Shown here: positions 1 to 64,000 of the stretch, piece by piece
How positions within the stretch are numbered: position 1 is the stretch's first letter
How the letters are laid out: each line of letters begins with the position of its first letter
Source: Planctomycetota bacterium
GTDB taxonomy: Bacteria; Planctomycetota; Uabimicrobiia; Uabimicrobiales; Uabimicrobiaceae
Direction: 5' to 3'
Assembly (NCBI GenBank): GCA_029260735.1
Contig: JAJDCR010000041.1
Span: 1-64,000 of the forward strand
Length of the DNA: 64,000 nucleotides
Made by a program: the position numbers and the translations under genes
Notes under the pieces: generated by a model
The model's database searches: none
What the model was told of the DNA's origin: nothing
Seen by the model: the letters and a program-made list of their open reading frames with translations, nothing else

Positions 1-14
1 TAGAAAAAATAAGA

Positions 15-371
15 AGAAAAAACACGCATTTTCATATTTTTAAGATACAGTGAAAAGAGTGGCCTTAAAGTTGAAGAAAGAAAAGAATTTCACGCAAAGG
101 CGCAAAGACACAAAGGAGAAAAGAATCCAGGCAAAAGATAAATTCGGAGAATTTCATCAAGATCAAGAGAAAGATTTTTTACATCTTCCTTTGCTTTTCT
201 TTGCGCCTTTGCGTGAAATTCTTTATCTACTCAAAATCCACCGAGGAGGGGAAAAAAATACAAAGGCTACAGCTTAACTTAATGCTACTGGAGCCTGGCC
301 CAACTAAACCTTATAAAATATGGGCCTAGATTAAATGCATGTTTTTCAGATATCGTATAAGTAGTGCGTTA
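15..371. repeat. 350-base dyad repeat element, copy A
   Basis: This non-coding element matches, in inverted orientation, the stretch at 43311-43657; by eye the two agree at roughly 85-90% of positions over their full length. Inside each copy there is a second inverted repeat: AATTTCACGCAAAGGCGCAA near 90 is mirrored by its complement near 205-225, so a transcript would fold into a long hairpin. The ends carry ACACGCA and GTGCGTT, which look like short imperfect terminal repeats. A 75-codon open frame inside it is a by-product of the repeat. It resembles the widespread CACGCAAAGGCGCAAAG family of bacterial intergenic repeats; there is no transposase in it. Confidence 0.85.
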
Positions 372-1009
372 TAGACAAAGAAAGACCTCTTGAGCGAAAC
401 TCTCATTTAATGAAATTCTAAACTCGCAAACCAAAAGTAGACTTCTCCCTATCTCCTCTTCTTTGAATAAACCAACCCAATATATTATCTATGTGAGCAA
501 TATGTGACATAGTTATTCCACAACAAACTTGGATATAGTGCATTGTCAGTTTCTATATATAATAGTAGTATGAAAAAAAATATACCTTTCTCATACAATA
601 ACAAAAAAACCATCATCCGCCATATATATTTTCATATAAATACCTTATACCTTTTTCTTAATTTCTTAGTCAATCCCTCGGCAAAAGTTCTACCAATTTT
701 TTAGCATTTTTTTTGTACAATTATCGTTTAATCTTCTTGTAATTTGTAGAAATATTGTATAACGTATATTTTATATATAAAAAAACACATACATCGCTTA
801 TTGTCCATACAGAAACAATATTTACCTCAAAATCATATATTCATCAAAGACTTACGATTTTTATCTTAATATAGGTAGCTCAAAGAGAAGCTTATTATAA
901 CAGCGCTTTAACAAAAAAGTTGGTAGAATTACCAATGTTTTTATACTAGTTAATATATATATTCTATATATAGCAAAAAATATACATCCTTTATTATGAG
1001 AATAGAACA
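372..1009. other. AT-rich intergenic region
   Basis: About 640 bases with no credible gene. It is very AT-rich, with runs of alternating TA around 770-780 and 950-975. The only ordered signal is the TTGGTAGA half-site, present once as part of a perfect dyad at 920-935 and once inverted at 689-696. It probably holds the promoter of the AAA protein that follows. Confidence 0.5.
920..935. promoter_or_regulatory. Candidate operator dyad
   Basis: TTGGTA-GAAT-TACCAA is a perfect 6-base inverted repeat, 75 bases upstream of the AAA/winged-helix gene. The half-site TTGGTAGA recurs in inverted orientation at 689-696. Because the downstream protein has two helix-turn-helix domains, autoregulation is a reasonable guess, but nothing in the sequence proves binding. 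Confidence 0.3.
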
Positions 1010-2545
1010 ATGACATTTCTACAACAAAATATATGGCTAGAGTATGGATTTAAGGCGAATCCTTTTGATACGAATGCCTTGACCACACAAGTGGATTCAT
1101 TTCTGCCAATTTCTGAGGCAATCGTTGGTAGAAATATGGGGAATGAGGAGTCTCGGGTATTAACAAATATTCTCCGTGCTTCAGGAGGAGCGAGGATTAT
1201 GTGCGAGGGAGCAATTGGAGTCGGAAAAACTACCTTTGCAAACTATCACCGTTACCTTTGGGAAAATGAAGCCAAGGACAAATTATTTACTCCGATGAAC
1301 GAGATTCCCGTGCAGCATCACTGGACGACAAGAGAGTTTTTGCTTACGATTCTGTCTAATTTGATAAATAAAATACTAATATCACATGGGGAAAAAGTTA
1401 TCTCGAAAGATCGTTTGCTAAAGGAGATTCTTCTTCTAACACGAGTTTTCTTTAATAGCGATTACCAAGTGGAGTTGCAACTTTTTGGTCATGGTGCTGG
1501 TGTTAGCAAGTCGTCTCAAACCAATACTCCTTTTGTTCCTGAAACTCAACTACTTTTCTATATGCGAGAGTGTATTAAGAAAATTATAAACTTAGGCTAT
1601 GCAGGGGTTTTCTTACACTTTGACAACTTGGAATTACTCAACAAAGGGGATGTGAAGAAGACAAAGTTGCTTTTTGAGGATATCCGAGATTCTTTACAGA
1701 TTCCCAATGTCTACTACTTATTTGTGGCTCAAAGGGGGTTCTTTAGTGAAATCATTAGTCCTCTGGAAAGAGTAAGGAGTATCTTTTATGGAATGCCCAT
1801 TTATATTGCCCCTTTGACCAGGGAAGAAACTTTACAGGCGATAGAAAAGAGATATCAATTGTTAGCAATTCATCCTAAACGTTATATAAAGCCTGTAGAA
1901 GATGAGTTCATTGCTTATCTCTATGAGTTGTATGCCGGAAAAATACGTTTTATTATGGATGCCCTATCCCATTTGGTATGCTATTACCATACAGGAATAG
2001 CCCAAACCCTGGGACAAAAGCATGCCCACAACTTATTATACAAGCTGGCAAAACAAAGAGCAGAATATCTTCTATCAAAAAAAGAGCTAGAAATTCTGGA
2101 GTATGCTAACGAACGTGGTGAATTTAGCCAAAAAATGATCGCAGAGCATTTTTGCATGAAACGACCTAATGTTGTTAGCTACTTAAACCATTTAGTGGAA
2201 TCTAACTGTATCTACCGTATCCATGATTCAGAAGGGAATATACTTTATTCCGTGAATGAATTTTTCAAAATCTTAAAGAATGCGGGAGATATTAACCTTT
2301 CTCTAACCAAGCCTATTAATAGGAAAAAGGAAACTCAGTTTAAGCGATCTAGCTACAATGCTAGACAAGAGAAAATGCTAGAATTCATTGAAAAGGAAAT
2401 GTCTATAACAAGTAAAAACTATGCAAGAATAGCCCAAGTTTCCCAAAATACGGCTCGCTCTGATCTTAAGCTATTTCAAACGGAAGGCGTTGTAAAAAAA
2501 TTAGGGAGTACAAGAAATACAGAATATCACTATGCTCGGAAGTAG
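1010..2545 (+). CDS. AAA ATPase with tandem C-terminal winged helices (Orc1/Cdc6-like architecture)
   Basis: A 511-residue P-loop ATPase. Walker A is EGAIGVGKTT (about residues 66-75) and Walker B is GVFLHFDNLE (about 199-208), followed by a sensor-like VAQRG segment. The C-terminal third has two helix-turn-helix stretches, one near residues 357-407 (KKELEILEYA onward) and one near 460-505 (SITSKNYARIAQVSQNTARS). An AAA core followed by winged helices is the layout of Orc1/Cdc6-type and STAND-like DNA-binding ATPases, but I cannot assign a named family. The start ATG has no strong ribosome site. It stands alone, between an AT-rich region and an integrase remnant, so a mobile-element origin is possible. 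Confidence 0.75.
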   Translation: MTFLQQNIWLEYGFKANPFDTNALTTQVDSFLPISEAIVGRNMGNEESRVLTNILRASGGARIMCEGAIGVGKTTFANYHRYLWENEAKDKLFTPMNEIPVQHHWTTREFLLTILSNLINKILISHGEKVISKDRLLKEILLLTRVFFNSDYQVELQLFGHGAGVSKSSQTNTPFVPETQLLFYMRECIKKIINLGYAGVFLHFDNLELLNKGDVKKTKLLFEDIRDSLQIPNVYYLFVAQRGFFSEIISPLERVRSIFYGMPIYIAPLTREETLQAIEKRYQLLAIHPKRYIKPVEDEFIAYLYELYAGKIRFIMDALSHLVCYYHTGIAQTLGQKHAHNLLYKLAKQRAEYLLSKKELEILEYANERGEFSQKMIAEHFCMKRPNVVSYLNHLVESNCIYRIHDSEGNILYSVNEFFKILKNAGDINLSLTKPINRKKETQFKRSSYNARQEKMLEFIEKEMSITSKNYARIAQVSQNTARSDLKLFQTEGVVKKLGSTRNTEYHYARK

Positions 2546-2664
2546 ATTAACTAAGCAAGTACTTTTGTCAAAAGGGAAATGAGATGAATGAACTTTTTTT
2601 CCCACACCTTCTAAATACATTATCCAATAACTTTTGATAATCGACTTATGAGTAAAACCGAATT

Positions 2665-2793
2665 TCATATCGAAAAAATGGCCTTTCTTAATTTTGCCCA
2701 GTACTTCTCTGTAAGTCCTCGTTTTCGATACATCTCTCCTCCGACTCGAAAATCGGCAACCCATCCTTTTTGTTTTTTATCATACCATGGCAT
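2665..2793 (-). pseudogene. Remnant of a tyrosine-recombinase N-terminus
   Basis: A 42-codon frame starts at an ATG with an AAGGA site 8 bases upstream and reads MPWYDKKQKGWVADFRVGGE then MYRKRGLTEKYW before a stop. The pattern (aromatic/basic start, W-VADFR-VGG, then -YRKRG-) is typical of the SAM-like arm-binding segment at the start of phage-type integrases. Everything after about 40 residues is missing, and no catalytic domain lies nearby. The rest of the 429-base gap (2546-2974) holds nothing I can recognise. Treat as a probable leftover of an integrated element; chance resemblance is possible with so short a match. Confidence 0.35.
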
Positions 2794-2974
2794 ATCATAA
2801 TTCCTTTTCCAGCATAAAACCCAGTGGACAATATGTGGAAATTATATAATAAGCCATGGTAAATGTGTCATAAAACACCTTTTATGTACAGCATTCCAAG
2901 CAAACAAAATTACATGTAAGATATTAATAGAAAAGGCTTAGCGTGAAAACTGGGCACCGTACAAAACTAAAGTA

Positions 2975-3988
2975 CTATGGTCCACGATCCCATTTCACCT
3001 TAGCAAAAACCTGCACAGCGTCTTTATTGTGCTCTCCGAGTTTCCCCAAGTTTAAGGTGTCTTCCTTGAATTCTCCCCAGCTCTTTAGTAGGGATGGTAG
3101 GGGAGTTCCTGGTTTGACGGGATATTCGTAGTTGGTTTTGGCGAAAAACTCTTGGGCGGTGGCAGAGGTCAGAAATTCGATGAGTTTGATCGCGTTGGCT
3201 TTGTTTTTGGAGTGCTTGGTTACTCCGGCTCCGCTGACGTTGATGTGGGTTCCTCTGTCTTTTTGGTTGGGGAAGAAGATGGCTACTTTTTGGCTGACTT
3301 CGCGTTCTATGGGGTTGGAGGAATTGACCATTTTTCCGATGTAGTAGGTGTTTACTATGGCGATGTCTCCGAGTCCGGCGGCGACGGCTTTGACTTGGTC
3401 GCGGTCATTTCCTTTGGGGGCTCTGGCCATGTGTTGGCGAATGCTGTTGGCCCAGGTGGTGGCTGCGGGGATGCCATGGTGAGCTATTTTGGAGGCTAGG
3501 AGGGATTGGTTGTAGATGTTAGAGGATGAGCGGATGAGGATTTTTCCTTGGTATTTTTTTTGGAGGAGGTCTTCGTAGGTGGAGAGATGAGCGGGATTTA
3601 CTCTTTCTTTGTGGTAGACGATGACTCGGGCTCTTTTGCTCAGTCCGTGCCAATAGCCCTCGGAATCGGAGAGATGAGTGGGGATATTTTCTTGGAGGGT
3701 TTTTGATTGGACGGGTTGGAGTAGATCCATTGATTTGGCTCGGTGTAAACGTCCTGCGTCTACTGTAATGAGAATGTCGGCGGCGGTATTCTCTCCTTCT
3801 CGCTGGAGTCTTGTAATTAAGAGATCGGCTTTTCCTTCGATGGATTTTACTTCGATTCCAGTTTCTTTGGTGAACATTCGGAAGAGTTCTTTATCGGTAT
3901 CATAGTGGCGTGAGGTATAGACGACTACTTCGTTAGCAAAAGATAGGGTGGAAAAAAAGAGTAAGGTGAGGCAAATTAGCTTGGACAT
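2975..3988 (-). CDS. Periplasmic Fe(III)-binding protein of an ABC transporter (FutA/IdiA/FbpA-like)
   Basis: A 337-residue solute-binding protein. The start is taken at the ATG preceded by AGGAGAACCTG, which gives a normal signal peptide (MSKLICLTLLFFSTLSFA); a longer frame to 4066 would put 26 unlikely residues in front. The mature protein begins VVVYTSRHYDTD, as in ferric-iron-binding proteins, and has the paired tyrosines NTYYIG that bind iron in this family. It should capture Fe(III) in the periplasm for an FbpBC-type permease, but no permease or ATPase gene is next to it. Its coding strand is richer in C than most neighbours and overall GC seems higher, which may mean separate acquisition. 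Confidence 0.88.
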   Translation of the reverse strand: MSKLICLTLLFFSTLSFANEVVVYTSRHYDTDKELFRMFTKETGIEVKSIEGKADLLITRLQREGENTAADILITVDAGRLHRAKSMDLLQPVQSKTLQENIPTHLSDSEGYWHGLSKRARVIVYHKERVNPAHLSTYEDLLQKKYQGKILIRSSSNIYNQSLLASKIAHHGIPAATTWANSIRQHMARAPKGNDRDQVKAVAAGLGDIAIVNTYYIGKMVNSSNPIEREVSQKVAIFFPNQKDRGTHINVSGAGVTKHSKNKANAIKLIEFLTSATAQEFFAKTNYEYPVKPGTPLPSLLKSWGEFKEDTLNLGKLGEHNKDAVQVFAKVKWDRGP

Positions 3989-4002
3989 CAGGTTCTCCTT
4001 TT

Positions 4003-4034
4003 TAGATGGTTGAGTTTGTAGATGGTTGAGTTTG
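4003..4034. repeat. 16-base perfect tandem duplication in a 5' leader
   Basis: The unit TAGATGGTTGAGTTTG occurs twice head to tail, 15-46 bases upstream of the iron-binding protein start and just outside its ribosome site. It may be a slippage product or a doubled operator half. Confidence 0.6.
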
Positions 4035-4164
4035 TCTTTCTCAAAATAAACGAAAAATAAGAGCAAGAGTCAATCTTTAAACGGAAAAGGTTTCTTGAAT
4101 TAGGGAGAAAACGTTTTTCAAATAGTTAGGTATCTAGAAATTTTCTAGATTTTCAAAGACTTCT

Positions 4165-4193
4165 TTGCTAGACTTTATAATGGTAATTATAAT
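4165..4193 (+). promoter_or_regulatory. Candidate sigma-70 promoter
   Basis: TTGCTA, a 17-base spacer and a perfect TATAAT, about 125 bases upstream of the PEP-CTERM gene at 4319. A second TATAAT overlaps at 4176-4181 without a good -35 box. Confidence 0.4.
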
Positions 4194-4318
4194 TTAGAAT
4201 TGTACCTAATTCTGGTAGAAATTTAAGTGAGAAAGCAAGTTTTTTTTCCCTAGCTTTTTCTCTGAAGTGTTGCCAAGATTGCTTTTCACTCTTCTCATAG
4301 AAACTAAAGGATACTGAA

Positions 4319-5053
4319 ATGTTCCATTATTCTATTTTTTGGCTAAGTTTACTTCTCTTTGCTCTGCCTTTGTCAGCAGAGACTCTTTTTTTGATGGACT
4401 TTGAAAGTGATGCCATTAACCCTGTGGATTCTTTGGGGGGAGAGTGGACAAACAATAGCACTTATGTCAAACATTCTGAGTCAAGCGGAGTTTTCCCTCA
4501 TATTTTTGGGTTTGGTGGCTCTCAAGGAAATGTCGCTCGGGCTATTTCTTCGACAGGAGGCAGTGGACGCTCAGAGTGGTTCCGAGGCGGATTAACAAGT
4601 GTATTTTCGTCGCACACACAGTTTGTCTTAGAGGCGGATATTCTCTATAATTCGAGTGGAAATTTCATTCAGACTGTCCAACACGATGGACGAGTTTTTG
4701 GTTTTGGAGCACAAATTATTGTGACGGCAAATGAGGAAATTGTCATCCGAGAAAATCAGAGTAGCTCCAACTTTACCTTTACAGGCGTTAACTTAAGTAA
4801 AGGAGTTTTCCACCAAGCTCGATTTGAGTATGATGGCCTAGATGCTACTGTATTTATTGATGGTATTTCTCTGGGAACATTTACCCAACAAGCTCTTCCT
4901 GATCTTTTTATTTCAGGAAATTCTCCTGACCGTGCTCCTGGTGACTACATGATCGACAATGTTCGTATTTTCACAGAAACCATACCTGAACCCAGTAGCT
5001 TGATTCTGTCTTCTCTAGCATTGGTATTACTCTTTCTCAGAAAAAAAATCTAA
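4319..5053 (+). CDS. Secreted PEP-CTERM protein
   Basis: 244 residues: a signal peptide (LSLLLFALPLSA), a beta-rich domain of about 190 residues resembling concanavalin/LamG folds (DFESDAINPVDSLGG near the start, MIDNVRIF near the end), then a PEP-CTERM tail: PEPSS, a hydrophobic stretch and RKK. Such tails are recognised by exosortase/EpsH-type enzymes that trim and anchor the protein during export, usually with exopolysaccharide. No exosortase lies in this window. Ligand and exact role are not visible. Confidence 0.85.
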   Translation: MFHYSIFWLSLLLFALPLSAETLFLMDFESDAINPVDSLGGEWTNNSTYVKHSESSGVFPHIFGFGGSQGNVARAISSTGGSGRSEWFRGGLTSVFSSHTQFVLEADILYNSSGNFIQTVQHDGRVFGFGAQIIVTANEEIVIRENQSSSNFTFTGVNLSKGVFHQARFEYDGLDATVFIDGISLGTFTQQALPDLFISGNSPDRAPGDYMIDNVRIFTETIPEPSSLILSSLALVLLFLRKKI

Positions 5054-5129
5054 TATTCAAATTGTCTACAGTATTCCAATCAATGACCCTACGATAGATT
5101 TTTAATCCATCTCAACAGACCAGGCTACT

Positions 5130-5852
5130 ATGAGTGATACAGACAACTCCCACTTTGACCGCCCCAAACGAGTTTTAGCAATATTGGGCATGCACCGTTC
5201 AGGAACTAGTTGCTTAACAGGTTCTTTGCAAAAAGCAGGTCTATTCTTAGGCAAGCACCAGACTCAAAATAAACACAACCAACGGGGCAATCGAGAAAAT
5301 CAAGAAGTGCTGAAACTTCACAAAGCTTTATTAAACTATAATGATGGAAAGTGGCACCAGCCCCCAAAAGTCTCGGAGTGGTCAAAGGAACATATCCTTA
5401 GAGCCAAAGAAATACTTAAAGAATATAGTAATGCTGGCATTTGGGGCTTTAAAGACCCTAGATCTTTGTTTTTTATAGAAGGCTGGCAAAATTTAATTCC
5501 TGACATAGAATTTATAGGAATCTATCGCCACCCTCTTGCAGTGGCAAAGTCACTATACGAACGAAATGAATTTTCTAAAGAGCTCGCTTTTAATCTATGG
5601 CATTATCACAATTCCATTCTAATAAAGTTACACCAACAAAATCCATTCCCTATTCTTTCTTTTGACAACAATGAAGATGAATTTCACGAAAGCTTATCTG
5701 CCCTCCAGGATTGTTTAGGTTTAGGCTCCGTACCTATTAAAGAAGATCGTTTTTTCACATCCTCGCTGCGCACTAAAAATCAATTCAAAGGCCAGAAACT
5801 TCCCAAAAAAATTCATGAGCTTTACCAACAACTTCGAGATATTCAGTTTTAA
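5130..5852 (+). CDS. Sulfotransferase family protein
   Basis: A 240-residue cytosolic PAPS-dependent sulfotransferase-like protein. The 5'-phosphosulfate loop is LGMHRSGTS (about residues 19-27) and the 3'-phosphate segment is YRHPLAVAKSL in the middle, with GFKDPRS between them as in bacterial members. Acceptor is unknown; such genes often decorate polysaccharides. It follows a PEP-CTERM gene by 77 bases on the same strand, which would fit a surface-polymer setting but is not proof. Confidence 0.8.
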   Translation: MSDTDNSHFDRPKRVLAILGMHRSGTSCLTGSLQKAGLFLGKHQTQNKHNQRGNRENQEVLKLHKALLNYNDGKWHQPPKVSEWSKEHILRAKEILKEYSNAGIWGFKDPRSLFFIEGWQNLIPDIEFIGIYRHPLAVAKSLYERNEFSKELAFNLWHYHNSILIKLHQQNPFPILSFDNNEDEFHESLSALQDCLGLGSVPIKEDRFFTSSLRTKNQFKGQKLPKKIHELYQQLRDIQF

Positions 5853-5907
5853 GTGGTGAATAGATCAGCAGTACTTCTCTAGTTTTCTACACTGCCCCAT
5901 CATCTCG

Positions 5908-5936
5908 TTGACAACTATTGATTCTCTTGATAAGAT
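5908..5936 (+). promoter_or_regulatory. Candidate sigma-70 promoter
   Basis: TTGACA, 17-base spacer, TAAGAT; about 70 bases upstream of the DUF4438 gene and well placed to drive it together with the chorismate mutase. Confidence 0.45.
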
Positions 5937-6007
5937 AGGAACCTTTTCTTAGGTAAGTTACCAAAAGTTTTTGATAACTCACTTCCCTAAAACATCAAGG
6001 AAATAAT

Positions 6008-6865
6008 ATGCTAAAAACCAACTCAGAAAAATTAGTCCAAATGTCCGTTTCAGGGAAAGCTCACCACCCCGAAGTTGGCTATCCTTATAAAATAGACCGA
6101 GAGGGAAAAGCTCACGTTCTTCCCGCAACAGGTGGAATAGTCTATAATGTTCAAATTGGCGATTCTGCAATGGGCTGGGAATCGGATCATACTGAGCCAG
6201 GGGTTACTATTAAAAATGAAAATCCTCCTGCCAATATGGCACTCAATATTTATTCATGCATCGGTAATTCTGCCAAAGTAATCAGCGGAGAAGCTAAAGG
6301 AGCTAAGGGCTACGTGACAGGAACTCACGGAGGAGTTGAGCATGTTATGGTCTATTTAAAGCCTGATGATTTAGACTTGCTTGCTTTGGGAGATCAAATT
6401 CAGATTAAATCTTTTGGAATAGGTTTGAAACTTTTAGATTATCCTAAGATTTCGGTCTTCAATATCGACCCCGCTCTTTTACAGAAACTGGGGATTCAGG
6501 AAAAAAACAACAAACTTCATGTTCCTGTAACAAGCGTAGTTCCTGCTCACTTAATGGGATCAGGAGTAGGTGCTCCTACTGTCGCTCGGGGAGACTATGA
6601 TATCATGACGACCGACCAAGAGGAAATTAAGCGCAATAATTTAGACAAAATGAAAATGGGAGACTTAGTCCTTTTGCAAGATTGTGATAATCGCTATGGA
6701 CGAGCATACCAAAAGGGAGCTGTTAGTATCGGCGTTGTCATTCATGGAGACTCGATTAAGATGGGCCATGGTCCTGGGGTAGCAACCATTCTGACTTCTA
6801 TAAGCGGAGACATCGAGGGGGTAATGGACCCTAATGCTAATATTGCTGCTCACTTAGTTGACTAG
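6008..6865 (+). CDS. DUF4438 domain-containing protein
   Basis: 285 residues matching the DUF4438 family from end to end: VSGKAHHPEVGYPYKIDREG at the start, EPGVTIKN, THGGVEHVMVYL in the middle, and GHGPGVATILTS near the end. Structures of the family exist but no reaction is established. A conserved histidine-rich THGG-EH segment may bind metal. AAGGAA lies 5 bases before the start. It is followed after 13 bases by chorismate mutase, so the two probably share a transcript. Confidence 0.85.
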   Translation: MLKTNSEKLVQMSVSGKAHHPEVGYPYKIDREGKAHVLPATGGIVYNVQIGDSAMGWESDHTEPGVTIKNENPPANMALNIYSCIGNSAKVISGEAKGAKGYVTGTHGGVEHVMVYLKPDDLDLLALGDQIQIKSFGIGLKLLDYPKISVFNIDPALLQKLGIQEKNNKLHVPVTSVVPAHLMGSGVGAPTVARGDYDIMTTDQEEIKRNNLDKMKMGDLVLLQDCDNRYGRAYQKGAVSIGVVIHGDSIKMGHGPGVATILTSISGDIEGVMDPNANIAAHLVD

Positions 6866-6878
6866 CAGGAGATCAAAA

Positions 6879-7154
6879 ATGTCCCAAAAATCTTTAGCTC
6901 AATGGCGTGACAAGATAAACAAAATCGATAGTGAAATTCTCGATTTACTCCATGAAAGAGCTCTCTGTAGCCAAAAAATAGGGGAAATCAAAAGTCAAAA
7001 CCAGCAAGAAGTGTATTGCCCTGCACGGGAAGGCCAAGTAATTTCTCGTATGCTAGAGCAAAACAAAACCCTTCGCCCTGAAACCGTGCAGAAACTGTAT
7101 GCTTTGATTATGGAGGAATCTCGCCATTTACAGAAGCGCCTTAAGAAAACCTAA
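6879..7154 (+). CDS. Chorismate mutase, AroQ class
   Basis: A 91-residue stand-alone enzyme that converts chorismate to prephenate for phenylalanine and tyrosine synthesis. The start at 6879 follows AGGAG; an earlier in-frame start overlaps the previous gene. The all-helical AroQ pattern is complete: Arg in QWRDK, Arg in HERAL, Lys in GEIKS and the Arg-Glu pair in PAREGQ match the active-site residues of the E. coli P-protein mutase domain. No dehydratase or dehydrogenase domain is attached. Its 3' end overlaps the convergent hydrolase gene by 4 bases. Confidence 0.88.
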   Translation: MSQKSLAQWRDKINKIDSEILDLLHERALCSQKIGEIKSQNQQEVYCPAREGQVISRMLEQNKTLRPETVQKLYALIMEESRHLQKRLKKT

Positions 7155-8260
7155 AGTCGCTTCTTATACCATTTCTCGATTACCTCCTGTGCTTTTTTAC
7201 CTTGCGGAGTGTAGTCTTTGTTGTAGGGGAATTGAGTGTCTTTTTTGGGATAGGGTTTTGTATACCAGACCCACCAAAAAAATCCTTTGAACCAGGGACG
7301 ATGAGAAAATACCTCAAAGGCAGCTTCGTAGGCTCGGGCTTGAAGTTCTTCATTTTCAGAATAGCTCTGCATCCCTTCCCAAGGACGATAGGTACACTTA
7401 TCAACGCTACAGTAGCCTATTTCCGTAAAAATAACTGGCTTTTCGATTTTCTTCTGCCAAGTTTCCAGCGCTTCGACAATGTTTTTAGGCCAATTCCAGC
7501 TTTTTTCCCAAGCTTCCTTAATTTCAGCTAGACTGGGATTAGTATTTTCGGAAGCAACCAGATCAAAGTAAACTCCCAGTCCTGCATAATCGAGTAAATC
7601 CCAAAAAGCAATTTTTTCGTATTCCCAATAAAAGTCAGCTGAAAAAGTCAATTTACCCGAGTAGTGATGGCGAATTTTTTTGATCAAACCTCTCCATTTT
7701 TTGGTGTAGTCTTGGGTAGGGTTTTCTTTTGGGTTACTTGTCATAGAAATTAATTCCGTTCCCCAGCACAACAACTCGACCTTTTCCTCTTGAGCAATTT
7801 TGGCATAGTGCAGAGCAAAGGTAGCATATTGCTGAAACCATTTTTCTGGATCAGCCGGTTCAATTTCTCCTGCCCAAACAGGATTCCAGTGAGGAGAAGC
7901 TCCTTTTTTGGGACGCTTTACATTGAGATGCATTTTGAGCATCACTTTCATTTTTCGCTGATGGATTTCTCGAATAGCGTGTCGAATATCTGTATCTGTC
8001 GGAGTCCATTTTTTATCTCCATCTTTTGTTGTGCTATCGGCAAAAACGAGATTGCTTTGAGGATCATTCATATACCAAGTCACGACCAACCCAACATAAT
8101 TCGTCTCTGTTTTAGCTAAATTATTCAAAGAAATATTCGCATCCGAAGTTTGGTAATGGCCTTCTTCCCAAGAACCATAGCAAACTCCTTTCATATCCAA
8201 ATCGGCTTGTAAAAAAGCCGTCCCAAAAAGAAAAACCAATAAGGTCACGACTATTTTCAT
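7151..8260 (-). CDS. Secreted glycoside hydrolase, GH113-like TIM barrel
   Basis: 369 residues with a signal peptide (VTLLVFLFGTAFLQA). The mature part reads GVCYGSWEEG, then VMLKMHLNV, CWGTELISM and VIFTEIGYCS, the order of strands found in GH113/beta-mannanase-like barrels. The Glu in WGTE should be the acid/base and the Glu in FTEIG the nucleophile. Tryptophans (WFKGFFWWVWYTKP) near the end would line the sugar site. Beta-mannanase is the best guess for activity, but the family includes other specificities. Confidence 0.8.
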   Translation of the reverse strand: MKIVVTLLVFLFGTAFLQADLDMKGVCYGSWEEGHYQTSDANISLNNLAKTETNYVGLVVTWYMNDPQSNLVFADSTTKDGDKKWTPTDTDIRHAIREIHQRKMKVMLKMHLNVKRPKKGASPHWNPVWAGEIEPADPEKWFQQYATFALHYAKIAQEEKVELLCWGTELISMTSNPKENPTQDYTKKWRGLIKKIRHHYSGKLTFSADFYWEYEKIAFWDLLDYAGLGVYFDLVASENTNPSLAEIKEAWEKSWNWPKNIVEALETWQKKIEKPVIFTEIGYCSVDKCTYRPWEGMQSYSENEELQARAYEAAFEVFSHRPWFKGFFWWVWYTKPYPKKDTQFPYNKDYTPQGKKAQEVIEKWYKKRL

Positions 8261-8296
8261 TTTTGTTTCTCCTAGGTTTCCAAACCAAGTTTACTT

Positions 8297-8325
8297 TTGA
8301 ATCTATACTCTCTTTTTGCTATAAT
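8297..8325 (+). promoter_or_regulatory. Candidate sigma-70 promoter of the subtilase
   Basis: TTGAAT, a 17-base spacer and TATAAT, about 72 bases ahead of the S8 peptidase start. Confidence 0.5.
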
Positions 8326-8397
8326 TATTATCTTAGTATAACCTCAAGGGGAGGTTAAAAGATTTTTTTTCTAAGTCCAATGATTTAGGATATTTTT

Positions 8398-10023
8398 ATG
8401 AATAAAGTCATTTTCCTTTTTGCTACATTTCTCTTCAGCCAAGTTCTTTGGGCTCAAGATATTATTGTTGAACTAGATAGCAATATGGATGCAACTTCCT
8501 TGACCACATTAGAGGTCCAAGGAATCACCTTTACCATGGAACCTCTTTTGCAAAATGGCGAAAGAAGTCGATCTAATTGGTTTATTGCTCACCCTCAACA
8601 AGATACAGGAATGTCGGGTTGGGATTTAGCCCACCACATGATCAAAAATCAATCGGGAGTTGCTTACGCAGAACCTGACCAAGTTCAAGTACGTCAAATC
8701 GAAAAAGAACGTCCTGAACTTAACATAGAAGCAGAAGATGAAACTCGTAGCTATGATGACTACTGGAGTCATCCGAAAAGCAATGTCTTCGCTTGGCACT
8801 TAGGCCAAAGTCACTCTCAGCTCCGAACCGCTCGCCAAAATAACTACAAAGGCGGAAAGAAAGTTCGTGTAGCTCAATTTGACACAGGCTACGACCCTTC
8901 TCATGTTAGTGCTCCTGAGTACATATGCACAGATCTTCAAAAAAACTTTGTCAAAGGGGAAAACCCTAATTCAGCGGTTGACCCGAACAAAAAAGAATTA
9001 GGATCTCAGCCTGGCCACGGAACAGCTACCTTAGCTATTTTAGCGGGAAACAAAGTCAAAAAAGAAGAGTGTAAATTCGAAGATTATTTAGGAGGAGCTC
9101 CTGAAGTAGAGGTTGTTCCTATTCGTCTATCCAACACAGTTATTCTTCTGCAAACAAGCAACTTAGTCCAAGCTCTTTACTACGTTATGCAACCTAATGT
9201 CAAATGTGATGTCGTTTCGATGTCCATGGGTGGAGTTGCTTCCAAGTACTGGGCTGATGCCGTCAACGATGCCTACGAAAAAGGAATCACTGTTGTCACC
9301 GCCGCAGGAAATAACGTGGAAGATTTACCTACTCGCCATTTAGTTTATCCTGCTCGTTTCCACCGCGTTGTCGCAGTATGCGGGGTTACTTTTGGACAAA
9401 AGCCTTACCACCGTGCCAATGCTTGGGAATTTAAGATGCAAGGTAATTTTGGTCCTCCTAGTGTTATGGGATCAGCTATCGCTGCTTACACTCCGAACAT
9501 GCCTTGGGCCAAAATAGGCAAAGGACATGAAGTTAGTTTCCGCGGAGGAGGAACCTCTTCGGCAACACCTCAAGTTGCAGCAACCGCTGCTCTTTGGCTT
9601 CAGAAGTACAACGAGCAAAAATACGATCATCCTTGGCAAAAAGTCAATGCTGTTCGTCATGCTCTTTTTAGCTCGGCCGATAAGAGCCTTTCTGAGTCTG
9701 GAAAATATTACGGCAATGGTGTTATCAAAGCAGAAAGAGCTTTACAAGTCGCTCCTAAGCTCGACACCAAGCCTTTACCCAAAGACAAGGTTCGTTTTCC
9801 TTTCTTAACTCTGCTATTAGGCTGGGATCGCAATACTCAAGATCTACAAATGTACGAAGTTGAGCTACTGCAAATCGAGCATAACCACCCTAATCTGCAA
9901 AAAATGTTTGCCGGTTTAGAGGGAAAAAGCAAATTGGAAGAAAACGAGAGACAAAGCATTATAGATGCTATTAGCAATACTCCCGAAGCTTCCAACGCTT
10001 TGAAAGAGCTACTTCAAAAGTAG
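8398..10023 (+). CDS. Secreted S8-family (subtilisin-like) serine peptidase
   Basis: 541 residues with a signal peptide (FATFLFSQVLWAQ), a propeptide of roughly 100 residues (ending about AEPDQVQV, as in inhibitor I9-type propeptides), then the subtilase core. The triad is Asp162 (QFDTGYD), His207 (GHGTATLA) and Ser387 (GGGTSSATP), with the oxyanion Asn in AAGNN (about 305). An extra 80-residue C-terminal segment follows the core. Expected to be an exported endopeptidase. It is a single-gene unit with its own promoter and a strong terminator. Confidence 0.92.
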   Translation: MNKVIFLFATFLFSQVLWAQDIIVELDSNMDATSLTTLEVQGITFTMEPLLQNGERSRSNWFIAHPQQDTGMSGWDLAHHMIKNQSGVAYAEPDQVQVRQIEKERPELNIEAEDETRSYDDYWSHPKSNVFAWHLGQSHSQLRTARQNNYKGGKKVRVAQFDTGYDPSHVSAPEYICTDLQKNFVKGENPNSAVDPNKKELGSQPGHGTATLAILAGNKVKKEECKFEDYLGGAPEVEVVPIRLSNTVILLQTSNLVQALYYVMQPNVKCDVVSMSMGGVASKYWADAVNDAYEKGITVVTAAGNNVEDLPTRHLVYPARFHRVVAVCGVTFGQKPYHRANAWEFKMQGNFGPPSVMGSAIAAYTPNMPWAKIGKGHEVSFRGGGTSSATPQVAATAALWLQKYNEQKYDHPWQKVNAVRHALFSSADKSLSESGKYYGNGVIKAERALQVAPKLDTKPLPKDKVRFPFLTLLLGWDRNTQDLQMYEVELLQIEHNHPNLQKMFAGLEGKSKLEENERQSIIDAISNTPEASNALKELLQK

Positions 10024-10042
10024 TTTTTTTTAATAGCTAAAT

Positions 10043-10086
10043 AAAAAACGCCTTCATCGTCGATTGACGATGGAGGCGTTTTTTTT
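10043..10086. terminator. Rho-independent terminator, probably bidirectional
   Basis: A 13-base stem (CGCCTTCATCGTC against GACGATGGAGGCG, one G-T pair) with a GATT loop, flanked by A6 on the left and T8 on the right. It sits between the convergent subtilase and LamG genes and can serve both. Confidence 0.92.
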
Positions 10087-10116
10087 GTGGAGTTTTCTAA
10101 ATTTCAATACCACAAA

Positions 10117-10896
10117 TTAAAATCTTCGGTAAAACAAAAGAAATCCCGCCATGATTCCTAGTAGCATTGTCGATGGCTCGGGAACCGCTCCTGTGATATC
10201 CACATCATTTTGCAGTAAAGTAATCTCTGTTTGGTCTAAAGCTCGTCCCCAAATTCCCACTTCGTCGATTGTGCCGTTAAAGAAATGGCTGGATGTCACA
10301 CCAGCAAAAGTTCCGATAAACGAAGTCGTGGTTAGCTGTAAAGCGGCACTGCTGTAGGTAAATGACCCGAGTAAAACACCATCATAGAATCTCGATAGGG
10401 TGGAACCTTGTCGGGAAAAGGCAATGTGGTGCCACTCATCGGTCGGATCTCCTACAGTATCATGAACTTCTGAGGAACCGTCCACGGATATAAAAGTTCC
10501 TAGTATGTTGGGGCCGTCGTACCAAAAAGAGGGCCCTTGGCTAGGAGTAAAAAGATCTACAACGTAGGCTCGATTTGCAGGAGGAAAGGGACCGGCAAAC
10601 TTAGTCCATGCTGTTACTGTAAAATCTCCGACATCGGTGGTTCCAAACCCATCTGTTATTTCAACGTGAGATCCTCCGCTTGTCGCAAGCCCGGAACCAT
10701 CACGGCCTTCTGCCGTTGTTGTTGCTCCACCAATAAAAGTTCCGTCATTACCATTGCCAGAAGAGTCGTTGGCAGTTCCATCATTAAAAGTGTAAAGAGC
10801 AATCAAGTCATCAGACAAAGATGTTGCTTGGGCAGAAAAACTAAGAACAAACAAACTCACTAATGTGATCAAAATAAAGCCATTATTTGTTTTCAT
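10117..10896 (-). CDS. PEP-CTERM protein with a LamG/concanavalin domain
   Basis: 259 residues: signal peptide (LVSLFVLSFSAQA), then a classic LamG start (LIALYTFNDGTANDSSGNGN), HIAFSRQGSTLSRFYDG in the middle and GTIDEVGIWGRALDQTEI near the end, then VPEPSTMLLGIMAGF with RRF as the sorting tail. The domain binds carbohydrate or protein ligands in other systems. Exported and presumably anchored by an exosortase encoded elsewhere. Confidence 0.9.
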   Translation of the reverse strand: MKTNNGFILITLVSLFVLSFSAQATSLSDDLIALYTFNDGTANDSSGNGNDGTFIGGATTTAEGRDGSGLATSGGSHVEITDGFGTTDVGDFTVTAWTKFAGPFPPANRAYVVDLFTPSQGPSFWYDGPNILGTFISVDGSSEVHDTVGDPTDEWHHIAFSRQGSTLSRFYDGVLLGSFTYSSAALQLTTTSFIGTFAGVTSSHFFNGTIDEVGIWGRALDQTEITLLQNDVDITGAVPEPSTMLLGIMAGFLLFYRRF

Positions 10897-11174
10897 TTGA
10901 CTTTTTCCTAAAATATTCTATTTACTGTATCGATAATTTCGTTGGGAGATAATCTCTAAAAACCGTATTTCCTTAAAATAGCTTAACTCAATTTCTCTGA
11001 GCTTGCAAGGAAAATAAATATTAGCGATCAAGCTAAAACCCCGATATACACAGCATTCATTAGTAAGAAATGATTCCCTGCCTTGTTAAAATTACTTTGT
11101 AAAGAGTTTGGGAACAGTTTATAATGCATCTTCACTTAAAAAATTCCGTAAAATCCATTCGACAGGAAACTTTC

Positions 11175-11786
11175 ATGAGATTTTTTTTGTCTGCCCAAAA
11201 AAGAAAACCTGTCTTTATTATCAGCCTACTTTTTTTAACAAGCTGCAATATCATACAAAATTTTCACTCTTTAAATCCTCCTAACTCTTCCCCCAAATTC
11301 TACCGATCTGCCCAGCTAACGGGAACAGAGCTTTCTCAATCTATCCAAGAAAATGATATTCAAGTGGTGGTCAATCTAAGGGGAGAGAAACCAAAAAAAC
11401 AATGGTACCGAGAAGAAATCCAAGCTTGCCAAAAAGAAGGAATCCTTCACTATGATATTAAGCTATCCGCTTGGAAAGCTCCCAGTCCCCAAAACTTATG
11501 GAGACTGGCTAAGATCTTAGAAGAAAGTAAGGAAAAAAAAGCCCATACTTTGGTTCATTGCCGTCGAGGGGCCGACCGAGCAAGTTTTGCCAGTGCCCTC
11601 GCTTTAGTCATTGTCTACGATCTTCCTGTTAAAAAAGCCCACCAAGCTTTTTCTTGGCAATATGGACATATTTGCTTTGGCAATTGTCCTTTAGAGCAAA
11701 TATTACAGGCATACGAAGAACACGCAAAGGAAATGTCTTTTTCTCAGTGGGTCGAGCGAAACTATTTCTCGGAAAGTTTTGAGTAA
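11175..11786 (+). CDS. Lipoprotein with a dual-specificity/tyrosine phosphatase-like domain
   Basis: 203 residues from the ATG at 11175, chosen because AGGAAA precedes it and because it yields a lipoprotein signal with lipobox LTSC. The rest follows bacterial DSP/PTP-like phosphatases: FYRSAQLTG, VVNLRGEKP, and the CX5R loop HCRRGADRAS with catalytic Cys and Arg intact; the general-acid Asp may lie in YDIKLSAWKAP. Predicted to face the periplasm, where its substrate is unknown; related proteins act on phospho-Tyr or phosphoinositides. It runs 36 bases ahead of the metallo-beta-lactamase gene. Confidence 0.82.
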   Translation: MRFFLSAQKRKPVFIISLLFLTSCNIIQNFHSLNPPNSSPKFYRSAQLTGTELSQSIQENDIQVVVNLRGEKPKKQWYREEIQACQKEGILHYDIKLSAWKAPSPQNLWRLAKILEESKEKKAHTLVHCRRGADRASFASALALVIVYDLPVKKAHQAFSWQYGHICFGNCPLEQILQAYEEHAKEMSFSQWVERNYFSESFE

Positions 11787-11822
11787 GAGCGGTGATTTTC
11801 AAAATAAATAGAAAGGTATTTT

Positions 11823-12662
11823 ATGCAAATCGGAAACTATCAACTGCACTGTATTGAAACAGGAAGGTTTGGTCTCGATGGAGGGGCCATGTTTGGAGTT
11901 GTCCCTAAAGTTTTATGGAATAAAACCAATCCTTCTGATGACGCTAACCGAATAGATCTTGCGATGAGAGCCTTGTTAGTGGTAGGAGAAGGTCGTGTTA
12001 TATTAATCGACTGTGGTGTCGGTAGCTATTGGCCGGAGAAATTTCATAAAATCTATGCCATTGATCACAAGCATTCTGATTTGAGCTTATCTTTGGAAAA
12101 ACTGGGCTACCAAAAAGAAGACATCACAGACGTCATTCTCACTCATTTGCACTTTGATCATGTCGGAGGAGCGGTTGAGGAAGTGGGAGAAGAGAAAAAA
12201 CCAGCCTTTGGAAAAGCTCGGTATCACGTTCAAAAAGAACATTTCCAGTATGCCCAAAACCCGACAGAAAAAGACCGAGCGAGTTTTATTCCTGAAACAT
12301 TCATGCCCTTATCCAAAAACCTAAACTTGGTAGAAGGAGAAAAAGAGCTTTTCCCGAACATTCACCTCCATTTAGCTCATGGACACACTCCCCACCAGCA
12401 GATGGTTCGAATCAGCGACCAAAAAACGAACGTGCTTTACTGTGCGGACTTAATCCCCACCTCCTCTCACATTTCTGTACCTTATGTTATGGCCTATGAT
12501 GTCAACCCCGTAACCACTATTACCGAGAAAAAGAAAATACTGGCCCAAGCAGAGGAAGAAAACTGGTGGCTCTGCTTTGAACATGACCCCAGTATTGCTT
12601 TAGCTCAGGTCAAAAAAACAGAGCGCGGATACTCGGCCGGAGAAACTAAGGGAAATTTTTAA
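11823..12662 (+). CDS. Metallo-beta-lactamase fold hydrolase
   Basis: 279 residues with the zinc motif THLHFDHVGG (about residues 103-112), a preceding Asp in LIDCGVGSYWPEKF, HGHTPHQQM and YCADLIPTSSH for the later ligands. The layout resembles N-acyl homoserine lactonase and related MBL hydrolases that lack a signal peptide, so it should be cytosolic. Substrate is not visible from sequence. Same strand as the phosphatase lipoprotein and probably co-transcribed. Confidence 0.85.
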   Translation: MQIGNYQLHCIETGRFGLDGGAMFGVVPKVLWNKTNPSDDANRIDLAMRALLVVGEGRVILIDCGVGSYWPEKFHKIYAIDHKHSDLSLSLEKLGYQKEDITDVILTHLHFDHVGGAVEEVGEEKKPAFGKARYHVQKEHFQYAQNPTEKDRASFIPETFMPLSKNLNLVEGEKELFPNIHLHLAHGHTPHQQMVRISDQKTNVLYCADLIPTSSHISVPYVMAYDVNPVTTITEKKKILAQAEEENWWLCFEHDPSIALAQVKKTERGYSAGETKGNF

Positions 12663-12713
12663 CGGTTACTTTCGACAATCTAAATAAAAGTATCGTTTTT
12701 AAATTCCATCCTT

Positions 12714-12825
12714 TAGGATGTGTTCTCATTCAGCCGCTTTGCAATCTATCAATACTGAGTTCAAGATAATTTTCTCACTATTGCTAAAAAATACTGTAAA
12801 AAAAGCTGAATGAGAACACCTCCTA
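12714..12825. repeat. 21-base inverted repeat between convergent genes
   Basis: TAGGATGTGTTCTCATTCAGC (12714-12734, 20 of 21 matching) is mirrored at 12805-12825, with a 70-base spacer. The right arm overlaps the last codons of the patatin gene. It could form a long hairpin acting as a barrier between the two convergent transcripts; there is no T-tract. Confidence 0.6.
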
Positions 12826-14238
12826 GCGGAATTCCATTTTCTGAACAACCTCAGTAGCAACATCTTCAATGGAGTGAGCATCTGTCGCGGAAACTTTAAA
12901 TCGAGTTTGGATATTTGTCACTTCATTGAAAAAATCCAGTGCGGTAAGATGAGGATTCAAAATCTTTCCTAAAGCGGCTTCATTTACTTTGATAAGTTGT
13001 TTTTGCCCTTCTTGGGAAGGAAGAACATCATAGAGGCTGATTAAAGAGTACTGTAAATTGCGATAAGGACGTTGCCCAGCACGATTGGTAAACTTGCGGA
13101 GTTCTTCAAAAACATAGGCCAGATAACCATCCATTCTTTTCCAAGAAATCGAAAGAGGTCGCTCAGAGTAGTAAGCTATGCTCTGGTTGTCACTGTAGTT
13201 GTGGTTTTTTTCAAAGAAACCTGATCCATCGATAATAATAATTTTAGCTGGTTTTCCAGGGTGCCCATCGAGATATTCCGTAAAAACTTGAATAAGACTT
13301 TCTACACCCGAGTTATCATAAACTCCTCCATCACAAATATTTATCAAATAGTTTCCTTGATAGTTTTTCAAAGTAACCGGCCCAATCAAATTGGGAACCG
13401 ATGCCGAGGCTGCTACAGCCTTAGAAACACGGTAAGGCCGAATATCAGAGTTCAAAGATTGAAAACCTTTTGTTTTAAAACGTCTGTAGCCGCTGAAATC
13501 TTCAAATCCATATTTTTCGATTGTCTGAAAAAACTCGGAGTTATTAAAGCGACTTTCTGGCAAAGTGGAAAAAACAAATTTGCGCCCATCACTAAGATCT
13601 GTTCCATTAATAATTAAAGTGGGAGCACCTTTGTGTTGGGCTTTTTGCAAGTCCTCAAACGTTAAGTCTCCAAAAAAATTACTTTCCCAAACGGCAGCCA
13701 GTAAATCACCTCGATCATAGTAGGTAAAAAAATCTAAAGCCCAATAGCCAAAAAAGACCATGCGCAGTAAAGACCGAACTTCAAAATTCTTTCCCATCGC
13801 TTCTCGAAACTCTCGGAGAAATTTCTTTTTATCTCGGGCATAAGCAACCTTCGAGCAATAGTAAGCCGAAGCTAAGCTACCACCAGATACGCTAGAAATG
13901 TAATCGACCTCATCCATATAGGTCGGAGAGTTCCCCTTAACTATTTTTTTTTGGGCCAATTCTTCCATAACACAGGACATAAAGTAAGCAGAGCGGCTTC
14001 CTCCTCCCGAAACCGCTAAGCCGAGCAAAGTATCACCGTGCTCCTCATCCTCTTCTAGCTCTTGATAAGGAGTTTCCCAAGTATTATCATACTCAAAAGC
14101 TCCCCAGAAAACATATTCGCTAAAAGGATAGGCCACCGCTGTTTGGACATTCCCGACAACCGTGCCAACGACCGCTCCACAGCCGACAAAGTAGCTTGTG
14201 CTAATTAGCAGTATCATTCCTCGAATTAGTCTACTCAT
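12823..14238 (-). CDS. Patatin-like phospholipase, lipoprotein
   Basis: 471 residues. An N-terminal lipobox (YFVGC) implies membrane anchoring outside the cytoplasm. The patatin core is complete: oxyanion SGGGSRSAYF (about residue 74 on), nucleophile SVSGGSLAS (GxSxG) and catalytic Asp in CDGGVYDNSG. Such enzymes are acyl hydrolases of phospholipids. No beta-barrel domain is fused. Upstream by 19 bases lies the ArsC/Spx-like gene on the same strand, so the two may be co-transcribed. Confidence 0.88.
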   Translation of the reverse strand: MSRLIRGMILLISTSYFVGCGAVVGTVVGNVQTAVAYPFSEYVFWGAFEYDNTWETPYQELEEDEEHGDTLLGLAVSGGGSRSAYFMSCVMEELAQKKIVKGNSPTYMDEVDYISSVSGGSLASAYYCSKVAYARDKKKFLREFREAMGKNFEVRSLLRMVFFGYWALDFFTYYDRGDLLAAVWESNFFGDLTFEDLQKAQHKGAPTLIINGTDLSDGRKFVFSTLPESRFNNSEFFQTIEKYGFEDFSGYRRFKTKGFQSLNSDIRPYRVSKAVAASASVPNLIGPVTLKNYQGNYLINICDGGVYDNSGVESLIQVFTEYLDGHPGKPAKIIIIDGSGFFEKNHNYSDNQSIAYYSERPLSISWKRMDGYLAYVFEELRKFTNRAGQRPYRNLQYSLISLYDVLPSQEGQKQLIKVNEAALGKILNPHLTALDFFNEVTNIQTRFKVSATDAHSIEDVATEVVQKMEFR

Positions 14239-14257
14239 GCTTTAGGTCTCTCAAAAA

Positions 14258-14602
14258 TTATTCCCAGACTTTTTCGATTCCTTGTCTTCCGACACTCGAC
14301 TTTTTACTGTCCACAACGATCGGACGCTTCAAAAGACGGCCATTCCCAGAAAGCATTTTGATCTGCTCCGCCTCGCTCATACTTTCTCGTTTTTCCTTGA
14401 TATTCAATTCTCGATATTGAATTCCAGAGGTATTATAAAAGGATTTTAGCTCCTTGCCTGATTTTTTAATAATACCCTTAAGTTCTTTTGCTCCAGGAGG
14501 GTTTTCTGTGATATCAATGTAATCATACTCAAACCCTTTTTCTTGCAAATAGTTTTCTACTTTACGACAAGTGCTGCATTTTTTATAGCCATAGATCTTC
14601 AT
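14258..14602 (-). CDS. ArsC/Spx-family thioredoxin-fold protein
   Basis: 114 residues: YKKCSTCRKVENYL carries the CxxC pair, and KRPIVVD follows near the end as in the ArsC/Spx/MgsR family (YfgD/YffB-like). The CxxC form is closer to Spx/MgsR-type or uncharacterised ArsC-like proteins than to classical arsenate reductase with one N-terminal Cys. Function could be redox sensing or reductase; no arsenic genes are nearby. Confidence 0.85.
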   Translation of the reverse strand: MKIYGYKKCSTCRKVENYLQEKGFEYDYIDITENPPGAKELKGIIKKSGKELKSFYNTSGIQYRELNIKEKRESMSEAEQIKMLSGNGRLLKRPIVVDSKKSSVGRQGIEKVWE

Positions 14603-14978
14603 TATTTTTCTCCTTTAGGCAAACTACTTTTGTTCTAGATCACTAAAAATACGCAGGGCCATATCCTAACAATTTTTTCTAACCAGAGCAATTCACACCT
14701 ATGATTTTTTTCCCATAAAAATGGTACCTATTGTCGGCTCACTTCCCTCCTAACGCTTTCGCTTCTTTCATAAAATGAAAACTTATTGGAGATTGCAAGC
14801 AATATTTGGTAACATGAAAAGCCTACAAATCTTGCCCTAAACGAAGGTAAGATGCTTTAGGTGTTCTTTGATCGAAAAAAGGAAGGTGGTGAAAGGACTA
14901 AGTTAACCTAGGGCCCCCCCTAAGGATTGATTAAAATCGCTGGTTAACATAGCTTTTTTATTGTAAGGAAAGTGACGG
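14603..14978. other. Intergenic region between divergent genes
   Basis: 376 bases without a credible gene. It must hold the promoters of the leftward ArsC-like gene and the rightward pseudokinase; I see no convincing -35/-10 pair. A run of C7 occurs at 14913-14920, and GTAAGGAAAGTG directly before 14979 supplies the ribosome site. Confidence 0.45.
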
Positions 14979-16265
14979 ATGAAACCTTTACTTGTAGCTA
15001 GCTTTATTGTTTTAGTTTTAATTGCAGTTTATCTATACCGTATTTTTCCTTGGATGAGAATTCATTTTCGTAAACCAGATGTTATTTTTGTCCTTGGGTT
15101 TGATTCATCTATTGTCGAAATAATTCGCAAGATAACTGGTAAAGAGTACGAACTACGTGTTATTGAAGACTCGGATGATTGCTATCCCTATCACAAAAGA
15201 CTTTGTTTGTTCATTATCAACCATGAAAGCAAAGCCATTGATGTATATGAAAAATTCAAAAAAGAAACCAAAGAAAAACAAAGCATACCTGTTTTGTTTA
15301 TGGGAAGAAAAGATGTTGAAAAAGTTCAACTAGAGCAATGGCGTAACCGTGGCCATGATTTTATGTACATGGGGACAGGAGAAGACTCTATCGATGAACA
15401 AATGCTTTTCCATCGAGTGTCTTGTTTAATTGGAAAAAGAAGACCTTATCCTCTTCCTCAAGTAGGCAAGAGTTTCCTGGGAAAATACAAGATCCAAGAA
15501 GATATCGAACGAAATTCGGTCTATCATAAATTTAAAGGAAGCGCTACCGAAAACAATGTTCCCGTTGGTATCTACTTCCTCCCTTCTGAGTACTGGCTAG
15601 ATGATATCAAAAAACGTTTACGCGGCTTGGTTGATCTTGCAGAAAAAGAAGACTTTACTCTCTTCACCATCCTAGATAGTGAAAACAACAGTCATCTTCG
15701 CTGCTTTGTTATATCTTCTCCCCCAGGAGTTTCCCTCCGCGAAGTAATGGAGAAAGAAGAAAAGCTCTCTCCTGAACAATGCAAAACCATTATTCTTCGT
15801 TTAGCCCGAGGCCTTAAAGTCGCTCATAAAATGGACTTGCACCACGGAAGCATCCATCCGAAGAACATTCTTTTTCCTTACAAAGTGGGCTCTCAAGAGC
15901 CTGATCTAAGCACCCCTTTGCTTTTTGGTTTTGATTTCTGGCCAAAATACAAAAAATTGGTCGGAGCTGATCTTATTTCGACCACAAAAATTGCGAAAAA
16001 CACTTGGGAGCTAAAATCTTTCACTCCTGAGCAAATGCAAATCACTCCAACTAAAGCAGGCAATGATCTTTACTCTCTAGGCGCTTTAATTTTAATGATG
16101 TTAGAGGGAAAGGGATACAAAGGTAAGTTTCACAATACTTCTCCCAACAAAGAAGAGGTAAAACAAAACTTTGAAGTAGAAGAATTCGAAAAAGTAAGCA
16201 ATGACAATGAACTCAAAACTTTAGCTCGCAATTTAATGGAGCTAAAGGAAATCGTAATCGTATAA
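14979..16265 (+). CDS. Membrane-anchored Ser/Thr pseudokinase with receiver-like N-domain
   Basis: 428 residues. One N-terminal membrane segment (LLVASFIVLVLIAVYLY) is followed by a domain of about 130 residues that looks like a degenerate response-regulator receiver (VIFVLGFDSS, CLFIINHES, PVLFMGRKD). From residue 166 a protein-kinase fold begins (LGKYKIQEDIE), but key residues are gone: no glycine loop, the VAIK lysine is replaced in VPVGIYFL, the HRD loop reads HHGSIHPKN without Asp, and DFG reads FGFDF. Later parts (SFTPEQM, GNDLYSLGALILMML) are kept. It should bind partners or nucleotide rather than phosphorylate. HemL starts 10 bases downstream, which suggests a shared transcript. Confidence 0.8.
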   Translation: MKPLLVASFIVLVLIAVYLYRIFPWMRIHFRKPDVIFVLGFDSSIVEIIRKITGKEYELRVIEDSDDCYPYHKRLCLFIINHESKAIDVYEKFKKETKEKQSIPVLFMGRKDVEKVQLEQWRNRGHDFMYMGTGEDSIDEQMLFHRVSCLIGKRRPYPLPQVGKSFLGKYKIQEDIERNSVYHKFKGSATENNVPVGIYFLPSEYWLDDIKKRLRGLVDLAEKEDFTLFTILDSENNSHLRCFVISSPPGVSLREVMEKEEKLSPEQCKTIILRLARGLKVAHKMDLHHGSIHPKNILFPYKVGSQEPDLSTPLLFGFDFWPKYKKLVGADLISTTKIAKNTWELKSFTPEQMQITPTKAGNDLYSLGALILMMLEGKGYKGKFHNTSPNKEEVKQNFEVEEFEKVSNDNELKTLARNLMELKEIVIV

Positions 16266-16274
16266 GGATGAACT

Positions 16275-17564
16275 ATGGAATTACCCAATAGTACAAAATT
16301 ACTGGAAAGAGCAGCTCAAGTGATTCCTGGTGGAGTCAATTCTCCCGTAAGAGCTTTCAAAAGTGTAGAAGGAACCCCTCCTTTTATAGATCGAGCAGAA
16401 GGGGCCTATATTTATGACGTTGAGGGAAACCGCTATATTGACTTTGTCAATAGCTGGGGGCCCATGATTTTAGGCCATGCTCCTGAGGGAGTCATTTCCG
16501 CCTTACAGAAAGTCATAAGCAAAGGAACTAGCTTTGGTGCCCCGACCGAGTTAGAAATTGTTTTAGCAGAAATGATTGTTGAGCGAGTACCTTCAGCCGA
16601 TATGGTTCGTTTAGTCAATAGCGGAACTGAGGCAACAATGAGTGCTGTTCGCGTTGCTCGCGGAGCCACAGGACGCAATAAGTTTATTAAGTTCGATGGT
16701 TGCTATCATGGACATGGTGATTCTTTTTTGATCGCAGCCGGATCAGGAGCAATGACTTTAGGAATTCCTAACTCTCCTGGTGTCACTCCTGCCAATGCCG
16801 CAGATACTTTACTCGCCCAATTTAACGATATAGAGTCTGTCTCTTCTCTATTTAAGGAGCATCCCGAGGATATTGCTTGTATCATTGTCGAACCTGTCGC
16901 CGGTAATATGGGCTGTGTTCCCCCTTTGGACAATTTCCTCGGAAAATTACGAGAACTCTGCGACCAGTACGGTGCTCTTCTTATCCTAGATGAGGTCATG
17001 ACTGGTTTTCGTGTAGCCAGAGGAGGAGCCAACGAGCTATACCAGGTCGAAGCCGACCTACTTTGCTTTGGTAAGGTGATTGGCGGAGGACTCCCCATTG
17101 GAGCCTACGGAGGAAAGCGAAAATACATGGAGCAAGTCGCCCCCAGTGGCCCCATCTATCAAGCAGGAACCCTCAGCGGAAATCCTGTCGCCGTAACCGC
17201 AGGAATCGAAACCCTCAAGCAACTCACTCCCGAAGTTTACGCTCAGCTGGAAGAACTAGGCCAGCACTGGCAAGAGGAAGTGCAAAAAATAATCGACAAA
17301 AACAACTATCCTCTGACTCAGCATAGAGTAGGAAGCATGGTTTCGCTCTTTTTTACCTCCCAAGCCATCCGTAGCTTTGCTGATGTTAAAACCTGTGACA
17401 TTAATAAGTTTAACCGCTTTTTCCACTTAATGCTGGAAAAAGGCGTTTATCTAGCCCCCAGCCAATACGAAGCAGGTTTTCTCTCCACAGTGCAAAGCAA
17501 AGAAATGCTCAGCGAAGTGATTGCCAAGATGGAAGAGTCTTTGGCCGAAGTTTTTGCCGGGTAG
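16275..17564 (+). CDS. hemL: Glutamate-1-semialdehyde 2,1-aminomutase
   Basis: 429 residues, full length for HemL. It converts glutamate-1-semialdehyde to 5-aminolevulinate in the C5 route to tetrapyrroles, in the cytosol and with PLP. Recognisable blocks are VIPGGVNSPVRAF near the start, GCYHGHGDSFL, LDEVMTGFRVA and the PLP-lysine loop CFGKVIGGGLP with Lys267. AAGGA lies 8 bases ahead of the ATG. It directly follows the pseudokinase gene. No other heme genes are in the window. Confidence 0.97.
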   Translation: MELPNSTKLLERAAQVIPGGVNSPVRAFKSVEGTPPFIDRAEGAYIYDVEGNRYIDFVNSWGPMILGHAPEGVISALQKVISKGTSFGAPTELEIVLAEMIVERVPSADMVRLVNSGTEATMSAVRVARGATGRNKFIKFDGCYHGHGDSFLIAAGSGAMTLGIPNSPGVTPANAADTLLAQFNDIESVSSLFKEHPEDIACIIVEPVAGNMGCVPPLDNFLGKLRELCDQYGALLILDEVMTGFRVARGGANELYQVEADLLCFGKVIGGGLPIGAYGGKRKYMEQVAPSGPIYQAGTLSGNPVAVTAGIETLKQLTPEVYAQLEELGQHWQEEVQKIIDKNNYPLTQHRVGSMVSLFFTSQAIRSFADVKTCDINKFNRFFHLMLEKGVYLAPSQYEAGFLSTVQSKEMLSEVIAKMEESLAEVFAG

Positions 17565-17567
17565 CAC

Positions 17568-17771
17568 GTTCCCTGGAGGGCGAGCTCTTGCCGAGCAGGG
17601 GATGTGCCTAGATAATAATATCAAAAGCCAAGCACATCTCCTGCTCGGCAGGAGTACGTGCGATATAAAACGTTTTTTCAATATGAAACCTATGATCCTG
17701 TGAATGTGCCTCAATACCATCAGGAGCCAATCACATCCCCTGTTCGGCAGGAGCCTCACCCTCCAGGGAAC
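17568..17771. repeat. Dyad repeat element with GTTCCCTGGAGGG ends, copy 1
   Basis: The outer 13-base arms GTTCCCTGGAGGG (17568-17580) and its complement (17759-17771) are perfect. Inside are one GCCGAGCAGGGGATGTG arm and two inverted partners (17633-17654 and 17732-17753). About 35 bases beyond the right end (AGAACGGTTTTAGATTATCT) match, inverted, the left flank of the copy at 23602-23761. The element starts 3 bases after the hemL stop and probably ends its transcript. GC is higher than the surroundings. Confidence 0.8.
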
Positions 17772-17811
17772 ATGGTGCTTAGAACGGTTTTAGATTATCT
17801 CATTCTAACCC

Positions 17812-18858
17812 CTAAGGATACAAAACAACCTTAGTGCAATGATCGCATTTCTGATCAAATATTTGGTAGCCTTTAGCTCCTTCAGCCAAAGATAGTCGAT
17901 GAGAAAAAACACTAGTCAGATCATATTTTTTTTCTTGGACTAAGGGAAGTAGTTTCGGCATGTAATGGCGTGCGGGACATCGTCCTGCTCGGTAGGTTAA
18001 ATTCTTATCATAAGCTTGGGCCGGAGAAAAAGAAAAATGAGGAGAAGTGTGTACTCCAACAGAAGAAATGACTCCCCCTGGTCTGACTAAACTCCAAGCA
18101 GTAGACATAGCTGCAGGATTTCCAACAACTTCCATCACTCCATCCGCTCCTCTTCCCTCAGTGGCATCCGCAATAATTTCGGAGATATTTTCCTGGGTAT
18201 AGTCTAAGGCAATAGCTCCCCATTTTTCTGCTTGGGCTAAGCGCTCGGGGACAGAATCTAAAGCGTATATTTTCTCGGCTCCTTGTTCTCTCGCTCCGAT
18301 GATTGACATCAGACCGACAGGTCCACAACCAATCACAACATAGGTACCTTCGGGAAAAATATCAACCCGATCGGCACAAAAATAACCTGTTGCCAAAATA
18401 TCTCCCAAAAGAAGTCCCTCTTCCAACTCGACTCCTTCGGGAACAGAGAGAAGAGTCGTATCGGCCAAAGGCACTCGCACATACTCAGCTTGTCCTCCTT
18501 GTAGCCCCTCTCCTTTTTCAACCCAGCCATAAAGTTGTCCATGAATACAGCGACAGGTAAGTCCTTGCTGGCAAAAGTAGCAAACTCCGCACGAAGTTGT
18601 AAAAGGAGTCATAACCATATCTCCTTTTTTCCATGCTCTGACGTCTTTTCCGACTTCGACAATTTCTCCGACAAACTCATGCCCCATCACCATGCCATAA
18701 TCAAAACCAAATTCTCTTTCATGATAAACATGTAAATCAGACCCACAAATGGCAGTAGCTTTTACCTCAATAATGACATCTTGCGATTTTTTAATTTCCG
18801 GGTCAATGACGGAAGTATATCCAATTTGAGCTTTTCCTTCTAAGGTCAGAGCCTTCAT
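17812..18858 (-). CDS. Zinc-dependent alcohol dehydrogenase (MDR superfamily)
   Basis: 348 residues. Catalytic zinc ligands are in AICGSDLH and MGHEFVG; four cysteines (SCGVCYFCQQGLTCRC) form the structural zinc site. The Rossmann motif is VIGCGPVGLMSI. It oxidises or reduces alcohols/aldehydes with NAD(P); the closest look is to glutathione-independent formaldehyde or sorbitol-type dehydrogenases, but substrate cannot be fixed. GGAGAAAA lies before the ATG. Single-gene unit. Confidence 0.9.
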   Translation of the reverse strand: MKALTLEGKAQIGYTSVIDPEIKKSQDVIIEVKATAICGSDLHVYHEREFGFDYGMVMGHEFVGEIVEVGKDVRAWKKGDMVMTPFTTSCGVCYFCQQGLTCRCIHGQLYGWVEKGEGLQGGQAEYVRVPLADTTLLSVPEGVELEEGLLLGDILATGYFCADRVDIFPEGTYVVIGCGPVGLMSIIGAREQGAEKIYALDSVPERLAQAEKWGAIALDYTQENISEIIADATEGRGADGVMEVVGNPAAMSTAWSLVRPGGVISSVGVHTSPHFSFSPAQAYDKNLTYRAGRCPARHYMPKLLPLVQEKKYDLTSVFSHRLSLAEGAKGYQIFDQKCDHCTKVVLYP

Positions 18859-18980
18859 TTTTTCTCCTTCTGAGCTTTTTTGGAAACAAATTTCACTGAT
18901 TTCTTCTGGTATCTTAACCTAATTATACATTAACTTGCTATCATTTTAGCACTTAGATCAGCAATAAAAAATGATTATAC

Positions 18981-19009
18981 TTGATAAAAGAGAAAAAAGG
19001 AGATATAAT
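18981..19009 (+). promoter_or_regulatory. Strong candidate sigma-70 promoter
   Basis: TTGATA, 17-base spacer, TATAAT; about 70 bases ahead of the secreted phospholipase D gene. Confidence 0.6.
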
Positions 19010-19077
19010 ATAGAAACAACTACTATAAAAAATGAAATTTTTTCAGAAATTCACAATACACATTTCGAGGATCGAAA

Positions 19078-20184
19078 ATGAAAACTAAATTTCTCCTTTG
19101 TGGAATTTTGTTTTGCCTTTGCCATTCATCTATCATGGCAGAGAAAAGTGTTTCCTCGCTAGAAAATGAGAGAAACCATTTCCAAGTAGTATTCAACCAA
19201 GAATACTACCCTACTCTAAAAAACTTGATTCAAAACTCGCAGAAATCTATCTCTATCGTAGGTCTTTCTATGAGAGCAAAATACGGAAAATGTCAATCTA
19301 TTGTCCGTAGCCTCAAGAAAGCACAAAAAAGAGGGGTTAAAATACAAGTTTTCTTAGAAGGGGATAGCCACGGCGGTTGGCGTAATAAACAAACTCTCGC
19401 TCTTTTAAAAAAGGTTGGAATTGTCGGAAAATATGACTCTAAAAAACGCCTAACTCATGCCAAACTAGTTTTAGTCGACGACCATTATGTTCTCATTGGC
19501 TCTACGAACTTAACTCATAATTCCATGAGCAACAATAATGAATCGAATCTTCTAGTTCACTCTTCTCAGGCAGTTTCTTTTTACAGAAAGTACTTTGAGC
19601 ATCTTTGGCATTTTCCTGAAAGATCTTGGCTTGCTCAAGAAAAAAGCCCAGATGGATCTACTTACTTTACAAGTAGTAATTACTTTGACATTATTGGTAA
19701 GCTCATTGACGAAGCAGACGAAGAAATCAACTTAATGACCTATATGATGAAATTGGATAACAAAAATCCCAACCATACCATCAATCTTCTCCTAGAAAAA
19801 TTGATCGAAGCCAAAAAAAGAGGAGTTGTCGTAAAAATTGTTTTAGAACAATGCACAAAAGGTTCCTTTAATGACCATGTTCATTATTACAATAAGGGCA
19901 GTGCTGCTTTTTTACTAGAAAATGGAATCACTGACATAGTCTTTGATGATCCAAAAAAGCTAACTCACAGCAAAATTCTCTGGATAGACGGAAAAGAAGT
20001 TGTCATTGGATCGAGTAATTGGTTTCGTAAAGAGGGCATATCACAACATCAGGCAGGAATCGCCACCCAAGCTAAAAACGTGATTAGTGAAACGAAAGAC
20101 TATTTTGAGTCCATATATCAAGCCGGAGAAAAATACAAAGGACAAGAGTCTTTTGTCCACAACAAGAAACATGCTTGCGAGTAA
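19078..20184 (+). CDS. Secreted phospholipase D-like protein
   Basis: 368 residues with a signal peptide (FLLCGILFCLCHSSIMA). It has two PLD/HKD motifs, HAKLVLVDDHYVLIGSTN and HSKILWIDGKEVVIGSSN, one per half, as in bacterial PLD-type phosphodiesterases, Nuc-like nucleases and cardiolipin-synthase relatives. With an export signal and no membrane segments it is most likely a periplasmic or secreted phosphodiesterase acting on lipids or nucleic acid. Its last 14 bases overlap the start of the aldo-keto reductase gene. Confidence 0.87.
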   Translation: MKTKFLLCGILFCLCHSSIMAEKSVSSLENERNHFQVVFNQEYYPTLKNLIQNSQKSISIVGLSMRAKYGKCQSIVRSLKKAQKRGVKIQVFLEGDSHGGWRNKQTLALLKKVGIVGKYDSKKRLTHAKLVLVDDHYVLIGSTNLTHNSMSNNNESNLLVHSSQAVSFYRKYFEHLWHFPERSWLAQEKSPDGSTYFTSSNYFDIIGKLIDEADEEINLMTYMMKLDNKNPNHTINLLLEKLIEAKKRGVVVKIVLEQCTKGSFNDHVHYYNKGSAAFLLENGITDIVFDDPKKLTHSKILWIDGKEVVIGSSNWFRKEGISQHQAGIATQAKNVISETKDYFESIYQAGEKYKGQESFVHNKKHACE

Positions 20185-21079
20185 AAACAATTCCCCTATC
20201 CCCCTACGTACCTTTGGGCAAACCGGCCTAAAGGTACCTATCTTGGGTTTCGGTGCCATGCACATTGGCGGCCATGATCAAAATGACAAGGAAGCCAGTT
20301 ATCTTCTCCATCAAGTTCTTGACCTGGGAGTAACCTTAATCGACACAGCTCGTGGTTATGGTCTTTCTGAAGAAAGAATTGGCAAAGCCCTTTCCTCCAG
20401 ACGTTCCGATTTCATTCTCTCAACCAAAATTGGCTACGGAGTAGAAGGACATCCTGACTGGACCCCTTCTTGCCTACAAGCGGGCATCGAAAGAGCTCTA
20501 CGCCAGTTAAAAACAGACGTCATCGACATCGTTCATCTCCACTCTTGCCCCCAAGAAACCTTCCAACAAGATGAAATATTGCAGGTTTTATCTAAAGCAA
20601 AAGAATGTGGTAAAGTTAAGGTGATTGCCTATTCTGGAGAAAATAAAGATCTAGAAGCCGCTCTTAAGATAGACCTCTTTGGAAGCATTCAAACCTCTGT
20701 CAATATTTGTGATCAAAAAACTCTCCAAACCCATTTAGCAACAGCTCAAGGTCGTAAGGTAGGAATCATTGCAAAGCGCCCTCTGGCCAATGCTCCTTGG
20801 CGTTTTTCTGAATGCCCGCATGGGCATGATGGAGAAGAGTACTGGCATCGGTGGCAAAAAATGAAAATAGAGGCAAGGGAAGGAAATTTCTCAGAAATGG
20901 CTCTACGTTTTGCTGCTTACCAATCGGGAGTTCATAGTTGTATTGTGGGAACAACAAACATAAAGCATCTAGAAAAAAACATAGAGGCCTTGTCATTAGG
21001 GGCTTTGTCAGAGGAAACTCTAAGGTATTTGCAAAATACTTTTACTCAACATGGGGATAATTGGGAAGGAAAAATCTAA
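20171..21079 (+). CDS. Aldo/keto reductase
   Basis: 302 residues from the ATG at 20171, which overlaps the upstream gene by 14 bases; a longer frame to 20087 would read through the phospholipase gene and has no family match. The NADPH-dependent barrel is clear: LRTFGQTGLKVPILGFG, the tetrad Asp-Tyr-Lys-His in IDTARGYG, STKIGYG and VHLHSC. It reduces an aldehyde or ketone of unknown identity. Probably translated by coupling from the previous gene. Confidence 0.88.
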   Translation: MLASKNNSPIPLRTFGQTGLKVPILGFGAMHIGGHDQNDKEASYLLHQVLDLGVTLIDTARGYGLSEERIGKALSSRRSDFILSTKIGYGVEGHPDWTPSCLQAGIERALRQLKTDVIDIVHLHSCPQETFQQDEILQVLSKAKECGKVKVIAYSGENKDLEAALKIDLFGSIQTSVNICDQKTLQTHLATAQGRKVGIIAKRPLANAPWRFSECPHGHDGEEYWHRWQKMKIEAREGNFSEMALRFAAYQSGVHSCIVGTTNIKHLEKNIEALSLGALSEETLRYLQNTFTQHGDNWEGKI

Positions 21080-21109
21080 AAAAGGTCAGATAAACTCTGA
21101 CCTTTTTTT
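21078..21109. terminator. Rho-independent terminator, bidirectional
   Basis: AAAAAAGGTCAG, loop ATAAACT, CTGACCTTTTTTT. It directly follows the aldo-keto reductase stop and faces the convergent HD-domain gene. Confidence 0.88.
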
Positions 21110-21122
21110 AAAGATTGTTTTT

Positions 21123-21719
21123 TTAAAGATTGAGTGCCGTTTCTTCTGTGCCTGTCAAACAAGATTCTGAGGGGGGAAAAGAAAATTTATCTGCCCAACA
21201 ACGTAAAAGATCAACCTTGTCTTCTCCAAATCGACTCAATTGCTTTTCGACATCGACAAAACTTTTTTCATCGGTTAATTGGTCTTTCTTCTTCGAAAAG
21301 AAATTGTCTGCATAGCAAATGATTTTTTCCTCTATGGACTCTGGCATCATATCTCGATGAGGAATAGGCAAGTCCTGATCGACAATCTCTTCTTTGGTTA
21401 GCCCCACTCCTGTATGCCTTTCGCAGACCAAGGCATGCCGAGGCAACCCTTCCTTTTCCAATACCTTTCGACCTAAATACCCATGACAGATATAAGGAAA
21501 CTCACCATGGCAACCTAAATCAGGAGTATTTGTCAAAACCACTCCGATATCATGAAGCATAGAAGCTTCATAGATAAAATCTAAATCTATATTCTGATCT
21601 CCTAAGCTCAAAGCAATTTCGTGTGCTTTCTGGTGCACCATACGGCTATGAGTGACCAAAATAGAGTAGGCTTCAGACTTAGGATCACAATATTTCTCTA
21701 AAATTTTTAAAGGGTTCAT
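21123..21719 (-). CDS. HD-domain phosphohydrolase-like protein
   Basis: 198 residues from the ATG at 21719; a TTG 13 codons earlier is less likely. HSRMVHQKA and MLHDIGV supply the HD metal site (His, His-Asp), with a further His in CERHTGVGL and Asp in YADNFFS, the order seen in small HDIG-type proteins. Likely a metal-dependent phosphohydrolase for nucleotides or a related substrate. Confidence 0.82.
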   Translation of the reverse strand: MNPLKILEKYCDPKSEAYSILVTHSRMVHQKAHEIALSLGDQNIDLDFIYEASMLHDIGVVLTNTPDLGCHGEFPYICHGYLGRKVLEKEGLPRHALVCERHTGVGLTKEEIVDQDLPIPHRDMMPESIEEKIICYADNFFSKKKDQLTDEKSFVDVEKQLSRFGEDKVDLLRCWADKFSFPPSESCLTGTEETALNL

Positions 21720-22019
21720 TGGAAATATTTTCTCGATAGAGTTAAGGGGAATCACCAAAAAACAAGAAGAAATTTTTGTTCTTTAGTATTTGTTTCAGAC
21801 TTCCATAACGATCGTAGATTTTCTATATAAAAACATTTTCCATAAAAGATTGCAAATATTTTTTAATTTTTTTCAATTATTCTCTAATAATAATATATTT
21901 GAATAACTGATAAGAAATATGACCATGACACTATAACCATAATCAAAATTATTCACTTTTGCCACAATGAATCAAAAAATAGTTTTCATTCTCGTCGAAC
22001 AGCATTGAGAATGTTGTAT

Positions 22020-22610
22020 CTAAACTAATTGTCCTTCTCGAAAAATTTGATTCATTGCCTTAAAACCCGGATGACTTTTGTCTCGTGCCCATTCAAATCC
22101 TACCGACTCGTGATTTGTCAAAAAGGCACCCGCTTGAGTCATTCGATCAAAAGCATGTTTTCGGTACTCTTCCCCTCTACCACTAACACAGTCCCAACAA
22201 AGATAGACCTCTTGGTCATCTTGGAGCAATTCCAATACAGTTTGCAAAACACAGACATGAGCTTCAATTCCTGCAACAACTATTTGTCTGTCCGATTTAG
22301 CAATATCGGGGCAAGATTTTTGCAGCAATGCGGCAAATTGAGAATCCCCGCAACAACCAAAGCTCGTTTTTTCGAGGTAATGTTTTTGTGTTGTCAAACT
22401 ATTAAAAACTTCTAGAACATCAGGATGAGTCTTTCCTAAGCCTTTAGGATACTGTTCCGTTAAAATAACAGGAACTTGAAAAAGGTCGGCCAGTTTTAAA
22501 AGTCGAATGCTCGCTGCAATGACAAGCTCTGGGCGATAGATCATATCCATCAATTTTCCCTGTAAATCAATCACTGTAACAACACTACGCTTGGGATTTA
22601 ATAGTTCCAT
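22020..22610 (-). CDS. Isochorismatase-family cysteine hydrolase (YcaC-like)
   Basis: 196 residues with the family triad: Asp in VIDLQGKLM, Lys in LEKTSFG and Cys in VAGIEAHVCVLQT, where a cis-peptide follows the first Ile/Glu. This is the layout of YcaC/nicotinamidase-type hydrolases; substrate is unknown. It reads away from the membrane-protein gene that starts at 22794. Confidence 0.86.
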   Translation of the reverse strand: MELLNPKRSVVTVIDLQGKLMDMIYRPELVIAASIRLLKLADLFQVPVILTEQYPKGLGKTHPDVLEVFNSLTTQKHYLEKTSFGCCGDSQFAALLQKSCPDIAKSDRQIVVAGIEAHVCVLQTVLELLQDDQEVYLCWDCVSGRGEEYRKHAFDRMTQAGAFLTNHESVGFEWARDKSHPGFKAMNQIFREGQLV

Positions 22611-22793
22611 TGTAAGATCCTTTCTGGATTGTTTTGAATGTCTAAAGCTCTATTTTGCCAAGATCATGAAAAAAATTCCAAGAAGAAATTTTTTCTTAGG
22701 AAAATTCCCAAAGATAGTTACAATTTGCATTCACCTAAAAAATATAACTTATTATTTTTTTCCATATGCAGTCTATTACGTTAGGAAAGATTG

Positions 22794-23588
22794 ATGAAAG
22801 AACAACTCCATACACTAAAAAACGCTGCTTTGTCTATGGCCAAAGAAGTGAACTACTGGTGGATTTTACTTCCTTTAGCCAACTTTGTCGTTCTCATTTT
22901 TTTAGCTTCCCCCTCTATTCCAATAGGAACTCTAGACATTAAGTTAAAAAAAGTATTGAACGAACAGCAAGTCACCAACCCTGAAATCAAAGAGTTTTTT
23001 GCTCAAAAAGGTCTTCCTCTCTCTGAGTTCACTTATGTAAAACCTTTGAAGCGAAGCCCTGGTTGGTCTATGCATGACCATTCCCGAGGCAAATACAGTA
23101 TCAAAGAAGAAAATGGTGCTCTCCAAGTTTCTCGCAGCCAGTACCAAATATCTAAGCCGCAAATTGAAGATGCTTCTATTGTCCTTTTAGGTATTTTCTT
23201 TGCCATTATTTTAGCTCGTTGCTTGCAATTACGACATCATTTTTTGATTTGGCTCACCTTATTTGTCGGAACATTTCTTTGCCGAGAAATTCACTTCGCA
23301 GGTACATCAAAAGGTGTTTACATCGCTGCAATTGTTCTTCTTCTTGTTCTTCTAAAAAATTACGAAGCGTGGCAAGAGTACACAAAAACTCCTATGTTCC
23401 GTAATTTACTATTTTTATCTCTTTTTACCTATGTGCTTTCACAAACAGTTGCTAGAAGAGCTTGGAAGATAATTCCAGGAGAGGAGTTTTTTGCCAGTGC
23501 GACAGAGGAGTACTTGGAATTTTTAGGACATTGCTTTTTGTCGATGATTCCTGTTTTTGTGCGGAAGAAAAAAGAGGAGGAAGGGTAG
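22794..23588 (+). CDS. Uncharacterised membrane protein
   Basis: 264 residues starting at the ATG with AGGAAA 8 bases upstream (the TTG one codon earlier is not used). One N-terminal membrane segment (WWILLPLANFVVLIFLA), an outside loop of about 90 residues, then at least four more segments between residues 125 and 250, and a charged KKKEEEG tail. I do not recognise a family. Single-gene unit followed by a dyad repeat that may end transcription. Confidence 0.6.
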   Translation: MKEQLHTLKNAALSMAKEVNYWWILLPLANFVVLIFLASPSIPIGTLDIKLKKVLNEQQVTNPEIKEFFAQKGLPLSEFTYVKPLKRSPGWSMHDHSRGKYSIKEENGALQVSRSQYQISKPQIEDASIVLLGIFFAIILARCLQLRHHFLIWLTLFVGTFLCREIHFAGTSKGVYIAAIVLLLVLLKNYEAWQEYTKTPMFRNLLFLSLFTYVLSQTVARRAWKIIPGEEFFASATEEYLEFLGHCFLSMIPVFVRKKKEEEG

Positions 23589-23601
23589 GCTAGTGTAAAT
23601 C

Positions 23602-23761
23602 CCTTAGTAGGATTAGGTTATCTAAAACCGTTCTTTTGCAATATGTTCCCTGGAGGGCTTTGGCTCCTGCCGAGCAGGGGATGTGATTGGCTGCTGATAT
23701 GGTGGTCTGATCACATCCCCTGCTCGGCAGGAGCCAAAGCCTCCAACCTTGCATGGCACTA
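23602..23761. repeat. Dyad repeat element with GTTCCCTGGAGGG ends, copy 2
   Basis: A perfect 30-base inverted repeat (23658-23687 with 23710-23739; core CTGCCGAGCAGGGGATGTG) around a 22-base loop. It is the same family as 17568-17771, including the flanking TATCTAAAACCGTTCT on the left. It ends 10 bases from a PEP-CTERM gene stop, between convergent genes. Confidence 0.85.
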
Positions 23762-23770
23762 GGATTAATT

Positions 23771-24334
23771 CTATTTTTTTCTCTGCAAAAACAACCCCAA
23801 ACCACCCATAATCATCAAGACAATACTATTCACTTCGGGAACACTAGCTTCTTGGACTTGGAAAGTTAAATCATCCCAAGCGTCCGAGCCGCTAAAAAGA
23901 CTGATCAGATCAACACGGCGAATATTATCCGCTTCTACTGATAACAAATCAAACTGAACCGAGGTATTGACAAAGTCTTCGGCAACTTTTGTTCCTGAAA
24001 TATCAAAGGCTTCAATCCTCATCCCTGCGGTAAGGTTATCCGCTCCTGGCCCAGAGAGAGCAATAATGGAAAAAAAGTTTATGTCAAAGTCAAAAGTGAC
24101 ACTACCGATTTGTCCTCCACAGTTTCCAACACAGATACTATTGGGAGCAGAGGCACTACCATTATTAGGATCATCAAAAACGGAACCAGCGAGGGGTGTG
24201 ATGGCAATATTTGGCGTAAAATGAATCCCTAGTGCATCTAGCTCTGCTAAGTTTTGGTCTTCAAAATTAACAAAAGTACTCGCCCAAAGAGAGCTACAAA
24301 AGAGACACAGCGTAAGTAAGAGAAAATGGCGCAT
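23771..24334 (-). CDS. PEP-CTERM-like secreted protein
   Basis: 187 residues from the ATG at 24334, chosen because CAGGAG precedes it. Signal peptide LLLTLCLFCSSLWAS; a beta-rich middle with FDFDINFFSIIALSG and DNIRRVDLIS; a tail of SVPEVNSIVLMIMGGLG and QRKK. The motif is PEV in place of PEP, so recognition by an exosortase is likely but less certain than for its relatives here. Confidence 0.75.
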   Translation of the reverse strand: MRHFLLLTLCLFCSSLWASTFVNFEDQNLAELDALGIHFTPNIAITPLAGSVFDDPNNGSASAPNSICVGNCGGQIGSVTFDFDINFFSIIALSGPGADNLTAGMRIEAFDISGTKVAEDFVNTSVQFDLLSVEADNIRRVDLISLFSGSDAWDDLTFQVQEASVPEVNSIVLMIMGGLGLFLQRKK

Positions 24335-24433
24335 GAGAATACTCCTGATGGAATTCATAAAAATAACTATTTTTCTGCTTTCATAATACCCTATTTACTT
24401 GAAAAATTTCAAGTAAAATTAAAAATCAAGTCA

Positions 24434-25426
24434 TTAATAAGTGCAAGGGAAAAATATCCTCTCGGGTATATGCTTTAAGAGCTCCTTTGTGCAAAAATTG
24501 ATCATTTCTTCTTGTTTATCTTCTTCATAAGAAATCATCTTATTTCTTTCTTCCATGGCAACAGCAAAGAGTTTTTCGTCAGGATAAAGTTGATGCATTC
24601 TTTGATAGATCGGCTTAGGTAAGCGAAAGGGGCCCAAACTGACAGAGTGAATAGACTCCACTTCCAAGCGTGAAAAAACAAGGGCAAATAGCTCCTCATA
24701 ATTTTTTTGGAAGTTGCTATGGAAAATTAAAGGATCAAACCGAAGTCCAATGGGCCATCCTTGCTTTTGCAGTTTTTCGACTGCAGCAAGACGGCTTTTC
24801 AAAGGCGGAACTTTCGCTTCCCACTCCTGACTAATCTCTTGGGGAGTAAAACTGAAAGCAACAATGCAATTGGGCATTGCCTCTCGCGAAAGAAGAGATT
24901 TTGTTTGAACGCTTTTTGTTCTTAACTCCAAATAAGCTTGAGGATGCTCGGCAAAAAAATCTAGAAATTCAGAAATAAAATGGGTAACGGAATCTAAAGC
25001 TAGACTATCACAGTCATAGCCAGAAAAAAAGTAAAGAGGTTTCCCTTCTTCTTCCTTTATTTTTTCCGTAATGGCTCCTTGAAAATCTTCAAAATTAACA
25101 AACAAAAGATAGTGAGCCGAGCGGTACATACCTTGCAAAAAACAATAGCGACAATCATAAATACAGTTGAGCATGTGAGAAAAATAATAGTTTTGATCTC
25201 CTCCAATACCATACCCCTCTGGAGTTACGTGGAGAAAGCGATTATTTTTTCGAGCAAGAATGAGAGCGGGATTTTTCTTTTGTAAACGAAAATTCTGATT
25301 ATGGCGATTAAAAACTTCGCCATAATGGTGGCAAGGAATAGTGCGGGCTTTCTGAAATCTTTGACAAATCTCTTGAACCCGAGGATGTTCCTGAATATCT
25401 TCTTCGATATAAATAGTGTCTATCAT
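24434..25426 (-). CDS. Spore-photoproduct-lyase-like radical SAM protein
   Basis: 330 residues. The radical SAM cluster motif CIYDCRYC (CxxxCxxC) lies in SHMLNCIYDCRYCFLQ, as in SplB. A further Cys in GYDCDSLALDSVTHF sits where SplB has its hydrogen-donor Cys, so a photoproduct-repair role is plausible. SplB reverses the 5-thyminyl-5,6-dihydrothymine photoproduct; SPL-family relatives also occur in non-sporulating bacteria with unknown substrates. Its start overlaps the stop of the WD40-serpin gene by 4 bases, so the two are translationally coupled. Confidence 0.85.
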   Translation of the reverse strand: MIDTIYIEEDIQEHPRVQEICQRFQKARTIPCHHYGEVFNRHNQNFRLQKKNPALILARKNNRFLHVTPEGYGIGGDQNYYFSHMLNCIYDCRYCFLQGMYRSAHYLLFVNFEDFQGAITEKIKEEEGKPLYFFSGYDCDSLALDSVTHFISEFLDFFAEHPQAYLELRTKSVQTKSLLSREAMPNCIVAFSFTPQEISQEWEAKVPPLKSRLAAVEKLQKQGWPIGLRFDPLIFHSNFQKNYEELFALVFSRLEVESIHSVSLGPFRLPKPIYQRMHQLYPDEKLFAVAMEERNKMISYEEDKQEEMINFCTKELLKHIPERIFFPCTY

Positions 25427-28400
25427 AAATTCTCATTAGGATGAACGAGCTGACCTAGAAAAAAAATTGTTTTTGTGTTACTGTCTCCAATAACATAAAA
25501 AAAGGGCCGATTCAAGATCATTTCAAAGATATTCATTTGCTGAGGAGGTCCTAATTCTTCTTGAGAGACAATATGGGCCTCTCCTTTTTCTTCAACAAAA
25601 AAAATATTATTTTGCTGAAACTGATTTGGCAAAACCAGTTTATTTTGATCTAAGGGTAGCGGTTTTGTTTTACTTAAGCTCAAGTTAGAAGAGAACATCG
25701 GCTTCATAATATCATCGATGAACACGTTACATTTTTGTTGAAAACGGGGAAGAACCACGTGTCCGACCATAGGTTGGAATTTCTTCAGCCAATATCCCCA
25801 CTTTTCGTAATTAAGTTTTTCATAGAAAGAAGAAAGCCCTTCCTGTTCATCAGGAAGAAAAAGATAAAGAAACATATCTCCTCCGGCGTAAGGCAGAGCT
25901 ACGGCCTGAAAACCATCTTCTTGGTGGTATAAATAATAACCGAGCTGAGACATCATCGGAAAGTCTATACTTTTTCTCTTAGAAAGAAAAAATGCTCGCT
26001 TTCTCGTACTATCCGAGCCAAAGGACAAAAGCCAAGATCCTTGATAAGTATTTTCATTCAAAAAAGTTATTCGAGTAGAATTTTGATGAGATCGGATCTG
26101 TGCAGTGTAGTTATTTTTAATATCAACTGTAGGATAAAGATTCCGAAAATAATTTTCCAACATAGTACTATTGTCTTTAATCCGAGAAGCGCTTATTTGA
26201 GCAAAAGCTGTATCTTGAAATATTTTGGAAGAAACTATTCCTTCTCCCAGTCCATCATTTACCCCTGTGATCATAAAGGTAGGTGAAATGAGAATATTCT
26301 CTTGAGGAAATCCTTTAGCTAGTTCAAGAAAAGCGTGAATCGAGAGATTTCCCTGAGCTTCAATAACTTCTGGGTCAATAGTGTCGCTGCTTTTCCAAAC
26401 TAAAACTTTTCGAGAAGTACTCCCGTATGCATTCAAGGCTACGATTTCAATCGTATTTGCTCCAGGTAGCAAATCAACCTTCCAAGACAAAGTAATCCCT
26501 TGAGAGTATTGATTCTTCTCTGCGATTGCCATAATTTTTTGCCTTTTTAGCTTGACCCTAACATCTTCCTCATTATCAATATTCAAAAAAGAAGCGGAAA
26601 GAAGTAAAGTATCACTAAAAGTAGCAAAAGGAACTGTTAGAGGGTGTAAAACATCTATTTTAGGATATACTTCAGGAGCAATAGAGGGCAATCTTTCTGT
26701 TTCTGAAATTTGCCACAGATAAAGAGAGGAGTCATCACCGGCACTGGCCAAAGTATTGCTAGTTTCATCAAAAGTAACCCCCCAAACCCAGTCAGAGTGA
26801 CGATTCAAGGTGCTTATAAGAGTACCTGTTTGGATCGACCACAATCGAACAGATTGATCCCAACTACTACTTGCCAAAATTCTTCCAGAAGGATGAAAAG
26901 CAAGCTCTGTAACATTTTCTTGATGTCCCTTTAATGCAGCAAACTCTTCTCCTGTCTTAATAAACCAAAGACGAATAGCCTTATCAATGCCTGCACTCGC
27001 AATAACCTCTCCTGTAGGACTAAAGCAAAGCGACCAAACTCCTCCCTTGTGGCCATCTAGCACTTTCAGAAGGCTTTTGCGAGAAAAAGACCAGAGTTTA
27101 ATTTTGTCGCTTTCTCCTCCGCAGCCAAAAGTTTCTCCATCGGGACTAAAAGCAACCGAAAATATAGGTCCCATCTCGGGACTAAAAACATCTACTTCAT
27201 CTTCCTCTAAATTCCACAGACGCATAGTTTCGTCGTCACTACCGCTGAGTAAATATTTTCCATCGGGACTAAAGGCAAGACTAGAAACTACTCCCTCATG
27301 CCCGCTTAAAGTAGACAATCTATTACCATCAGGAAAAGACCATAAGGTTACTTGCCCATTTCCACCAGCCAAAGCAATGCTCTTTCCATCAGGATGAAAA
27401 GCCAAATCTCTAATAAAACCTTGATCTTGGGCAAAGGAGTAGAGAAGCTTTCCACTTTTTGTCTCCCAGACTTGCGCCTCTTCAGATCCTCCACAAACTA
27501 AATACGTACCAGAGGGGTGGAAGTCTGTCGAATAAATATCTTGTTGCTTTGAGGGTAAACTTTTCCAAAAGGAACCTTGTAAAAACTCTGTTGACCGCAG
27601 CTCTATCTGTAACTTTTGTGCTTGAGTTCCATGATTGTTAATGGCAACTATCTCAAAATCATTCTCTTTTTCTAAAAGATCAACATCCCAACTAACAACA
27701 AAACCATCCTCTAGTTGATGTTCTTTCAGAGGAAAAAAACGTTTTTCCTGATAATTTAGTCTTACCTCATCTAGTTTTTCAACATTTGTTATTTGAGCAA
27801 CAATCCGAAAAATACTACTCGAGGTTTTATGTAGCCTTGCCCCAGGCGAAAGCAAGTGAATTTCAGGAACGAACCGATTTCCTTCTTGAGATGGCTCTGC
27901 TCCCTCCACTCTCCAAACTTTTAAACTACAATCATCTCCACTACTAGCAAGAAGATCTTGGTTGCGAGAAAAGGCAAGAGTATGTATCCCCTCAGAGTGT
28001 CCTTTAATTGTGGCAAGTAAAATAGAGGTAATCGATGACCAAACTTGAATATCTCCCCCTGCCCCTCCCCCAGCAAAGAAATTTCCAGAGCGATGAAAAG
28101 AAAGTGCTTCTATGGGTAGCTCCGTTGGAATCGTTTTTAAAATTTCTCCGGTTTTCATCGACCAAAGATAAATTTTTTGATCTCTTCCTGCGCTCGCCAA
28201 AATTTTTCCATCAGGAGAAAAGCAAATTGCCTGAACCCAGTCTTGGTGGCCTTGTAAAGAAGTAATTTTTTTTCCTTCTATCCAAGACCAAAGCACTATT
28301 AGGTGATCATCACTAGCGCTAACCAAAGTCTCTCCGTCGGGACTGAAAGCAAGACTATTAACACTTCCTTGATGGTCAGTTAGCGTTGCCACCTCTACTC

Positions 28401-30075
28401 TCTCAGAAACAGACCATACCTTAATCATTCGATCATTTCCCGCACTTGCTAGGAATTTACCATCAGGACTAAAACTTACTGACCATATATAGTCTTGGTG
28501 TCCCAAAAAAGTAGTCAATAGCTTTCCTTCGGAAAGCGACCAAAGTTTTATCGTCTTGTCAAAACTAGCGCTCGCAAGAATTTTTCCATCTGGGCTAAAG
28601 CATACCTGACTAATGCCATTTCCATGTCCCTCTAGGGAAAGAAGTAAACTTTGGTTTTCCACTAACCACACATCAATAGTTTTACTCTCTCCTGCCGTCG
28701 CCAAAAATTTACCATCGGGGCTAAAGTTTACTGACCATACTGTATCGGAGCGGTTAGTAAAAGTGCGGTCTAAAGAAGTTTTAACAAACTCCTCTGGGAT
28801 ATAGGAGATGTTGATCTCTTTGGTGCTATTTCCATATTTGTTCCGAGCAAATAGAGAAAATTTATTTTGACCAGGGATCAAATCCAAATCCCAAATGAAA
28901 GAGTTTTTATCACCTTCTAAGGAAATTATATCTTGAGCTCTTCTTTTTTCTTGATTAGCTCCCACCAGATAGACATTATCTGAATCTACATTTTTTACAT
29001 TTACTCGAACTCTTAATGAACTAATGGAAGTATGTTCCCGTCCTACCTGCGGAGAAATAATATCCAGTTGAGGGAGCAACTTAAAAACAGCCTGCTCTTC
29101 AACCTCCTCTAAGTTTTTTATTTCCCATAACTTAAGAGTTTTATCCCAACCTCCGCTGGCCAATATATTTTTTTTAGGATGGTAGCAGACAGTCCATACC
29201 CTTTCACTGTGTCCTTGCCATTTTTCTAAAACAACTCCTAGTTTTATCGACCACAGATGAATCGTTTTATCATTGCTACCACTCGCTAAAATACGACTAT
29301 CCGGACTAAAAGAAAGAGTATAGACTTTTCCTTTATGGCCCTTTAGTGTCTTGATCAGCTTGCCATTTCTTGTAGACCACACTTTAATCGTTTTATCTCG
29401 ACTTGCGCTTGCTAAAAGCTTCCCATCGGGACTAAAACGAAGACACTCAATAGAGCTTTGGTGTCCTCGCCAACTTCTCTTAAACCTTTTTTCTTTAATA
29501 GACCAAAGTTTAATTTTTCCTTCCCAACCTGCACTGGCTAGAATTTCTCCGTCTGGAGAAAATTCTGTGGTATAAACTCCTCCTTGGTGGGAAAAAGTAT
29601 GAGTATTCTCACCACTGGGCAAAGACCAAACCTTTACTTTGCGGTCAGAGCTTCCACTCGCTAGTAATTTTCCATCAGGACTAAAAGAAACGGTCTCAAC
29701 AGATCCAAAATGTCCGAGTAAAGTTTTACGGAGAGTCCCTGTAGTAACATCCCACAAACATACTTTATTATTACCGCTCCCGCTCGCTAAAAGATCCCCC
29801 TTGGGGCTAAAGGCAACCGTGTTGACAACCCAGGAGTCCACTGGTAAGCTAACGTACTCTCTTCCTTCGGGAAGAGACCAAATTTTGATGGTTTTATGAG
29901 TTCCCGCACTAGCTAAGAGTTTTCCATTCGGGCTAAAAGCGACAGAGTTAATGCTCCAAAATTTACCTGTAATTTCTTTCCACTCACTAACGGAAGAGGA
30001 AACTTGAGAAGATAGAAAGGGAGATAGGATGAAAAAAATGCAGATGGTGTAGATAGCGTGTTTGATATGTAGCAT
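25423..30075 (-). CDS. Secreted three-propeller WD40 protein with C-terminal serpin domain
   Basis: 1550 residues from the ATG at 30075 (a TTG one codon earlier is less likely). A signal peptide (ICIFFILSPFLSS) is followed by seven WD40 repeats (about residues 40-330), an Ig-like linker, seven more repeats (about 440-730), a second linker, seven more (about 830-1130) and a third linker; repeats read FSPDGK-LASG-D-TIKLWS. From about residue 1235 (nucleotides 25423-26376) the protein is a serpin: TRITFLNENTYQGSW, FFLSKRKSIDFPMMSQ, AVALPYAGGDMFLYLFLPDE, the hinge VEEKGEAHIV and RPFFYVIGD with FFLGQLVHP. The helical part before the hinge is about 60 residues shorter than usual, and the hinge lacks the Thr and Ala run of inhibitors, so inhibition is uncertain. 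Confidence 0.88.
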   Translation of the reverse strand: MLHIKHAIYTICIFFILSPFLSSQVSSSVSEWKEITGKFWSINSVAFSPNGKLLASAGTHKTIKIWSLPEGREYVSLPVDSWVVNTVAFSPKGDLLASGSGNNKVCLWDVTTGTLRKTLLGHFGSVETVSFSPDGKLLASGSSDRKVKVWSLPSGENTHTFSHQGGVYTTEFSPDGEILASAGWEGKIKLWSIKEKRFKRSWRGHQSSIECLRFSPDGKLLASASRDKTIKVWSTRNGKLIKTLKGHKGKVYTLSFSPDSRILASGSNDKTIHLWSIKLGVVLEKWQGHSERVWTVCYHPKKNILASGGWDKTLKLWEIKNLEEVEEQAVFKLLPQLDIISPQVGREHTSISSLRVRVNVKNVDSDNVYLVGANQEKRRAQDIISLEGDKNSFIWDLDLIPGQNKFSLFARNKYGNSTKEINISYIPEEFVKTSLDRTFTNRSDTVWSVNFSPDGKFLATAGESKTIDVWLVENQSLLLSLEGHGNGISQVCFSPDGKILASASFDKTIKLWSLSEGKLLTTFLGHQDYIWSVSFSPDGKFLASAGNDRMIKVWSVSERVEVATLTDHQGSVNSLAFSPDGETLVSASDDHLIVLWSWIEGKKITSLQGHQDWVQAICFSPDGKILASAGRDQKIYLWSMKTGEILKTIPTELPIEALSFHRSGNFFAGGGAGGDIQVWSSITSILLATIKGHSEGIHTLAFSRNQDLLASSGDDCSLKVWRVEGAEPSQEGNRFVPEIHLLSPGARLHKTSSSIFRIVAQITNVEKLDEVRLNYQEKRFFPLKEHQLEDGFVVSWDVDLLEKENDFEIVAINNHGTQAQKLQIELRSTEFLQGSFWKSLPSKQQDIYSTDFHPSGTYLVCGGSEEAQVWETKSGKLLYSFAQDQGFIRDLAFHPDGKSIALAGGNGQVTLWSFPDGNRLSTLSGHEGVVSSLAFSPDGKYLLSGSDDETMRLWNLEEDEVDVFSPEMGPIFSVAFSPDGETFGCGGESDKIKLWSFSRKSLLKVLDGHKGGVWSLCFSPTGEVIASAGIDKAIRLWFIKTGEEFAALKGHQENVTELAFHPSGRILASSSWDQSVRLWSIQTGTLISTLNRHSDWVWGVTFDETSNTLASAGDDSSLYLWQISETERLPSIAPEVYPKIDVLHPLTVPFATFSDTLLLSASFLNIDNEEDVRVKLKRQKIMAIAEKNQYSQGITLSWKVDLLPGANTIEIVALNAYGSTSRKVLVWKSSDTIDPEVIEAQGNLSIHAFLELAKGFPQENILISPTFMITGVNDGLGEGIVSSKIFQDTAFAQISASRIKDNSTMLENYFRNLYPTVDIKNNYTAQIRSHQNSTRITFLNENTYQGSWLLSFGSDSTRKRAFFLSKRKSIDFPMMSQLGYYLYHQEDGFQAVALPYAGGDMFLYLFLPDEQEGLSSFYEKLNYEKWGYWLKKFQPMVGHVVLPRFQQKCNVFIDDIMKPMFSSNLSLSKTKPLPLDQNKLVLPNQFQQNNIFFVEEKGEAHIVSQEELGPPQQMNIFEMILNRPFFYVIGDSNTKTIFFLGQLVHPNENL

Positions 30076-30127
30076 CAAAAACTCATGGGTAATGAATTAG
30101 GTTTGTGAAAAAATTAAGTCTATATTT

Positions 30128-30239
30128 AGAGCCTGTTACAAAATTAGCTTGCTAGAAAACTTTCTGAAATTTTTCTGAAATTTTTCTGACAAGAAGCTAG
30201 TTTCATAACAGGCTCTCAGAAGGGCAAATTCGCCCTTCT
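30128..30239. repeat. AGAGCCTGTTA dyad repeat plus adjacent hairpin
   Basis: AGAGCCTGTTA (30128-30138) and its complement (30206-30216) bracket an 85-base dyad. A related short copy is at 35191-35240. Next to it, AGAAGGGC-AAATTC-GCCCTTCT (30218-30239) forms an 8-base hairpin 8 bases from the rlmI stop and may serve as its terminator, though without a T-tract. Confidence 0.65.
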
Positions 30240-30247
30240 AAATAAAC

Positions 30248-31456
30248 TTAGGTCACACAACAAAAAAGCGTTTTTAGGTAAACATTCTCCAAACAAGCCG
30301 GGTTGGCCGGATGATCTGGCCCTGGTCCCGCAGAATGAAAAACTTTAACCTGACGACCAACATCAATGGCTGCTTTATTAAGCAGAGCAAGAAACTTATG
30401 AGAGCTAATATCTCCTGAGCAATCACAAGTTATCAATATCCCATTACGAGGAAGCATCTTCATCGCAGACATATTCAATTTTTTTAAGGCTTGCATACCA
30501 TTTTCTAAACTCTTTTTATCGGGAGCCACTTTTGGAGGGTCCAAAACAATTAGATCGAATTTGTTACCAGCTTCTTGCATTTCAGGTATCTTTTTGAAGG
30601 CATCGGCTTTAATAAAGTTGGCTTTTTTACAATGGTTCACCGAAACATTTGTCTCTGCCATACTCAACGCTAAAGGAGAGCTATCTAAAAACGTAACTTC
30701 TTTTGCTCCTCCCTTACCTGATAAATATACTCCGAAACCTCCGGTATAGCAAAAGGCATCCAAAACTTTTTTTCCTTGGCCAAAAGAAGCTGCTTCTAAG
30801 CGGTTTTCTCGTTGGTCTAAGTAAAATCCTGTTTTTTGGCCTTTGACCAAATTCACCAAAAATGTCGCTCCATACTCGTGTACCTCAAAAATTTGAGGTG
30901 GTTCAGGGCCGTAGATGCTGTGATCTATCTCCTTCATTCCTTCGAGTTTTCGATAGCCTGCCGTGTAACGTTCGATGACAGTATCAACCCCTAACATGTC
31001 GCAAAGGGTATTCATAATCATTTCTTTTCTCTGGTCCATCCCCAAAGAGGTGAACTGCATAGAAAGAAATTCTCCATAAACATCGACAGTCAAACCAGGT
31101 AGTCCATCGGCCTCACTATGAATGAGACGATAGCTATTGGTTCTCTTAGGTAAATTTAAAACTTCATGACGCAAGACTATTGCGTTTTTTATTTTTTCAT
31201 GAAAAAAATTATTATCAATCTTCTCATGGAGATCCCATGAGAGAAGACGGACACGTATCTGGGAGTGTTCATTATAAAACCCTTTCCCAATAAACCGTCT
31301 TTGATCATCTAAGACATCAACCACGTCACCATTCTCTGGTTTTCCTTTGACATCTTTAATTGCTCCTGAGAAAACCCAAGGATGCTGATGCCAAAATGGT
31401 TTTGCTTTTCCCTTTTTAAGGGTTATTTCACTTTTTTTAGTAAAAGAAAATGCCAT
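30248..31456 (-). CDS. rlmI: 23S rRNA cytosine-5 methyltransferase, RlmI-type
   Basis: 402 residues with a PUA-like N-domain (HPWVFSGAIKDVKG), a central domain and a SAM methyltransferase core: DAFCYTGGFGVYL, VTFLDSSPLAL, and DPPKVAP with ITCDCSG supplying the catalytic cysteine region. Family members methylate C1962 of 23S rRNA (E. coli numbering) using SAM. It starts 17 bases after the stop of the large peptidase gene on the same strand and is probably co-transcribed. Orthology to RlmI proper, rather than a close paralogue, is likely but unproven. Confidence 0.88.
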   Translation of the reverse strand: MAFSFTKKSEITLKKGKAKPFWHQHPWVFSGAIKDVKGKPENGDVVDVLDDQRRFIGKGFYNEHSQIRVRLLSWDLHEKIDNNFFHEKIKNAIVLRHEVLNLPKRTNSYRLIHSEADGLPGLTVDVYGEFLSMQFTSLGMDQRKEMIMNTLCDMLGVDTVIERYTAGYRKLEGMKEIDHSIYGPEPPQIFEVHEYGATFLVNLVKGQKTGFYLDQRENRLEAASFGQGKKVLDAFCYTGGFGVYLSGKGGAKEVTFLDSSPLALSMAETNVSVNHCKKANFIKADAFKKIPEMQEAGNKFDLIVLDPPKVAPDKKSLENGMQALKKLNMSAMKMLPRNGILITCDCSGDISSHKFLALLNKAAIDVGRQVKVFHSAGPGPDHPANPACLENVYLKTLFCCVT

Positions 31457-31473
31457 TCTCTAAATCCTAATTC

Positions 31474-34400
31474 CTAGCGTTTGCCTAAAGTTACTTCTAC
31501 CTGCAAGGTTTTGTTTTGGCGTTGAAACTGAACATTTACTTTATCTCCCACTTTGTGCTCACGAAGAGCATGGGCTAACTGAGCTAGGTCGTCAGTTGGA
31601 AAACTTCCCACTTTCTGTATAATATCTCCCTTTTTTAAACCCGCTTTAGCGGCGGGAGAATCCGGGACTACACCAGTCAATCGGACTCCTTTCCCTACAT
31701 AGGTAAAATCAGGGACACTTCCTAAACTAGCTCTTTTTTTGCTAGAAGGAGAAGAGGGGGTGGGGTTTGTTTTTGATAATTGAGATGTCAATGGTTGAGG
31801 ACGAGAGGCCAAGTACTCTAATGCTTCTGATGTAATCAGAGTCACTTTAATCAATCCATCTAGGGAAATCTTATCTGTAGTATCTTGGGGCGTATGTAAA
31901 TCAATATGAGCCCCGGAAAAAATTTGTACAGAAGGAATTCCTTTTTCCTGAAAACTAACATGATCACTACTAGAGATCGTTTTAGGAACAGATTGGACAG
32001 GCACATTCGTAACAGCTCCGCAACCGAAAAACAAAAAGGGCCACTCGCGCGCCGAGTTAGTTCCCAGTATCATTAAGGGCTGTTTTTCTAAACGTCCTAC
32101 CGTATCAAGGTTAATCATTGCCAAAACTTTAGAGTAGTCTTTTGCAGGCCACTGAGAAACAAAATAACGCGATCCCAAGAGTCCAGCCTCTTCTCCACTA
32201 AAAGAAATAAAGAGAATAGGCCGAGGGACAGATTTACTTTTAAAAATATTTGCCAGCTCTAAAAGAACTGATACCCCGCTTGCATTATCGTCTGCTCCAG
32301 AGTGGACTTTTCCCTGGTTGTTTGCTTTGACATCAGGCCATCCCAAGCCTAAATGGTCATAATGAGCAGCTATAATCACCGGAGAGTCTTGGTACTTAGG
32401 ATCACTTCCCGGCAATCTACCGACAACGTTTTTCAGGGTCATAAAACGCAAGGGATTTCCCGTTTTGACTTGCCAACTTTGGAAAAAGCTGTTGGCATCT
32501 CCTGCAGGTTCTAATCCAATGCTCTGAAATTGCTCAGCAATATATTGAGCAACTTGGTCAAGTTCGGGACTTCCTAGCCCTCTTCCTTTTTTGTTAGAGT
32601 CGCCAATGTACTCAAGATGTTTTTTTAAACGTTCTCGATTAACAGGAGAAGGTAACTCAGCTAAAGCGTGACGGGGAGGAAAAGGTTTTGGCGCCACTAA
32701 AGTGTTTGTAAAAAAATGAGTCATTTGGGAATGAACAATCGGCCACTGGCCTTTTTCAATATTGTCCGCCTTGGTACCAGTAAAAGCCAAATAGCTGTAT
32801 TTGCCATAGTGAGGGAGTTTTCTAGCCAGGTGAGTTAAAGCTTCCTGGGGGCCCCCCACAATCCAGCCTAAAGCAAGGTCTTCATCCTTGGGATGAGCGG
32901 CGGTAAGAACAACTATGTTCTCGGACAAGTCTATGCTTTTTTCTTGAATACGTATTTTCTTTGTGCTAATCAATCCACCGCGGTCTTTCAACCACGGGCC
33001 AAAAGAAGAGGCAAAACGATTGTTTTTTCCGACAAGCCAAACCGATGCTTTTTCAGGAAGCTTATCTATCTCATTATCCCGAATAAATTTGATTGGGAGA
33101 ACTCGGCCTCGGTTCCAAGCTTGCAAAGCTCTCTCGCTTTCTTTTATCCACTCTTTATTCTCTTCACTTGAAAGAATAACACACAAACGAGGACTTCCAA
33201 AAACCTGCCCCATTGAAGAAGGTATCTCACTGCGATCAACTCGCCGAAAAAGATCAAAATAAGGATCAATATCTAAACGAAGTGCTTTCTCTGGTAAATC
33301 AAGAGAAACAGTAGCTTTCTTCTCTGATAAAGAAACTTTTTGGATTTGAGCTTTCTCAGCCTTTGAAAAAGTGATCGCTATCGGAATTTCCATTTCAAGA
33401 GGGTCTGTCGTGCCGCTTTGCTCTAAGGTAAACTCCAGTTTGTTTTGTCCCGCTTGCTTTTTCTGAGAAATTTCTGACACTCGAATTTGAGGAGCACCTT
33501 CTCGCTCAACCCTTTCCGAGAAAAATCGTTTAAGATCTTGTCCAGAAACCTCACTAAAAACACGTTCTATATCAAAAAAAGTAGCTTTTTGAAACCGGTG
33601 GTCTAGAAAAAACTTACGCAAAGCTTTGATAAAAAGACGATCTCCTACTCTCATCCTAAGTTCATGAAAAAGCATCAGTGATTTTCCGTAGCCGACCGCT
33701 TCTGTGGCCGGAGAATGTCTTGCTCGAAACGCCAATAAGGCAAAATCTTCTTGGTCTCGAACAAAATCGCGATACTTTTGCAAAACATTACGACGGTAAA
33801 GATGGCCTTGTCCCCCTTGTTCTTTGAAGAGATGATCGGCCAAATAAGCAGTTAGTCCTTCGCACCAGTTGCCTTTTTCATAATCGACAAAGACTCCATT
33901 TCCCCACCAGTTGTGCAATATTTCATGAGGATAAGAAGACCTCAAAATAAAAGGAAAACGAATAATTCTTTGTCCCAACAAGGTAAAGGAAGGCATTCCA
34001 TAGCCACTTTCCCAGAAATTTTCCACTAAAGCAAATTTCTGGTAAGGATATTCTCCTAAAAGTTGCTCATACATCAAAAGATACTGATGGGTTGCTGTAA
34101 GATACTTTTGGGCTAAAGCTTTATCTTTTTCATGCAAATACACTAAAGCAGTAACGTCATTCTGGGTATCTTCATAGCGAACAAGAGGCCCTCCGACAAT
34201 ATAGATTTCCTCCATCGGAATAGAGCAATCCCAGACGACCGTACGAGTTTCCTCTTGCTTTTCTTGTCTCAAGACTTCCTTTCCTTGGGAGATAATTTCC
34301 CAGTTAGCTGGGCCAGTAACCTCCAAACGAAAAGAAACCATTTCATCTTTCCCTTGAGGATACCAAAAACTAGAACTCGAAAGATAAACTCCCTCAGTTG

Positions 34401-34860
34401 AAATAATCCCGGCTGTTTCCTGAAAGCTGCGGGTATACTCCTGCTTTTGTTGCTTCAGAGGTGCCTTAACCGTACCTCGATAACGAAGGGATATATCACA
34501 TTGACGAGTAGATATTTCCTGGAGGGGTGTCAGTAGATAGGCCTTTACAGGAACCAGAGTTTTTGGATCAATAATGTAGGAGTTTATTCCCATTTTGCTT
34601 TTTTGAATCGCTCCTAAATCATCTAATTTCCACTCAGGGGAAAGGACTTCGACAGTAAAATTCCCATGAAGAAAAAACATTAAAGAATCTTGAGGATGGG
34701 ACAAGCGACAAGTCATTATGTCTTGAGCTTCTAAAGTTTGATTCTCAGGAGAAAGATCTACAGTGATACTATGAGCAGCAATCTCTGCCCCTGATACACT
34801 GCTAAAGGAAGGGACAATAAAAAAAAAGAGGATGGTGAAGAAAGCAAGTCGTGTAAGCAT
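31474..34860 (-). CDS. Exported M1-M28-PDZ metallopeptidase fusion
   Basis: 1128 residues with a signal peptide. The first half is an M1 (aminopeptidase N-like) unit: HEILHNWWGN supplies HExxH and the third zinc ligand is the Glu in GNWCEGLTAYL. The second half is an M28 peptidase with ligands in AAHYDHLG, GADDNASG, FSGEEAGLLG, NLDTVGR and SSDHVSF. A C-terminal PDZ domain follows (VGKGVRLTGVVPDSPAAKAG, KGDIIQKVG). Two complete zinc aminopeptidase centres on one exported chain would let it strip peptides outside the membrane, with the PDZ domain holding partners. In the M1 site the spacing from HExxH to Glu is one residue short of E. coli PepN. Confidence 0.9.
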   Translation of the reverse strand: MLTRLAFFTILFFFIVPSFSSVSGAEIAAHSITVDLSPENQTLEAQDIMTCRLSHPQDSLMFFLHGNFTVEVLSPEWKLDDLGAIQKSKMGINSYIIDPKTLVPVKAYLLTPLQEISTRQCDISLRYRGTVKAPLKQQKQEYTRSFQETAGIISTEGVYLSSSSFWYPQGKDEMVSFRLEVTGPANWEIISQGKEVLRQEKQEETRTVVWDCSIPMEEIYIVGGPLVRYEDTQNDVTALVYLHEKDKALAQKYLTATHQYLLMYEQLLGEYPYQKFALVENFWESGYGMPSFTLLGQRIIRFPFILRSSYPHEILHNWWGNGVFVDYEKGNWCEGLTAYLADHLFKEQGGQGHLYRRNVLQKYRDFVRDQEDFALLAFRARHSPATEAVGYGKSLMLFHELRMRVGDRLFIKALRKFFLDHRFQKATFFDIERVFSEVSGQDLKRFFSERVEREGAPQIRVSEISQKKQAGQNKLEFTLEQSGTTDPLEMEIPIAITFSKAEKAQIQKVSLSEKKATVSLDLPEKALRLDIDPYFDLFRRVDRSEIPSSMGQVFGSPRLCVILSSEENKEWIKESERALQAWNRGRVLPIKFIRDNEIDKLPEKASVWLVGKNNRFASSFGPWLKDRGGLISTKKIRIQEKSIDLSENIVVLTAAHPKDEDLALGWIVGGPQEALTHLARKLPHYGKYSYLAFTGTKADNIEKGQWPIVHSQMTHFFTNTLVAPKPFPPRHALAELPSPVNRERLKKHLEYIGDSNKKGRGLGSPELDQVAQYIAEQFQSIGLEPAGDANSFFQSWQVKTGNPLRFMTLKNVVGRLPGSDPKYQDSPVIIAAHYDHLGLGWPDVKANNQGKVHSGADDNASGVSVLLELANIFKSKSVPRPILFISFSGEEAGLLGSRYFVSQWPAKDYSKVLAMINLDTVGRLEKQPLMILGTNSAREWPFLFFGCGAVTNVPVQSVPKTISSSDHVSFQEKGIPSVQIFSGAHIDLHTPQDTTDKISLDGLIKVTLITSEALEYLASRPQPLTSQLSKTNPTPSSPSSKKRASLGSVPDFTYVGKGVRLTGVVPDSPAAKAGLKKGDIIQKVGSFPTDDLAQLAHALREHKVGDKVNVQFQRQNKTLQVEVTLGKR

Positions 34861-35275
34861 ATTCGGTACCCAAAAGTTTCTAAAATGATACCTTAACTAG
34901 TATCTTGGTTGTATCAAATCTAGACAATGATATTAAATTCTATTTATATATGTCAAATCCTTTTTAAGACAAGTGATAAATAGTTAGTGGTGTTCGTCAT
35001 TTCTTTTCCAAAAAATTCTTTTTTCAAGAACTCTTTTTTGTTGAAGTTTTCTCTATTTTACCTAAAATATCTTAAGGGATTCAAGGAACTGACACCAGTT
35101 CCTTAGACTAAGTATGGGGAAAAAAGTTATTCAAACCAAATATTTCTTTAAATTTTGCTTTGGGACTTTATTTATCAAGATATTTATCAAGGGCCTGTTA
35201 TAAAACTAGCTTTCGTCAGAAAAATTTCATAACAGGCTCTAAAATGCTACTTTACAGCTTCGTCTGGAGTAAACT
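34861..35275. other. Divergent intergenic region with hairpin
   Basis: 415 bases between the leftward peptidase and the rightward FHA/TPR gene. It holds a perfect 9-base hairpin, AAGGAACTG-ACAC-CAGTTCCTT (35083-35104), without a T-tract, and the short dyad repeat at 35191-35240. No gene or clear promoter was found. Confidence 0.5.
35191..35240. repeat. GCCTGTTA dyad repeat, short copy
   Basis: GCCTGTTA (35193-35200) and TAACAGGC (35230-35237) enclose a compact version of the repeat at 30128-30216; TTTCATAACAGGCTCT is shared word for word. Confidence 0.65.
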
Positions 35276-37348
35276 ATGGCCAATTTAATCTATTATATCG
35301 ACAAAGAACAAGTATACACCCAAAAAATAGATGACTCTATTGATAAAATCAAAGTAGGAAAAAACGACCAATGCCATCACGTTCTACCAGGCAATGAAAA
35401 AATTAAAAATCTTCACTTTATTTTACACCACGAGGGAAGATATGAAATTTATCCTCTCGGACCTTGTCAAATTGCAGGAAAAGTATTGCCAATCAAGGAA
35501 TGGTTTCCTTTAGGCTATGATCAGCCTTGTTACTTAAATCACAAATGCTATATAATGTTGGAGTCCGATGGAGACACCGACCGCATTAGCACTCATAATA
35601 TTCGAAATTTTTCTGCTTTTCTCACCGAACATGGCATTGCCAATGTAGATTTCGACAAAAAAACTTCCCCAGAAGCAGCTCCTGAAGAAAAAGGTAATCT
35701 CTTAGAAAACGCCTTTTCCCAGGATGACACTTCCTCCAAACCACCTCTGCAAAAATCTCCTCCTCCCAAAAAGAGAGTATCCAAAGAAGTTCCTACTCCT
35801 CCCAAAAAGAAAGTCTCTAAAAAGATTTCTCCTCCTGCAGTTCCCCAAAGTACCATTCCTAGCGAAAAAGAAATACAGGCGAAGTATGACCAAAAACGGG
35901 AGAGAATAGAAGAGGCTTTTCAGAAGAAAGAAAACCGTTGGTGGAAAAGCCCCTACCTATGGATAGGGGCAATTCTTCTTATACTTTTCCAAGTCTTAAC
36001 AAGTAATCCATCCGAAGAAATACAAATTGAAACGGAACCCCAACTCAGCTTTGCTCAAAAAAAATTCTTAGAACTAGAAGAACACTTAAAAAAAACGCAG
36101 AACCAAGAAAAAGGATGGGAAACCGCTATCCAAGAAGCTCAAGACTACTGTAAACAATTCCCTGATAGCGAAGAAAGTGCAAAAGTCAAAGTCTACATTG
36201 CCAAAATGTTCCAAAACCAAGAAGAGAAAAAAGCCAAAAAAGACTACGATGATATTTTTAATCAGTTAAAACCATTTTTAGAAAAAAATGACTTCCAAAA
36301 AGCTTATGAAATATTAAATTTGGCCGAGCAAAACAAAAACCTGAAGTCTAAACAAAAAGAAATCCATCAGCAAAAACAAGATATCCAAACCCTTGCCCAA
36401 GCTAGCTTTGAAAAACTCCTAAAAGAAAGTGAGCAAATGGTAAAAGAAGGAGATCTGCTTGGTGCTCTTACTCTACTACAAGCTGAGCATGAACGCCAAC
36501 TCGAAAGCAACCATCTTCCTCTAGAGAAAAAAATTAGTGCCGTGCAAACCCTCCAGAAAAAAAGCAAACTCTTCTGGCAATTTTGCGAACTTCAAGATAA
36601 TCTCTATGCTCTCCTAAAAAAACGGGAGTTTTCTCAAGCCCAAGAGAAAGTCCAAGAATACGCCAGTCAGTTTGAAAACCCGACCCCTTTTATCAAAGAC
36701 TACCAGAGCGATATCCAAATCGTCCAAAAATGTGACAATCTTTTCTGGAAAACCCTAGAGCAAAAAATTAAAGGAAAAACTTTTAAACTTTATCTCAAAT
36801 CGCGAAAAACGGTTTCCGGAAAAATAGCAACAGTTTCTTCGAAAAAACAAAGCCTTATCCTCTTTGATCCGAAAAAAAGGGCAACCACTAACTACACTAT
36901 TGCTGATCTCAGCTGGAAAACTCGTAAACAAATATTTTCTATAGGCATGGATCTAAAGAAAGAGCTAAACCGAATAGACTTAGCTTTGTATCTCCTGGTT
37001 CACACACGTCTTCTCGATGCTGCCGAGCAATTAGAAGGACTCTCCCCCCAAAAAAGCAATATTATAAAAGAAAAAATTGCCCGCACAGTCATCAATCTTG
37101 TTCGGCACTACGCCCAAGAAAGCGACTATGAAAAACTGCAGTCTATTATGGCCAATTTACGCAACTGTGGTCAAAGTGAAACCTTTCAAACCCTACAAGA
37201 ACAATTGGCAATGAAGCTGTGGAACTTGGCTCAAAAAAGCGAAAAAAGAGAGCAACGCACTTTTCTCTACCAATCGATCATCAATTACTTCACCTATAGC
37301 GCAGGAGCTGAGAAGGTAAGAGCATTGATTCAGAAGGGGGACTTTTGA
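35276..37348 (+). CDS. FHA-like membrane protein with helical/TPR-like repeats
   Basis: 690 residues. The first 110 resemble a degenerate FHA fold (KIKVGKNDQCHHVLP, LHFILHHEGRYEIYPLG), followed by a Pro/Lys-rich linker (about 140-195), one membrane helix (YLWIGAILLILFQVL, about 228-242) and a long charged helical region rich in Lys, Gln and Glu that fits TPR-like or coiled-coil repeats. It could be a phosphopeptide-binding scaffold for the Ser/Thr kinases of this organism, but the FHA binding residues are not well kept. Its stop codon lies inside the first unit of the downstream repeat array. Confidence 0.65.
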   Translation: MANLIYYIDKEQVYTQKIDDSIDKIKVGKNDQCHHVLPGNEKIKNLHFILHHEGRYEIYPLGPCQIAGKVLPIKEWFPLGYDQPCYLNHKCYIMLESDGDTDRISTHNIRNFSAFLTEHGIANVDFDKKTSPEAAPEEKGNLLENAFSQDDTSSKPPLQKSPPPKKRVSKEVPTPPKKKVSKKISPPAVPQSTIPSEKEIQAKYDQKRERIEEAFQKKENRWWKSPYLWIGAILLILFQVLTSNPSEEIQIETEPQLSFAQKKFLELEEHLKKTQNQEKGWETAIQEAQDYCKQFPDSEESAKVKVYIAKMFQNQEEKKAKKDYDDIFNQLKPFLEKNDFQKAYEILNLAEQNKNLKSKQKEIHQQKQDIQTLAQASFEKLLKESEQMVKEGDLLGALTLLQAEHERQLESNHLPLEKKISAVQTLQKKSKLFWQFCELQDNLYALLKKREFSQAQEKVQEYASQFENPTPFIKDYQSDIQIVQKCDNLFWKTLEQKIKGKTFKLYLKSRKTVSGKIATVSSKKQSLILFDPKKRATTNYTIADLSWKTRKQIFSIGMDLKKELNRIDLALYLLVHTRLLDAAEQLEGLSPQKSNIIKEKIARTVINLVRHYAQESDYEKLQSIMANLRNCGQSETFQTLQEQLAMKLWNLAQKSEKREQRTFLYQSIINYFTYSAGAEKVRALIQKGDF

Positions 37349-37866
37349 CCGCGACCGCTGATTAAGCTGATTGATCGGATTACGCTGATTTTTGACCGCT
37401 GATTTAGCTGATTGATCGTATTAAAACGGATTTTTGACCGCTGATTTAGCTGATTGATCGGATTAAAACGAATTTTTGACCGCAGATTTAGCTGATTGAT
37501 CGGATTAAAACGGATTTTTCTTTGCTTGTTTCTATTGGATGAGTGCGCTTCGCTTTTGGTTGGTTGGGTTAGTTGTCTGAACCGCTGATTTAACGGATTT
37601 CTCTGATTAAAACGAATTTTTGACCGCTGATTCAACGGATTGATCGGATTAAAACGGATTTTTCTTTGCTTGTTTCTGTTGGTTGGGTGCGCTTCGCTTT
37701 TGATGGGGTTTGCTCAATTGTCTGAACCGCTGATTTAACGGATTTCTCTGATTAAAACGGATTTTTGTTTGCTTCTTTCTATTGGTTGGGTGCGCTTCGC
37801 TTTTGATGGGTTTTCTCAATTGTCTGAACCGCTGATTTAACGGATTTCTCTGATTAAAACGGATTT
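37346..37866. repeat. Left array of GATTAAAACGGATTTTT repeats
   Basis: Tandem units built from GACCGCTGATTTAGCTGATT plus GATCGGATTAAAACGGA, first at about 60-base spacing and then in 140-150-base units that also carry GTGCGCTTCGCTTTTGATGG. The same words, inverted, form the array at 38640-39228. Open frames in it (for example 37330-37635) are repeat-encoded and not genes. It begins at the stop codon of the FHA/TPR gene. Confidence 0.9.
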
Positions 37867-37867
37867 T

Positions 37868-38071
37868 CAAGAAAACACTGTCGTAATAAGACATAAAAAT
37901 GGTTCTTGGGCAGATTGGGTAGAGTTTCAAGTTAGCGTAGATGCACTAAAGCAGGCAGTAGAACAAGCACAGAAAGCTAGAAATAGTTTTAAGAAAAAAC
38001 TTCTCTATCGAGTCCAGGAACTAATCACTGATCCTCTTCTGGCAAATAAAGTTACTTCTCAACTCATGTAG
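37868..38071 (+). pseudogene. Orphan 3' gene fragment
   Basis: An open stretch of 67 codons with no start runs to TAG at 38069-38071. It reads NTVVIRHKNGSWADWVEFQ and then SVDALKQAVEQAQKARN with KKKLLYRVQELI, which looks like true protein with a helical C-terminus. Its left edge is the repeat array, so a longer gene seems to have been cut by the array. I do not recognise the family. Confidence 0.5.
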
Positions 38072-38154
38072 ATCACAGATTAAACGGATTGATTGGATTA
38101 TGCTAATTTTTGTTTTCTGTATGGTGAGATTTTGTCTTTGCTAGGCGTATAATG

Positions 38155-38589
38155 CTATTTGAGCTGCTTATTTTCTGTTGGTAGGGTGCGCTTCGCTTTT
38201 GGTGGGATCTTGCTATTGATAAGTCTTTTGAACTCCAAGCTTTTTGCTCCAAAATTGATTAGTAAAGCAATTTTAAAATGATATGCTTCTAGATAGTTAA
38301 TCGTTTGAGCTAGATGAACATCTTCAAGTACAGTAATAGCTTTTAGCTCGACTATGACAGAGTTTTCAACTAAAAAATCAACTCTTCTAGAACCAATCTC
38401 TTTGTCACGGTAAAGAATAGACATTTGTAGTTCACGAGCGTAATTCAGCATTGAATTTTCAAATTCGATTGCCAAGGCACGTTGGTAAATAATTTCCTGA
38501 AAACCATTCCCTAAAACACTATGCACATTCATAGCGCATCCAATAATCCTACCTGTTAAATCGCAGTGCATATAATTTTTTTTCACCAT
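38155..38589 (-). CDS. GxxExxY protein (PD-(D/E)XK nuclease-like)
   Basis: 144 residues from the ATG at 38589, which has GGAG 6 bases ahead (a GTG four codons earlier is less likely). The family motif is GNGFQEIIYQ; nuclease-like residues are RRVDFLVEN and VIVELKA (D...ExK). Function in the family is not known; a DNA-cutting role is inferred from the fold. The last 13 or so residues (PKAKRTLPTENKQ) are encoded by a repeat unit, so repeat insertion has replaced the natural C-terminus. It lies between two inverted arrays. Confidence 0.82.
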   Translation of the reverse strand: MVKKNYMHCDLTGRIIGCAMNVHSVLGNGFQEIIYQRALAIEFENSMLNYARELQMSILYRDKEIGSRRVDFLVENSVIVELKAITVLEDVHLAQTINYLEAYHFKIALLINFGAKSLEFKRLINSKIPPKAKRTLPTENKQLK

Positions 38590-38639
38590 TTTCAACTCCA
38601 CTCATTCCAATCTCCTCGCGACACAAACAAAAATCAACA

Positions 38640-39228
38640 CAATCCAATCCATCCACTTAATCTGCGGTTCAGACAATTGAGCAAAACCATCAAAAGCGAA
38701 GCGCACCCAAACAACAGAAACAAGTAAACAAAAATCCGTTTTAATCCGATCCATCCGCTTAATCTGCGGTTCAGACAATTGAGCAAACCCATCAAAAGCG
38801 AAGCGCACCCAAACAACAGAAAATTTCCAACTCAGATAGCATTATAGACCAAGCAAAGACAAAACCCTTGCTATAGAGCAAACAAAAATCCGTTTTAATC
38901 AGCGTAATCCGTTAAATCTGCGGTTCAGACAATTGAGCAAACCCATCAAAAGCGAAGCGCACCCAAACAACAGAAAATTTCCAACTCAGATAGCATTATA
39001 GACCAAGCAGAGACAAAACCTTGCTATAGCACAAACAAAAATCCGTTTTAATCCGATCCATCCGCTTAATCTGCGGTTCAGACAATAGAGCAAACCCATC
39101 AAAAGCGAAGCGCACTCATCCAATAGAAACAAGCAAAGAAAAATCCGTTTTAATCCGATCAATCAGCTTAATCTGCGGTCAAAAATCCGTTTTAATCCGA
39201 TCCATCCGTTTAATCTGCGGTCAAAATC
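38640..39228. repeat. Right array of the same repeats, inverted
   Basis: Units read AAAAATCCGTTTTAATCC, then ATCCGCTTAATCTGCGG, TTCAGACAATTGAGCAAACC and CATCAAAAGCGAAGCGCAC, the complement of the left array. Two units also share TCAGATAGCATTATAGACC, which recurs inverted at 38131-38160. Together with 37346-37866 this forms a large inverted repeat around the GxxExxY gene. Confidence 0.9.
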
Positions 39229-39247
39229 AGCGAAAGCGAGAAAAAAG

Positions 39248-39276
39248 TAGACATTCACCAATTAAAAACGTATAAT
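39248..39276 (+). promoter_or_regulatory. Candidate sigma-70 promoter of the photolyase
   Basis: TAGACA, 17-base spacer, TATAAT, about 55 bases ahead of the photolyase ATG and just outside the repeat array. Confidence 0.55.
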
Positions 39277-39329
39277 ATATTCCACACAAAAAATAAAAAG
39301 AAAAAAATATTATACAAGAAGAGACTCTA

Positions 39330-40766
39330 ATGACAAAAAGTAACCGCGAAAAAAACATCACCATCCACTGGTTTCGACAAGACTTAAGACTTTCTGATAA
39401 CCCTAGCCTTTATGAGGCAGCCCAGGAAGGCGATGTATTACCTATTTATATATTAGACAACAAAAACTCTGGAGAGCATGCTCTGGGAGCTGCCAGCCGT
39501 TGGTGGTTACATTATTCATTAAATGCTTTGCAAAAATCTCTAGGGGGAAAGCTATCTCTTTACCAGGGAAATCCTCAAGAAATATTGAGTAGTCTTATTC
39601 AAAGATATCCGGTCAAAGGCGTTTATTGGAATCGTTGTTACGAACCTTGGCGCATAAAAAGAGATCAAAAAATCAAGGAATGTCTAAAATTAGTGGGAAT
39701 AAAAACAGCTAACTTTAATGGTTCTCTTCTTTGGGAACCTTGGCAGATACACAAAAAAGATGGCACTCCTTATAAGGTTTTTACACCTTACTACAAAAGA
39801 GGATGCTTGCTTGCTCCTCCCCCTCGCCTTCCTCTTGCTGCACCTAAGAATTTAGATCTTGTTTATGATAGTGCAGGATCTTTTCTCAACGAACTTGACT
39901 TATTGCCTTCTATACATTGGGATAAAAAAATGGAGGCTTATTGGCAAATGGGAGAAGAAAAAGCTCAGGCAAGACTTGATATTTTTTTGAAAAATGGTTT
40001 AGCCGACTACAAAGAAGGACGTAATTTTCCCGCGAAAAAAAATGTTTCTCGACTATCTCCGCATTTACATTTTGGTGAAATCTCTCCCCACCAAGTATGG
40101 TATAGAGCCAAAAAAGAGTGTTCAGGGGAAAATTTAGATCATTTTCTGAGCGAACTAGGTTGGCGGGAATTTTCTCATAGCCTACTCTATTACTTTCCTG
40201 GTTTGCCTCGTCAAAATTGGCAAAATAAATTTGATGCTTTTCCCTGGCAAAACAACAGAGAGTTTTTAGAGTGTTGGCAAAAAGGACAAACGGGTTATCC
40301 GATTGTTGATGCGGGAATGCGCGAACTGTGGCAGACAGGTTACATCCATAATCGAGTGCGCATGATCGTAGGTTCTTTTTTGGTGAAGAACCTTCTTCTT
40401 CACTGGAATCACGGAGAACGTTGGTTTTGGGATTGTCTTGTCGATGCAGATTTGGCAAATAATAGTGCTAGCTGGCAGTGGGTTGCGGGCTGTGGGGCCG
40501 ATGCGGCTCCTTATTTTCGTGTCTTTAATCCTATTACGCAAGGAAGTAAGTTTGATTCTTCGGGAGAGTATACCCGATGTTTTGTGCCGGAGCTAAAACG
40601 GCTGCCAGATAAATATCTTTTTCGTCCTTGGGAAGCTCCTCTTGATGTTTTAAAAGAAGCGGGAGTTACTCTGGGAAAAGAGTACCCTCGACCGATCGTT
40701 GATGTTAAGATTTCTCGGGAAAAAGCCCTTGAAGCTTTTGCTTCTTTGAAGAAAGCGAATTTATAA
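39330..40766 (+). CDS. phrB: Deoxyribodipyrimidine photolyase (class I CPD type)
   Basis: 478 residues. The antenna domain opens HWFRQDLRLSDNPSL; the FAD domain has LSELGWREFSHSLLYYFP, VDAGMRELWQTGYIHNRVRM and WASWQW-type signature (SASWQWVAGCGADAAPYFR). It uses blue light and FADH- to split cyclobutane pyrimidine dimers in DNA. The tryptophan-rich electron-transfer path is present. Its stop overlaps the convergent kinase gene by 6 bases. It complements the SPL-like gene at 24434-25426 as a second light-damage repair function in the window. Confidence 0.95.
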   Translation: MTKSNREKNITIHWFRQDLRLSDNPSLYEAAQEGDVLPIYILDNKNSGEHALGAASRWWLHYSLNALQKSLGGKLSLYQGNPQEILSSLIQRYPVKGVYWNRCYEPWRIKRDQKIKECLKLVGIKTANFNGSLLWEPWQIHKKDGTPYKVFTPYYKRGCLLAPPPRLPLAAPKNLDLVYDSAGSFLNELDLLPSIHWDKKMEAYWQMGEEKAQARLDIFLKNGLADYKEGRNFPAKKNVSRLSPHLHFGEISPHQVWYRAKKECSGENLDHFLSELGWREFSHSLLYYFPGLPRQNWQNKFDAFPWQNNREFLECWQKGQTGYPIVDAGMRELWQTGYIHNRVRMIVGSFLVKNLLLHWNHGERWFWDCLVDADLANNSASWQWVAGCGADAAPYFRVFNPITQGSKFDSSGEYTRCFVPELKRLPDKYLFRPWEAPLDVLKEAGVTLGKEYPRPIVDVKISREKALEAFASLKKANL

Positions 40767-41972
40767 AAGGACAACTTCATCAAGTTCGTCCAGTAAATAA
40801 TCTTTTAGAACCTTAACAGACTGAGGTCGTCCCTTGGGCTCTTTCTGTAAACATTTCATAATAATCTGTCCCAGTCTTTCAGGAATAGCAGCGTTTCTCT
40901 CCCTGATAGGTACGGGTTCTTCGGCAATGATTTTAAGGCTCATGCTTTTATTATTTTCCTTATAGATACCTTTCAGTGTAAGCATATTATATATCAAAAC
41001 ACCTATAGAGTAGATATCTACTTGCTCAGTGACGTTTTCTGTATCAGAAAGCTCTTCGGGAGACAAATAGTCCATTTCCTTCATGCTATCTGCACTTAAA
41101 GTTAAGCCGCTAAATCCTTCATTTTCATATTTTTTAGCTACACCAAAGTCAGTAAGTTTAACACATATCTTATTGTTCTTTTTGACGAGTAAAACATTCG
41201 CTGATTTAAGATCTCGATGAATGACTCGGTTATAATGTAGGTACTCTAATCCTCCTAGAATTTGCTCAATAATATTCTTGCTTTCGGTCAAAGAAAGAGG
41301 AGAGGACTGTTTTTTCAGGTAACTATTTAAGCTTTCCCCCTCAATATACTCCATCGGAATATAGAAGTATCCTTCCTTACAGTAGCCTCCATTTTGATAT
41401 TTAACCAGATTAGGGTGATTTAACTCCGAGCACAGCTTAACTTTTTGAAGAAAGGATTTGATTTGCTCTTCTCTTGGCGCCACTCTTGGATAAGCAATTT
41501 TTAAAGCTACCTGCTTTTGGCTAGACTGATCCTCTGCCAAATGTACAGTTCCGATATTTCCTTCGCCGATTTTTCCTAGAATTTTAAACTTATCCCAAGA
41601 AGAAAAGGTCTCTTTCTTCGAATTAAAATCTGCTTCTTTCACCCCTTTGAAATATACTCGAACAATGGTTTTACCCACACGTAGAAAATCCCCACTAGCC
41701 AAATTCTTCTCGTCAAACTTTTTAAAAGAAAGTTTTTCATTCTCTACCGCGGAAGGAGCATAGTAAGTACCATTGCGACTTCCCATATCTTTCACAAAAA
41801 CATTGCTCGGAGGAAGCAGTTCTATCAAACAGTGCACCCGAGAAATTTTAGGGTCATCAGGAAAAGAGAAGTAGCACTTGGCCGACCGTCCGATAGATAT
41901 TTTTTTATATTCCTTGAAGGAAAATGTTTCTCCCTTCAAAGGACCCGAGATTACCTTAAGAATTAGTTTCAT
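40761..41972 (-). CDS. FHA-domain serine/threonine protein kinase
   Basis: 403 residues. An N-terminal FHA domain (ISIGRSAKCYFSFP, ISRVHCLIE, DMGSRNGTYY, about residues 1-105) binds phosphothreonine peptides. The kinase domain (about 130-395) is active by motif: GEGNIGTVHLAE glycine loop, VALKIA lysine, HRDLKSANVL catalytic loop and TDFGVAK. There is no membrane segment, so the protein is cytosolic. It is a plausible partner for the FHA-like and pseudokinase proteins in the window. Confidence 0.93.
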   Translation of the reverse strand: MKLILKVISGPLKGETFSFKEYKKISIGRSAKCYFSFPDDPKISRVHCLIELLPPSNVFVKDMGSRNGTYYAPSAVENEKLSFKKFDEKNLASGDFLRVGKTIVRVYFKGVKEADFNSKKETFSSWDKFKILGKIGEGNIGTVHLAEDQSSQKQVALKIAYPRVAPREEQIKSFLQKVKLCSELNHPNLVKYQNGGYCKEGYFYIPMEYIEGESLNSYLKKQSSPLSLTESKNIIEQILGGLEYLHYNRVIHRDLKSANVLLVKKNNKICVKLTDFGVAKKYENEGFSGLTLSADSMKEMDYLSPEELSDTENVTEQVDIYSIGVLIYNMLTLKGIYKENNKSMSLKIIAEEPVPIRERNAAIPERLGQIIMKCLQKEPKGRPQSVKVLKDYLLDELDEVVLL

Positions 41973-42118
41973 GCCACTGTCCTAAAACTTTACATTAAAT
42001 TAACTTACTTGAAGTTTTTTTTGAAAATCTAAATGAATCCTGGTATTATACATTATAATAGCTTCCTTCGGGAAGAAAATTTAAGAAAAATAAGATATTT
42101 CAACCAAAAGGATCTATC

Positions 42119-42775
42119 ATGTACAAACTATATTTAATGCTCGCTATAGCAATGCTTGCTTCTCCTTTGCAAGCAGGAATCGTTACTTTTATTGGTAACG
42201 CCGAGCAAGCCAATTGGGAATCAGCGATCGGCGGAGTCGGAGCCATTACTGGCACAGAAGATTTTAACAGCTTTACCAGTGACGTTTTCGGTAACAACAC
42301 CGTTTTAGATTTACCACTATTCACGATTACATCTGCCTCAAGTAACGGCAATTTTAATATAATAGATGTTCCCGCTCAAAATGCACAAGCAAATCAAGAT
42401 GGAACCCCTTCTTTCTTAGGTTTACAGAACGTTACTATCGACTTCAAAGAGGATTTAACAGCTCTAGCTTTTGGTTATATCGATAGCGGAGCAGATACTC
42501 AAAACTATGGTCTACGAGTTAATTTCTCTGGCGGTGGTAGCGATACTTTTCTTCTAGGAAACCCGAACCCCGTCGAATTCCGAGGAATAACCACAAATAA
42601 TGGAACTCTCATCGATTCCATTACCTGGATTCTACCTGCTTCCCCGAGTCCTTTCTCCATTGATAATGTTCGCGTTCTTAGTGTAAATGGTGGTGGTGGA
42701 GCAGTTCCAGAGCCTACGAGCATCGGACTTATGGTAATGGCCTTGGTATTTTTTTATCTGAGGAATAAAAAATGA
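42119..42775 (+). CDS. PEP-CTERM protein
   Basis: 218 residues: signal peptide (YLMLAIAMLASPLQAG), a beta-rich domain beginning TFIGNAEQANWESAIG with DNVRVLSVN near its end, and the tail GGAVPEPTSIGLMVMALVFFYLR cut here to VPEPTSIGLM, hydrophobic, then RNKK. A UUCG-type hairpin, CTTCC-TTCG-GGAAG (42062-42075), lies in the leader. The stop overlaps the start of the next PEP-CTERM gene by 4 bases, so the two are coupled. Confidence 0.85.
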   Translation: MYKLYLMLAIAMLASPLQAGIVTFIGNAEQANWESAIGGVGAITGTEDFNSFTSDVFGNNTVLDLPLFTITSASSNGNFNIIDVPAQNAQANQDGTPSFLGLQNVTIDFKEDLTALAFGYIDSGADTQNYGLRVNFSGGGSDTFLLGNPNPVEFRGITTNNGTLIDSITWILPASPSPFSIDNVRVLSVNGGGGAVPEPTSIGLMVMALVFFYLRNKK

Positions 42776-43311
42776 AAATGAGCTATTTACCAAGAATAAG
42801 CTTTGTTGTAATAATAATGCTCTTTACCAGTGTTGCTACAGCAATCCCTTTTACTCTTCAGGGAACCATTGGTAGTTTTCAAGATACAGGAGTTGACGTT
42901 GCAGTTGGAGATACTTTAAACATCAACGCTTCTGGGCAAATTTTCTTTGCCAACAGATCTAGCGGTTTTACTAACCCTGACGGATTAGGACCTGAGCTAT
43001 CTAACCCGACATTCTTTGGAGGTAATCTTTTGCCTTCTGCCGTAAATGTATCCCTTGTTGGAAAAATAGGAACTTCACCCGTCCCTGAATCTGGTCCAGG
43101 GTTAGGTGCAGGTAGCATAGGCAGTAACTACAGCCAAGTAATGACCACCGCGGGTCGCCTTTTCCTTGCCTATAACGATGGCGTTGGTAGCTTTGGTGAT
43201 AACAGTGGTTTTTTTGACACGGAAATCGAAGTTTCCTCCTCGGTACCAGAACCAAAAACTTGGATAATACTGCTATTCACCATACCACTGCTACTTTGTT
43301 TTCATAAGTAA
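42772..43311 (+). CDS. PEP-CTERM protein, coupled to the previous gene
   Basis: 179 residues: signal peptide (ISFVVIIMLFTSVATA), a domain with FTLQGTIGSFQDTGVDVAVG and GRLFLAYNDGVGSFGDN that recalls the LecA/PA-IL-like galactose-binding fold of other PEP-CTERM proteins, and the tail SSVPEPKTWIILLFTIP ending CFHK. Start at 42772 gives a 4-base ATGA overlap; an ATG two codons later is possible. Its stop is the first base of the 350-base repeat copy B. Confidence 0.75.
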   Translation: MKMSYLPRISFVVIIMLFTSVATAIPFTLQGTIGSFQDTGVDVAVGDTLNINASGQIFFANRSSGFTNPDGLGPELSNPTFFGGNLLPSAVNVSLVGKIGTSPVPESGPGLGAGSIGSNYSQVMTTAGRLFLAYNDGVGSFGDNSGFFDTEIEVSSSVPEPKTWIILLFTIPLLLCFHK

Positions 43312-43657
43312 AACGCACTATTTATACGATACCTGAAAAACATGCATTTAATCTAGGTTCATATTTTATAAGGTTTAGTCGCGCCAGGCGCCAATAGCAT
43401 TAAGTTAAGCTCTAGCCTTTGTATTTTTTTCCCCCCCGCGGTGGATTTTGAGTAGAAAAGAATTTCACGCAAAGGCGCAAAGAAAAGCAAAGGAAAATGT
43501 AAAAAATCTTTCTGTTCATGAAGTTCTCCGAATTTATCTCTTGCCTAGATTCTTTTTCTCCTTGGCGTCTTTGCGTGAAATTCTTTTCTTTCTTCAACTT
43601 TAAGCCGTACTCTTTTCACTGTGCCTTAAAAATATGCAAATCCAAATGCGTGTTTTT
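43311..43657. repeat. 350-base dyad repeat element, copy B (inverted)
   Basis: The inverted partner of 15-371, with shared words such as TTAATCTAGG, ATGCATTTAA, CTTTGTATTTTTTTCCCC and both TTTCACGCAAAG arms. It starts at the stop codon of the upstream PEP-CTERM gene and may have been inserted there. The two copies are 43 kb apart in opposite orientation and so could support inversion of everything between them. Confidence 0.85.
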
Positions 43658-43793
43658 TTCTTCTTATTTTTTCTATCCTTTAGCCCTTTTTTGTTTCCGT
43701 GTGTGAGAAGCCTGTAAAACGCTCAGAATATTCTAGAAACTTGTCCATTCCCGAGCAATACTTACTTTCCCCTTACAGCACAAAACAAAAAAA

Positions 43794-43835
43794 GCGTAGC
43801 ATGAATTACTTAACAGTATCACACTACGCCTTTTT
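43794..43835 (+). terminator. Possible terminator hairpin
   Basis: GCGTAG (43794-43799) pairs with CTACGC (43824-43829), loop 24 bases, followed by CTTTTT; A7 precedes. It is isolated, about 480 bases after the last upstream gene, so it could also belong to an unseen small RNA. Confidence 0.35.
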
Positions 43836-44131
43836 GGGATTCTCTTTGAGAATTTGATTTTCTATATATATTTGCCAAAGAATGCTCTTATTTTTAGCGA
43901 TGAACCTATCTTATTTCAAAGCTAATTTGTTTTAGCTCTATTGCAAAATTATTGCTTTGTTTCATCTCCAATATACTACCGTATAAAAGCCGAAAGTTCA
44001 AGAAATTTTTATTTATTTTTTCAAAAAATCCTCTAAGGCTATAAGTAAAAACACTTTATAACTATTATTATTTTTACTTAAAACATTTACCTTAGAACTT
44101 TGATTATAAAACTGTTTTCATGGGAAAAAAC

Positions 44132-44160
44132 TTGTATTCTTGATAAGAATAGAATAATAT
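44132..44160 (+). promoter_or_regulatory. Candidate promoter with internal operator dyad
   Basis: TTGTAT, 17-base spacer, TAATAT. Within the spacer is a perfect dyad ATTCTT-GAT-AAGAAT (44136-44150), placed where a repressor would block transcription of the PEP-CTERM gene at 44264. Confidence 0.35.
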
Positions 44161-44263
44161 CAAATGTCTTAAGAAACCAAATTTATATAAGAAAAAATAA
44201 AAGCAAATTAGGATCCCTATCTACATTACAAAAAAATAATTAGCTTTTACAAAGGAGTGCCAA

Positions 44264-44971
44264 GTGCCAAAGTTAGTTCAACGTATTTTTATGTTATCCT
44301 TTGTATTCCTGTTACCTTCTGCTTTTTCGGGTACAATCACAGAAAATTTCGATGGCGGAGTTTTTGACAGCAATCTTTTTGAAGTATCTGAAGGAACAGG
44401 TTCAGCCGCTAGTGGTCGCTGGATTAGTCCTGATAGGGCTACTTTCAGAACTGTAGCAACAGATTTAAAACCCACCGCTAGCAATGTTTTAGTCGTTGAA
44501 GCCGATTTAACCTTTGCTCCAACAAGCGACATTGCTTTTTTAGGCTTTCGTTCTGCTGGAACTCGTACTAATTCTAATGAACCCGGCAATGGCCTCCTTC
44601 TGCGTATGCACAATTTTTCTGGGGGACTAACCCATGTTAGTACAGATGGACCTAATGCCCTTATCGGTACTTTTAACCCTCCGCAAGGAGATTCTTTCTA
44701 CGCTTTATCTACAGTGAGAATCAAAGTAACCGACAATGGCTCGTTAGTTAATGTCGAAATGCAAAACCTAAATACCTTAGCAACCCACCAGTTCCAAATA
44801 AACACAGGCTTTAACAATGCCATTAACCACGTAATCTTCTCAGGAAATAGCTCTGTAGCTTGGGATAATATCTCCATCACTCACTCCACTTTCGCTGATC
44901 CAGTGCCTGAGCCAAACACTATATTACTCCTGTTTTTAGGTGTTTTGTTTTTAAGTAAAAAACGAGCTTAA
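44264..44971 (+). CDS. PEP-CTERM protein
   Basis: 235 residues starting at GTG with AGGAG 6 bases ahead. Signal peptide (MLSFVFLLPSAFSG), a concanavalin-like domain (TITENFDGGVFDSNLFEVS at its start, AWDNISITHS at its end) and the tail DPVPEPNTILLLFLGV with KKRA. Same domain style as the protein at 4319-5053. Confidence 0.85.
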   Translation: MPKLVQRIFMLSFVFLLPSAFSGTITENFDGGVFDSNLFEVSEGTGSAASGRWISPDRATFRTVATDLKPTASNVLVVEADLTFAPTSDIAFLGFRSAGTRTNSNEPGNGLLLRMHNFSGGLTHVSTDGPNALIGTFNPPQGDSFYALSTVRIKVTDNGSLVNVEMQNLNTLATHQFQINTGFNNAINHVIFSGNSSVAWDNISITHSTFADPVPEPNTILLLFLGVLFLSKKRA

Positions 44972-45044
44972 TCAAACCCATTTTTTGCTTACATCTTTTG
45001 TTTTGATCAATAAAGCAAAACGTCAATCCTCCGACAAATATTTC

Positions 45045-45077
45045 GGCGACAAAGCAAGATATCTCTTGCTTGTCGCC
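45045..45077. other. Strong hairpin in a 534-base gap
   Basis: GGCGACAA-A-GCAAGA pairs with TCTTGC-TTGTCGCC: 14 base pairs, one bulged A, four-base loop. There is no T-tract on either strand, so it may be an RNA-stabilising structure after the PEP-CTERM gene or part of a small RNA. The rest of the gap 44972-45505 shows no gene. Confidence 0.5.
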
Positions 45078-45505
45078 CAATACCTGATCCCCAATAATTA
45101 CCATCACTTTAGCAAAATTAACTCCCGCCATAAACCATACGGTGAAAGATATTTCTTTCAACACCTCCTTAAACCATTACAAAAAAGACCTCTAACCCTA
45201 GCTTTCTCTCCCTCTACTTCAAAAATAGAGTACATTTTTTAAGTTCGACATTAGCCAACTCGCTAGTCAGTTTTCATTTGACAAGCAATGAGTAAATGTA
45301 ATAACCTGAGAGTTATCTTGTCTGTAAGTGAACTTAACAGTTAAGTATGGGTCAAAAAAAAGACATGCCAGCTACTCCTTTGTGCTTATAGCCAAGACAC
45401 TAAACTTTAGTAGCAAAACTTCGAGAACAAAATCTAAAGTAAAAATGTGTTTTATAAGGCACATTCTCAAGGCAAACATAATTTTTTTTACAAAAAGGGA
45501 AAATA

Positions 45506-46564
45506 ATGAAAATTAAAATACTACTGGTTCTTTTATCTATTTTTGGTGCTAACGTATGGGCAGATTTTTATGAATTTCTTTCCGCGATCAAAGCCGGAGA
45601 TAAAGAGAAAGTCGTAAAACTAGTAGAGGCAGGGCAAGATGTTAACCAAGCATTTACAAACGATTGGCCACACGGATTAACTCCTCTCCACCAAGCCGCG
45701 AGGAATAACAAAATAGAAGTCGCCAAATTTCTCATCAGCAAAGGAGCAAAGGTCGATGCTGTCTTGAATGGCGATGGAGATCAAGGCACAACACCTCTTC
45801 ATATGGCTGCGGAAAAAGGCTACGATGATATGGCACGCTTGCTTTTAGAAAACAAAGCAAACATACATGCCACCATGGATGCTGGTACAATACTACATGC
45901 TGCATGCAGTGGAGGTAGTTTATGGCTAGCAAAAGAAGCGCTGAAAAACAAGATAGATATTAACGCCTTAAACAAGGATGGACGTGTTGCTTTACATTAC
46001 GCTGCCAGAATGGGGCATGATAAATTAGTACGACTTCTAGTAGACAACAAAGCAAAAATTATTGATTCGCCAGACGGTACAATGCTTCACCAAGCTTGCC
46101 GCGGTGGAGTAGAGTGGTTCATTAAAGATCTCATCGCTGGTGGGGCTAACATCAATGCAAAGGTGGGAATAGATAAGATTGGTGTTGTATGGGAAGCTTG
46201 TTGTTCCAAAAATCCCAATTCACTAAAAATATTACTAGCACATAAAGTTGAGACAAAAGATCTTGATTTGAATATGTTTATTACCTATGGAAATGCTGCA
46301 CAACAAGAAAATTTATGTACTCTTGCCGCTCATGGTTTCGACTTCTTCACCGTAGCTACCTCCGGAGATTCAGAAGGTCTGTCTCTCTTTCATACCGCAA
46401 TCATGTCTGGACGTAGCACAAAGCTCATCAAAATATTGCTCGAAAAAGGCGGAAATGTCGATGAACCTATTACTGCGGGAGCACACAAAGGCAAAACCGC
46501 CCGCGATTTAGCCAAAAAAGAAAAAGTGATCGCACTTTTCCCCAAAAAGAAAGAGAAAAAATAG
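45506..46564 (+). CDS. Secreted ankyrin-repeat protein
   Basis: 352 residues: signal peptide (LLVLLSIFGANVWA), then about eight ankyrin repeats with typical words such as GLTPLHQAARNNKIEVAKFL, GTTPLHMAAEKG and GRVALHYAARMG. Two repeats are irregular (TILHAACSGGSLWL, TMLHQACRGGVEWF). Expected to act as a protein-binding module outside the cytoplasm; no enzyme domain is present. Confidence 0.88.
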   Translation: MKIKILLVLLSIFGANVWADFYEFLSAIKAGDKEKVVKLVEAGQDVNQAFTNDWPHGLTPLHQAARNNKIEVAKFLISKGAKVDAVLNGDGDQGTTPLHMAAEKGYDDMARLLLENKANIHATMDAGTILHAACSGGSLWLAKEALKNKIDINALNKDGRVALHYAARMGHDKLVRLLVDNKAKIIDSPDGTMLHQACRGGVEWFIKDLIAGGANINAKVGIDKIGVVWEACCSKNPNSLKILLAHKVETKDLDLNMFITYGNAAQQENLCTLAAHGFDFFTVATSGDSEGLSLFHTAIMSGRSTKLIKILLEKGGNVDEPITAGAHKGKTARDLAKKEKVIALFPKKKEKK

Positions 46565-46665
46565 TTAAATTCATCTCAATAGTCTATAGTAATTAAGAAA
46601 AGACAATGGATACAGTATCTTCGTTATTCATTGTCTTTTTTCTTCGAAGGAAATTGTAGTTTTGA

Positions 46666-47082
46666 ATGGAGTCGAAAGTGAATGTACAAAAAATGGAATT
46701 GCTTTCTAAAAAAGTAAAAGCAATGGGCTTCTCAAATGAGCCCGGGCCAATTGTAGCTGTTTCACTCGAAGATTTTTTTGATGGCAATGATGATGAAGGG
46801 TCGCTTGCTTGTAATCTAACCGAACACCCTGGCATTGATTTTTTCTATTCCGAATTGATGAGCTTTAGAAACACAAATCAAGTGGATGTTTTCGTGGAGA
46901 TATACGAGATTGAAGAGGAAATGTGGCCTTACTCAGAGAGAGTTTATATCATAGGAAACGTCTCTGCCGAAAATATCGCCAATCTTTGTAGTAAACTTCA
47001 GGCCTCTGAAATAGAATCGCCTGATGAGAAACAAATTAACAGGATATTATATAAAAACGTACTTTCACTTTGGTGGGATTAA
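46666..47082 (+). CDS. Small acidic hypothetical protein
   Basis: 138 residues, no signal or membrane segment. VSLEDFFDGNDDEGSLACNL and VDVFVEIYEIEEEMWPYSERVYI then SLWWD at the end are strong, folded-protein-like patterns. It reminds me of stand-alone immunity-type proteins of polymorphic toxin systems, but that is an impression only. A GTG at 46678 with GGAG 6 bases ahead is an alternative start. Confidence 0.55.
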   Translation: MESKVNVQKMELLSKKVKAMGFSNEPGPIVAVSLEDFFDGNDDEGSLACNLTEHPGIDFFYSELMSFRNTNQVDVFVEIYEIEEEMWPYSERVYIIGNVSAENIANLCSKLQASEIESPDEKQINRILYKNVLSLWWD

Positions 47083-47459
47083 ATTCTAGTTGTCAGATTT
47101 TACACAATATTAGAACGGAATCTTCGTAAATCTACAGTCAAATTCACAGACCTTTACTCTTACTATCCTCTAACTCCAGTGTGCAAAATGATAAGCAAGA
47201 TAAGCGGTGTAAGTAATTCCTGATTTTAAGAATCTACGAGGTATGTTTTCATTAAGACTAATTGCGAGAGGTCCCTTGTTATCTATTGCTCCACGGCCAT
47301 AAAACCGCCCATCTATTCTTTGAGTTTCCAAGGTGAGGAATCCCAAAGTTCAATTGTAGTCGCAAGGGGGGTTTTATTTTTCAATAAAAGGCTCTTTGTT
47401 TGTATAATAAAGAGAATTTTATTCTTATAGGAAAAAGCTAGCTAGCAAGAAAGGTATGG
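47083..47459. other. Intergenic region before the TPR-CHAT gene
   Basis: 377 bases with no gene. A TATAAT at 47403-47408 (weak -35 TTCAAT at 47380-47385, 17-base spacer) lies inside a 6-base dyad CTCTTT...AAAGAG (47392-47414), a possible operator. Confidence 0.4.
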
Positions 47460-50400
47460 ATGTCCATGGCTAACGAAGAAAAACAGAGACGATATTTCCT
47501 CATCGCTTGTTTTTATCTATTTTTGTCCTTAGGATATTCCCAAGACAATGAGGATCTGGAGCAACTTAATGCTCAGGTTCTAAAAGCATACCAAGAAGGC
47601 AAGTATAAAGAGGGGATTGCTTTAGCAGAGAAAGCTTATCGTATGAGTACTTCTTCTTTAGGAGAAAAGCATCTATCTACGATAATATCAATGAACAGCT
47701 TGGCCGCATTGTATTGTGCGCAAGGAAAATACAGTAAATCCAAACCACTGTTTGTAAAGATTCTAAAGCTGACAAGAGAAGTCTTGGGCGAAAAACATCC
47801 ATTCACTCTAAAATCGATGAACAATCTGGCATCATTCTATTCTTCTCAAGGAGAATATAGCAAAGCTGAATCACTGCTTATAAAAACTTTTCTCCTAATG
47901 AAAGAAGCATTAGGAGAAAAGCATTCTTCTACCCTAACTTCCATGAACAACCTGGCAGAGTTATATAAATCACAAGGACAATACAATAAAGCCGAACCAC
48001 TGCTTGTAAAGACTTTACTCCTAATGAAAGAAGGGCTGGGAGAAAAGCATCCCGATACCCTAATTTCCATGAACAATCTAGCAGGATTATATGAGTCACA
48101 AGGACAATACAGTAAAGCCGAACCAATCTATATAAAAACTTTACACTTAAGAAGAGAAGTATTAGGAGAAAAGCATCCCTCTACCTTAACTTCCATGAAC
48201 AATCTGGCAGGATTATATGAGTCACAAGGACAATACAGTAAAGCCGAACCAATCTATGTAAAAACTTTACTCCTAATGAAAGAGGTATTAGGAGAAAAGC
48301 ATCCCTCTACCTTAACTTCCATGAACAATCTGGCACAGTTGTATTCTTCTCAGGGAGAATACACCAAAGCTGAGCCTATCTATGTAAGAACTTTGTTACT
48401 AACAAAAGAAGCATTGGGAGAAAAACATCCCTCTACCCTAACTTCAATGACCAATCTGGCACAGTTGTATTTTTCTCAGGGAGAATACACTAAAGCTGAG
48501 CCTATCGGTGTAAGAACTCTGCTACTAATGACAAAAATATTGGGGGAAAAACATCCCCATACTCTGGTTTCGATGAACAGTCTAGCCCAATTATATAGAT
48601 TACAAGGAAAATACAGTAAAGCTGAGGCAATCTATATAAAGACTTTGCAGCTAAGAGTAGAAGTATTGGGCGAAAAACATCCCCATACTCTAATTTCCAT
48701 GAGTAATCTGGCTGGAGTATATGAGTCACAGGGAGAATATACGAAAGCAGAGCCTTTGTTTCAAAAGGTTTTGTTACTAACAAAAGAAATATTGGGGGAA
48801 AAACATCCCTCCACTCTAGTTTCCATGAACAACTTGGCACAAATGTACAGATCACAAGGAGAATACAGTAGAACCGAGCCCTTGCTTATAAAGGCTCTAT
48901 CCCTAATGAAAGAAGTATTGGGCGAAAAACATCCCCATACCCTAAATTCCATGAGCAATCTAGCACAATTGTATTTTTCACAGGGAGAATACACGAAAGC
49001 TAAACCAATAATGGTAAAGGCTTTGAGGCTAAAAAGAGAAGTTTTAGGAGAAAAACATCCCGATACTCTAACTTCAATGAACAATCTCGTCGGACTGCAT
49101 GATTCGCAAAAAGAATATACAAAAGCCGAACCACTGCTTGTAAAGATTTTGCTGCTAACAAGAGAAAAATTGGGCGAAAAACATCCCGATACTCTAAGAG
49201 CTATGAACAACTTGGCGGCATTGTATCAATCACAAGGAAAATATACGAAAGCCAAACTACTGTTTGCAAAGACTTTTCTTCAGATAAAAGAAGTTTTAGG
49301 AGAAAAACATCCCGATACTCTAAGAACTATGAACAATCTGGCCCAATTGTATTCTTTTCATGGAGAATACACTAAAGCCGAACCACTGCTTGTAAAGACC
49401 TTGCTACTAACAAAAGAACTGCTCGGAGAAAAACACCCCGACACTCTAAATTCAATGAACAACCTAGCAGCATTATATAGGTCTTTGGGAAAGTACAATA
49501 GTGCATTATCTATTTTAAAAGAGCATTTAGAAAAAAAATGTCTATTTCTAAAGGGAGAGCTGCGAGGAAACTCGGAAAAAACTAGATTGAGAATGTTAGA
49601 GCAGTTTAATCTTGCCTATGATAAGAATAGTTTATTTTCCATTTTAAAGGAATATAGAAAAGAAGATTTTGATAGCTTAGCCCTTTATTTTTCAGCGAAT
49701 TACAAAGGGATACTTTTGCAAATTTCTCGAGAGTTAAAGCAAATATTCACCGACATTGCGGACCAGGAGTTACTAAAAGAGTTATCAGAGAAGAGATCGG
49801 CTTACTCTAGTTTGTCTTTGGATTATGAAAAACGAAAAAAGAACAGATTTTTAGTTGAGAAATTGGAAAAAGAAATAGATGAGCTAGAAAAGAAACTAAT
49901 TTGGAAAAGCAGTGATTTCAAGGACTTAGTCTCAGATGTAAAAACGGAAGAGATTAAAAAAGCTCTTTTGAAAGATGAGTTAATTATAGACTTTGTCATT
50001 TATAAGTCCGTTATCATACAAAAAAATGAGTTAGTGGCAATTATCGTAAGTCAAAGTGGTATAAAACTAGTTAACCTCGGAGAGTTTGAAGATATTTTAA
50101 ATTTGATAAAAAACTACCGAAGTAAACTTCAAAAGAAAGAAGAAGCAAAAGAATTGTCCCAGAAAATCTATGAAAGAATATTTTCTCCTCTAGGAAAATC
50201 CCTGCAAGGAAAAAATAAAGTATACATAGTACCCGATGGAATTTTGCACCTACTACCGTTCAGATCTTTAATCGAAAAAGATGGGGAATATCTAGCCAAG
50301 AACAAAAACGTAGTGATACTTTCTTCGAGCAGAGATCTGGTAAGAAAGAGCATGAAGAAAAGCAATAAATTAGCAATGATTTTTGCTTTTCCGAATTATG

Positions 50401-51281
50401 GAAGGGGAGAAGGTAAGCAAATCATAGAGGATAGAACAATTCAATTTTCCTCCTTAGGAGGAACCTTAGGGGAAGCTCAGGCCATCTCCTCTATCCTAAA
50501 TATCCCCACCAAAGTTTATACACAAGATCAAGCAAGCGAAAAAAACATTTCAAAAGTCGATTCTCCCCAAATTTTACACATCGCCACTCATGGGTATTTT
50601 CTAGATGCACCAGAAGAAATTCGAGAAGATCAAGCAAGTTTTTCAATGAAGAAAGTTATGTCAAATAAAGATTTCTTCGAGAAAAAACTAAGCAACCCCC
50701 TAGTTTACTCAGGGTTGGCCTTTGCAGGAGCGAATAATCAGGGAGAAGATGGAATATTAACAGCTCTGGAAGTATTAGGGTTAGATCTTTCCGGCACGGA
50801 TTTAGTAGTTCTCTCCGCCTGTGAAACAGGTGTAGGAGAAATTCGCCAAGGAGAAGGGGTCTATAGCCTACAAAGAGCTTTTCGAGAAGCAGGCGCTAAG
50901 TCCGTTCTGGCAACCTTGTGGAAAGTAGATGACAGGGCAACTCAGCTCTTCATGAAGAAGTTCTATCAACGATACATGAGAGGAATGTCGGCTCAGAAAG
51001 CGGTAAGAGATACCCAACTAGAGTTTTTAATGAGCAAAAGATACTCTCACCCTTTCTATTGGTCTTCCTTTGTCGTAATTGGTGGCCCATCAGATGATAT
51101 GGACCAAAAAAATGTAGTTGTTGCCAAAAAGCAAAAAAATGGCTTCCTTATTCCCTTCGTTTTACTTAGCATAGCAATTGTGCTAACCGTTTTTTTGGTA
51201 TTAGCGTACAGAAAAAAAGAGAAAAGACTTCTGCAAGAAAGAATCGCTAGGCGAAAAAAACGTAGGGAAAGAAAAGAGTAG
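47460..51281 (+). CDS. Membrane-anchored TPR-CHAT protein (caspase-like protease)
   Basis: 1273 residues. An N-terminal hydrophobic segment (FLIACFYLFLSLGYS) is followed by about 15 kinesin-light-chain-type TPR units of 42 residues, each with LGEKHP and SMNNLA. A linker of about 230 residues leads to a CHAT domain with both catalytic residues: His1044 in HIATHGYFL and Cys1121 in VLSACETGVG. A C-terminal membrane helix (FVLLSIAIVLTVFLVLAY) and a basic tail close the chain. CHAT proteases such as TPR-CHAT of type III-E CRISPR cut target proteins when the TPR part senses a partner; no such partner gene is adjacent, so the target is unknown. Confidence 0.92.
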   Translation: MSMANEEKQRRYFLIACFYLFLSLGYSQDNEDLEQLNAQVLKAYQEGKYKEGIALAEKAYRMSTSSLGEKHLSTIISMNSLAALYCAQGKYSKSKPLFVKILKLTREVLGEKHPFTLKSMNNLASFYSSQGEYSKAESLLIKTFLLMKEALGEKHSSTLTSMNNLAELYKSQGQYNKAEPLLVKTLLLMKEGLGEKHPDTLISMNNLAGLYESQGQYSKAEPIYIKTLHLRREVLGEKHPSTLTSMNNLAGLYESQGQYSKAEPIYVKTLLLMKEVLGEKHPSTLTSMNNLAQLYSSQGEYTKAEPIYVRTLLLTKEALGEKHPSTLTSMTNLAQLYFSQGEYTKAEPIGVRTLLLMTKILGEKHPHTLVSMNSLAQLYRLQGKYSKAEAIYIKTLQLRVEVLGEKHPHTLISMSNLAGVYESQGEYTKAEPLFQKVLLLTKEILGEKHPSTLVSMNNLAQMYRSQGEYSRTEPLLIKALSLMKEVLGEKHPHTLNSMSNLAQLYFSQGEYTKAKPIMVKALRLKREVLGEKHPDTLTSMNNLVGLHDSQKEYTKAEPLLVKILLLTREKLGEKHPDTLRAMNNLAALYQSQGKYTKAKLLFAKTFLQIKEVLGEKHPDTLRTMNNLAQLYSFHGEYTKAEPLLVKTLLLTKELLGEKHPDTLNSMNNLAALYRSLGKYNSALSILKEHLEKKCLFLKGELRGNSEKTRLRMLEQFNLAYDKNSLFSILKEYRKEDFDSLALYFSANYKGILLQISRELKQIFTDIADQELLKELSEKRSAYSSLSLDYEKRKKNRFLVEKLEKEIDELEKKLIWKSSDFKDLVSDVKTEEIKKALLKDELIIDFVIYKSVIIQKNELVAIIVSQSGIKLVNLGEFEDILNLIKNYRSKLQKKEEAKELSQKIYERIFSPLGKSLQGKNKVYIVPDGILHLLPFRSLIEKDGEYLAKNKNVVILSSSRDLVRKSMKKSNKLAMIFAFPNYGRGEGKQIIEDRTIQFSSLGGTLGEAQAISSILNIPTKVYTQDQASEKNISKVDSPQILHIATHGYFLDAPEEIREDQASFSMKKVMSNKDFFEKKLSNPLVYSGLAFAGANNQGEDGILTALEVLGLDLSGTDLVVLSACETGVGEIRQGEGVYSLQRAFREAGAKSVLATLWKVDDRATQLFMKKFYQRYMRGMSAQKAVRDTQLEFLMSKRYSHPFYWSSFVVIGGPSDDMDQKNVVVAKKQKNGFLIPFVLLSIAIVLTVFLVLAYRKKEKRLLQERIARRKKRRERKE
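47640..49500. repeat. 126-base tandem repeats inside the TPR-CHAT gene
   Basis: About 15 units of 126 bases; neighbours such as those starting near 48040 and 48165 are nearly identical over long runs. Such repeats can gain or lose units by recombination and would alter sensor length in whole 42-residue steps. Confidence 0.85.
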
Positions 51282-51436
51282 TCCGCGGGAAGGATTGTTT
51301 TCTCTAGGTGTTGTCCGCAGAAAAAAATCCTCCACGCACAACACCTAGAAAAAATAAAGAACCCAACACAGAGTTCTGAAAGAACAAAGAATTTGTTGTG
51401 TTTCTTCCATAATCCCGTCGTGCATTTTTCGTGCAT
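51282..51436. repeat. Fragment of the transposase-associated repeat family
   Basis: Begins at the TPR-CHAT stop codon with GTCCGCGGGAAGGATTG, TTTTCTCTAGGTGTTGTCC and its own inverted half, and ends with CGTGCATTTTTCGTGCA (51419-51435). The same words build the region 54254-55440. Confidence 0.75.
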
Positions 51437-51536
51437 CAACATCACAGCAACAACTTACCCAATTTCGCTTCAAAATTGTATTTTGTTCTTCGCCGTTGTA
51501 GAATAAATAGGTCTTTTGATAAGAAAAAGGAAAACT

Positions 51537-51788
51537 ATGAAAACAATTGAAATACCAGATTCTATCCTTCTCTCCCTAAAAATTCCTGAGGGAGAAGTAA
51601 CAGAGCGTCTCCAGATAGAGCTAGCAATTCGTCTTTACCAAAAAGGAATTTTAGGTTTTGGTAAGGCAAGAGAGTTGGCTAAGCTAAAGAAATGGCAATT
51701 CCAGGAAATTCTGGCAAAGGAGGGTATTGCTCTTAACTATGATGTAGAGGAATTGGAGAAAGACTTAGAAGCTATAAAGGATTTGTAG
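51537..51788 (+). CDS. UPF0175 protein, copy 1 (antitoxin-like)
   Basis: 83 residues from the ATG at 51537, with AAGGA ahead. The UPF0175 pattern is clear: LKIPEGEVTERLQIELAIRL, GFGKARELAKLKKWQFQEIL. These helix-turn-helix-like proteins often sit with PIN-domain toxins. This copy differs from that at 55770-56021 by three residues; the 120 bases ahead are duplicated too. Here it faces a DUF433 gene with no toxin gene between. Confidence 0.82.
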   Translation: MKTIEIPDSILLSLKIPEGEVTERLQIELAIRLYQKGILGFGKARELAKLKKWQFQEILAKEGIALNYDVEELEKDLEAIKDL

Positions 51789-51856
51789 ACTTGATCGTAG
51801 TAAATAATTCTTCTCCGATTATGAACTTAGCTACCGAAAGAATTGGACATAGCCTC

Positions 51857-52192
51857 TCATAGATCAGTATATTGCTTGCGTGCCATCAAACGTTCTCTAA
51901 TTTTATCAGAAGAAAATCGTTTTTTGTTTTCATTGCGAATATCTAAGGCTTCTTTTGCACGCTCGCTCAAATAATGATCCACCTCTTGTTGATTCCCCAG
52001 ATAATATCCTATCACCAAATAAACATCAGATAAATTTAAAGAAGTAAATTGTTGGACGATTTCTTCTGCTGTTTTTCCTTCATTGAAAGCATACACAACT
52101 GTTCCCAAAGGAACTCTTGTGCCCTTGATTAGAATATCACTATCTTGGTTTGTTTCTAGTGGAGTTGTATATATAAATTGCATAGTTTCCAT
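51857..52192 (-). CDS. DUF433 protein, copy 1 (orphan antitoxin)
   Basis: 111 residues: RVPLGTVVYAFNEGKTAEEI and VQQFTSLNLSDVYLVIGYYL mark DUF433, a family usually found as the antitoxin of a DUF5615 PIN-like toxin. In the duplicate at 56411-56746 the toxin gene follows directly; here it is absent, so this gene looks like an orphan left after toxin loss. Termini have diverged from the other copy. Confidence 0.82.
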   Translation of the reverse strand: METMQFIYTTPLETNQDSDILIKGTRVPLGTVVYAFNEGKTAEEIVQQFTSLNLSDVYLVIGYYLGNQQEVDHYLSERAKEALDIRNENKKRFSSDKIRERLMARKQYTDL

Positions 52193-52377
52193 CTTCTATT
52201 TCAGATATTACCTTTACAATACATAACTCCAAAGAGTTCTTCAATATCTCTAGAATTACTAAAAAAGAAAAAGATGTTCTGCCTTATTTGATAGGGAATG
52301 AATATTTTGGAGTAAATCTCGGGTTTTGAAAGCCCGAAATTTTACATCACGTAGTTAAATCCAAGAACTAAAATATG

Positions 52378-53478
52378 TTAGACAGAACTACTGGAGTTGC
52401 TATTTTCAACATCATCAGGAGAAATATAAGAAGAAATTGTGCTTTTAATCACTCCAGCTTGAGTGTACATCTCACTAAGGTTTTCAATCTTCACTTTTTC
52501 TTCTTTTTTGTCTCTAAAAATCCCTATATAACTATTGGAAGTTTTGAAATGAAGTCGGCATATTGTTTTACGATTGCTATCATCAAGTAGTATAGCACAA
52601 TATCTTTTTCCATTTCGAAGGAACACTCTTTCTGGAGAAATTACTTCTGCAGAAATAGCTTTAATAATGTTGAGTCCTTGTGTTTCTTCTTCACTTACAA
52701 CTAAATCAATATCTGCATCAGAAGAATCATCTAACTCAAGTTCCTTTTCTATTTCTTCTTCTTTTTCAGACTCTAAAGCAGATTTCAGTCTAGCGTTTAT
52801 TTTCTCCCGAATAAATTGAGCTAAAGCTTGTTTTACTATGCCAGAAAATTGATCTTTCACCGATTGAGTCATACGACCTGAGTAAACTTTTGAAACAAAA
52901 AATTTGATAAAGTCTTCTGAAGGGTCTACCATTTCGTTATCAAGAACTCTTTTTATTGAATTAGTGTATTTTAGTTCACTTGCAGCGGGAAGAATATTTT
53001 CAAGATCAAAAATATCTTTTGTAAATTTTTTTAATTCTTCAAGCTGTTGTTCCTCAAAACTAAGCATGTTAAATTCAAAAAAAGGTTTTGAATCCATTTT
53101 ATTTGGCTCTTCGATATCAGAAAAAAACTTATACAAAATACCATTTGTTAAGATACCAAACCTTGCCTCTGTTACTGAAAAATAGCGATACAATTGAGAA
53201 GTATGTCCTTCCTCTAGCTTTTGCTTGCACCACTTGCACTCCATTAACATAACAATTTTGCCATCTTTTTTTATCGCGTAGTCTACTTTTTCTCCTTTTT
53301 TTGCACCAACATCAGCAGTAAACTCAGGAGTAACTTCTGATGGATTAAAAACATCATAGCCTAAGGCATTTATCAACGGCATGATGAATGCATTTTTTGT
53401 TGCCTCTTCTGTTTCAATCTGGTCGATTAATTTTGGTATTCTCCCTGAAATTTCTTTTATTCTATCAATCAAATCCAT
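52378..53478 (-). CDS. Solitary protein with an HSDR_N (type I restriction N-terminal-like) nuclease domain
   Basis: 366 residues. FIMPLINALGYDVFNPSEV and the PD-(D/E)XK-like residues GEKVDYAIKKDGKIVMLMECKW (cut to VDYAI and MECKW) match HSDR_N domains found in type I restriction R subunits and in many solitary proteins. It lacks the helicase part and has no S or M gene near it. A C-terminal region with an acidic linker and a beta-rich end (RVFLRNGKRYCAILLDD) may be a separate binding domain. It lies between the two duplicated antitoxin blocks, so a defensive role is possible but not shown. Confidence 0.75.
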   Translation of the reverse strand: MDLIDRIKEISGRIPKLIDQIETEEATKNAFIMPLINALGYDVFNPSEVTPEFTADVGAKKGEKVDYAIKKDGKIVMLMECKWCKQKLEEGHTSQLYRYFSVTEARFGILTNGILYKFFSDIEEPNKMDSKPFFEFNMLSFEEQQLEELKKFTKDIFDLENILPAASELKYTNSIKRVLDNEMVDPSEDFIKFFVSKVYSGRMTQSVKDQFSGIVKQALAQFIREKINARLKSALESEKEEEIEKELELDDSSDADIDLVVSEEETQGLNIIKAISAEVISPERVFLRNGKRYCAILLDDSNRKTICRLHFKTSNSYIGIFRDKKEEKVKIENLSEMYTQAGVIKSTISSYISPDDVENSNSSSSV

Positions 53479-53800
53479 TTTATTTCCCTAAACTCAAAGT
53501 AAACATATTTTAACCTATACATGCGATTAGCCATAAAAAATACCAAAGCTATTTAGATTTGTCTACTAGAAAATTAAGTACAATTAAATTTTAAAACAGT
53601 AAAAACATCATTATAGCTTAATATCTTTGTCATGTTCTCGTAAACAGAATACTCTACTTAATGTAAACCAAACTTGTCTTTCTTCATGCTAAAATTTATC
53701 CAAATGGAGGGATTTTTCCCTGAAAGGGAAACACAACCCAGCCCTAGGCAACAATGATCACAGCATATACAAGCCCTAAAAGAGCGAAAGAAAGGCAAAA
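53479..53800. other. Left flank of the Y1 transposase
   Basis: 322 bases, AT-rich, no gene. From 53710 it carries TCCCTGAAAGGGAAAC and ACAACCCAGCCCTAGGC, the dyad words of the repeats on the other side of the transposase gene, and these probably mark the element's left end. Confidence 0.55.
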
Positions 53801-54253
53801 ATGGCACAGTCGTTAGCAAAGATTTATGTCCACATCGTGTTTAGTACAAAAAACCGAACACCCTGGATAACCGAGTTAATCGAAAAAGAATTATACGCCT
53901 ACATGTCAGGCGTATTGAAGGCATTACAGTCTCCATCCTTGATAATTAATGGGATGCCTGACCATTGCCATATATTTGCTAGGCAATCGAAAAATATCGC
54001 TACGTCCAAATTGATTCAAGAACTAAAAGGGACATCTTCGGGATGGATAAAAAACCAAGGAAAAGAGTTTCGGAATTTTAAATGGCAAAATGGCTATGGA
54101 GTATTTTCGGTTAGTCAATCTCAGGAAGAACGGTTAAGAAGGTATATTCTTAACCAAAAAGAACATCATCGGAAAATATCTTTTAAGGAGGAGTTTAGGA
54201 TGTTGCTGCATAAATACAAGGTTGTCTATGATGAAAAATATGTCTGGGATTGA
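53801..54253 (+). mobile_element. IS200-like Y1 (REP-associated) transposase
   Basis: 150 residues, a complete HUH single-strand transposase. The histidine pair is DHCHI in NGMPDHCHIFAR; the catalytic Tyr is in RRYILNQ (YxxxQ); QNGYGVFSVSQSQEERL and KEHHRKISFKEEFRMLL are typical of the family that goes with short palindromic REP-type repeats (RAYT). It would move or copy single-stranded DNA with hairpin ends. It is flanked on both sides by CCCTGA-type palindromes. A remnant of a second copy is at 55105-55200. Confidence 0.9.
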
Positions 54254-55080
54254 TTTTGTTACGCCCTTTCAGGGCATTTTGTGCGTGGGGGAGGATTGGT
54301 TTCCCCAATTCATTTTGCACGAAGAGGATTGTTTTCTCTGGCGTTATTCGTGGGGAGGATGGTTTTCTCTAGGCGTTATATTTTCTCAGGGCGTTGCCCT
54401 GAGCTGGGTTGTGTCGTTCTTTCAGAACTCTGCGTTGGTTCTTTATTTTCTCTAGGTGTTGTGCGTGAAGAATGGGTTTCTCTGGGCGTTATCTGCATTG
54501 TCCGCAGGAAGGATTGTTTTCTTTGGGCCTTGTCCACGAGGAAAATTGGTTTCTCAAATCATTTTGCGTGTTGTCCGCGGAGAGGAATGTTTTCTCTGTG
54601 TTGTGTGCAGAGAGAATTTTTTTCTATTGGCGTTGTCCGTGGAGGATTGTTTTCTCTTAGAAAATATAGTGCTGAGAGGTAAAGTAAATATAAAGTAACT
54701 TTTTTGACTTGGAAAAATAAAGAACCCAATGCAAAGTTCTGAAAGAACGACACAACCCAGCTCAGGGCAACGCCCTGAGAAAACATAACGCCTAGAGAAA
54801 CCTTTCTTTTTCACGGACAACGCCAGAGAAAATAATCCTCTTCGTGCAAAATGAATTAGGGAAACCAATTCTCCCGTGGACAACGCCAGAGAAAACAATT
54901 CTCCTGCGCACAACGCCAGAGAAAACAATCCTTCCTGCGCACAATGCAGATAACGCCCAGAGAAACCCATTCTTCACGCACAACACCTAGAGAAAATAAA
55001 GAACCAACGCAGAGTTCTGAAAGAACGACACAACCCAGCCTAGGATGAAGTCCTAGGGAAACCAAGCCCAAGGAAGAACA
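54254..55080. repeat. Large imperfect palindrome of transposase-associated repeats
   Basis: Units such as GTTGTCCGCAGGAAGGATTG, GTTTTCTCTGGCGTTGTCC and CTCAGGGCGTTGCCCTGAG occur forward from 54254 to about 54700 and inverted from about 54715 to 55080. At least 300 bases of one half recur in the other, with units shuffled. All open frames here (for example 54281-54682 and 54554-54970) are repeat-encoded peptides and not genes. Confidence 0.85.
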
Positions 55081-55104
55081 TACGTATTCGTCCTATTCAG
55101 CGCA

Positions 55105-55200
55105 AAAGAACATTATGGGAAAATATCATTTCAAGATGAATTTCGAATGTTATTGAATAGGCATGGGGTTGTGTATGATGCGAGGTATGTTTTGGGATTG
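55105..55200 (+). pseudogene. C-terminal remnant of a second Y1 transposase
   Basis: Reads KEHYGKISFQDEFRMLLNRH and GVVYDARYV, matching the end of the intact transposase (KEHHRKISFKEEFRMLLHKY, VVYDEKYV). The part before is frameshifted after RPIQRK and the body of the gene is missing. The frame runs on into the repeat without the normal stop. Confidence 0.85.
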
Positions 55201-55204
55201 ATTT

Positions 55205-55396
55205 TTGTTGCGCCCCTTCAGGGCCCGTTTTGTTCTGGGCTTGGGTTTTCCTAGGACTTCGTCCTAGGCTGGGTTGTCTTGTCCCTTCAGGACAAAGAAT
55301 TTGTTGCGCCCCTTCAGGGCCCGTTTTGTTCTGGGCATGGGTTTTCCTAGGACTTCGTCCTAGGCTGGGTTGTCTTGTCCCTTCAGGACAAAGAAT
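55205..55396. repeat. Two 96-base direct repeats with nested palindromes
   Basis: Copies at 55205-55300 and 55301-55396 differ in one or two bases. Each contains GCCCCTTCAGGGC, CCTAGGACTTCGTCCTAGG and GTCCCTTCAGGAC, all self-complementary, as in REP/BIME units served by Y1 transposases. Confidence 0.9.
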
Positions 55397-55421
55397 TCTA
55401 GTCGTTCCCCCAAAAAATCCC

Positions 55422-55440
55422 GTCGTGCATTTTTCGTGCA
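55422..55440. repeat. GTCGTGCATTTTTCGTGCA motif
   Basis: A 19-base word holding CGTGCA twice around T5. It occurs three times in the window: 51417-51435, here, and 55651-55669. The first and third each open one of the duplicated UPF0175 blocks; this one and the third bracket the tRNA fragment. Confidence 0.7.
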
Positions 55441-55505
55441 CTTCCCCCCAAACCAGCCCATCTCTCTCCAAATTCCCCGTTGTTTCCCCGTAACCTAAGT
55501 CCACG

Positions 55506-55540
55506 AAAAAAGCCCGAAGTCTGAACAACTCCGGGCTTTT
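55506..55540 (-). terminator. Terminator of the truncated tRNA gene
   Basis: On the minus strand AAAAGCCCGGAGT, loop TGTTCAG, ACTTCGGGCTTTTTT; one mismatch in the stem. It lies 4 bases after the tRNA 3' end, as for a native tRNA transcription unit. Confidence 0.8.
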
Positions 55541-55543
55541 GCG

Positions 55544-55591
55544 TGGTAGTGGCGGAGGGACTTGAACCCCCGACTAATGGATTATGATTCC
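55544..55591 (-). tRNA. 3' fragment of a CAU-anticodon tRNA (Met or Ile2), probable attachment site
   Basis: Minus-strand sequence from the anticodon loop (ATCATAA, anticodon CAT at 55584-55586) through a full T-arm (GGGGG-TTCAAGT-CCCTC), the 3' acceptor strand CGCCACTA and encoded CCA. The D-arm and 5' acceptor half are absent; upstream sequence is unrelated. A 3' part from the anticodon loop to CCA is the usual att core of integrases that use tRNA genes. The intact tRNA and the integrase should lie outside the window, on the higher-coordinate side if this is the chromosomal end. Confidence 0.8.
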
Positions 55592-55650
55592 TTTGGTGTG
55601 AGTGCTAAGATATTGATTTTTGCTTGGTAATAGAGCTGTAGTAGAAAGCT

Positions 55651-55669
55651 GTCGTGCATTTTTCGTGCA
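55651..55669. repeat. GTCGTGCATTTTTCGTGCA motif, third copy
   Basis: Third copy of the 19-base word at 51417 and 55422, at the left edge of duplicated block 2. Confidence 0.7.
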
Positions 55670-55769
55670 TTAACATAGGAACATCAATTATCCAACTTCG
55701 CATCAAGATTGTATTTTGTCCTTTGTCATTGTAGAATAAATAGGTCTTTTCATAAGAAAGAGGAAAACT

Positions 55770-56021
55770 ATGAAAACAATTGAAATACCAGATTCTATCC
55801 TTCTCTCCCTAAAAATTCCTGAGGGAGAAGTAACAGAGCGCCTCCAGATAGAGCTAGCAATTCGTCTTTACCAAAAAGGAATTTTAGGTTTTGGTAAGGC
55901 AAGAGAGTTGGCTAAGCTAAAGAAATGGCAATTCCAGGAAATTCTGGCAAAGGAGGGGATTGCTCTTAACTATGATGTAGAGGAATTGGAAAGAGATTTG
56001 GACGTTATAAAGGATTTGTAG
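55770..56021 (+). CDS. UPF0175 protein, copy 2 (antitoxin-like)
   Basis: 83 residues, three differences from copy 1 (all near the C-terminus: ERDLDVIKDL against EKDLEAIKDL). AGAGGA precedes the ATG. The convergent neighbour is the DUF5615-DUF433 pair. UPF0175 genes more often pair with DUF3368 PIN toxins, none of which is here. Confidence 0.83.
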   Translation: MKTIEIPDSILLSLKIPEGEVTERLQIELAIRLYQKGILGFGKARELAKLKKWQFQEILAKEGIALNYDVEELERDLDVIKDL

Positions 56022-56056
56022 ATTTGATTAGCAGAATAATAGCTGGTTTTTTAAAA

Positions 56057-56410
56057 TTATTTCAAAGGTAAATACTGCACTTGCCCTTCCGATTCTCCAT
56101 CTTCACTACATTCTGCCAAGAGCAAGAGATCTTCTATCAGCTGCCCAGCGTGAATATGCCGATTTACTTCAAAAACTCCAGGCATAAACTTATTTGTAGA
56201 AACTCGCTCATAAGCATACTTCGTAATCGTTTTCACATCGTGGGTAAGAAGTACACGGTTTTCTTGAGCAGCCCACTCTAGAACAGCAGGATCATCTTCG
56301 CCAGATAACCCTACATCCTGAACTCTTAAAATATCAATGCTAGGATTACGACGAAGTAAACCTCTGACTATATTGTTGTTGAAATTTTCATCTGCAAGAA
56401 ACTTTATCAT
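56057..56410 (-). CDS. DUF5615 PIN-like protein (probable toxin)
   Basis: 117 residues: FLADENFNNNIVRGLL, DILRVQDVGLSGEDDPAVLEW and VLLTHDVKTI give the acidic residues of the Mut7-C/PIN-like fold (DEN, D, HD). Expected to be a metal-dependent RNase toxin held by the DUF433 protein encoded directly upstream with no gap. Confidence 0.85.
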   Translation of the reverse strand: MIKFLADENFNNNIVRGLLRRNPSIDILRVQDVGLSGEDDPAVLEWAAQENRVLLTHDVKTITKYAYERVSTNKFMPGVFEVNRHIHAGQLIEDLLLLAECSEDGESEGQVQYLPLK

Positions 56411-56746
56411 TTAGAAAACTTTTTCTCGCTTGCGCGCCATTAATCGTTCCCTGATTTTATCAGAAGGAAATCGTTTTTCGTTTTCTTTACGAATTTCTAA
56501 GGCTTCTTTTTCTCGCTCGCTCAAATAATGATCCACTTCTTGTTGATTACTCAGATAATATCCTATTACCAAGTAAACATCAGATAAATTTAAAGAAGTA
56601 AACTGCTGTACGATTTCTTCTGCTGTTTTACCCTCATTAAAGGCACATACGACTGTTCCCAAAGGAACTCTTGTGCCTCGGATTAAAACATCACCATCTT
56701 GGTTTGTTTCCAGAGGAGCTGGTCTTGGAGGCATGGTAAGTAGCAT
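56411..56746 (-). CDS. DUF433 protein, copy 2 (antitoxin)
   Basis: 111 residues, same core as copy 1 (GKTAEEIVQQFTSLNLSDVY). It is the first gene of the pair; its stop abuts the DUF5615 start, so the two should be made together and in sequence, antitoxin first. Confidence 0.85.
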   Translation of the reverse strand: MLLTMPPRPAPLETNQDGDVLIRGTRVPLGTVVCAFNEGKTAEEIVQQFTSLNLSDVYLVIGYYLSNQQEVDHYLSEREKEALEIRKENEKRFPSDKIRERLMARKREKVF

Positions 56747-56859
56747 TTTGTTCTCACTTATTTGATATAGGTTTTTGAATTGAGTTATATCTTAATTGTA
56801 CAAGAGGTATTAGGTCTGAGCAAATGGAAATGAAAAATAAAATAAGTGAATGTTTATTT

Positions 56860-57396
56860 TCATTGGACAGAGGATGCTCTAAAAACAAAAAATAGAAAGA
56901 GTATCGATAAAACAATCAAAATAATAGCTAAATACAAGTTTTCCCAAGAACTGTATACCGCTATACATGTTATCCCAGAAGCCATAGATCCGCAGCTAAG
57001 AAAAAATCCCAAAATAAGTCGAGAGCACCACTTGTCCAGTAGTTCTTCTGTCGTATACGAAATTGTTAAACCTCTAAATAAACTTTTTTTCATGAGAATT
57101 AGTTCAGCTCCCAGTAAACAGGTAACAAAACCAATAGCAGCTGTTAGCCAAGAAGCATTAGATACTAGATAAAAATAATATATATCTGATGAATTTTCTG
57201 ATTTAGATCCCGATAACTCAATTAAGCCAGCAGAACAAAACCCCAATAAAATAGATGATATAGTCCGATAACTTTGGAGAAAATCTTTAAAAACTTCTGA
57301 TGGAGAACGATAACTGCATCTTGGACAGTAAGTACTATTCTTATGAAGCTCTTTCTGACAACATGGACATTTTTGTATTTTAACTGTTACATTCAT
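56860..57396 (-). CDS. Membrane protein with N-terminal zinc ribbon
   Basis: 178 residues. Four cysteines in KCPCCQKEL and YCPRCSYRS form a zinc ribbon at the start; four membrane segments follow (about 46-62, 80-105, 125-145, 152-172). No family recognised. Its start shares one base with the stop of the AAA ATPase gene (TAATG), so translation is coupled. Zinc-ribbon membrane proteins often act as small scaffolds or sensors; here it would be the membrane part of the four-gene set. Confidence 0.65.
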   Translation of the reverse strand: MNVTVKIQKCPCCQKELHKNSTYCPRCSYRSPSEVFKDFLQSYRTISSILLGFCSAGLIELSGSKSENSSDIYYFYLVSNASWLTAAIGFVTCLLGAELILMKKSLFRGLTISYTTEELLDKWCSRLILGFFLSCGSMASGITCIAVYSSWENLYLAIILIVLSILFLFFVFRASSVQ

Positions 57397-58994
57397 TAAC
57401 TTGATTCTTTTAAAAATTCTTCAATACGTTTTTTATAAAAATTAATAAGCTTTAAACAAAAATCATCGCTGACTTTCTCCCCCCTCTCTAGTTTTGAAAT
57501 TTGCGAAGGATGACATTTGAGTTTTTTTCCAATATATTTTTGTTGAAAACCTTTTTTTATTCGGAAATTTTTTATTTTGTCTCTGTTAATATACAAGTAT
57601 AGAGGGGACGGTACACTAAAAAGGGAATTGCCCCGCTTTGGTATTTCTCTCTCAGTATTATCATCTTTTTCTAAATCTTTCTCATCGAGATTCTCCTCTA
57701 AAAGTTCACTTTTTCCATTTCTGATATGCCTTAGTTGACTCTCATATTTTTGTCTTACCTTGCGGAGAAATATATATACTGCATTACTATTTTCCCAAAC
57801 TTCTTTTATTTGTTGTTCTAGGAGGGGATAATAAGGGTTTTCTTGAGGCGGAGAAATCTTAATTTTTTTCCATAGATAAACGTTTAAACGCTCTTTTACT
57901 AGTTTTTGAGCATCCCTTAAGGAAAAATCATCAATACTACAGATCCCTCCCTCAGACATTCTTCGAAAAAGATGAGCATCTATTGTCTCTGAAATTTTTA
58001 TCCATACTACCTCTTGTACACAGAAAAGAAAGCAAATATTGGGTAAGCGGTCTAATTCTCTTAAAACTGATGTTATTCTTAAAATAGCTTCATTAGCATT
58101 TGCTTCATCGTATCCTTGTGTTGAATGGTAAATATCTTCTAATTCGTCAAATACAAAAGCAATGCTACACCCTACAATATTACTTAGAGTCCAAACCCAG
58201 TCTTTAATTCTCAGTATCCAACTTGAGTTTCTTATCCCCATGAGTTCCAGCGTCTCTTGAGGTAGGGGCTTTCCATCAAGCCACTCTTCTATATAGCCTT
58301 GACAAGATTCTTCTAACAAAAAAAAGCAAATCGCTCGGAAAGTATCGTAATCATATCGCCCTTTTCCTTCGTTAGGGAACTCTTCATGATGAACAGTTTT
58401 TGCTGCTAGTCTTTCCAATGCCTTCTTGCAAAACACTTGGCTTTTTAGTGCATTTTTTAGCTCCTTCAGTTGTACTTTGGAGCTCTTATTAGATATGATG
58501 GGGAATGTATCACTGACTATTTGCCAGAGGGTTCTTTTCGCTGATAATTCTTTTCTACCTTCTTTTGTTCTTATAAATTCATCATAGGTTTGTAGTAAGA
58601 CTTCTTTTACTCGGTCCGTAGTCCTTTTTATTAAACGATTGCTGTGACGAAATATCGAATCAAAAATGCTTGAGGCTAGATGCTGGCGAAAGCAACCATA
58701 TTCGACTCTGTAAGGTGGTACATATACAAAAGCAATATTAGGAAAAGATTTCTCTATTTGATTTTGAGTCCATGCAATTAAATGACTTTTTCCCATCCCA
58801 GGAGGAGCAGTAATAACTAAACTTTGTGGAGAATGAGCTTGATAGATTCCCTCTAGTAATTGTGAAATCTTTTTTTTGATTTCTCCATGTAAAGTATCCA
58901 CATCTACAATTGGTTGCCAAGGAAGCCGAACAACTTCGCTTGCAAACGGTTGAGAACCTATTTTTAAGATACTTTCAATATCTTGCTGATCCAT
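57396..58994 (-). CDS. AAA ATPase with C-terminal XRE helix-turn-helix
   Basis: 532 residues from the ATG at 58994 (GGAG 6 bases ahead; a TTG five codons earlier is less likely). Walker A is APPGMGKSHLIAW (about residue 65 on) and Walker B is IAFVFDELEDIYH (about 280-292), followed by a sensor-like FLFCVQEVVW. After a charged linker (about 430-455) the chain ends in an XRE domain: IKNFRIKKGFQQKYIGKKL and CHPSQISKLERG. It may load onto or remodel DNA or a protein complex. The start overlaps the upstream coiled-coil gene by 20 bases. I do not match it to BrxC, DndH or another named defence ATPase with confidence. Confidence 0.78.
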   Translation of the reverse strand: MDQQDIESILKIGSQPFASEVVRLPWQPIVDVDTLHGEIKKKISQLLEGIYQAHSPQSLVITAPPGMGKSHLIAWTQNQIEKSFPNIAFVYVPPYRVEYGCFRQHLASSIFDSIFRHSNRLIKRTTDRVKEVLLQTYDEFIRTKEGRKELSAKRTLWQIVSDTFPIISNKSSKVQLKELKNALKSQVFCKKALERLAAKTVHHEEFPNEGKGRYDYDTFRAICFFLLEESCQGYIEEWLDGKPLPQETLELMGIRNSSWILRIKDWVWTLSNIVGCSIAFVFDELEDIYHSTQGYDEANANEAILRITSVLRELDRLPNICFLFCVQEVVWIKISETIDAHLFRRMSEGGICSIDDFSLRDAQKLVKERLNVYLWKKIKISPPQENPYYPLLEQQIKEVWENSNAVYIFLRKVRQKYESQLRHIRNGKSELLEENLDEKDLEKDDNTEREIPKRGNSLFSVPSPLYLYINRDKIKNFRIKKGFQQKYIGKKLKCHPSQISKLERGEKVSDDFCLKLINFYKKRIEEFLKESS

Positions 58995-60222
58995 ACTCTT
59001 CTCCCACAAATCCTTTTACTCTAACATAAAATAAAATCCCATACTCTGATTTAATTCCTTCTTTTGACCGGGGCTCTAAACGTGGACTATTGCAAACACG
59101 TAAGCTAAGTTTTTGTTCTTTTTTCCATTTTATCAACATCTTATGAAAGTCTTTTAAACTTAGATTTTTACTCTCTTTGATAAGCTCATCAAAAAGATTG
59201 GGAATCGGCATACTACCAGCATAAGCAGGATTCTTTTTGCAGTAACTTTGGTAGCTTTTTTTTAATAGTTCGAAGAGACTATTTTCATCGAAATGATTAG
59301 CATTTCTCTGTTCTTGGACATTTTCTGTTTTTAGTTTTTTTTGCAAACTCTGTATGTCTGCGAGTATTTCATTTTGTTTACTTAGGGAAGTTTCCTTGCA
59401 ATTAGAAAGGTTCTCTTCTAAAGCTTGACAGCTTTGGGTAAATTCTTGTTTTGTTTCTTCAATTTTTTCTGCGGTTCTTTGGTAGTATTCTTCTGCTTGT
59501 TCAATTGCTTTTAAGTTTGCTTCCTGAACTTCTTTTTGTAAAGTTTCACTAATCATAGAAAACAAAGCTGTAGACCTTATCTCTTTCATAGTATCGACAA
59601 AAGTCTCTTTAAACTTTTGCACTTGCTTCTCAAGGTGACTAGCAACCTCTGTGTTAAGTTTTGTTATTTCGGCAGATTGAGGTAAGTTGTCAGTTGCCAT
59701 TTTTTTTAGGCTATTGAGCTGAGTAAAAAAAGTTTTTTGCTGCTTTTCTATCGAATCAAACTCTTCTTCAAGTTTTTCTTGCTTTATTACTGCTTGTTTA
59801 TCTATAGGTAAGCGTTCGAATAAAAATTTTTCTCCTTTAGGCTCTAAAAGAAAAGTGTTAGTTGTCTTTTTCTTTATTAGCTTTGTTTCTTCTGCTTCTT
59901 TTCGCCATATAGGTAAAATGTTTCGACTCTCTGTTGCATTTAGCTTTTTCCCTTCTTTCTTTTTTAATATTTGAAAGAAGTCTTCCCAAACTTGTTCTTT
60001 GATTTTTTCATATCGAGAGTGTCCGACCTCTTTTTTCCAAAACTCTAATCCTTTAGATGTCACATCATATTTATTTTTAGCCGATTCTTTTAGCAACTGT
60101 TTTTGACAAAGTTCATTAAATAAAAGCTGTGCTTTTTTCGCACTCAGTCCTATTGCTTTCTTTGTAAGAGAAGTTCCTCCTAAAATTATGGCTTTTTCTA
60201 GAGGCTCCAAGATTTCTTGCAT
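58975..60222 (-). CDS. Coiled-coil protein with winged-helix ends
   Basis: 415 residues. The first 75 look like a winged helix (KAIGLSAKKAQLLFNELCQK, LEFWKKEVG) and a second such unit may follow to about 140. Residues 145-305 are a long coiled coil rich in Glu, Lys and Gln. The C-terminal 100 residues form another compact domain (SLKDFHKMLIKWKKEQKLSL, SPRLEPRSKEGIKSEYGILF). No family recognised. The overlap with the AAA gene suggests a stoichiometric partner, perhaps an adaptor that links the ATPase to DNA or to the membrane components. Confidence 0.65.
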   Translation of the reverse strand: MQEILEPLEKAIILGGTSLTKKAIGLSAKKAQLLFNELCQKQLLKESAKNKYDVTSKGLEFWKKEVGHSRYEKIKEQVWEDFFQILKKKEGKKLNATESRNILPIWRKEAEETKLIKKKTTNTFLLEPKGEKFLFERLPIDKQAVIKQEKLEEEFDSIEKQQKTFFTQLNSLKKMATDNLPQSAEITKLNTEVASHLEKQVQKFKETFVDTMKEIRSTALFSMISETLQKEVQEANLKAIEQAEEYYQRTAEKIEETKQEFTQSCQALEENLSNCKETSLSKQNEILADIQSLQKKLKTENVQEQRNANHFDENSLFELLKKSYQSYCKKNPAYAGSMPIPNLFDELIKESKNLSLKDFHKMLIKWKKEQKLSLRVCNSPRLEPRSKEGIKSEYGILFYVRVKGFVGEEYGSARY

Positions 60223-60288
60223 TGTAAATTCCCTTGCAAAAATTAGGTTTTAAGTATTCTTATTGTTGTATACTTTTCTTTTGTTGGA

Positions 60289-61902
60289 CTAAAATCTTTG
60301 AACAGATATTTTAAGTACCAGAATGCCTGTATCTATATTTCCTGGAGAAAAGCACAAAATGTTTTGAACTCCCTCTTTCTTGAGTAAGTCCCCTAGCTCT
60401 ATTTGATAGGAACCAACATTGTCATTATTACTAAGGTCGGAATCATAGATTGATATATCAACGATTCGATTATCTAGTTTACTGACATTATAGGCATCTA
60501 TAGCGAGATTCCAGTTAGGTAAATAATCGTCTTGGTCTTTGTAACCTTCTCCTCCAACTCTTTGCCCCTCTACAGAAATAATGGGATAGCAGTCTGGAGC
60601 AGCTGTCCCACGGTTTGCCATTGTTAGTATTTCGTTACTAATTTCCGCAACAATAGCATTAGCAGGACCTGACACCTTGGCTAAATATGCAATAAAAGCT
60701 CCTGCCCCTGATACTCTTCCTCCCGCCAGTCCGTCCCAAGGGGTTTGAGCAATGGGTTTAAAAGGTAAAATTACAGCACCATGCAAAGTAATTCGGTAAT
60801 TACTTTTCTGATTCAAAGCTTGCTGACACTCCGTTAGTCCTTGCTCGGCTAAAGTATAGTCTGACCATAGCCTGAGTGTTGCTTGGTAAAATTCGATTGC
60901 ACTTTCCCACTCCTGGTTTTCTTTGGCTTGATTAGCTTTCAAAAAGTATATGTTTGCTTTTTTTTGCTGGCCTAATATCTCTTCTTTTAATCTAGAGGCT
61001 TCTGTATTTTGCGGATTGAAAGATATTGCTTGATGAGCATACTCTTCTGCACTTGTTAATTTGCTTTCTTGCAAAGAGTCTTTTGTTTTTTTTACAAACC
61101 TTATAGATTTAACATAAGGCAGACAAATGTTTATTTTTTCTTTTACCTCAGGTGTTTCAATTCTGTTGGAAGCTTCTGTAAAAGCAAAAAAAGCTTTTTC
61201 CCAGTGCAATAGAGCTAATTCTTTTTCTCCCATTTCGAAATATTTTTCGTAGTCTAAATGACGATCAACAACCTTGCGTCCTTCAATAGCTACTGAGTTG
61301 TCACTCCATGTGCTCAGAACTTCATCATATTTACTTCCTGCTTTTTGCCACTTCTGATCAACTAGAAGGCTCTCTGCCTCTGAAAGAGTTTCTGTAACTG
61401 ACTCTTGTTTTTGCTTTACCTCTGATAATTTATTTTGGGCTAGTTCGTTATCAGGTATATAGTTGAGGGCTTGCAGTAGAGAAGTGTAGGCTTCTGTTAG
61501 TCTACTTTGATTAAGAAGATTGATTCCCTTTTGAGTTAACAATTGCGACTTTTGTTTCGTTCTTCCTTTTTTAGCCTTATCTAGCTCTAGTCTTGTTTTT
61601 TCATCTGGGCGAAGCTGTAAGGAAAGAGAAAAAAACTCAATTGCTTCACTATAGTTATCCATTGCTGCTGATCGATATCCATGAGAGTAATAGTAATCAG
61701 CACCTTGCTCTTTAGCTAAGCTTAGTTTTTTTGCTACGATCACATTTTCTGGATCTTCTGTAGATGCTAATTGATACATTTTTACAGCTTTTATCCAGTT
61801 ATTTTTTGCAGCTAATTTATCAGCTTTCTTCTCGTAAGAAGAGCATCCCACTAACATCACACAGATAAAGCACACTACCCATTGAGTATATTTTTGATTC
61901 AT
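60289..61902 (-). CDS. TPR lipoprotein with C-terminal C2-like domain
   Basis: 537 residues from the ATG at 61902 (AAAGG ahead). A lipobox (MLVGC) marks a lipoprotein. About 350 residues of TPR-like repeats follow (WIKAVKMYQLASTEDPENV, YSEAIEFFSLSLQLRPDEK, WESAIEFYQATLRLW). The last 160 residues are beta-rich; ITLHGAVILPFKP and NWNLAIDAYNVS then VDISIYDSDLSNNDNVG resemble a C2 domain. First gene of the leftward set, 66 bases before the coiled-coil gene. Expected to face the periplasm while its partners are cytosolic, with the zinc-ribbon membrane protein able to join both sides. Confidence 0.75.
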   Translation of the reverse strand: MNQKYTQWVVCFICVMLVGCSSYEKKADKLAAKNNWIKAVKMYQLASTEDPENVIVAKKLSLAKEQGADYYYSHGYRSAAMDNYSEAIEFFSLSLQLRPDEKTRLELDKAKKGRTKQKSQLLTQKGINLLNQSRLTEAYTSLLQALNYIPDNELAQNKLSEVKQKQESVTETLSEAESLLVDQKWQKAGSKYDEVLSTWSDNSVAIEGRKVVDRHLDYEKYFEMGEKELALLHWEKAFFAFTEASNRIETPEVKEKINICLPYVKSIRFVKKTKDSLQESKLTSAEEYAHQAISFNPQNTEASRLKEEILGQQKKANIYFLKANQAKENQEWESAIEFYQATLRLWSDYTLAEQGLTECQQALNQKSNYRITLHGAVILPFKPIAQTPWDGLAGGRVSGAGAFIAYLAKVSGPANAIVAEISNEILTMANRGTAAPDCYPIISVEGQRVGGEGYKDQDDYLPNWNLAIDAYNVSKLDNRIVDISIYDSDLSNNDNVGSYQIELGDLLKKEGVQNILCFSPGNIDTGILVLKISVQRF

Positions 61903-61977
61903 AACAAACCTTTCTACCATTACTATACTAATATTAGACCTTTTTCCTTCTCTTGAAGCTAAACTATCTTAACTAGA

Positions 61978-62946
61978 TTAGATCAATTGTCCAGAATCTT
62001 TTGTAGGTTCTAAGATTGAAAATATGCTTTTGGTAATATTATCATAAGTCGGCATTAGGTGTGCTTTTGATATGCGCTTTTTCCAAAGAAGCTCTCTCAA
62101 GTTATTGATTTCTTTAGTTGGTAAAGTTATTTTGCGTAGAGGTTTGCTTGGTAAATTCACTTTTTTTAAGACTTCTGGACAATTGCGGTTTATACAGTTT
62201 TCTATTGTCTCTTCAAAACAAGGCCAGTAACCTTTATTGATGAAAACTGAGTGTGCTCGACTATCGTAAGAGAATAGACCATCTTGAGCGTGTAAAAAAT
62301 GATTATCTGATCGAGGACACGTAAGTTCTGTTAAAACATGATGATCTAAAACATCTCTGTGCATAGCCCATACTGCTATTTTTTTGGCATTTTTTTGTTG
62401 ATCTTCAAAGCTAGAAGCGAAAAAAGCAGCTATTTCGGGTTTTCGAGTCCAATCTAATAAACGCGTTGGAATTCCGTGATGTTGCGCTAAAGCAGAAATT
62501 GCTGGAGAAGGGACTAATAACTGAGCTGGGGTCTTGGTAAGAAACCTTTCTATAAAACAATATTTTTTACCATCATTTGGTACAAAGAAACCTAACTCGT
62601 CACTAAGACGAGAAAATTGACAGAGCAAGTATCCTTCACTGGCTTCTTGAAAAAGATAATTTGCAGCAAATTCTTTATTTATTGCTTTTTTTACTTCCCC
62701 ATTAGCATGTTGACTAGTGTCCATCATGCTTTGATAACGCTTTCTCAATTGCTTTTCAACTAATTCTATTGATTTATTATTACGCCAAGCACTGGGTATC
62801 AATTTCCAATCAGAATTCGTATGCCCTCGAAAAACCCAATTACAGTCGAGCCCATCAAACCATTTGTCATCTGTTCGAGTTAAGTATTCGAGAAATTTTT
62901 CCGCTTTTTTACAATCTCTAACTTCAATGCAACTAAATTCATCCAT
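61978..62946 (-). CDS. FRG domain-containing protein
   Basis: 322 residues from the ATG that shares its A with the XRE stop (TGATG). The FRG motif is NWVFRGHTNSDWKLIPSAWR, followed by ALAQHHGIPTRLLDWTRKPE and AAFFASS, the other two signature blocks of the family. Activity of FRG domains is not firmly known; they occur in mobile and defence-linked genes. Pairing with an XRE regulator fits a toxin-antitoxin or phage-response unit. Confidence 0.88.
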   Translation of the reverse strand: MDEFSCIEVRDCKKAEKFLEYLTRTDDKWFDGLDCNWVFRGHTNSDWKLIPSAWRNNKSIELVEKQLRKRYQSMMDTSQHANGEVKKAINKEFAANYLFQEASEGYLLCQFSRLSDELGFFVPNDGKKYCFIERFLTKTPAQLLVPSPAISALAQHHGIPTRLLDWTRKPEIAAFFASSFEDQQKNAKKIAVWAMHRDVLDHHVLTELTCPRSDNHFLHAQDGLFSYDSRAHSVFINKGYWPCFEETIENCINRNCPEVLKKVNLPSKPLRKITLPTKEINNLRELLWKKRISKAHLMPTYDNITKSIFSILEPTKDSGQLI

Positions 62947-63278
62947 CACCCTTTACCAACCAGCGAAGATACACTAGACAATTCCTTCTCAACCCGAGTC
63001 AAACGCTCCTCAATTCGCTCAATCCGCCGATCATCTCCCTGATCGTTGCTAACCCCTTGTCCAAAATCTTCACGCTTAACATACCCCGGAAACAAATCGC
63101 TGATAATATCCAGCATATCCGCTAGCTTAAACAAATCGTCTACAGAGGGACGCTTCCTATTGTTAATCCACTCCGAAATCGAAGATTGAGATTTGCCCAT
63201 AGTCTCGGCTAATTCTTGTTGGGTAATTTTTTTCTTTTTCAATCCTTGTCGGATGGCTTCGCCAATATTTATATTCAC
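62946..63278 (-). CDS. XRE-family regulator paired with the FRG gene
   Basis: 110 residues starting at GTG with a strong GGAGG 7 bases ahead. The helix-turn-helix is ITQQELAETMGKSQSSISEW (about residues 18-37) with RPSVDDLFKLADML after it; a C-terminal helix (IERIEERLTRVEKELSSV) could dimerise. It probably represses its own operon and perhaps the divergent primase gene through the TATCGCCA sites upstream. Confidence 0.88.
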   Translation of the reverse strand: MNINIGEAIRQGLKKKKITQQELAETMGKSQSSISEWINNRKRPSVDDLFKLADMLDIISDLFPGYVKREDFGQGVSNDQGDDRRIERIEERLTRVEKELSSVSSLVGKG

Positions 63279-63296
63279 AATTTTTCCTCCTTTTTT

Positions 63297-63412
63297 TATC
63301 GCTTATGGCGATAGTTATTCTTTAGTTTATCACAGTCTTAGAAGTTCAACCAGTTTTTTTTCAAAGAGTTGGGGAAATTTCTGCTTGACAATATCGCCAA
63401 AAGAGATATTAT
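63297..63412. promoter_or_regulatory. Divergent control region with TATCGCCA sites and a sigma-70 promoter
   Basis: A rightward promoter TTGACA (63385-63390), 16-base spacer, TATTAT (63407-63412) overlaps the dyad AATATC...GATATT (63390-63410). A second dyad TATCGC-TTATG-GCGATA lies at 63297-63313, 19 bases before the XRE start. TATCGCCA occurs at 63392-63399 and, inverted, at 63306-63313, so one regulator could bind both. Confidence 0.55.
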
Positions 63413-63550
63413 TCTACTGTGCTATAAAAATAGCTTTTAGTAATAATTTTATTTGTTTTGTCGTGTACCGATTGTGAACGTGTGACGTCCCTTGTTTTTT
63501 TGGGAGTTTTAGGGGCACAGTTGGGCGTGACGTTTTTGAGAGGAGTTTTT

Positions 63551-64000
63551 ATGAACCCTATTGATATTCTTTACCAACGTTTTTTTGTTCGTTTGGATGC
63601 TTATGGCTCTTATCGTCGAAATCCTTCGGGGAAGGCTTCGGCAATGTGTCGTAAGAGTGCAGTTACTAGGAAAGTTTTGTGGCGGCATCTTCGAGGAGAG
63701 AGTGTTGTCGGTAGTTTTGCGATTTCGTTGGAGAATGAGACAAAGTGGCTTTGCTTTGATTTTGATGTGAGTAAAGAGGCCAAGGAGGTTTTTTTACAGG
63801 GAGATGAAGGAAGCTTAGTGCAGGAGAAAAAGAGTTTGGCTTTGGAGGTTTTGTCTTTGGTTAAGAAATTGGATAAGGTTGGAATTCGTTGTGTTTGGGA
63901 AGATTCTGTCGGAGGTTTTCATCTTTGGATTTTGTTTGATCAAGTTGTGTCTAGTGATTTGGCCTTTCGTTTGGGAAAGGTTTTGGGCGGATGTCGGGAG
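63551..64000 (+). CDS. TOTE conflict-system primase (AEP), 5' part
   Basis: 150 codons, cut by the window end. GAGAGGAG lies 5 bases before the ATG. The sequence follows the archaeo-eukaryotic primase domain of TOTE systems: an initial LYQRFFVRLDAYGSYRR segment, HLRGESVVGSFAIS, the metal site WLCFDFDV and, near the cut, VWEDSVGGFHLWILF in place of the usual SRSGNGaHVWIFF-type motif. TOTE proteins usually continue into helicase and nuclease domains and act in nucleic-acid conflict. Codons are unusually rich in T and G compared with neighbours, which suits a recently acquired gene. Confidence 0.8.
   Translation, partial: MNPIDILYQRFFVRLDAYGSYRRNPSGKASAMCRKSAVTRKVLWRHLRGESVVGSFAISLENETKWLCFDFDVSKEAKEVFLQGDEGSLVQEKKSLALEVLSLVKKLDKVGIRCVWEDSVGGFHLWILFDQVVSSDLAFRLGKVLGGCRE

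Follow-up and report, generated by a model that had tools for sequence, protein, structure and literature searches.

A planctomycete gene joins three WD40 propellers to a C-terminal serpin that has probably lost protease trapping

The window analysed here, a stretch of 64,000 nucleotides from a Planctomycetota genome (8.7 Mb in 174 contigs, 83% complete), carries on its minus strand an uninterrupted frame at 25423-30078. A TTG lies directly before the ATG at 30075 and would give 1551 residues if used as the start; counted from the ATG, the gene occupies 25423-30075, exactly where a preliminary description of the locus had placed it. The 1,550-residue product carries three WD40 propellers of seven blades, each followed by a linker, and ends in a serpin; its parts are as follows:

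25423-30075, minus strand: whole coding sequence, 1550 aa from the ATG at 30075 to the stop at 25423
29998-30075, minus strand: putative signal-peptide-like N-terminus (MLHIKHAIYTICIFFILSPFLSSQ), from hydropathy
29095-29982, minus strand: WD40 propeller 1, seven repeats, from Pfam and W-ending motifs
28750-29094, minus strand: linker 1, homologous to linkers 2 and 3 by linker-linker comparison
27901-28749, minus strand: WD40 propeller 2, seven repeats, from Pfam and W-ending motifs
27544-27900, minus strand: linker 2, from linker-linker comparison
26701-27543, minus strand: WD40 propeller 3, seven blades in the model, from Pfam, predicted structure and Foldseek
26386-26700, minus strand: linker 3, predicted eight-strand beta sandwich at moderate confidence, from comparison and model
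25426-26385, minus strand: serpin domain with some 50 residues missing between helix B and strand 3A, from sequence and model
25438-26088, minus strand: part of the serpin matched by Pfam Serpin, profile 148-370
25510-25593, minus strand: non-canonical hinge and reactive-centre-loop equivalent (EEKGEAHIVSQEELGPPQQMNIFEMILN), from alignment

The stop of the fusion gene is overlapped by four bases by the start of a radical SAM gene resembling spore photoproduct lyase (SPL-like; 24434-25426, minus strand), and we know of no spore formation in the host group of this gene. One other member of the family was present among the genomes compared, belonging to another genus (G089; 9.50 Mb, one contig); it carries a single copy of the SPL-like gene at 62% identity, beside which a nucleosidase-like gene, recognized by eye, occupies the place of the fusion. 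Because G089 keeps the SPL-like gene without the fusion, this neighbour was given no functional weight. Two genes upstream of the fusion, at 31474-34860 on the minus strand, a probably exported (predicted) protein combines M1-like and M28 peptidase domains with a C-terminal PDZ domain, and three further genomes of the order have a conserved M1 part at 48-55% identity. Serpins usually trap serine or cysteine endopeptidases, and therefore this peptidase, whose domains belong to metallopeptidase families, was set aside as a target of the serpin. Elsewhere in the window, the gene at 47460-51281 (plus strand) encodes a 1273-residue protein in which a CHAT (caspase-like) domain comes after many TPR repeats; a small, probably exported (predicted) protein without a Pfam match, at 23771-24358 (minus strand), has an end, VPEVNSIVLMIMGGLGLFLQRKK, that resembles a PEP-CTERM sorting tail; and 55013-55057 (minus strand) matches the Rfam Acido-Lenti-1 RNA over the gathering score.

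On sequence, the WD40 assignment is beyond doubt. Pfam WD40 matched the chain with an E-value of 1.2e-196, with 17 stretches individually significant, and the pattern of W-ending motifs, together with two extra repeats read by eye, gave 21 repeats grouped 7/7/7, the same number and grouping as first described. In the Pfam scan of the full chain, the best 25 of 58 families were WD40 or propeller models. Propeller 3 and linker 3 were modelled from the three internal copies alone, and the predicted propeller has seven blades and resembles 7bie and 5yzv (Foldseek TMt about 0.93). WD40 domains have expanded greatly in this lineage, with 109 matches in the source genome and 232 in G089. Together with genome size and taxonomic isolation, this expansion suggests that the two genomes belong to the Ca. 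Uabimicrobium family (PMC11032199, PMC11481906). The three linkers are homologous to one another, sharing 12 invariant columns, and one retrieves the others at E-values of 1.8e-6 and 4e-4. An Ig-like linker had been proposed after each propeller; three homologous linkers are indeed present, and the one modelled, linker 3, is predicted to be Ig-like with eight strands (pLDDT blocks mostly 54-86), but the one scanned against Pfam, linker 1, had no match. A search for kin of linker 1 elsewhere in the source genome and the sister genus returned nothing beyond a marginal match (E 0.03) to an otherwise unrelated protein. The chain has one strongly hydrophobic stretch, of 19 residues, at the N-terminus, and this hydropathy suggests that the protein is probably exported. 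Neither Pfam nor hydropathy revealed a membrane anchor or signalling domain in the chain.

The C-terminal domain is certain to be a serpin, as the preliminary description had recognized, by both profile match and predicted fold. PF00079 matched strongly within the C-terminal 320 residues (E 6.9e-37, 128 bits against a cut-off of 27, profile 148-370), and phmmer against the PDB returned 182 sequences at E<=0.01, including neuroserpin, antithrombin, PAI-1 and, as the best, conserpin (E 6e-19). An AlphaFold2 model built with 75 sequences predicted a serpin fold with sheets A, B and C (pLDDT 78, pTM 0.81); confidence exceeded 90 in the core and was low in the loop and in the stretch before strand 3A. 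When this model was compared with solved serpins by Foldseek (TMq 0.63-0.83, best E about 2e-21), all of the 50 matches listed were serpin structures or serpin complexes. The helical part is short, as had been noted, but by less than the roughly 60 residues first estimated. Residues 9-41 of the serpin segment align weakly (4.4 bits) with helix A/strand 6B of conserpin (NILISP versus NIFFSP), and 61 residues separate the two conserpin-matched parts here versus 112 in conserpin, a shortfall of about 51 residues between helix B and strand 3A. The alignment gaps coincide with the hC/hD-s2A and helix-F stretches, and a full helical part with helices C, D and F is not present. Because profile and fold both place the domain in the superfamily, the short helical part was regarded as a variant feature of a serpin.

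The hinge reads EEKGEAHIVS, whereas 66 of 74 related bacterial serpins from many phyla have ExGTEAAAxT, and GTEAAAAT or a close version is present in all 20 planctomycete serpins compared, including three full-length ones from the sister genus. It likewise departs from the published P17-P9 motif of inhibitory serpins, ExGTEAAAA (PMC8233489). Since 8 of the 74 relatives also miss the pattern, some only slightly, the hinge alone is no proof of non-inhibition. Conserved columns, defined as those shared by at least 70% of the 74 related serpins, are unevenly retained: between s3A and s3B the domain has 22/34 of them and at its C-terminus 10/12, against 4/11 in the hinge and loop, 2/13 across hH-s5A and 7/38 ahead of s3A. 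This is probably the pattern expected if a stable B/C core was kept and the machinery that opens sheet A was lost. Because the hinge consensus and conserved sheet-A residues are lost while the B/C core is kept, the serpin appears to be non-inhibitory and has probably lost protease trapping, which supports the earlier suggestion of a binding module in place of an inhibitor. It is distinctly unlikely that the serpin still traps a protease despite its odd hinge, with the propellers placing it in the manner of docked cellulosomal serpins that protect their complex. The loop is indeed of about normal length, from the EEKG hinge to the NRPFF strand, s1C and the C-terminus are well kept, the peptidase two genes upstream is probably exported, and a precedent exists in PinA, a modular cellulosomal serpin of Clostridium thermocellum cited in PMC12484212 as an inhibitor of subtilisin-like proteases. 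However, charged or bulky residues (E, H, I, V) occupy the hinge positions of small residues, whose absence had been pointed out before, 11 of the 13 columns conserved in hH-s5A have been altered or lost, the helix D and F regions are reduced, and the M1 and M28 families of the neighbouring peptidase are not usual serpin targets.

The serpin of the fusion is the only one found in the 83% complete source genome, and four genomes of the order's other family gave no serpin match at E<=0.001. G089 has three ordinary full-length serpins and one degenerate, helix-poor serpin-like lipoprotein. This last protein (L034:1333-2574, minus strand), lipoprotein-like and 413 residues long with a weak serpin match (profile 134-369), has even fewer helical-part residues than the serpin of the fusion and is without an inhibitory hinge. 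The fusion's serpin was too divergent to be placed in the tree, with an end branch of 2.26 versus a median of 0.37, about six times as long; a common clade with the G089 serpins was not rejected (p-AU 0.50). Probably, a serpin was joined to one of the WD40 proteins that have multiplied in this lineage, and then lost its trap function. The long end branch, the 51 lost residues and the failure to find an ortholog of the fusion in the genomes searched would also suit a decaying remnant of an inhibitory serpin that has drifted since the fusion, the WD40 part alone being functional. We consider such decay rather unlikely, given that the 320 codons of the serpin part contain no stops or frame breaks, that their codon usage is native, resembling that of the neighbouring genes, and that conserved residues of the B/C core and C-terminus were selectively kept (32/46), with a confidently modelled core.

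Serpins were found in 119 of 392 Planctomycetota genomes, and inspection of ORF lengths among the stronger matches, which were those listed, gave no second chain of this kind. Nor did a WD40-serpin fusion turn up among some 85 serpin genes taken from named genomes across many phyla. Within 147 serpin ORFs, both domains were matched only in overlapping copies of the fusion gene itself. A single-sequence serpin scan of the genome contigs gave no matches, and an alignment-based scan gave 80 loci, none with a WD40 fusion. Ten long serpin ORFs of other Planctomycetota were scanned and rejected as the same architecture, being ECF sigma-serpin, FecR-like-serpin or serpin without another Pfam domain, and no WD40 match was found in them. 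Our literature search returned no description of a WD40-serpin fusion either, so the earlier statement that none is described, like the search for the same domain order, held within the genomes, ORFs and literature covered, which are a part of all public proteins. WD40-serpin is a new domain architecture made from known parts and seen once, a real combination of moderate interest that was not found elsewhere in these searches.

Several other serpin arrangements were observed along the way. A kinase-WD40 gene (L152:904-4320, plus strand) lies directly 5' of a stand-alone serpin gene (L152:4428-5639) on the same strand of one Planctomycetota genome, and among Bacteroidaceae, a 917-residue frame (L156) has two tandem serpins and a 1226-residue frame (L147) has a serpin after an N-terminal stretch of 800 residues. 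ECF sigma-serpin proteins occur in several genomes, all of one Planctomycetota family (f47), and were confirmed by Pfam at L071:1546-3756(+), L064:7640-9904(+), L065:2682-5426(-), L068:2613-4715(-) and L070:1748-3949(+), and recognized by eye at L064:418-2652(+) and L075:2576-4675(-). Their N-terminal Sigma70 r2 and r4 are followed near residue 257-312 by a hydrophobic transmembrane-like stretch, and they end in a full-length serpin; they look like membrane-tethered sigma factors with the serpin outside, possibly protease-sensing regulators; a description of them was not found in the literature. As these proteins suggest sensory use of serpins in the phylum, the WD40-serpin protein might be a protease-sensing switch, in which a protease, foreign or the bacterium's own, cuts the serpin loop and thereby reshapes or frees the serpin, so that a signal passes through the propellers. 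This is very unlikely, because the residues lost from the hinge and sheet A speak against a large switch by loop insertion and the chain carries neither a membrane anchor nor a signalling domain.

Taken together, we favour, as somewhat better than an even chance, a model in which the protein is an exported multivalent binding scaffold with a non-inhibitory serpin as a binding head. The signal peptide would take the chain out of the cytoplasm, and the three seven-bladed propellers, with putative Ig-like domains between them, would offer several protein-binding faces in series. The C-terminal serpin fold would add a further binding head, whose surface or exposed loop would recognize a partner without the covalent trapping and loop insertion by which inhibitory serpins act. 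If so, bacteria put the serpin fold to use simply for binding, as one module of a large exported scaffold, and the missing helical segment is a natural test that would separate the parts a serpin requires to fold from those that serve the inhibitory transition alone. More tentatively, and with a good deal less confidence, the serpin, stripped of helix F and the inhibitory hinge, could be a stable recognition head on the exported WD40 scaffold that non-covalently captures specific proteases or peptides, of prey or its own, in a lineage related to prey-engulfing bacteria. Such a head would represent a serpin-based adaptor outside the inhibitor paradigm, and would imply that a serpin core folds without that helical region.

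Non-inhibitory serpins such as ovalbumin, maspin, angiotensinogen and HSP47 retain the fold and have lost inhibition, and the serpin of the fusion probably resembles them in having a serpin fold without inhibitory function; they differ in being eukaryotic, single-domain proteins with a full helical part, and are only distant sequence kin. To our knowledge, sequence has been the main ground for inferring non-inhibitory serpins in bacteria, and few bacterial serpin fusions, the cellulosomal ones, have been described. Prokaryotic serpins of the inhibitory type (miropin, Nostoc, Poribacteria and the designed conserpin) have the fold and the C-terminal 217 residues in common with the fusion, and identity to bacterial relatives reaches 34% over the matched part. 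The helical part is complete in nearly all of the aligned prokaryotic serpins and ExGTEAAAxT is present in most, whereas the serpin of the fusion has neither, is about 51 residues shorter before s3A and sits behind three propellers. Cellulosomal serpins such as PinA are, like the probably exported fusion, bacterial serpins exported as a module of a larger assembly; PinA is a cellulosome module and reported inhibitor according to the citing source, whereas the fusion has a WD40 partner and no inhibitory hinge, and separate Pfam scans of its serpin part and of linker 1 showed no dockerin. With the WD40 proteins and WD40-kinases of Planctomycetota (Ca. Uabimicrobium, Gemmataceae), the fusion shares long, lineage-expanded arrays of WD40 repeats. 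A location of such arrays outside the cytoplasm has been predicted before, the WD40 parts of Ca. Uabimicrobium kinases being predicted to be periplasmic (PMC11032199), and the fusion is likewise probably exported. Unlike the WD40-kinases, it has no kinase and instead combines its propellers with a C-terminal serpin and with linkers of a type found, within the source genome and the sister genus, only in this protein.

Follow-up and report, generated by a model that had tools for sequence, protein, structure and literature searches.

A probable motorless variant of the Orc/CDC6-type "HerA/FtsK capture" class, predicted to act against invaders, in an element integrated at a tRNA-Met gene of a Planctomycetota bacterium

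The locus raises the question of whether four consecutive minus-strand genes in a 64,000-nucleotide stretch of Planctomycetota DNA (the window) encode one undescribed ATPase module of defence, as was suggested in an earlier note. All four open reading frames are intact at the positions then claimed (Table 1), and their spacing is exactly as described (a 66-base gap, a 20-base overlap, and a 1-base overlap of the zinc-ribbon gene start with the ATPase stop) given the ATPase start ATG 58994; this start is ambiguous, TTG 59009 being the alternative, and the lipoprotein begins at 61902 or 61920. The four genes do not hold together as one conserved module: only the middle two, encoding an AAA+ ATPase and a winged-helix/coiled-coil protein, form a conserved unit, which is best read as an unusual motorless variant of the Orc/CDC6-type "HerA/FtsK capture" class. 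According to the available parts of the 2024 computational description by Rakesh, Aravind and Krishnan (PMC10853773), this class is predicted to be anti-invader and a subset of its systems has a multi-wHTH partner gene. On balance, the pair is probably a motorless, XRE-fused variant of this Orc/CDC6 plus multi-winged-helix arrangement, with a predicted anti-invader role, carried as cargo by an integrative element in a tRNA-Met gene. What survives of the claim of undescribed defence DNA is a probable anti-invader role outside PADLOC coverage; the middle two genes themselves fall in a class already described, as far as the available text goes (PMC10853773).

Table 1. Coordinates of the features discussed, in window positions.
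Feature	Position	Strand	Basis
Left attachment repeat, 45-bp tRNA-Met 3' fragment	55547..55591	.	sequence repeat
UPF0175 gene, inside island	55770..56021	+	
DUF5615-DUF433 pair, probable toxin-antitoxin, inside island	56057..56746	-	
Zinc-ribbon membrane protein, candidate effector	56860..57396	-	two CxxC pairs by eye
Orc/Cdc6-clade AAA+ ATPase, C-terminal XRE domain (core gene 2)	57396..58994	-	profiles, AF2 fold, HTH_3
Multi-winged-helix/coiled-coil partner (core gene 1)	58975..60222	-	HTH_45 1e-4 (N-terminus), partner profile (C-terminus)
TPR lipoprotein, weak C2-like C-terminus	60289..61902	-	TPR_2 3e-8, C2 4e-4
FRG-domain protein, predicted ART-fold NADase effector	61978..62949	-	FRG 8e-19, PADLOC candidate PDC-S15 2e-26
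XRE regulator	62946..63278	-	HTH_3 7e-15
AEP-TOTE primase start, D5-like C-terminal part	63458..64000, on to contig position 66109	+	AEP-TOTE 4e-16

The window AAA protein is a member of the Orc/Cdc6 clade. It possesses a P-loop (PPGMGKS) and a Walker B motif (FVFDELED), and in structural comparison its AF2 model scores Z about 14.5 against TnsC, Orc1 and Cdc6, and 12.7 against BrxC. The domains first assigned to the four proteins were borne out for TPR and XRE (HTH_3, E 6e-9 on the ATPase), whereas C2, HTH_45 and AAA_16 (E 2e-5 on the ATPase) fall below the Pfam cut-off and the zinc ribbon is weak. The ATPase shares about 20% identity with its relatives, no alignment giving more than 22%, and the tree gave it no placement (long branch; L074 left out). 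No match to it was found in the phage and plasmid collections, no relative in viral contigs with the single-protein query, nothing useful in a PDB sequence search and no relative when genomes were scanned by pattern with this protein as query; alignment A5 gave 115 pattern matches in viral contigs, none of them confirmed, and a scan with alignment A6 gave 11 loci, four being Planctomycetota loci known already.

The coiled-coil protein is, on profile evidence, the fast-evolving multi-winged-helix partner of the Orc/Cdc6 ATPase. The winged helices claimed at both of its ends were recovered, the N-terminal one as a sub-cut-off HTH_45 match and the C-terminal one by the partner profile, in which the window protein (E 0.001 among 522 proteins) ranks above all non-partners (next 0.3), though the match is weak. 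A Planctomycetota-only partner profile matches the same C-terminus at E 4e-5, and a Proteobacteria-trained one does not find the window partner at E 1. Its AF2 model, at a pLDDT of 56, is too poor for a fold comparison with the triple wHTH of SspB and yielded nothing in Foldseek at E 0.001; the plasmid collection gave no match to the protein. An origin of the coiled coil in SMC/Jet or Zorya proteins was rejected, since the matches (E 0.003 and 0.04) are to coiled coil only.

The synteny of this pair extends across several phyla. Among Planctomycetota the ATPase profile matches 20 of 392 genomes, and in the phylum of a gammaproteobacterial match 19 of 398; both counts include profile-seed genomes. 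Neighbours were examined at 47 loci, of which L051, L110, L114 and L117 gave no ATPase ORF, leaving 43, with duplicates counted once (L064, L065, L066 and L069 equal L009, L011, L010 and L013); L110, thus left out, does have a partner gene. The partner gene lies directly upstream of the ATPase in 33 of the 43 loci (29 are seeds of the partner profile, four are not), and an FtsK, HerA or RuvB-type motor is fused to the ATPase or encoded by the next gene in 26, often together with a Cas4-like nuclease; the SspH-like motor match has an E of about 1e-55. The other 17 loci show no motor, but at least four of them (L013, L055, L095, L109) stop at a contig edge, where a motor may go unseen. Apart from two minor clusters, what recurs in at least three loci among 468 neighbour proteins is the ATPase, the partner, the motor and a kinase-like cluster. 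No relative was found close enough to the window pair to show selection on it.

All four genes lie inside an element of roughly 17.4 kb, flanked on both sides by a repeat of 45 bp that corresponds to the 3' end of tRNA-Met and that the earlier note had taken for an integration "scar"; the intact tRNA-Met gene is at contig 72911-72983. The direct repeat encloses a Y-recombinase, as expected of a tRNA-integrated element, and the island further contains an Xis-like HTH protein, an 883-aa AEP-TOTE primase that matches phage primase families, the FRG-XRE genes, DUF433/DUF5615, KAP and Abi_C. The pair thus shares this mobile island with further genes of probable antiviral role. The surroundings first claimed are confirmed: they are the DUF433/DUF5615/UPF0175 genes, the primase and FRG with XRE (E values of the latter two in Table 1). 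The presence of a primase-helicase, an integrase and Xis on one element would also suit the strongest rival, in which the Orc/Cdc6-XRE protein and its partner are the island's replication or maintenance factors, binding its origin and loading or regulating the adjoining AEP-D5 primase-helicase: Orc/Cdc6 proteins are initiators by ancestry of fold, and an XRE domain is in principle capable of binding an origin or operator. We nevertheless consider this unlikely. Transcription of the pair, in one run with FRG, heads away from the primase, and replication proteins do not recur in as many as three of the related loci. Around a related primase, both in the closest genome (G001) and in G018, the 19.5 kb inspected in each genome contains no such pair.

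Compared with its class, the window ATPase has undergone domain loss. The Walker B motif across 44 sequences is D-Q in 33, D-R in nine, D-C in one and D-E in the window copy only, and an XRE match occurs in the window ATPase alone (1 of 44), where HTH_3 replaces the C-terminal winged helix of the class. Only about 90 residues separate the AAA core from the XRE domain, leaving no room for an inactive-nuclease domain; a crude profile of this inactive REase domain has no match here, the same profile missing 12 other members. No HerA/FtsK motor exists in the ATPase or among the annotated neighbours, and no active REase adjoins the pair. An HSDR_N protein 3.4 kb away was rejected as the missing nuclease as it lies beyond the repeat-bounded element, behind a transposase. 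With motor, active nuclease, inactive-nuclease domain and C-terminal winged helix all absent, the function may have shifted. These absences, together with an XRE match confined to the window member, could also mark a decayed or regulatory remnant that lost its motor part and whose sole remaining role is to regulate the island in the manner of an XRE protein. Open frames, an intact Walker A and a canonical D-E Walker B argue against such decay, as do the motorless ATPase plus wHTH pairs elsewhere, which form a supported clade (10 loci, 99/100), and we regard it as distinctly unlikely.

The genes flanking the pair are not part of the conserved unit. The lipoprotein, probably cargo or a neighbour, has a C2 match (E 4e-4) just short of the Pfam cut-off, and matches in four of 21 genomes (its own and 20 relatives), namely itself and three weak partial ones. 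The zinc-ribbon protein, with hydrophobic segments at about 77-103 and 127-178, has only weak domain matches (E 0.06 or worse) and in the same 21 genomes matches itself only. In the co-occurrence check, counterparts of these two proteins, and of FRG and XRE, were sought among the 468 neighbour proteins of related loci and none was found. The leftward minus-strand run comprises six genes with the XRE regulator first; the FRG gene, whose product matches the PADLOC candidate PDC-S15, is separated by 57 bases from the start (61920) of the lipoprotein ORF downstream. A single envelope-to-DNA module of four genes is the least probable of these alternatives: the shared strand, short gaps, overlaps and lack of terminator-like sites on the coding strand between the genes (none of seven found, 5.8 being expected by chance) would fit it, but the lipoprotein and zinc-ribbon protein have no counterparts at related loci and at most weak partial matches in relatives, and the run extends upstream into FRG and XRE.

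We propose that the motorless pair works as a DNA-sensing device. The winged-helix/coiled-coil protein would read DNA, on which Orc/Cdc6-type AAA+ subunits may assemble with ATP into a ring, by analogy with Orc, TnsC and BrxC; the XRE domain could provide a second DNA contact for sensing or autoregulation. In motor-bearing relatives the ring would pass DNA to the FtsK/HerA pump and the Cas4-like nuclease. With the pump output gone, the most likely output would be the zinc-ribbon membrane protein encoded alongside, possibly acting together with the FRG protein, and its effect would be growth arrest; the membrane output is our guess. A bolder version, that the pumpless ring and multi-winged-helix reader sense invader DNA via the added XRE domain and fire a translationally coupled zinc-ribbon membrane effector, constituting a new defence type in which machinery of origin recognition has become an abortive-infection trigger, is conceivable but doubtful. 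If the proposal holds, the Orc/Cdc6 plus winged-helix pair is the transferable sensing core of many predicted defence systems, while pump and nuclease are outputs that can be swapped. The purely computational class of 2024 could then be put to a direct test with a construct of two or three genes, for which motorless pairs from Pseudomonadota offer versions nearer to laboratory hosts.

The literature search found no experimental work on any class member and, preprints and supplements aside, no printed name for a system of the window type; the only papers judged to treat such systems, in the parts available, are PMC10853773 and PMC12839542. Like BrxC/BrxA of BREX, the window combines an Orc/Cdc6 AAA+ scaffold with a multi-HTH DNA-binding partner (PMC12839542, available parts), but it lacks PglZ, a methylase and the BrxC-type C-terminal domains, and none of the seven window proteins scanned has a PADLOC match to BREX, in which PglZ and the BrxX methylase lie beside BrxC. 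The DndF/DndG/DndH system shares the ATPase, the multi-wHTH protein (DndG) and, in the wider family, the HerA/FtsK logic; the window has no DndH-type motor, and DndF and DndH carry several further domains (PMC10853773, available parts). SspB/SspC of Ssp phosphorothioation is likewise a motorless pair of an Orc/Cdc6 ATPase and a winged-helix partner, which in Ssp is a triple-wHTH protein, from what is available of the same paper, whereas the window pair adjoins no SspA or SspD homologue and has no PADLOC match to Ssp; no phosphorothioation gene was matched among the island and window proteins scanned. The motorless Pseudomonadota pairs found in the present analysis also consist of two genes without an adjoining motor, but differ in keeping the middle domain (10 of 10 by the crude profile, two being its seeds), in a D-R or D-C Walker B, and in having neither XRE nor a zinc-ribbon gene. 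Set against the Orc/CDC6 capture systems as presented in the available parts of PMC10853773, the window is without HerA/FtsK, active REase and space for the inactive REase, and in its ATPase an XRE domain occupies the position of the C-terminal wHTH and Walker B is of the D-E form; what it shares with them is the Orc/CDC6 ATPase, the rapidly evolving multi-wHTH protein and the mobile neighbourhood.

The ATPase and the winged-helix partner encoded upstream of it form the core pair of this locus. A single-sequence search with the ATPase (E 1e-4) found distant relatives in 7 of 392 Planctomycetota genomes, its own included, and a seven-row profile (E 1e-10) found them in 20, seven of which were the sources of its rows. 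Scanning 84,980 species by pattern added further relatives from Thiotrichales, other Gammaproteobacteria, Myxococcus, a Chthoniobacterales genome and a deltaproteobacterial bin; a profile search of the phylum of a gammaproteobacterial match gave 19 of 398 genomes, one of which had supplied a profile row. We read 47 neighbourhoods, 43 with an ATPase ORF and a few cut by contig ends. The same-strand gene directly upstream of the ATPase shares a C-terminal winged-helix region in 33 of the 43; 29 of these seeded the partner profile, and those of loci L095, L056, L112 and L107 were recovered by it without being seeds. The window partner matches this profile at E 0.001 among 522 proteins and ranks with true partners, the next non-partner being at E 0.3. 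Lineage-trained profiles served as a control for circularity: in a set of 180 proteins, the one from 17 Planctomycetota partners picks up the window protein with E 4e-5 (first non-partner 0.055), and the one from 12 Proteobacteria partners recovers the Planctomycetota partners, the window partner being absent from its matches at E 1. Because the former finds it among true partners and the latter misses it, the window partner, as judged from sequence profiles, is a real but remote family member.

The window ATPase is about 20% identical to its relatives (at most 22% in any alignment), and the phylogenetic tree gives it no settled position. Its Walker B motif reads D-E, against D-Q (33), D-R (9) or D-C (1) in the other 43 members. 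It alone of the 44 carries a C-terminal XRE domain, and the about 90 residues between AAA core and XRE are too few to hold the middle domain. Its AF2 model has a mean pLDDT of 64, mostly 70-90 across the AAA core, and aligns structurally with TnsC, Orc1 and Cdc6 (Z about 14.5) and with BrxC (Z 12.7).

Of the 43 loci, 26 encode a DNA motor, either as part of the ATPase or in the adjacent gene (15 FtsK-type, 10 HerA-type and 1 RuvB-type), as called by profiles trained partly on the same loci, with Pfam concurring where it was run. Where the motor is a separate protein, a Cas4-like PD-(D/E)XK domain commonly stands at its N-terminus; the FtsK portion is similar to SspH, with E-values as low as 4e-56. 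A PD-(D/E)XK-RuvB-like fusion follows the ATPase in the Planctomycetota locus L048 (5862-9816) instead of FtsK or HerA. No motor was seen in 17 loci, at least four of which stop at a contig edge. Ten of these, each retrieved by the Pseudomonadota search, group in a supported clade (99/100) of motorless ATPase and winged-helix pairs with Walker B D-R or D-C (L105, L106, L108, L109, L111, L113, L115, L116, L118 and L095), although contig ends hide the downstream side of L109 and L095 and the upstream side of L115. Loci L012, L014, L041 and L056 have in common a protein that lies beside or near the pair and whose sequence, in the first two, looks kinase-like.

The earlier note had proposed a candidate four-gene module. 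Its four ORFs and their spacing (a 66-base gap, then overlaps of 20 bases and 1 base) are intact in the ORF list, given an ATPase start at ATG 58994. The note recognised no named defence system, and PADLOC, NCBIfam and Pfam give none for the four proteins, whose matches are generic (AAA, HTH, TPR, C2) or weak. The lipoprotein, zinc-ribbon, FRG and XRE proteins have zero matches among 468 neighbour proteins of related loci; a search of 21 genomes with the zinc-ribbon protein gave no sequence but its own, and one with the lipoprotein gave its own plus three weak partial matches. Since the lipoprotein and zinc-ribbon genes lack counterparts there, the four genes are not one conserved module. The overlap of its start with the ATPase stop nonetheless makes the zinc-ribbon gene a possible local effector.

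The run starts upstream of the lipoprotein, with same-strand XRE and FRG genes, so that a shared transcript may cover as many as six genes. A terminator scan gave 7 sites against 5.8 expected by chance; at this near-chance level, we can only infer that the leftward genes form one operon.

Features of the gene run, the island and its surroundings (window positions unless marked contig)
Feature	Position	Strand	Remark
XRE gene	63278-62946	minus	upstream of FRG gene; heads the run
FRG gene	62949-61978	minus	57 bases upstream of lipoprotein ORF
TPR lipoprotein	61902-60289	minus	
Winged-helix partner	60222-58975	minus	
ATPase	58994-57396	minus	
Zinc-ribbon membrane protein	57396-56860	minus	
45-bp exact repeat	55547-55591; contig 72911-72955		tRNA-Met 3' end, anticodon arm onward; complete tRNA at right end
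UPF0175, DUF433, DUF5615 genes; leftward run			between the repeats; domain matches
AEP-TOTE primase with D5-like part			in island; D5-like part by eye and by phage primase family
Xis-like HTH and tyrosine recombinase			in island
IS200-like ORF			in island
KAP NTPase and Abi_C protein	contig 67875-70819 (L057:3876-6820)		far end of island
Short repeat, core GTCGTGCATTTTTCGTGCA	51415, 55420, 55651; contig 72793		
HSDR_N nuclease-type protein	52378-53478		stand-alone; outside island
TPR protein with CHAT domain	47460-51281		1273 aa; CHAT 9e-72

The flanks of the tRNA repeat at both ends are 81% alike across 172 bp, terminator-like hairpin included. In the portion consulted, PMC9503650 assigns the FRG domain to the ART superfamily and suggests that it is an NADase effector. 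P4-like satellites, which carry defence hotspots according to an excerpt of PMC9122126, offer a fair analogy for the island, with no kinship claimed. In the closest genome (locus L128), a related primase and Xis-like HTH lie near a SIR2-like protein and, by eye, an HsdM-like gene, perhaps another island with different cargo.

Beyond the observed homology, synteny, domain loss and island, the family suggests that the window pair senses DNA and acts in defence. Most likely the partner would read DNA, on which Orc/Cdc6 subunits would gather with ATP; relatives that have a motor would then most likely pass this DNA on to the pump and nuclease. With both gone from the window pair, a neighbouring effector would probably provide the output; the zinc-ribbon membrane protein is the best placed, and an output at the membrane is our guess.

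The related loci found here match the Orc/CDC6 'HerA/FtsK capture' systems, as described in the available part of PMC10853773. Measured against that description, the window pair shares two features, the Orc/CDC6 ATPase and the multi-wHTH partner, and lacks four: the HerA/FtsK motor, the inactive REase, the active REase and the C-terminal wHTH on the ATPase. It is therefore filed as a variant, not a member, of the class. The wider logic is supported by BREX, for which the section of PMC12839542 seen describes Orc/Cdc6 scaffolds with multi-wHTH readers.
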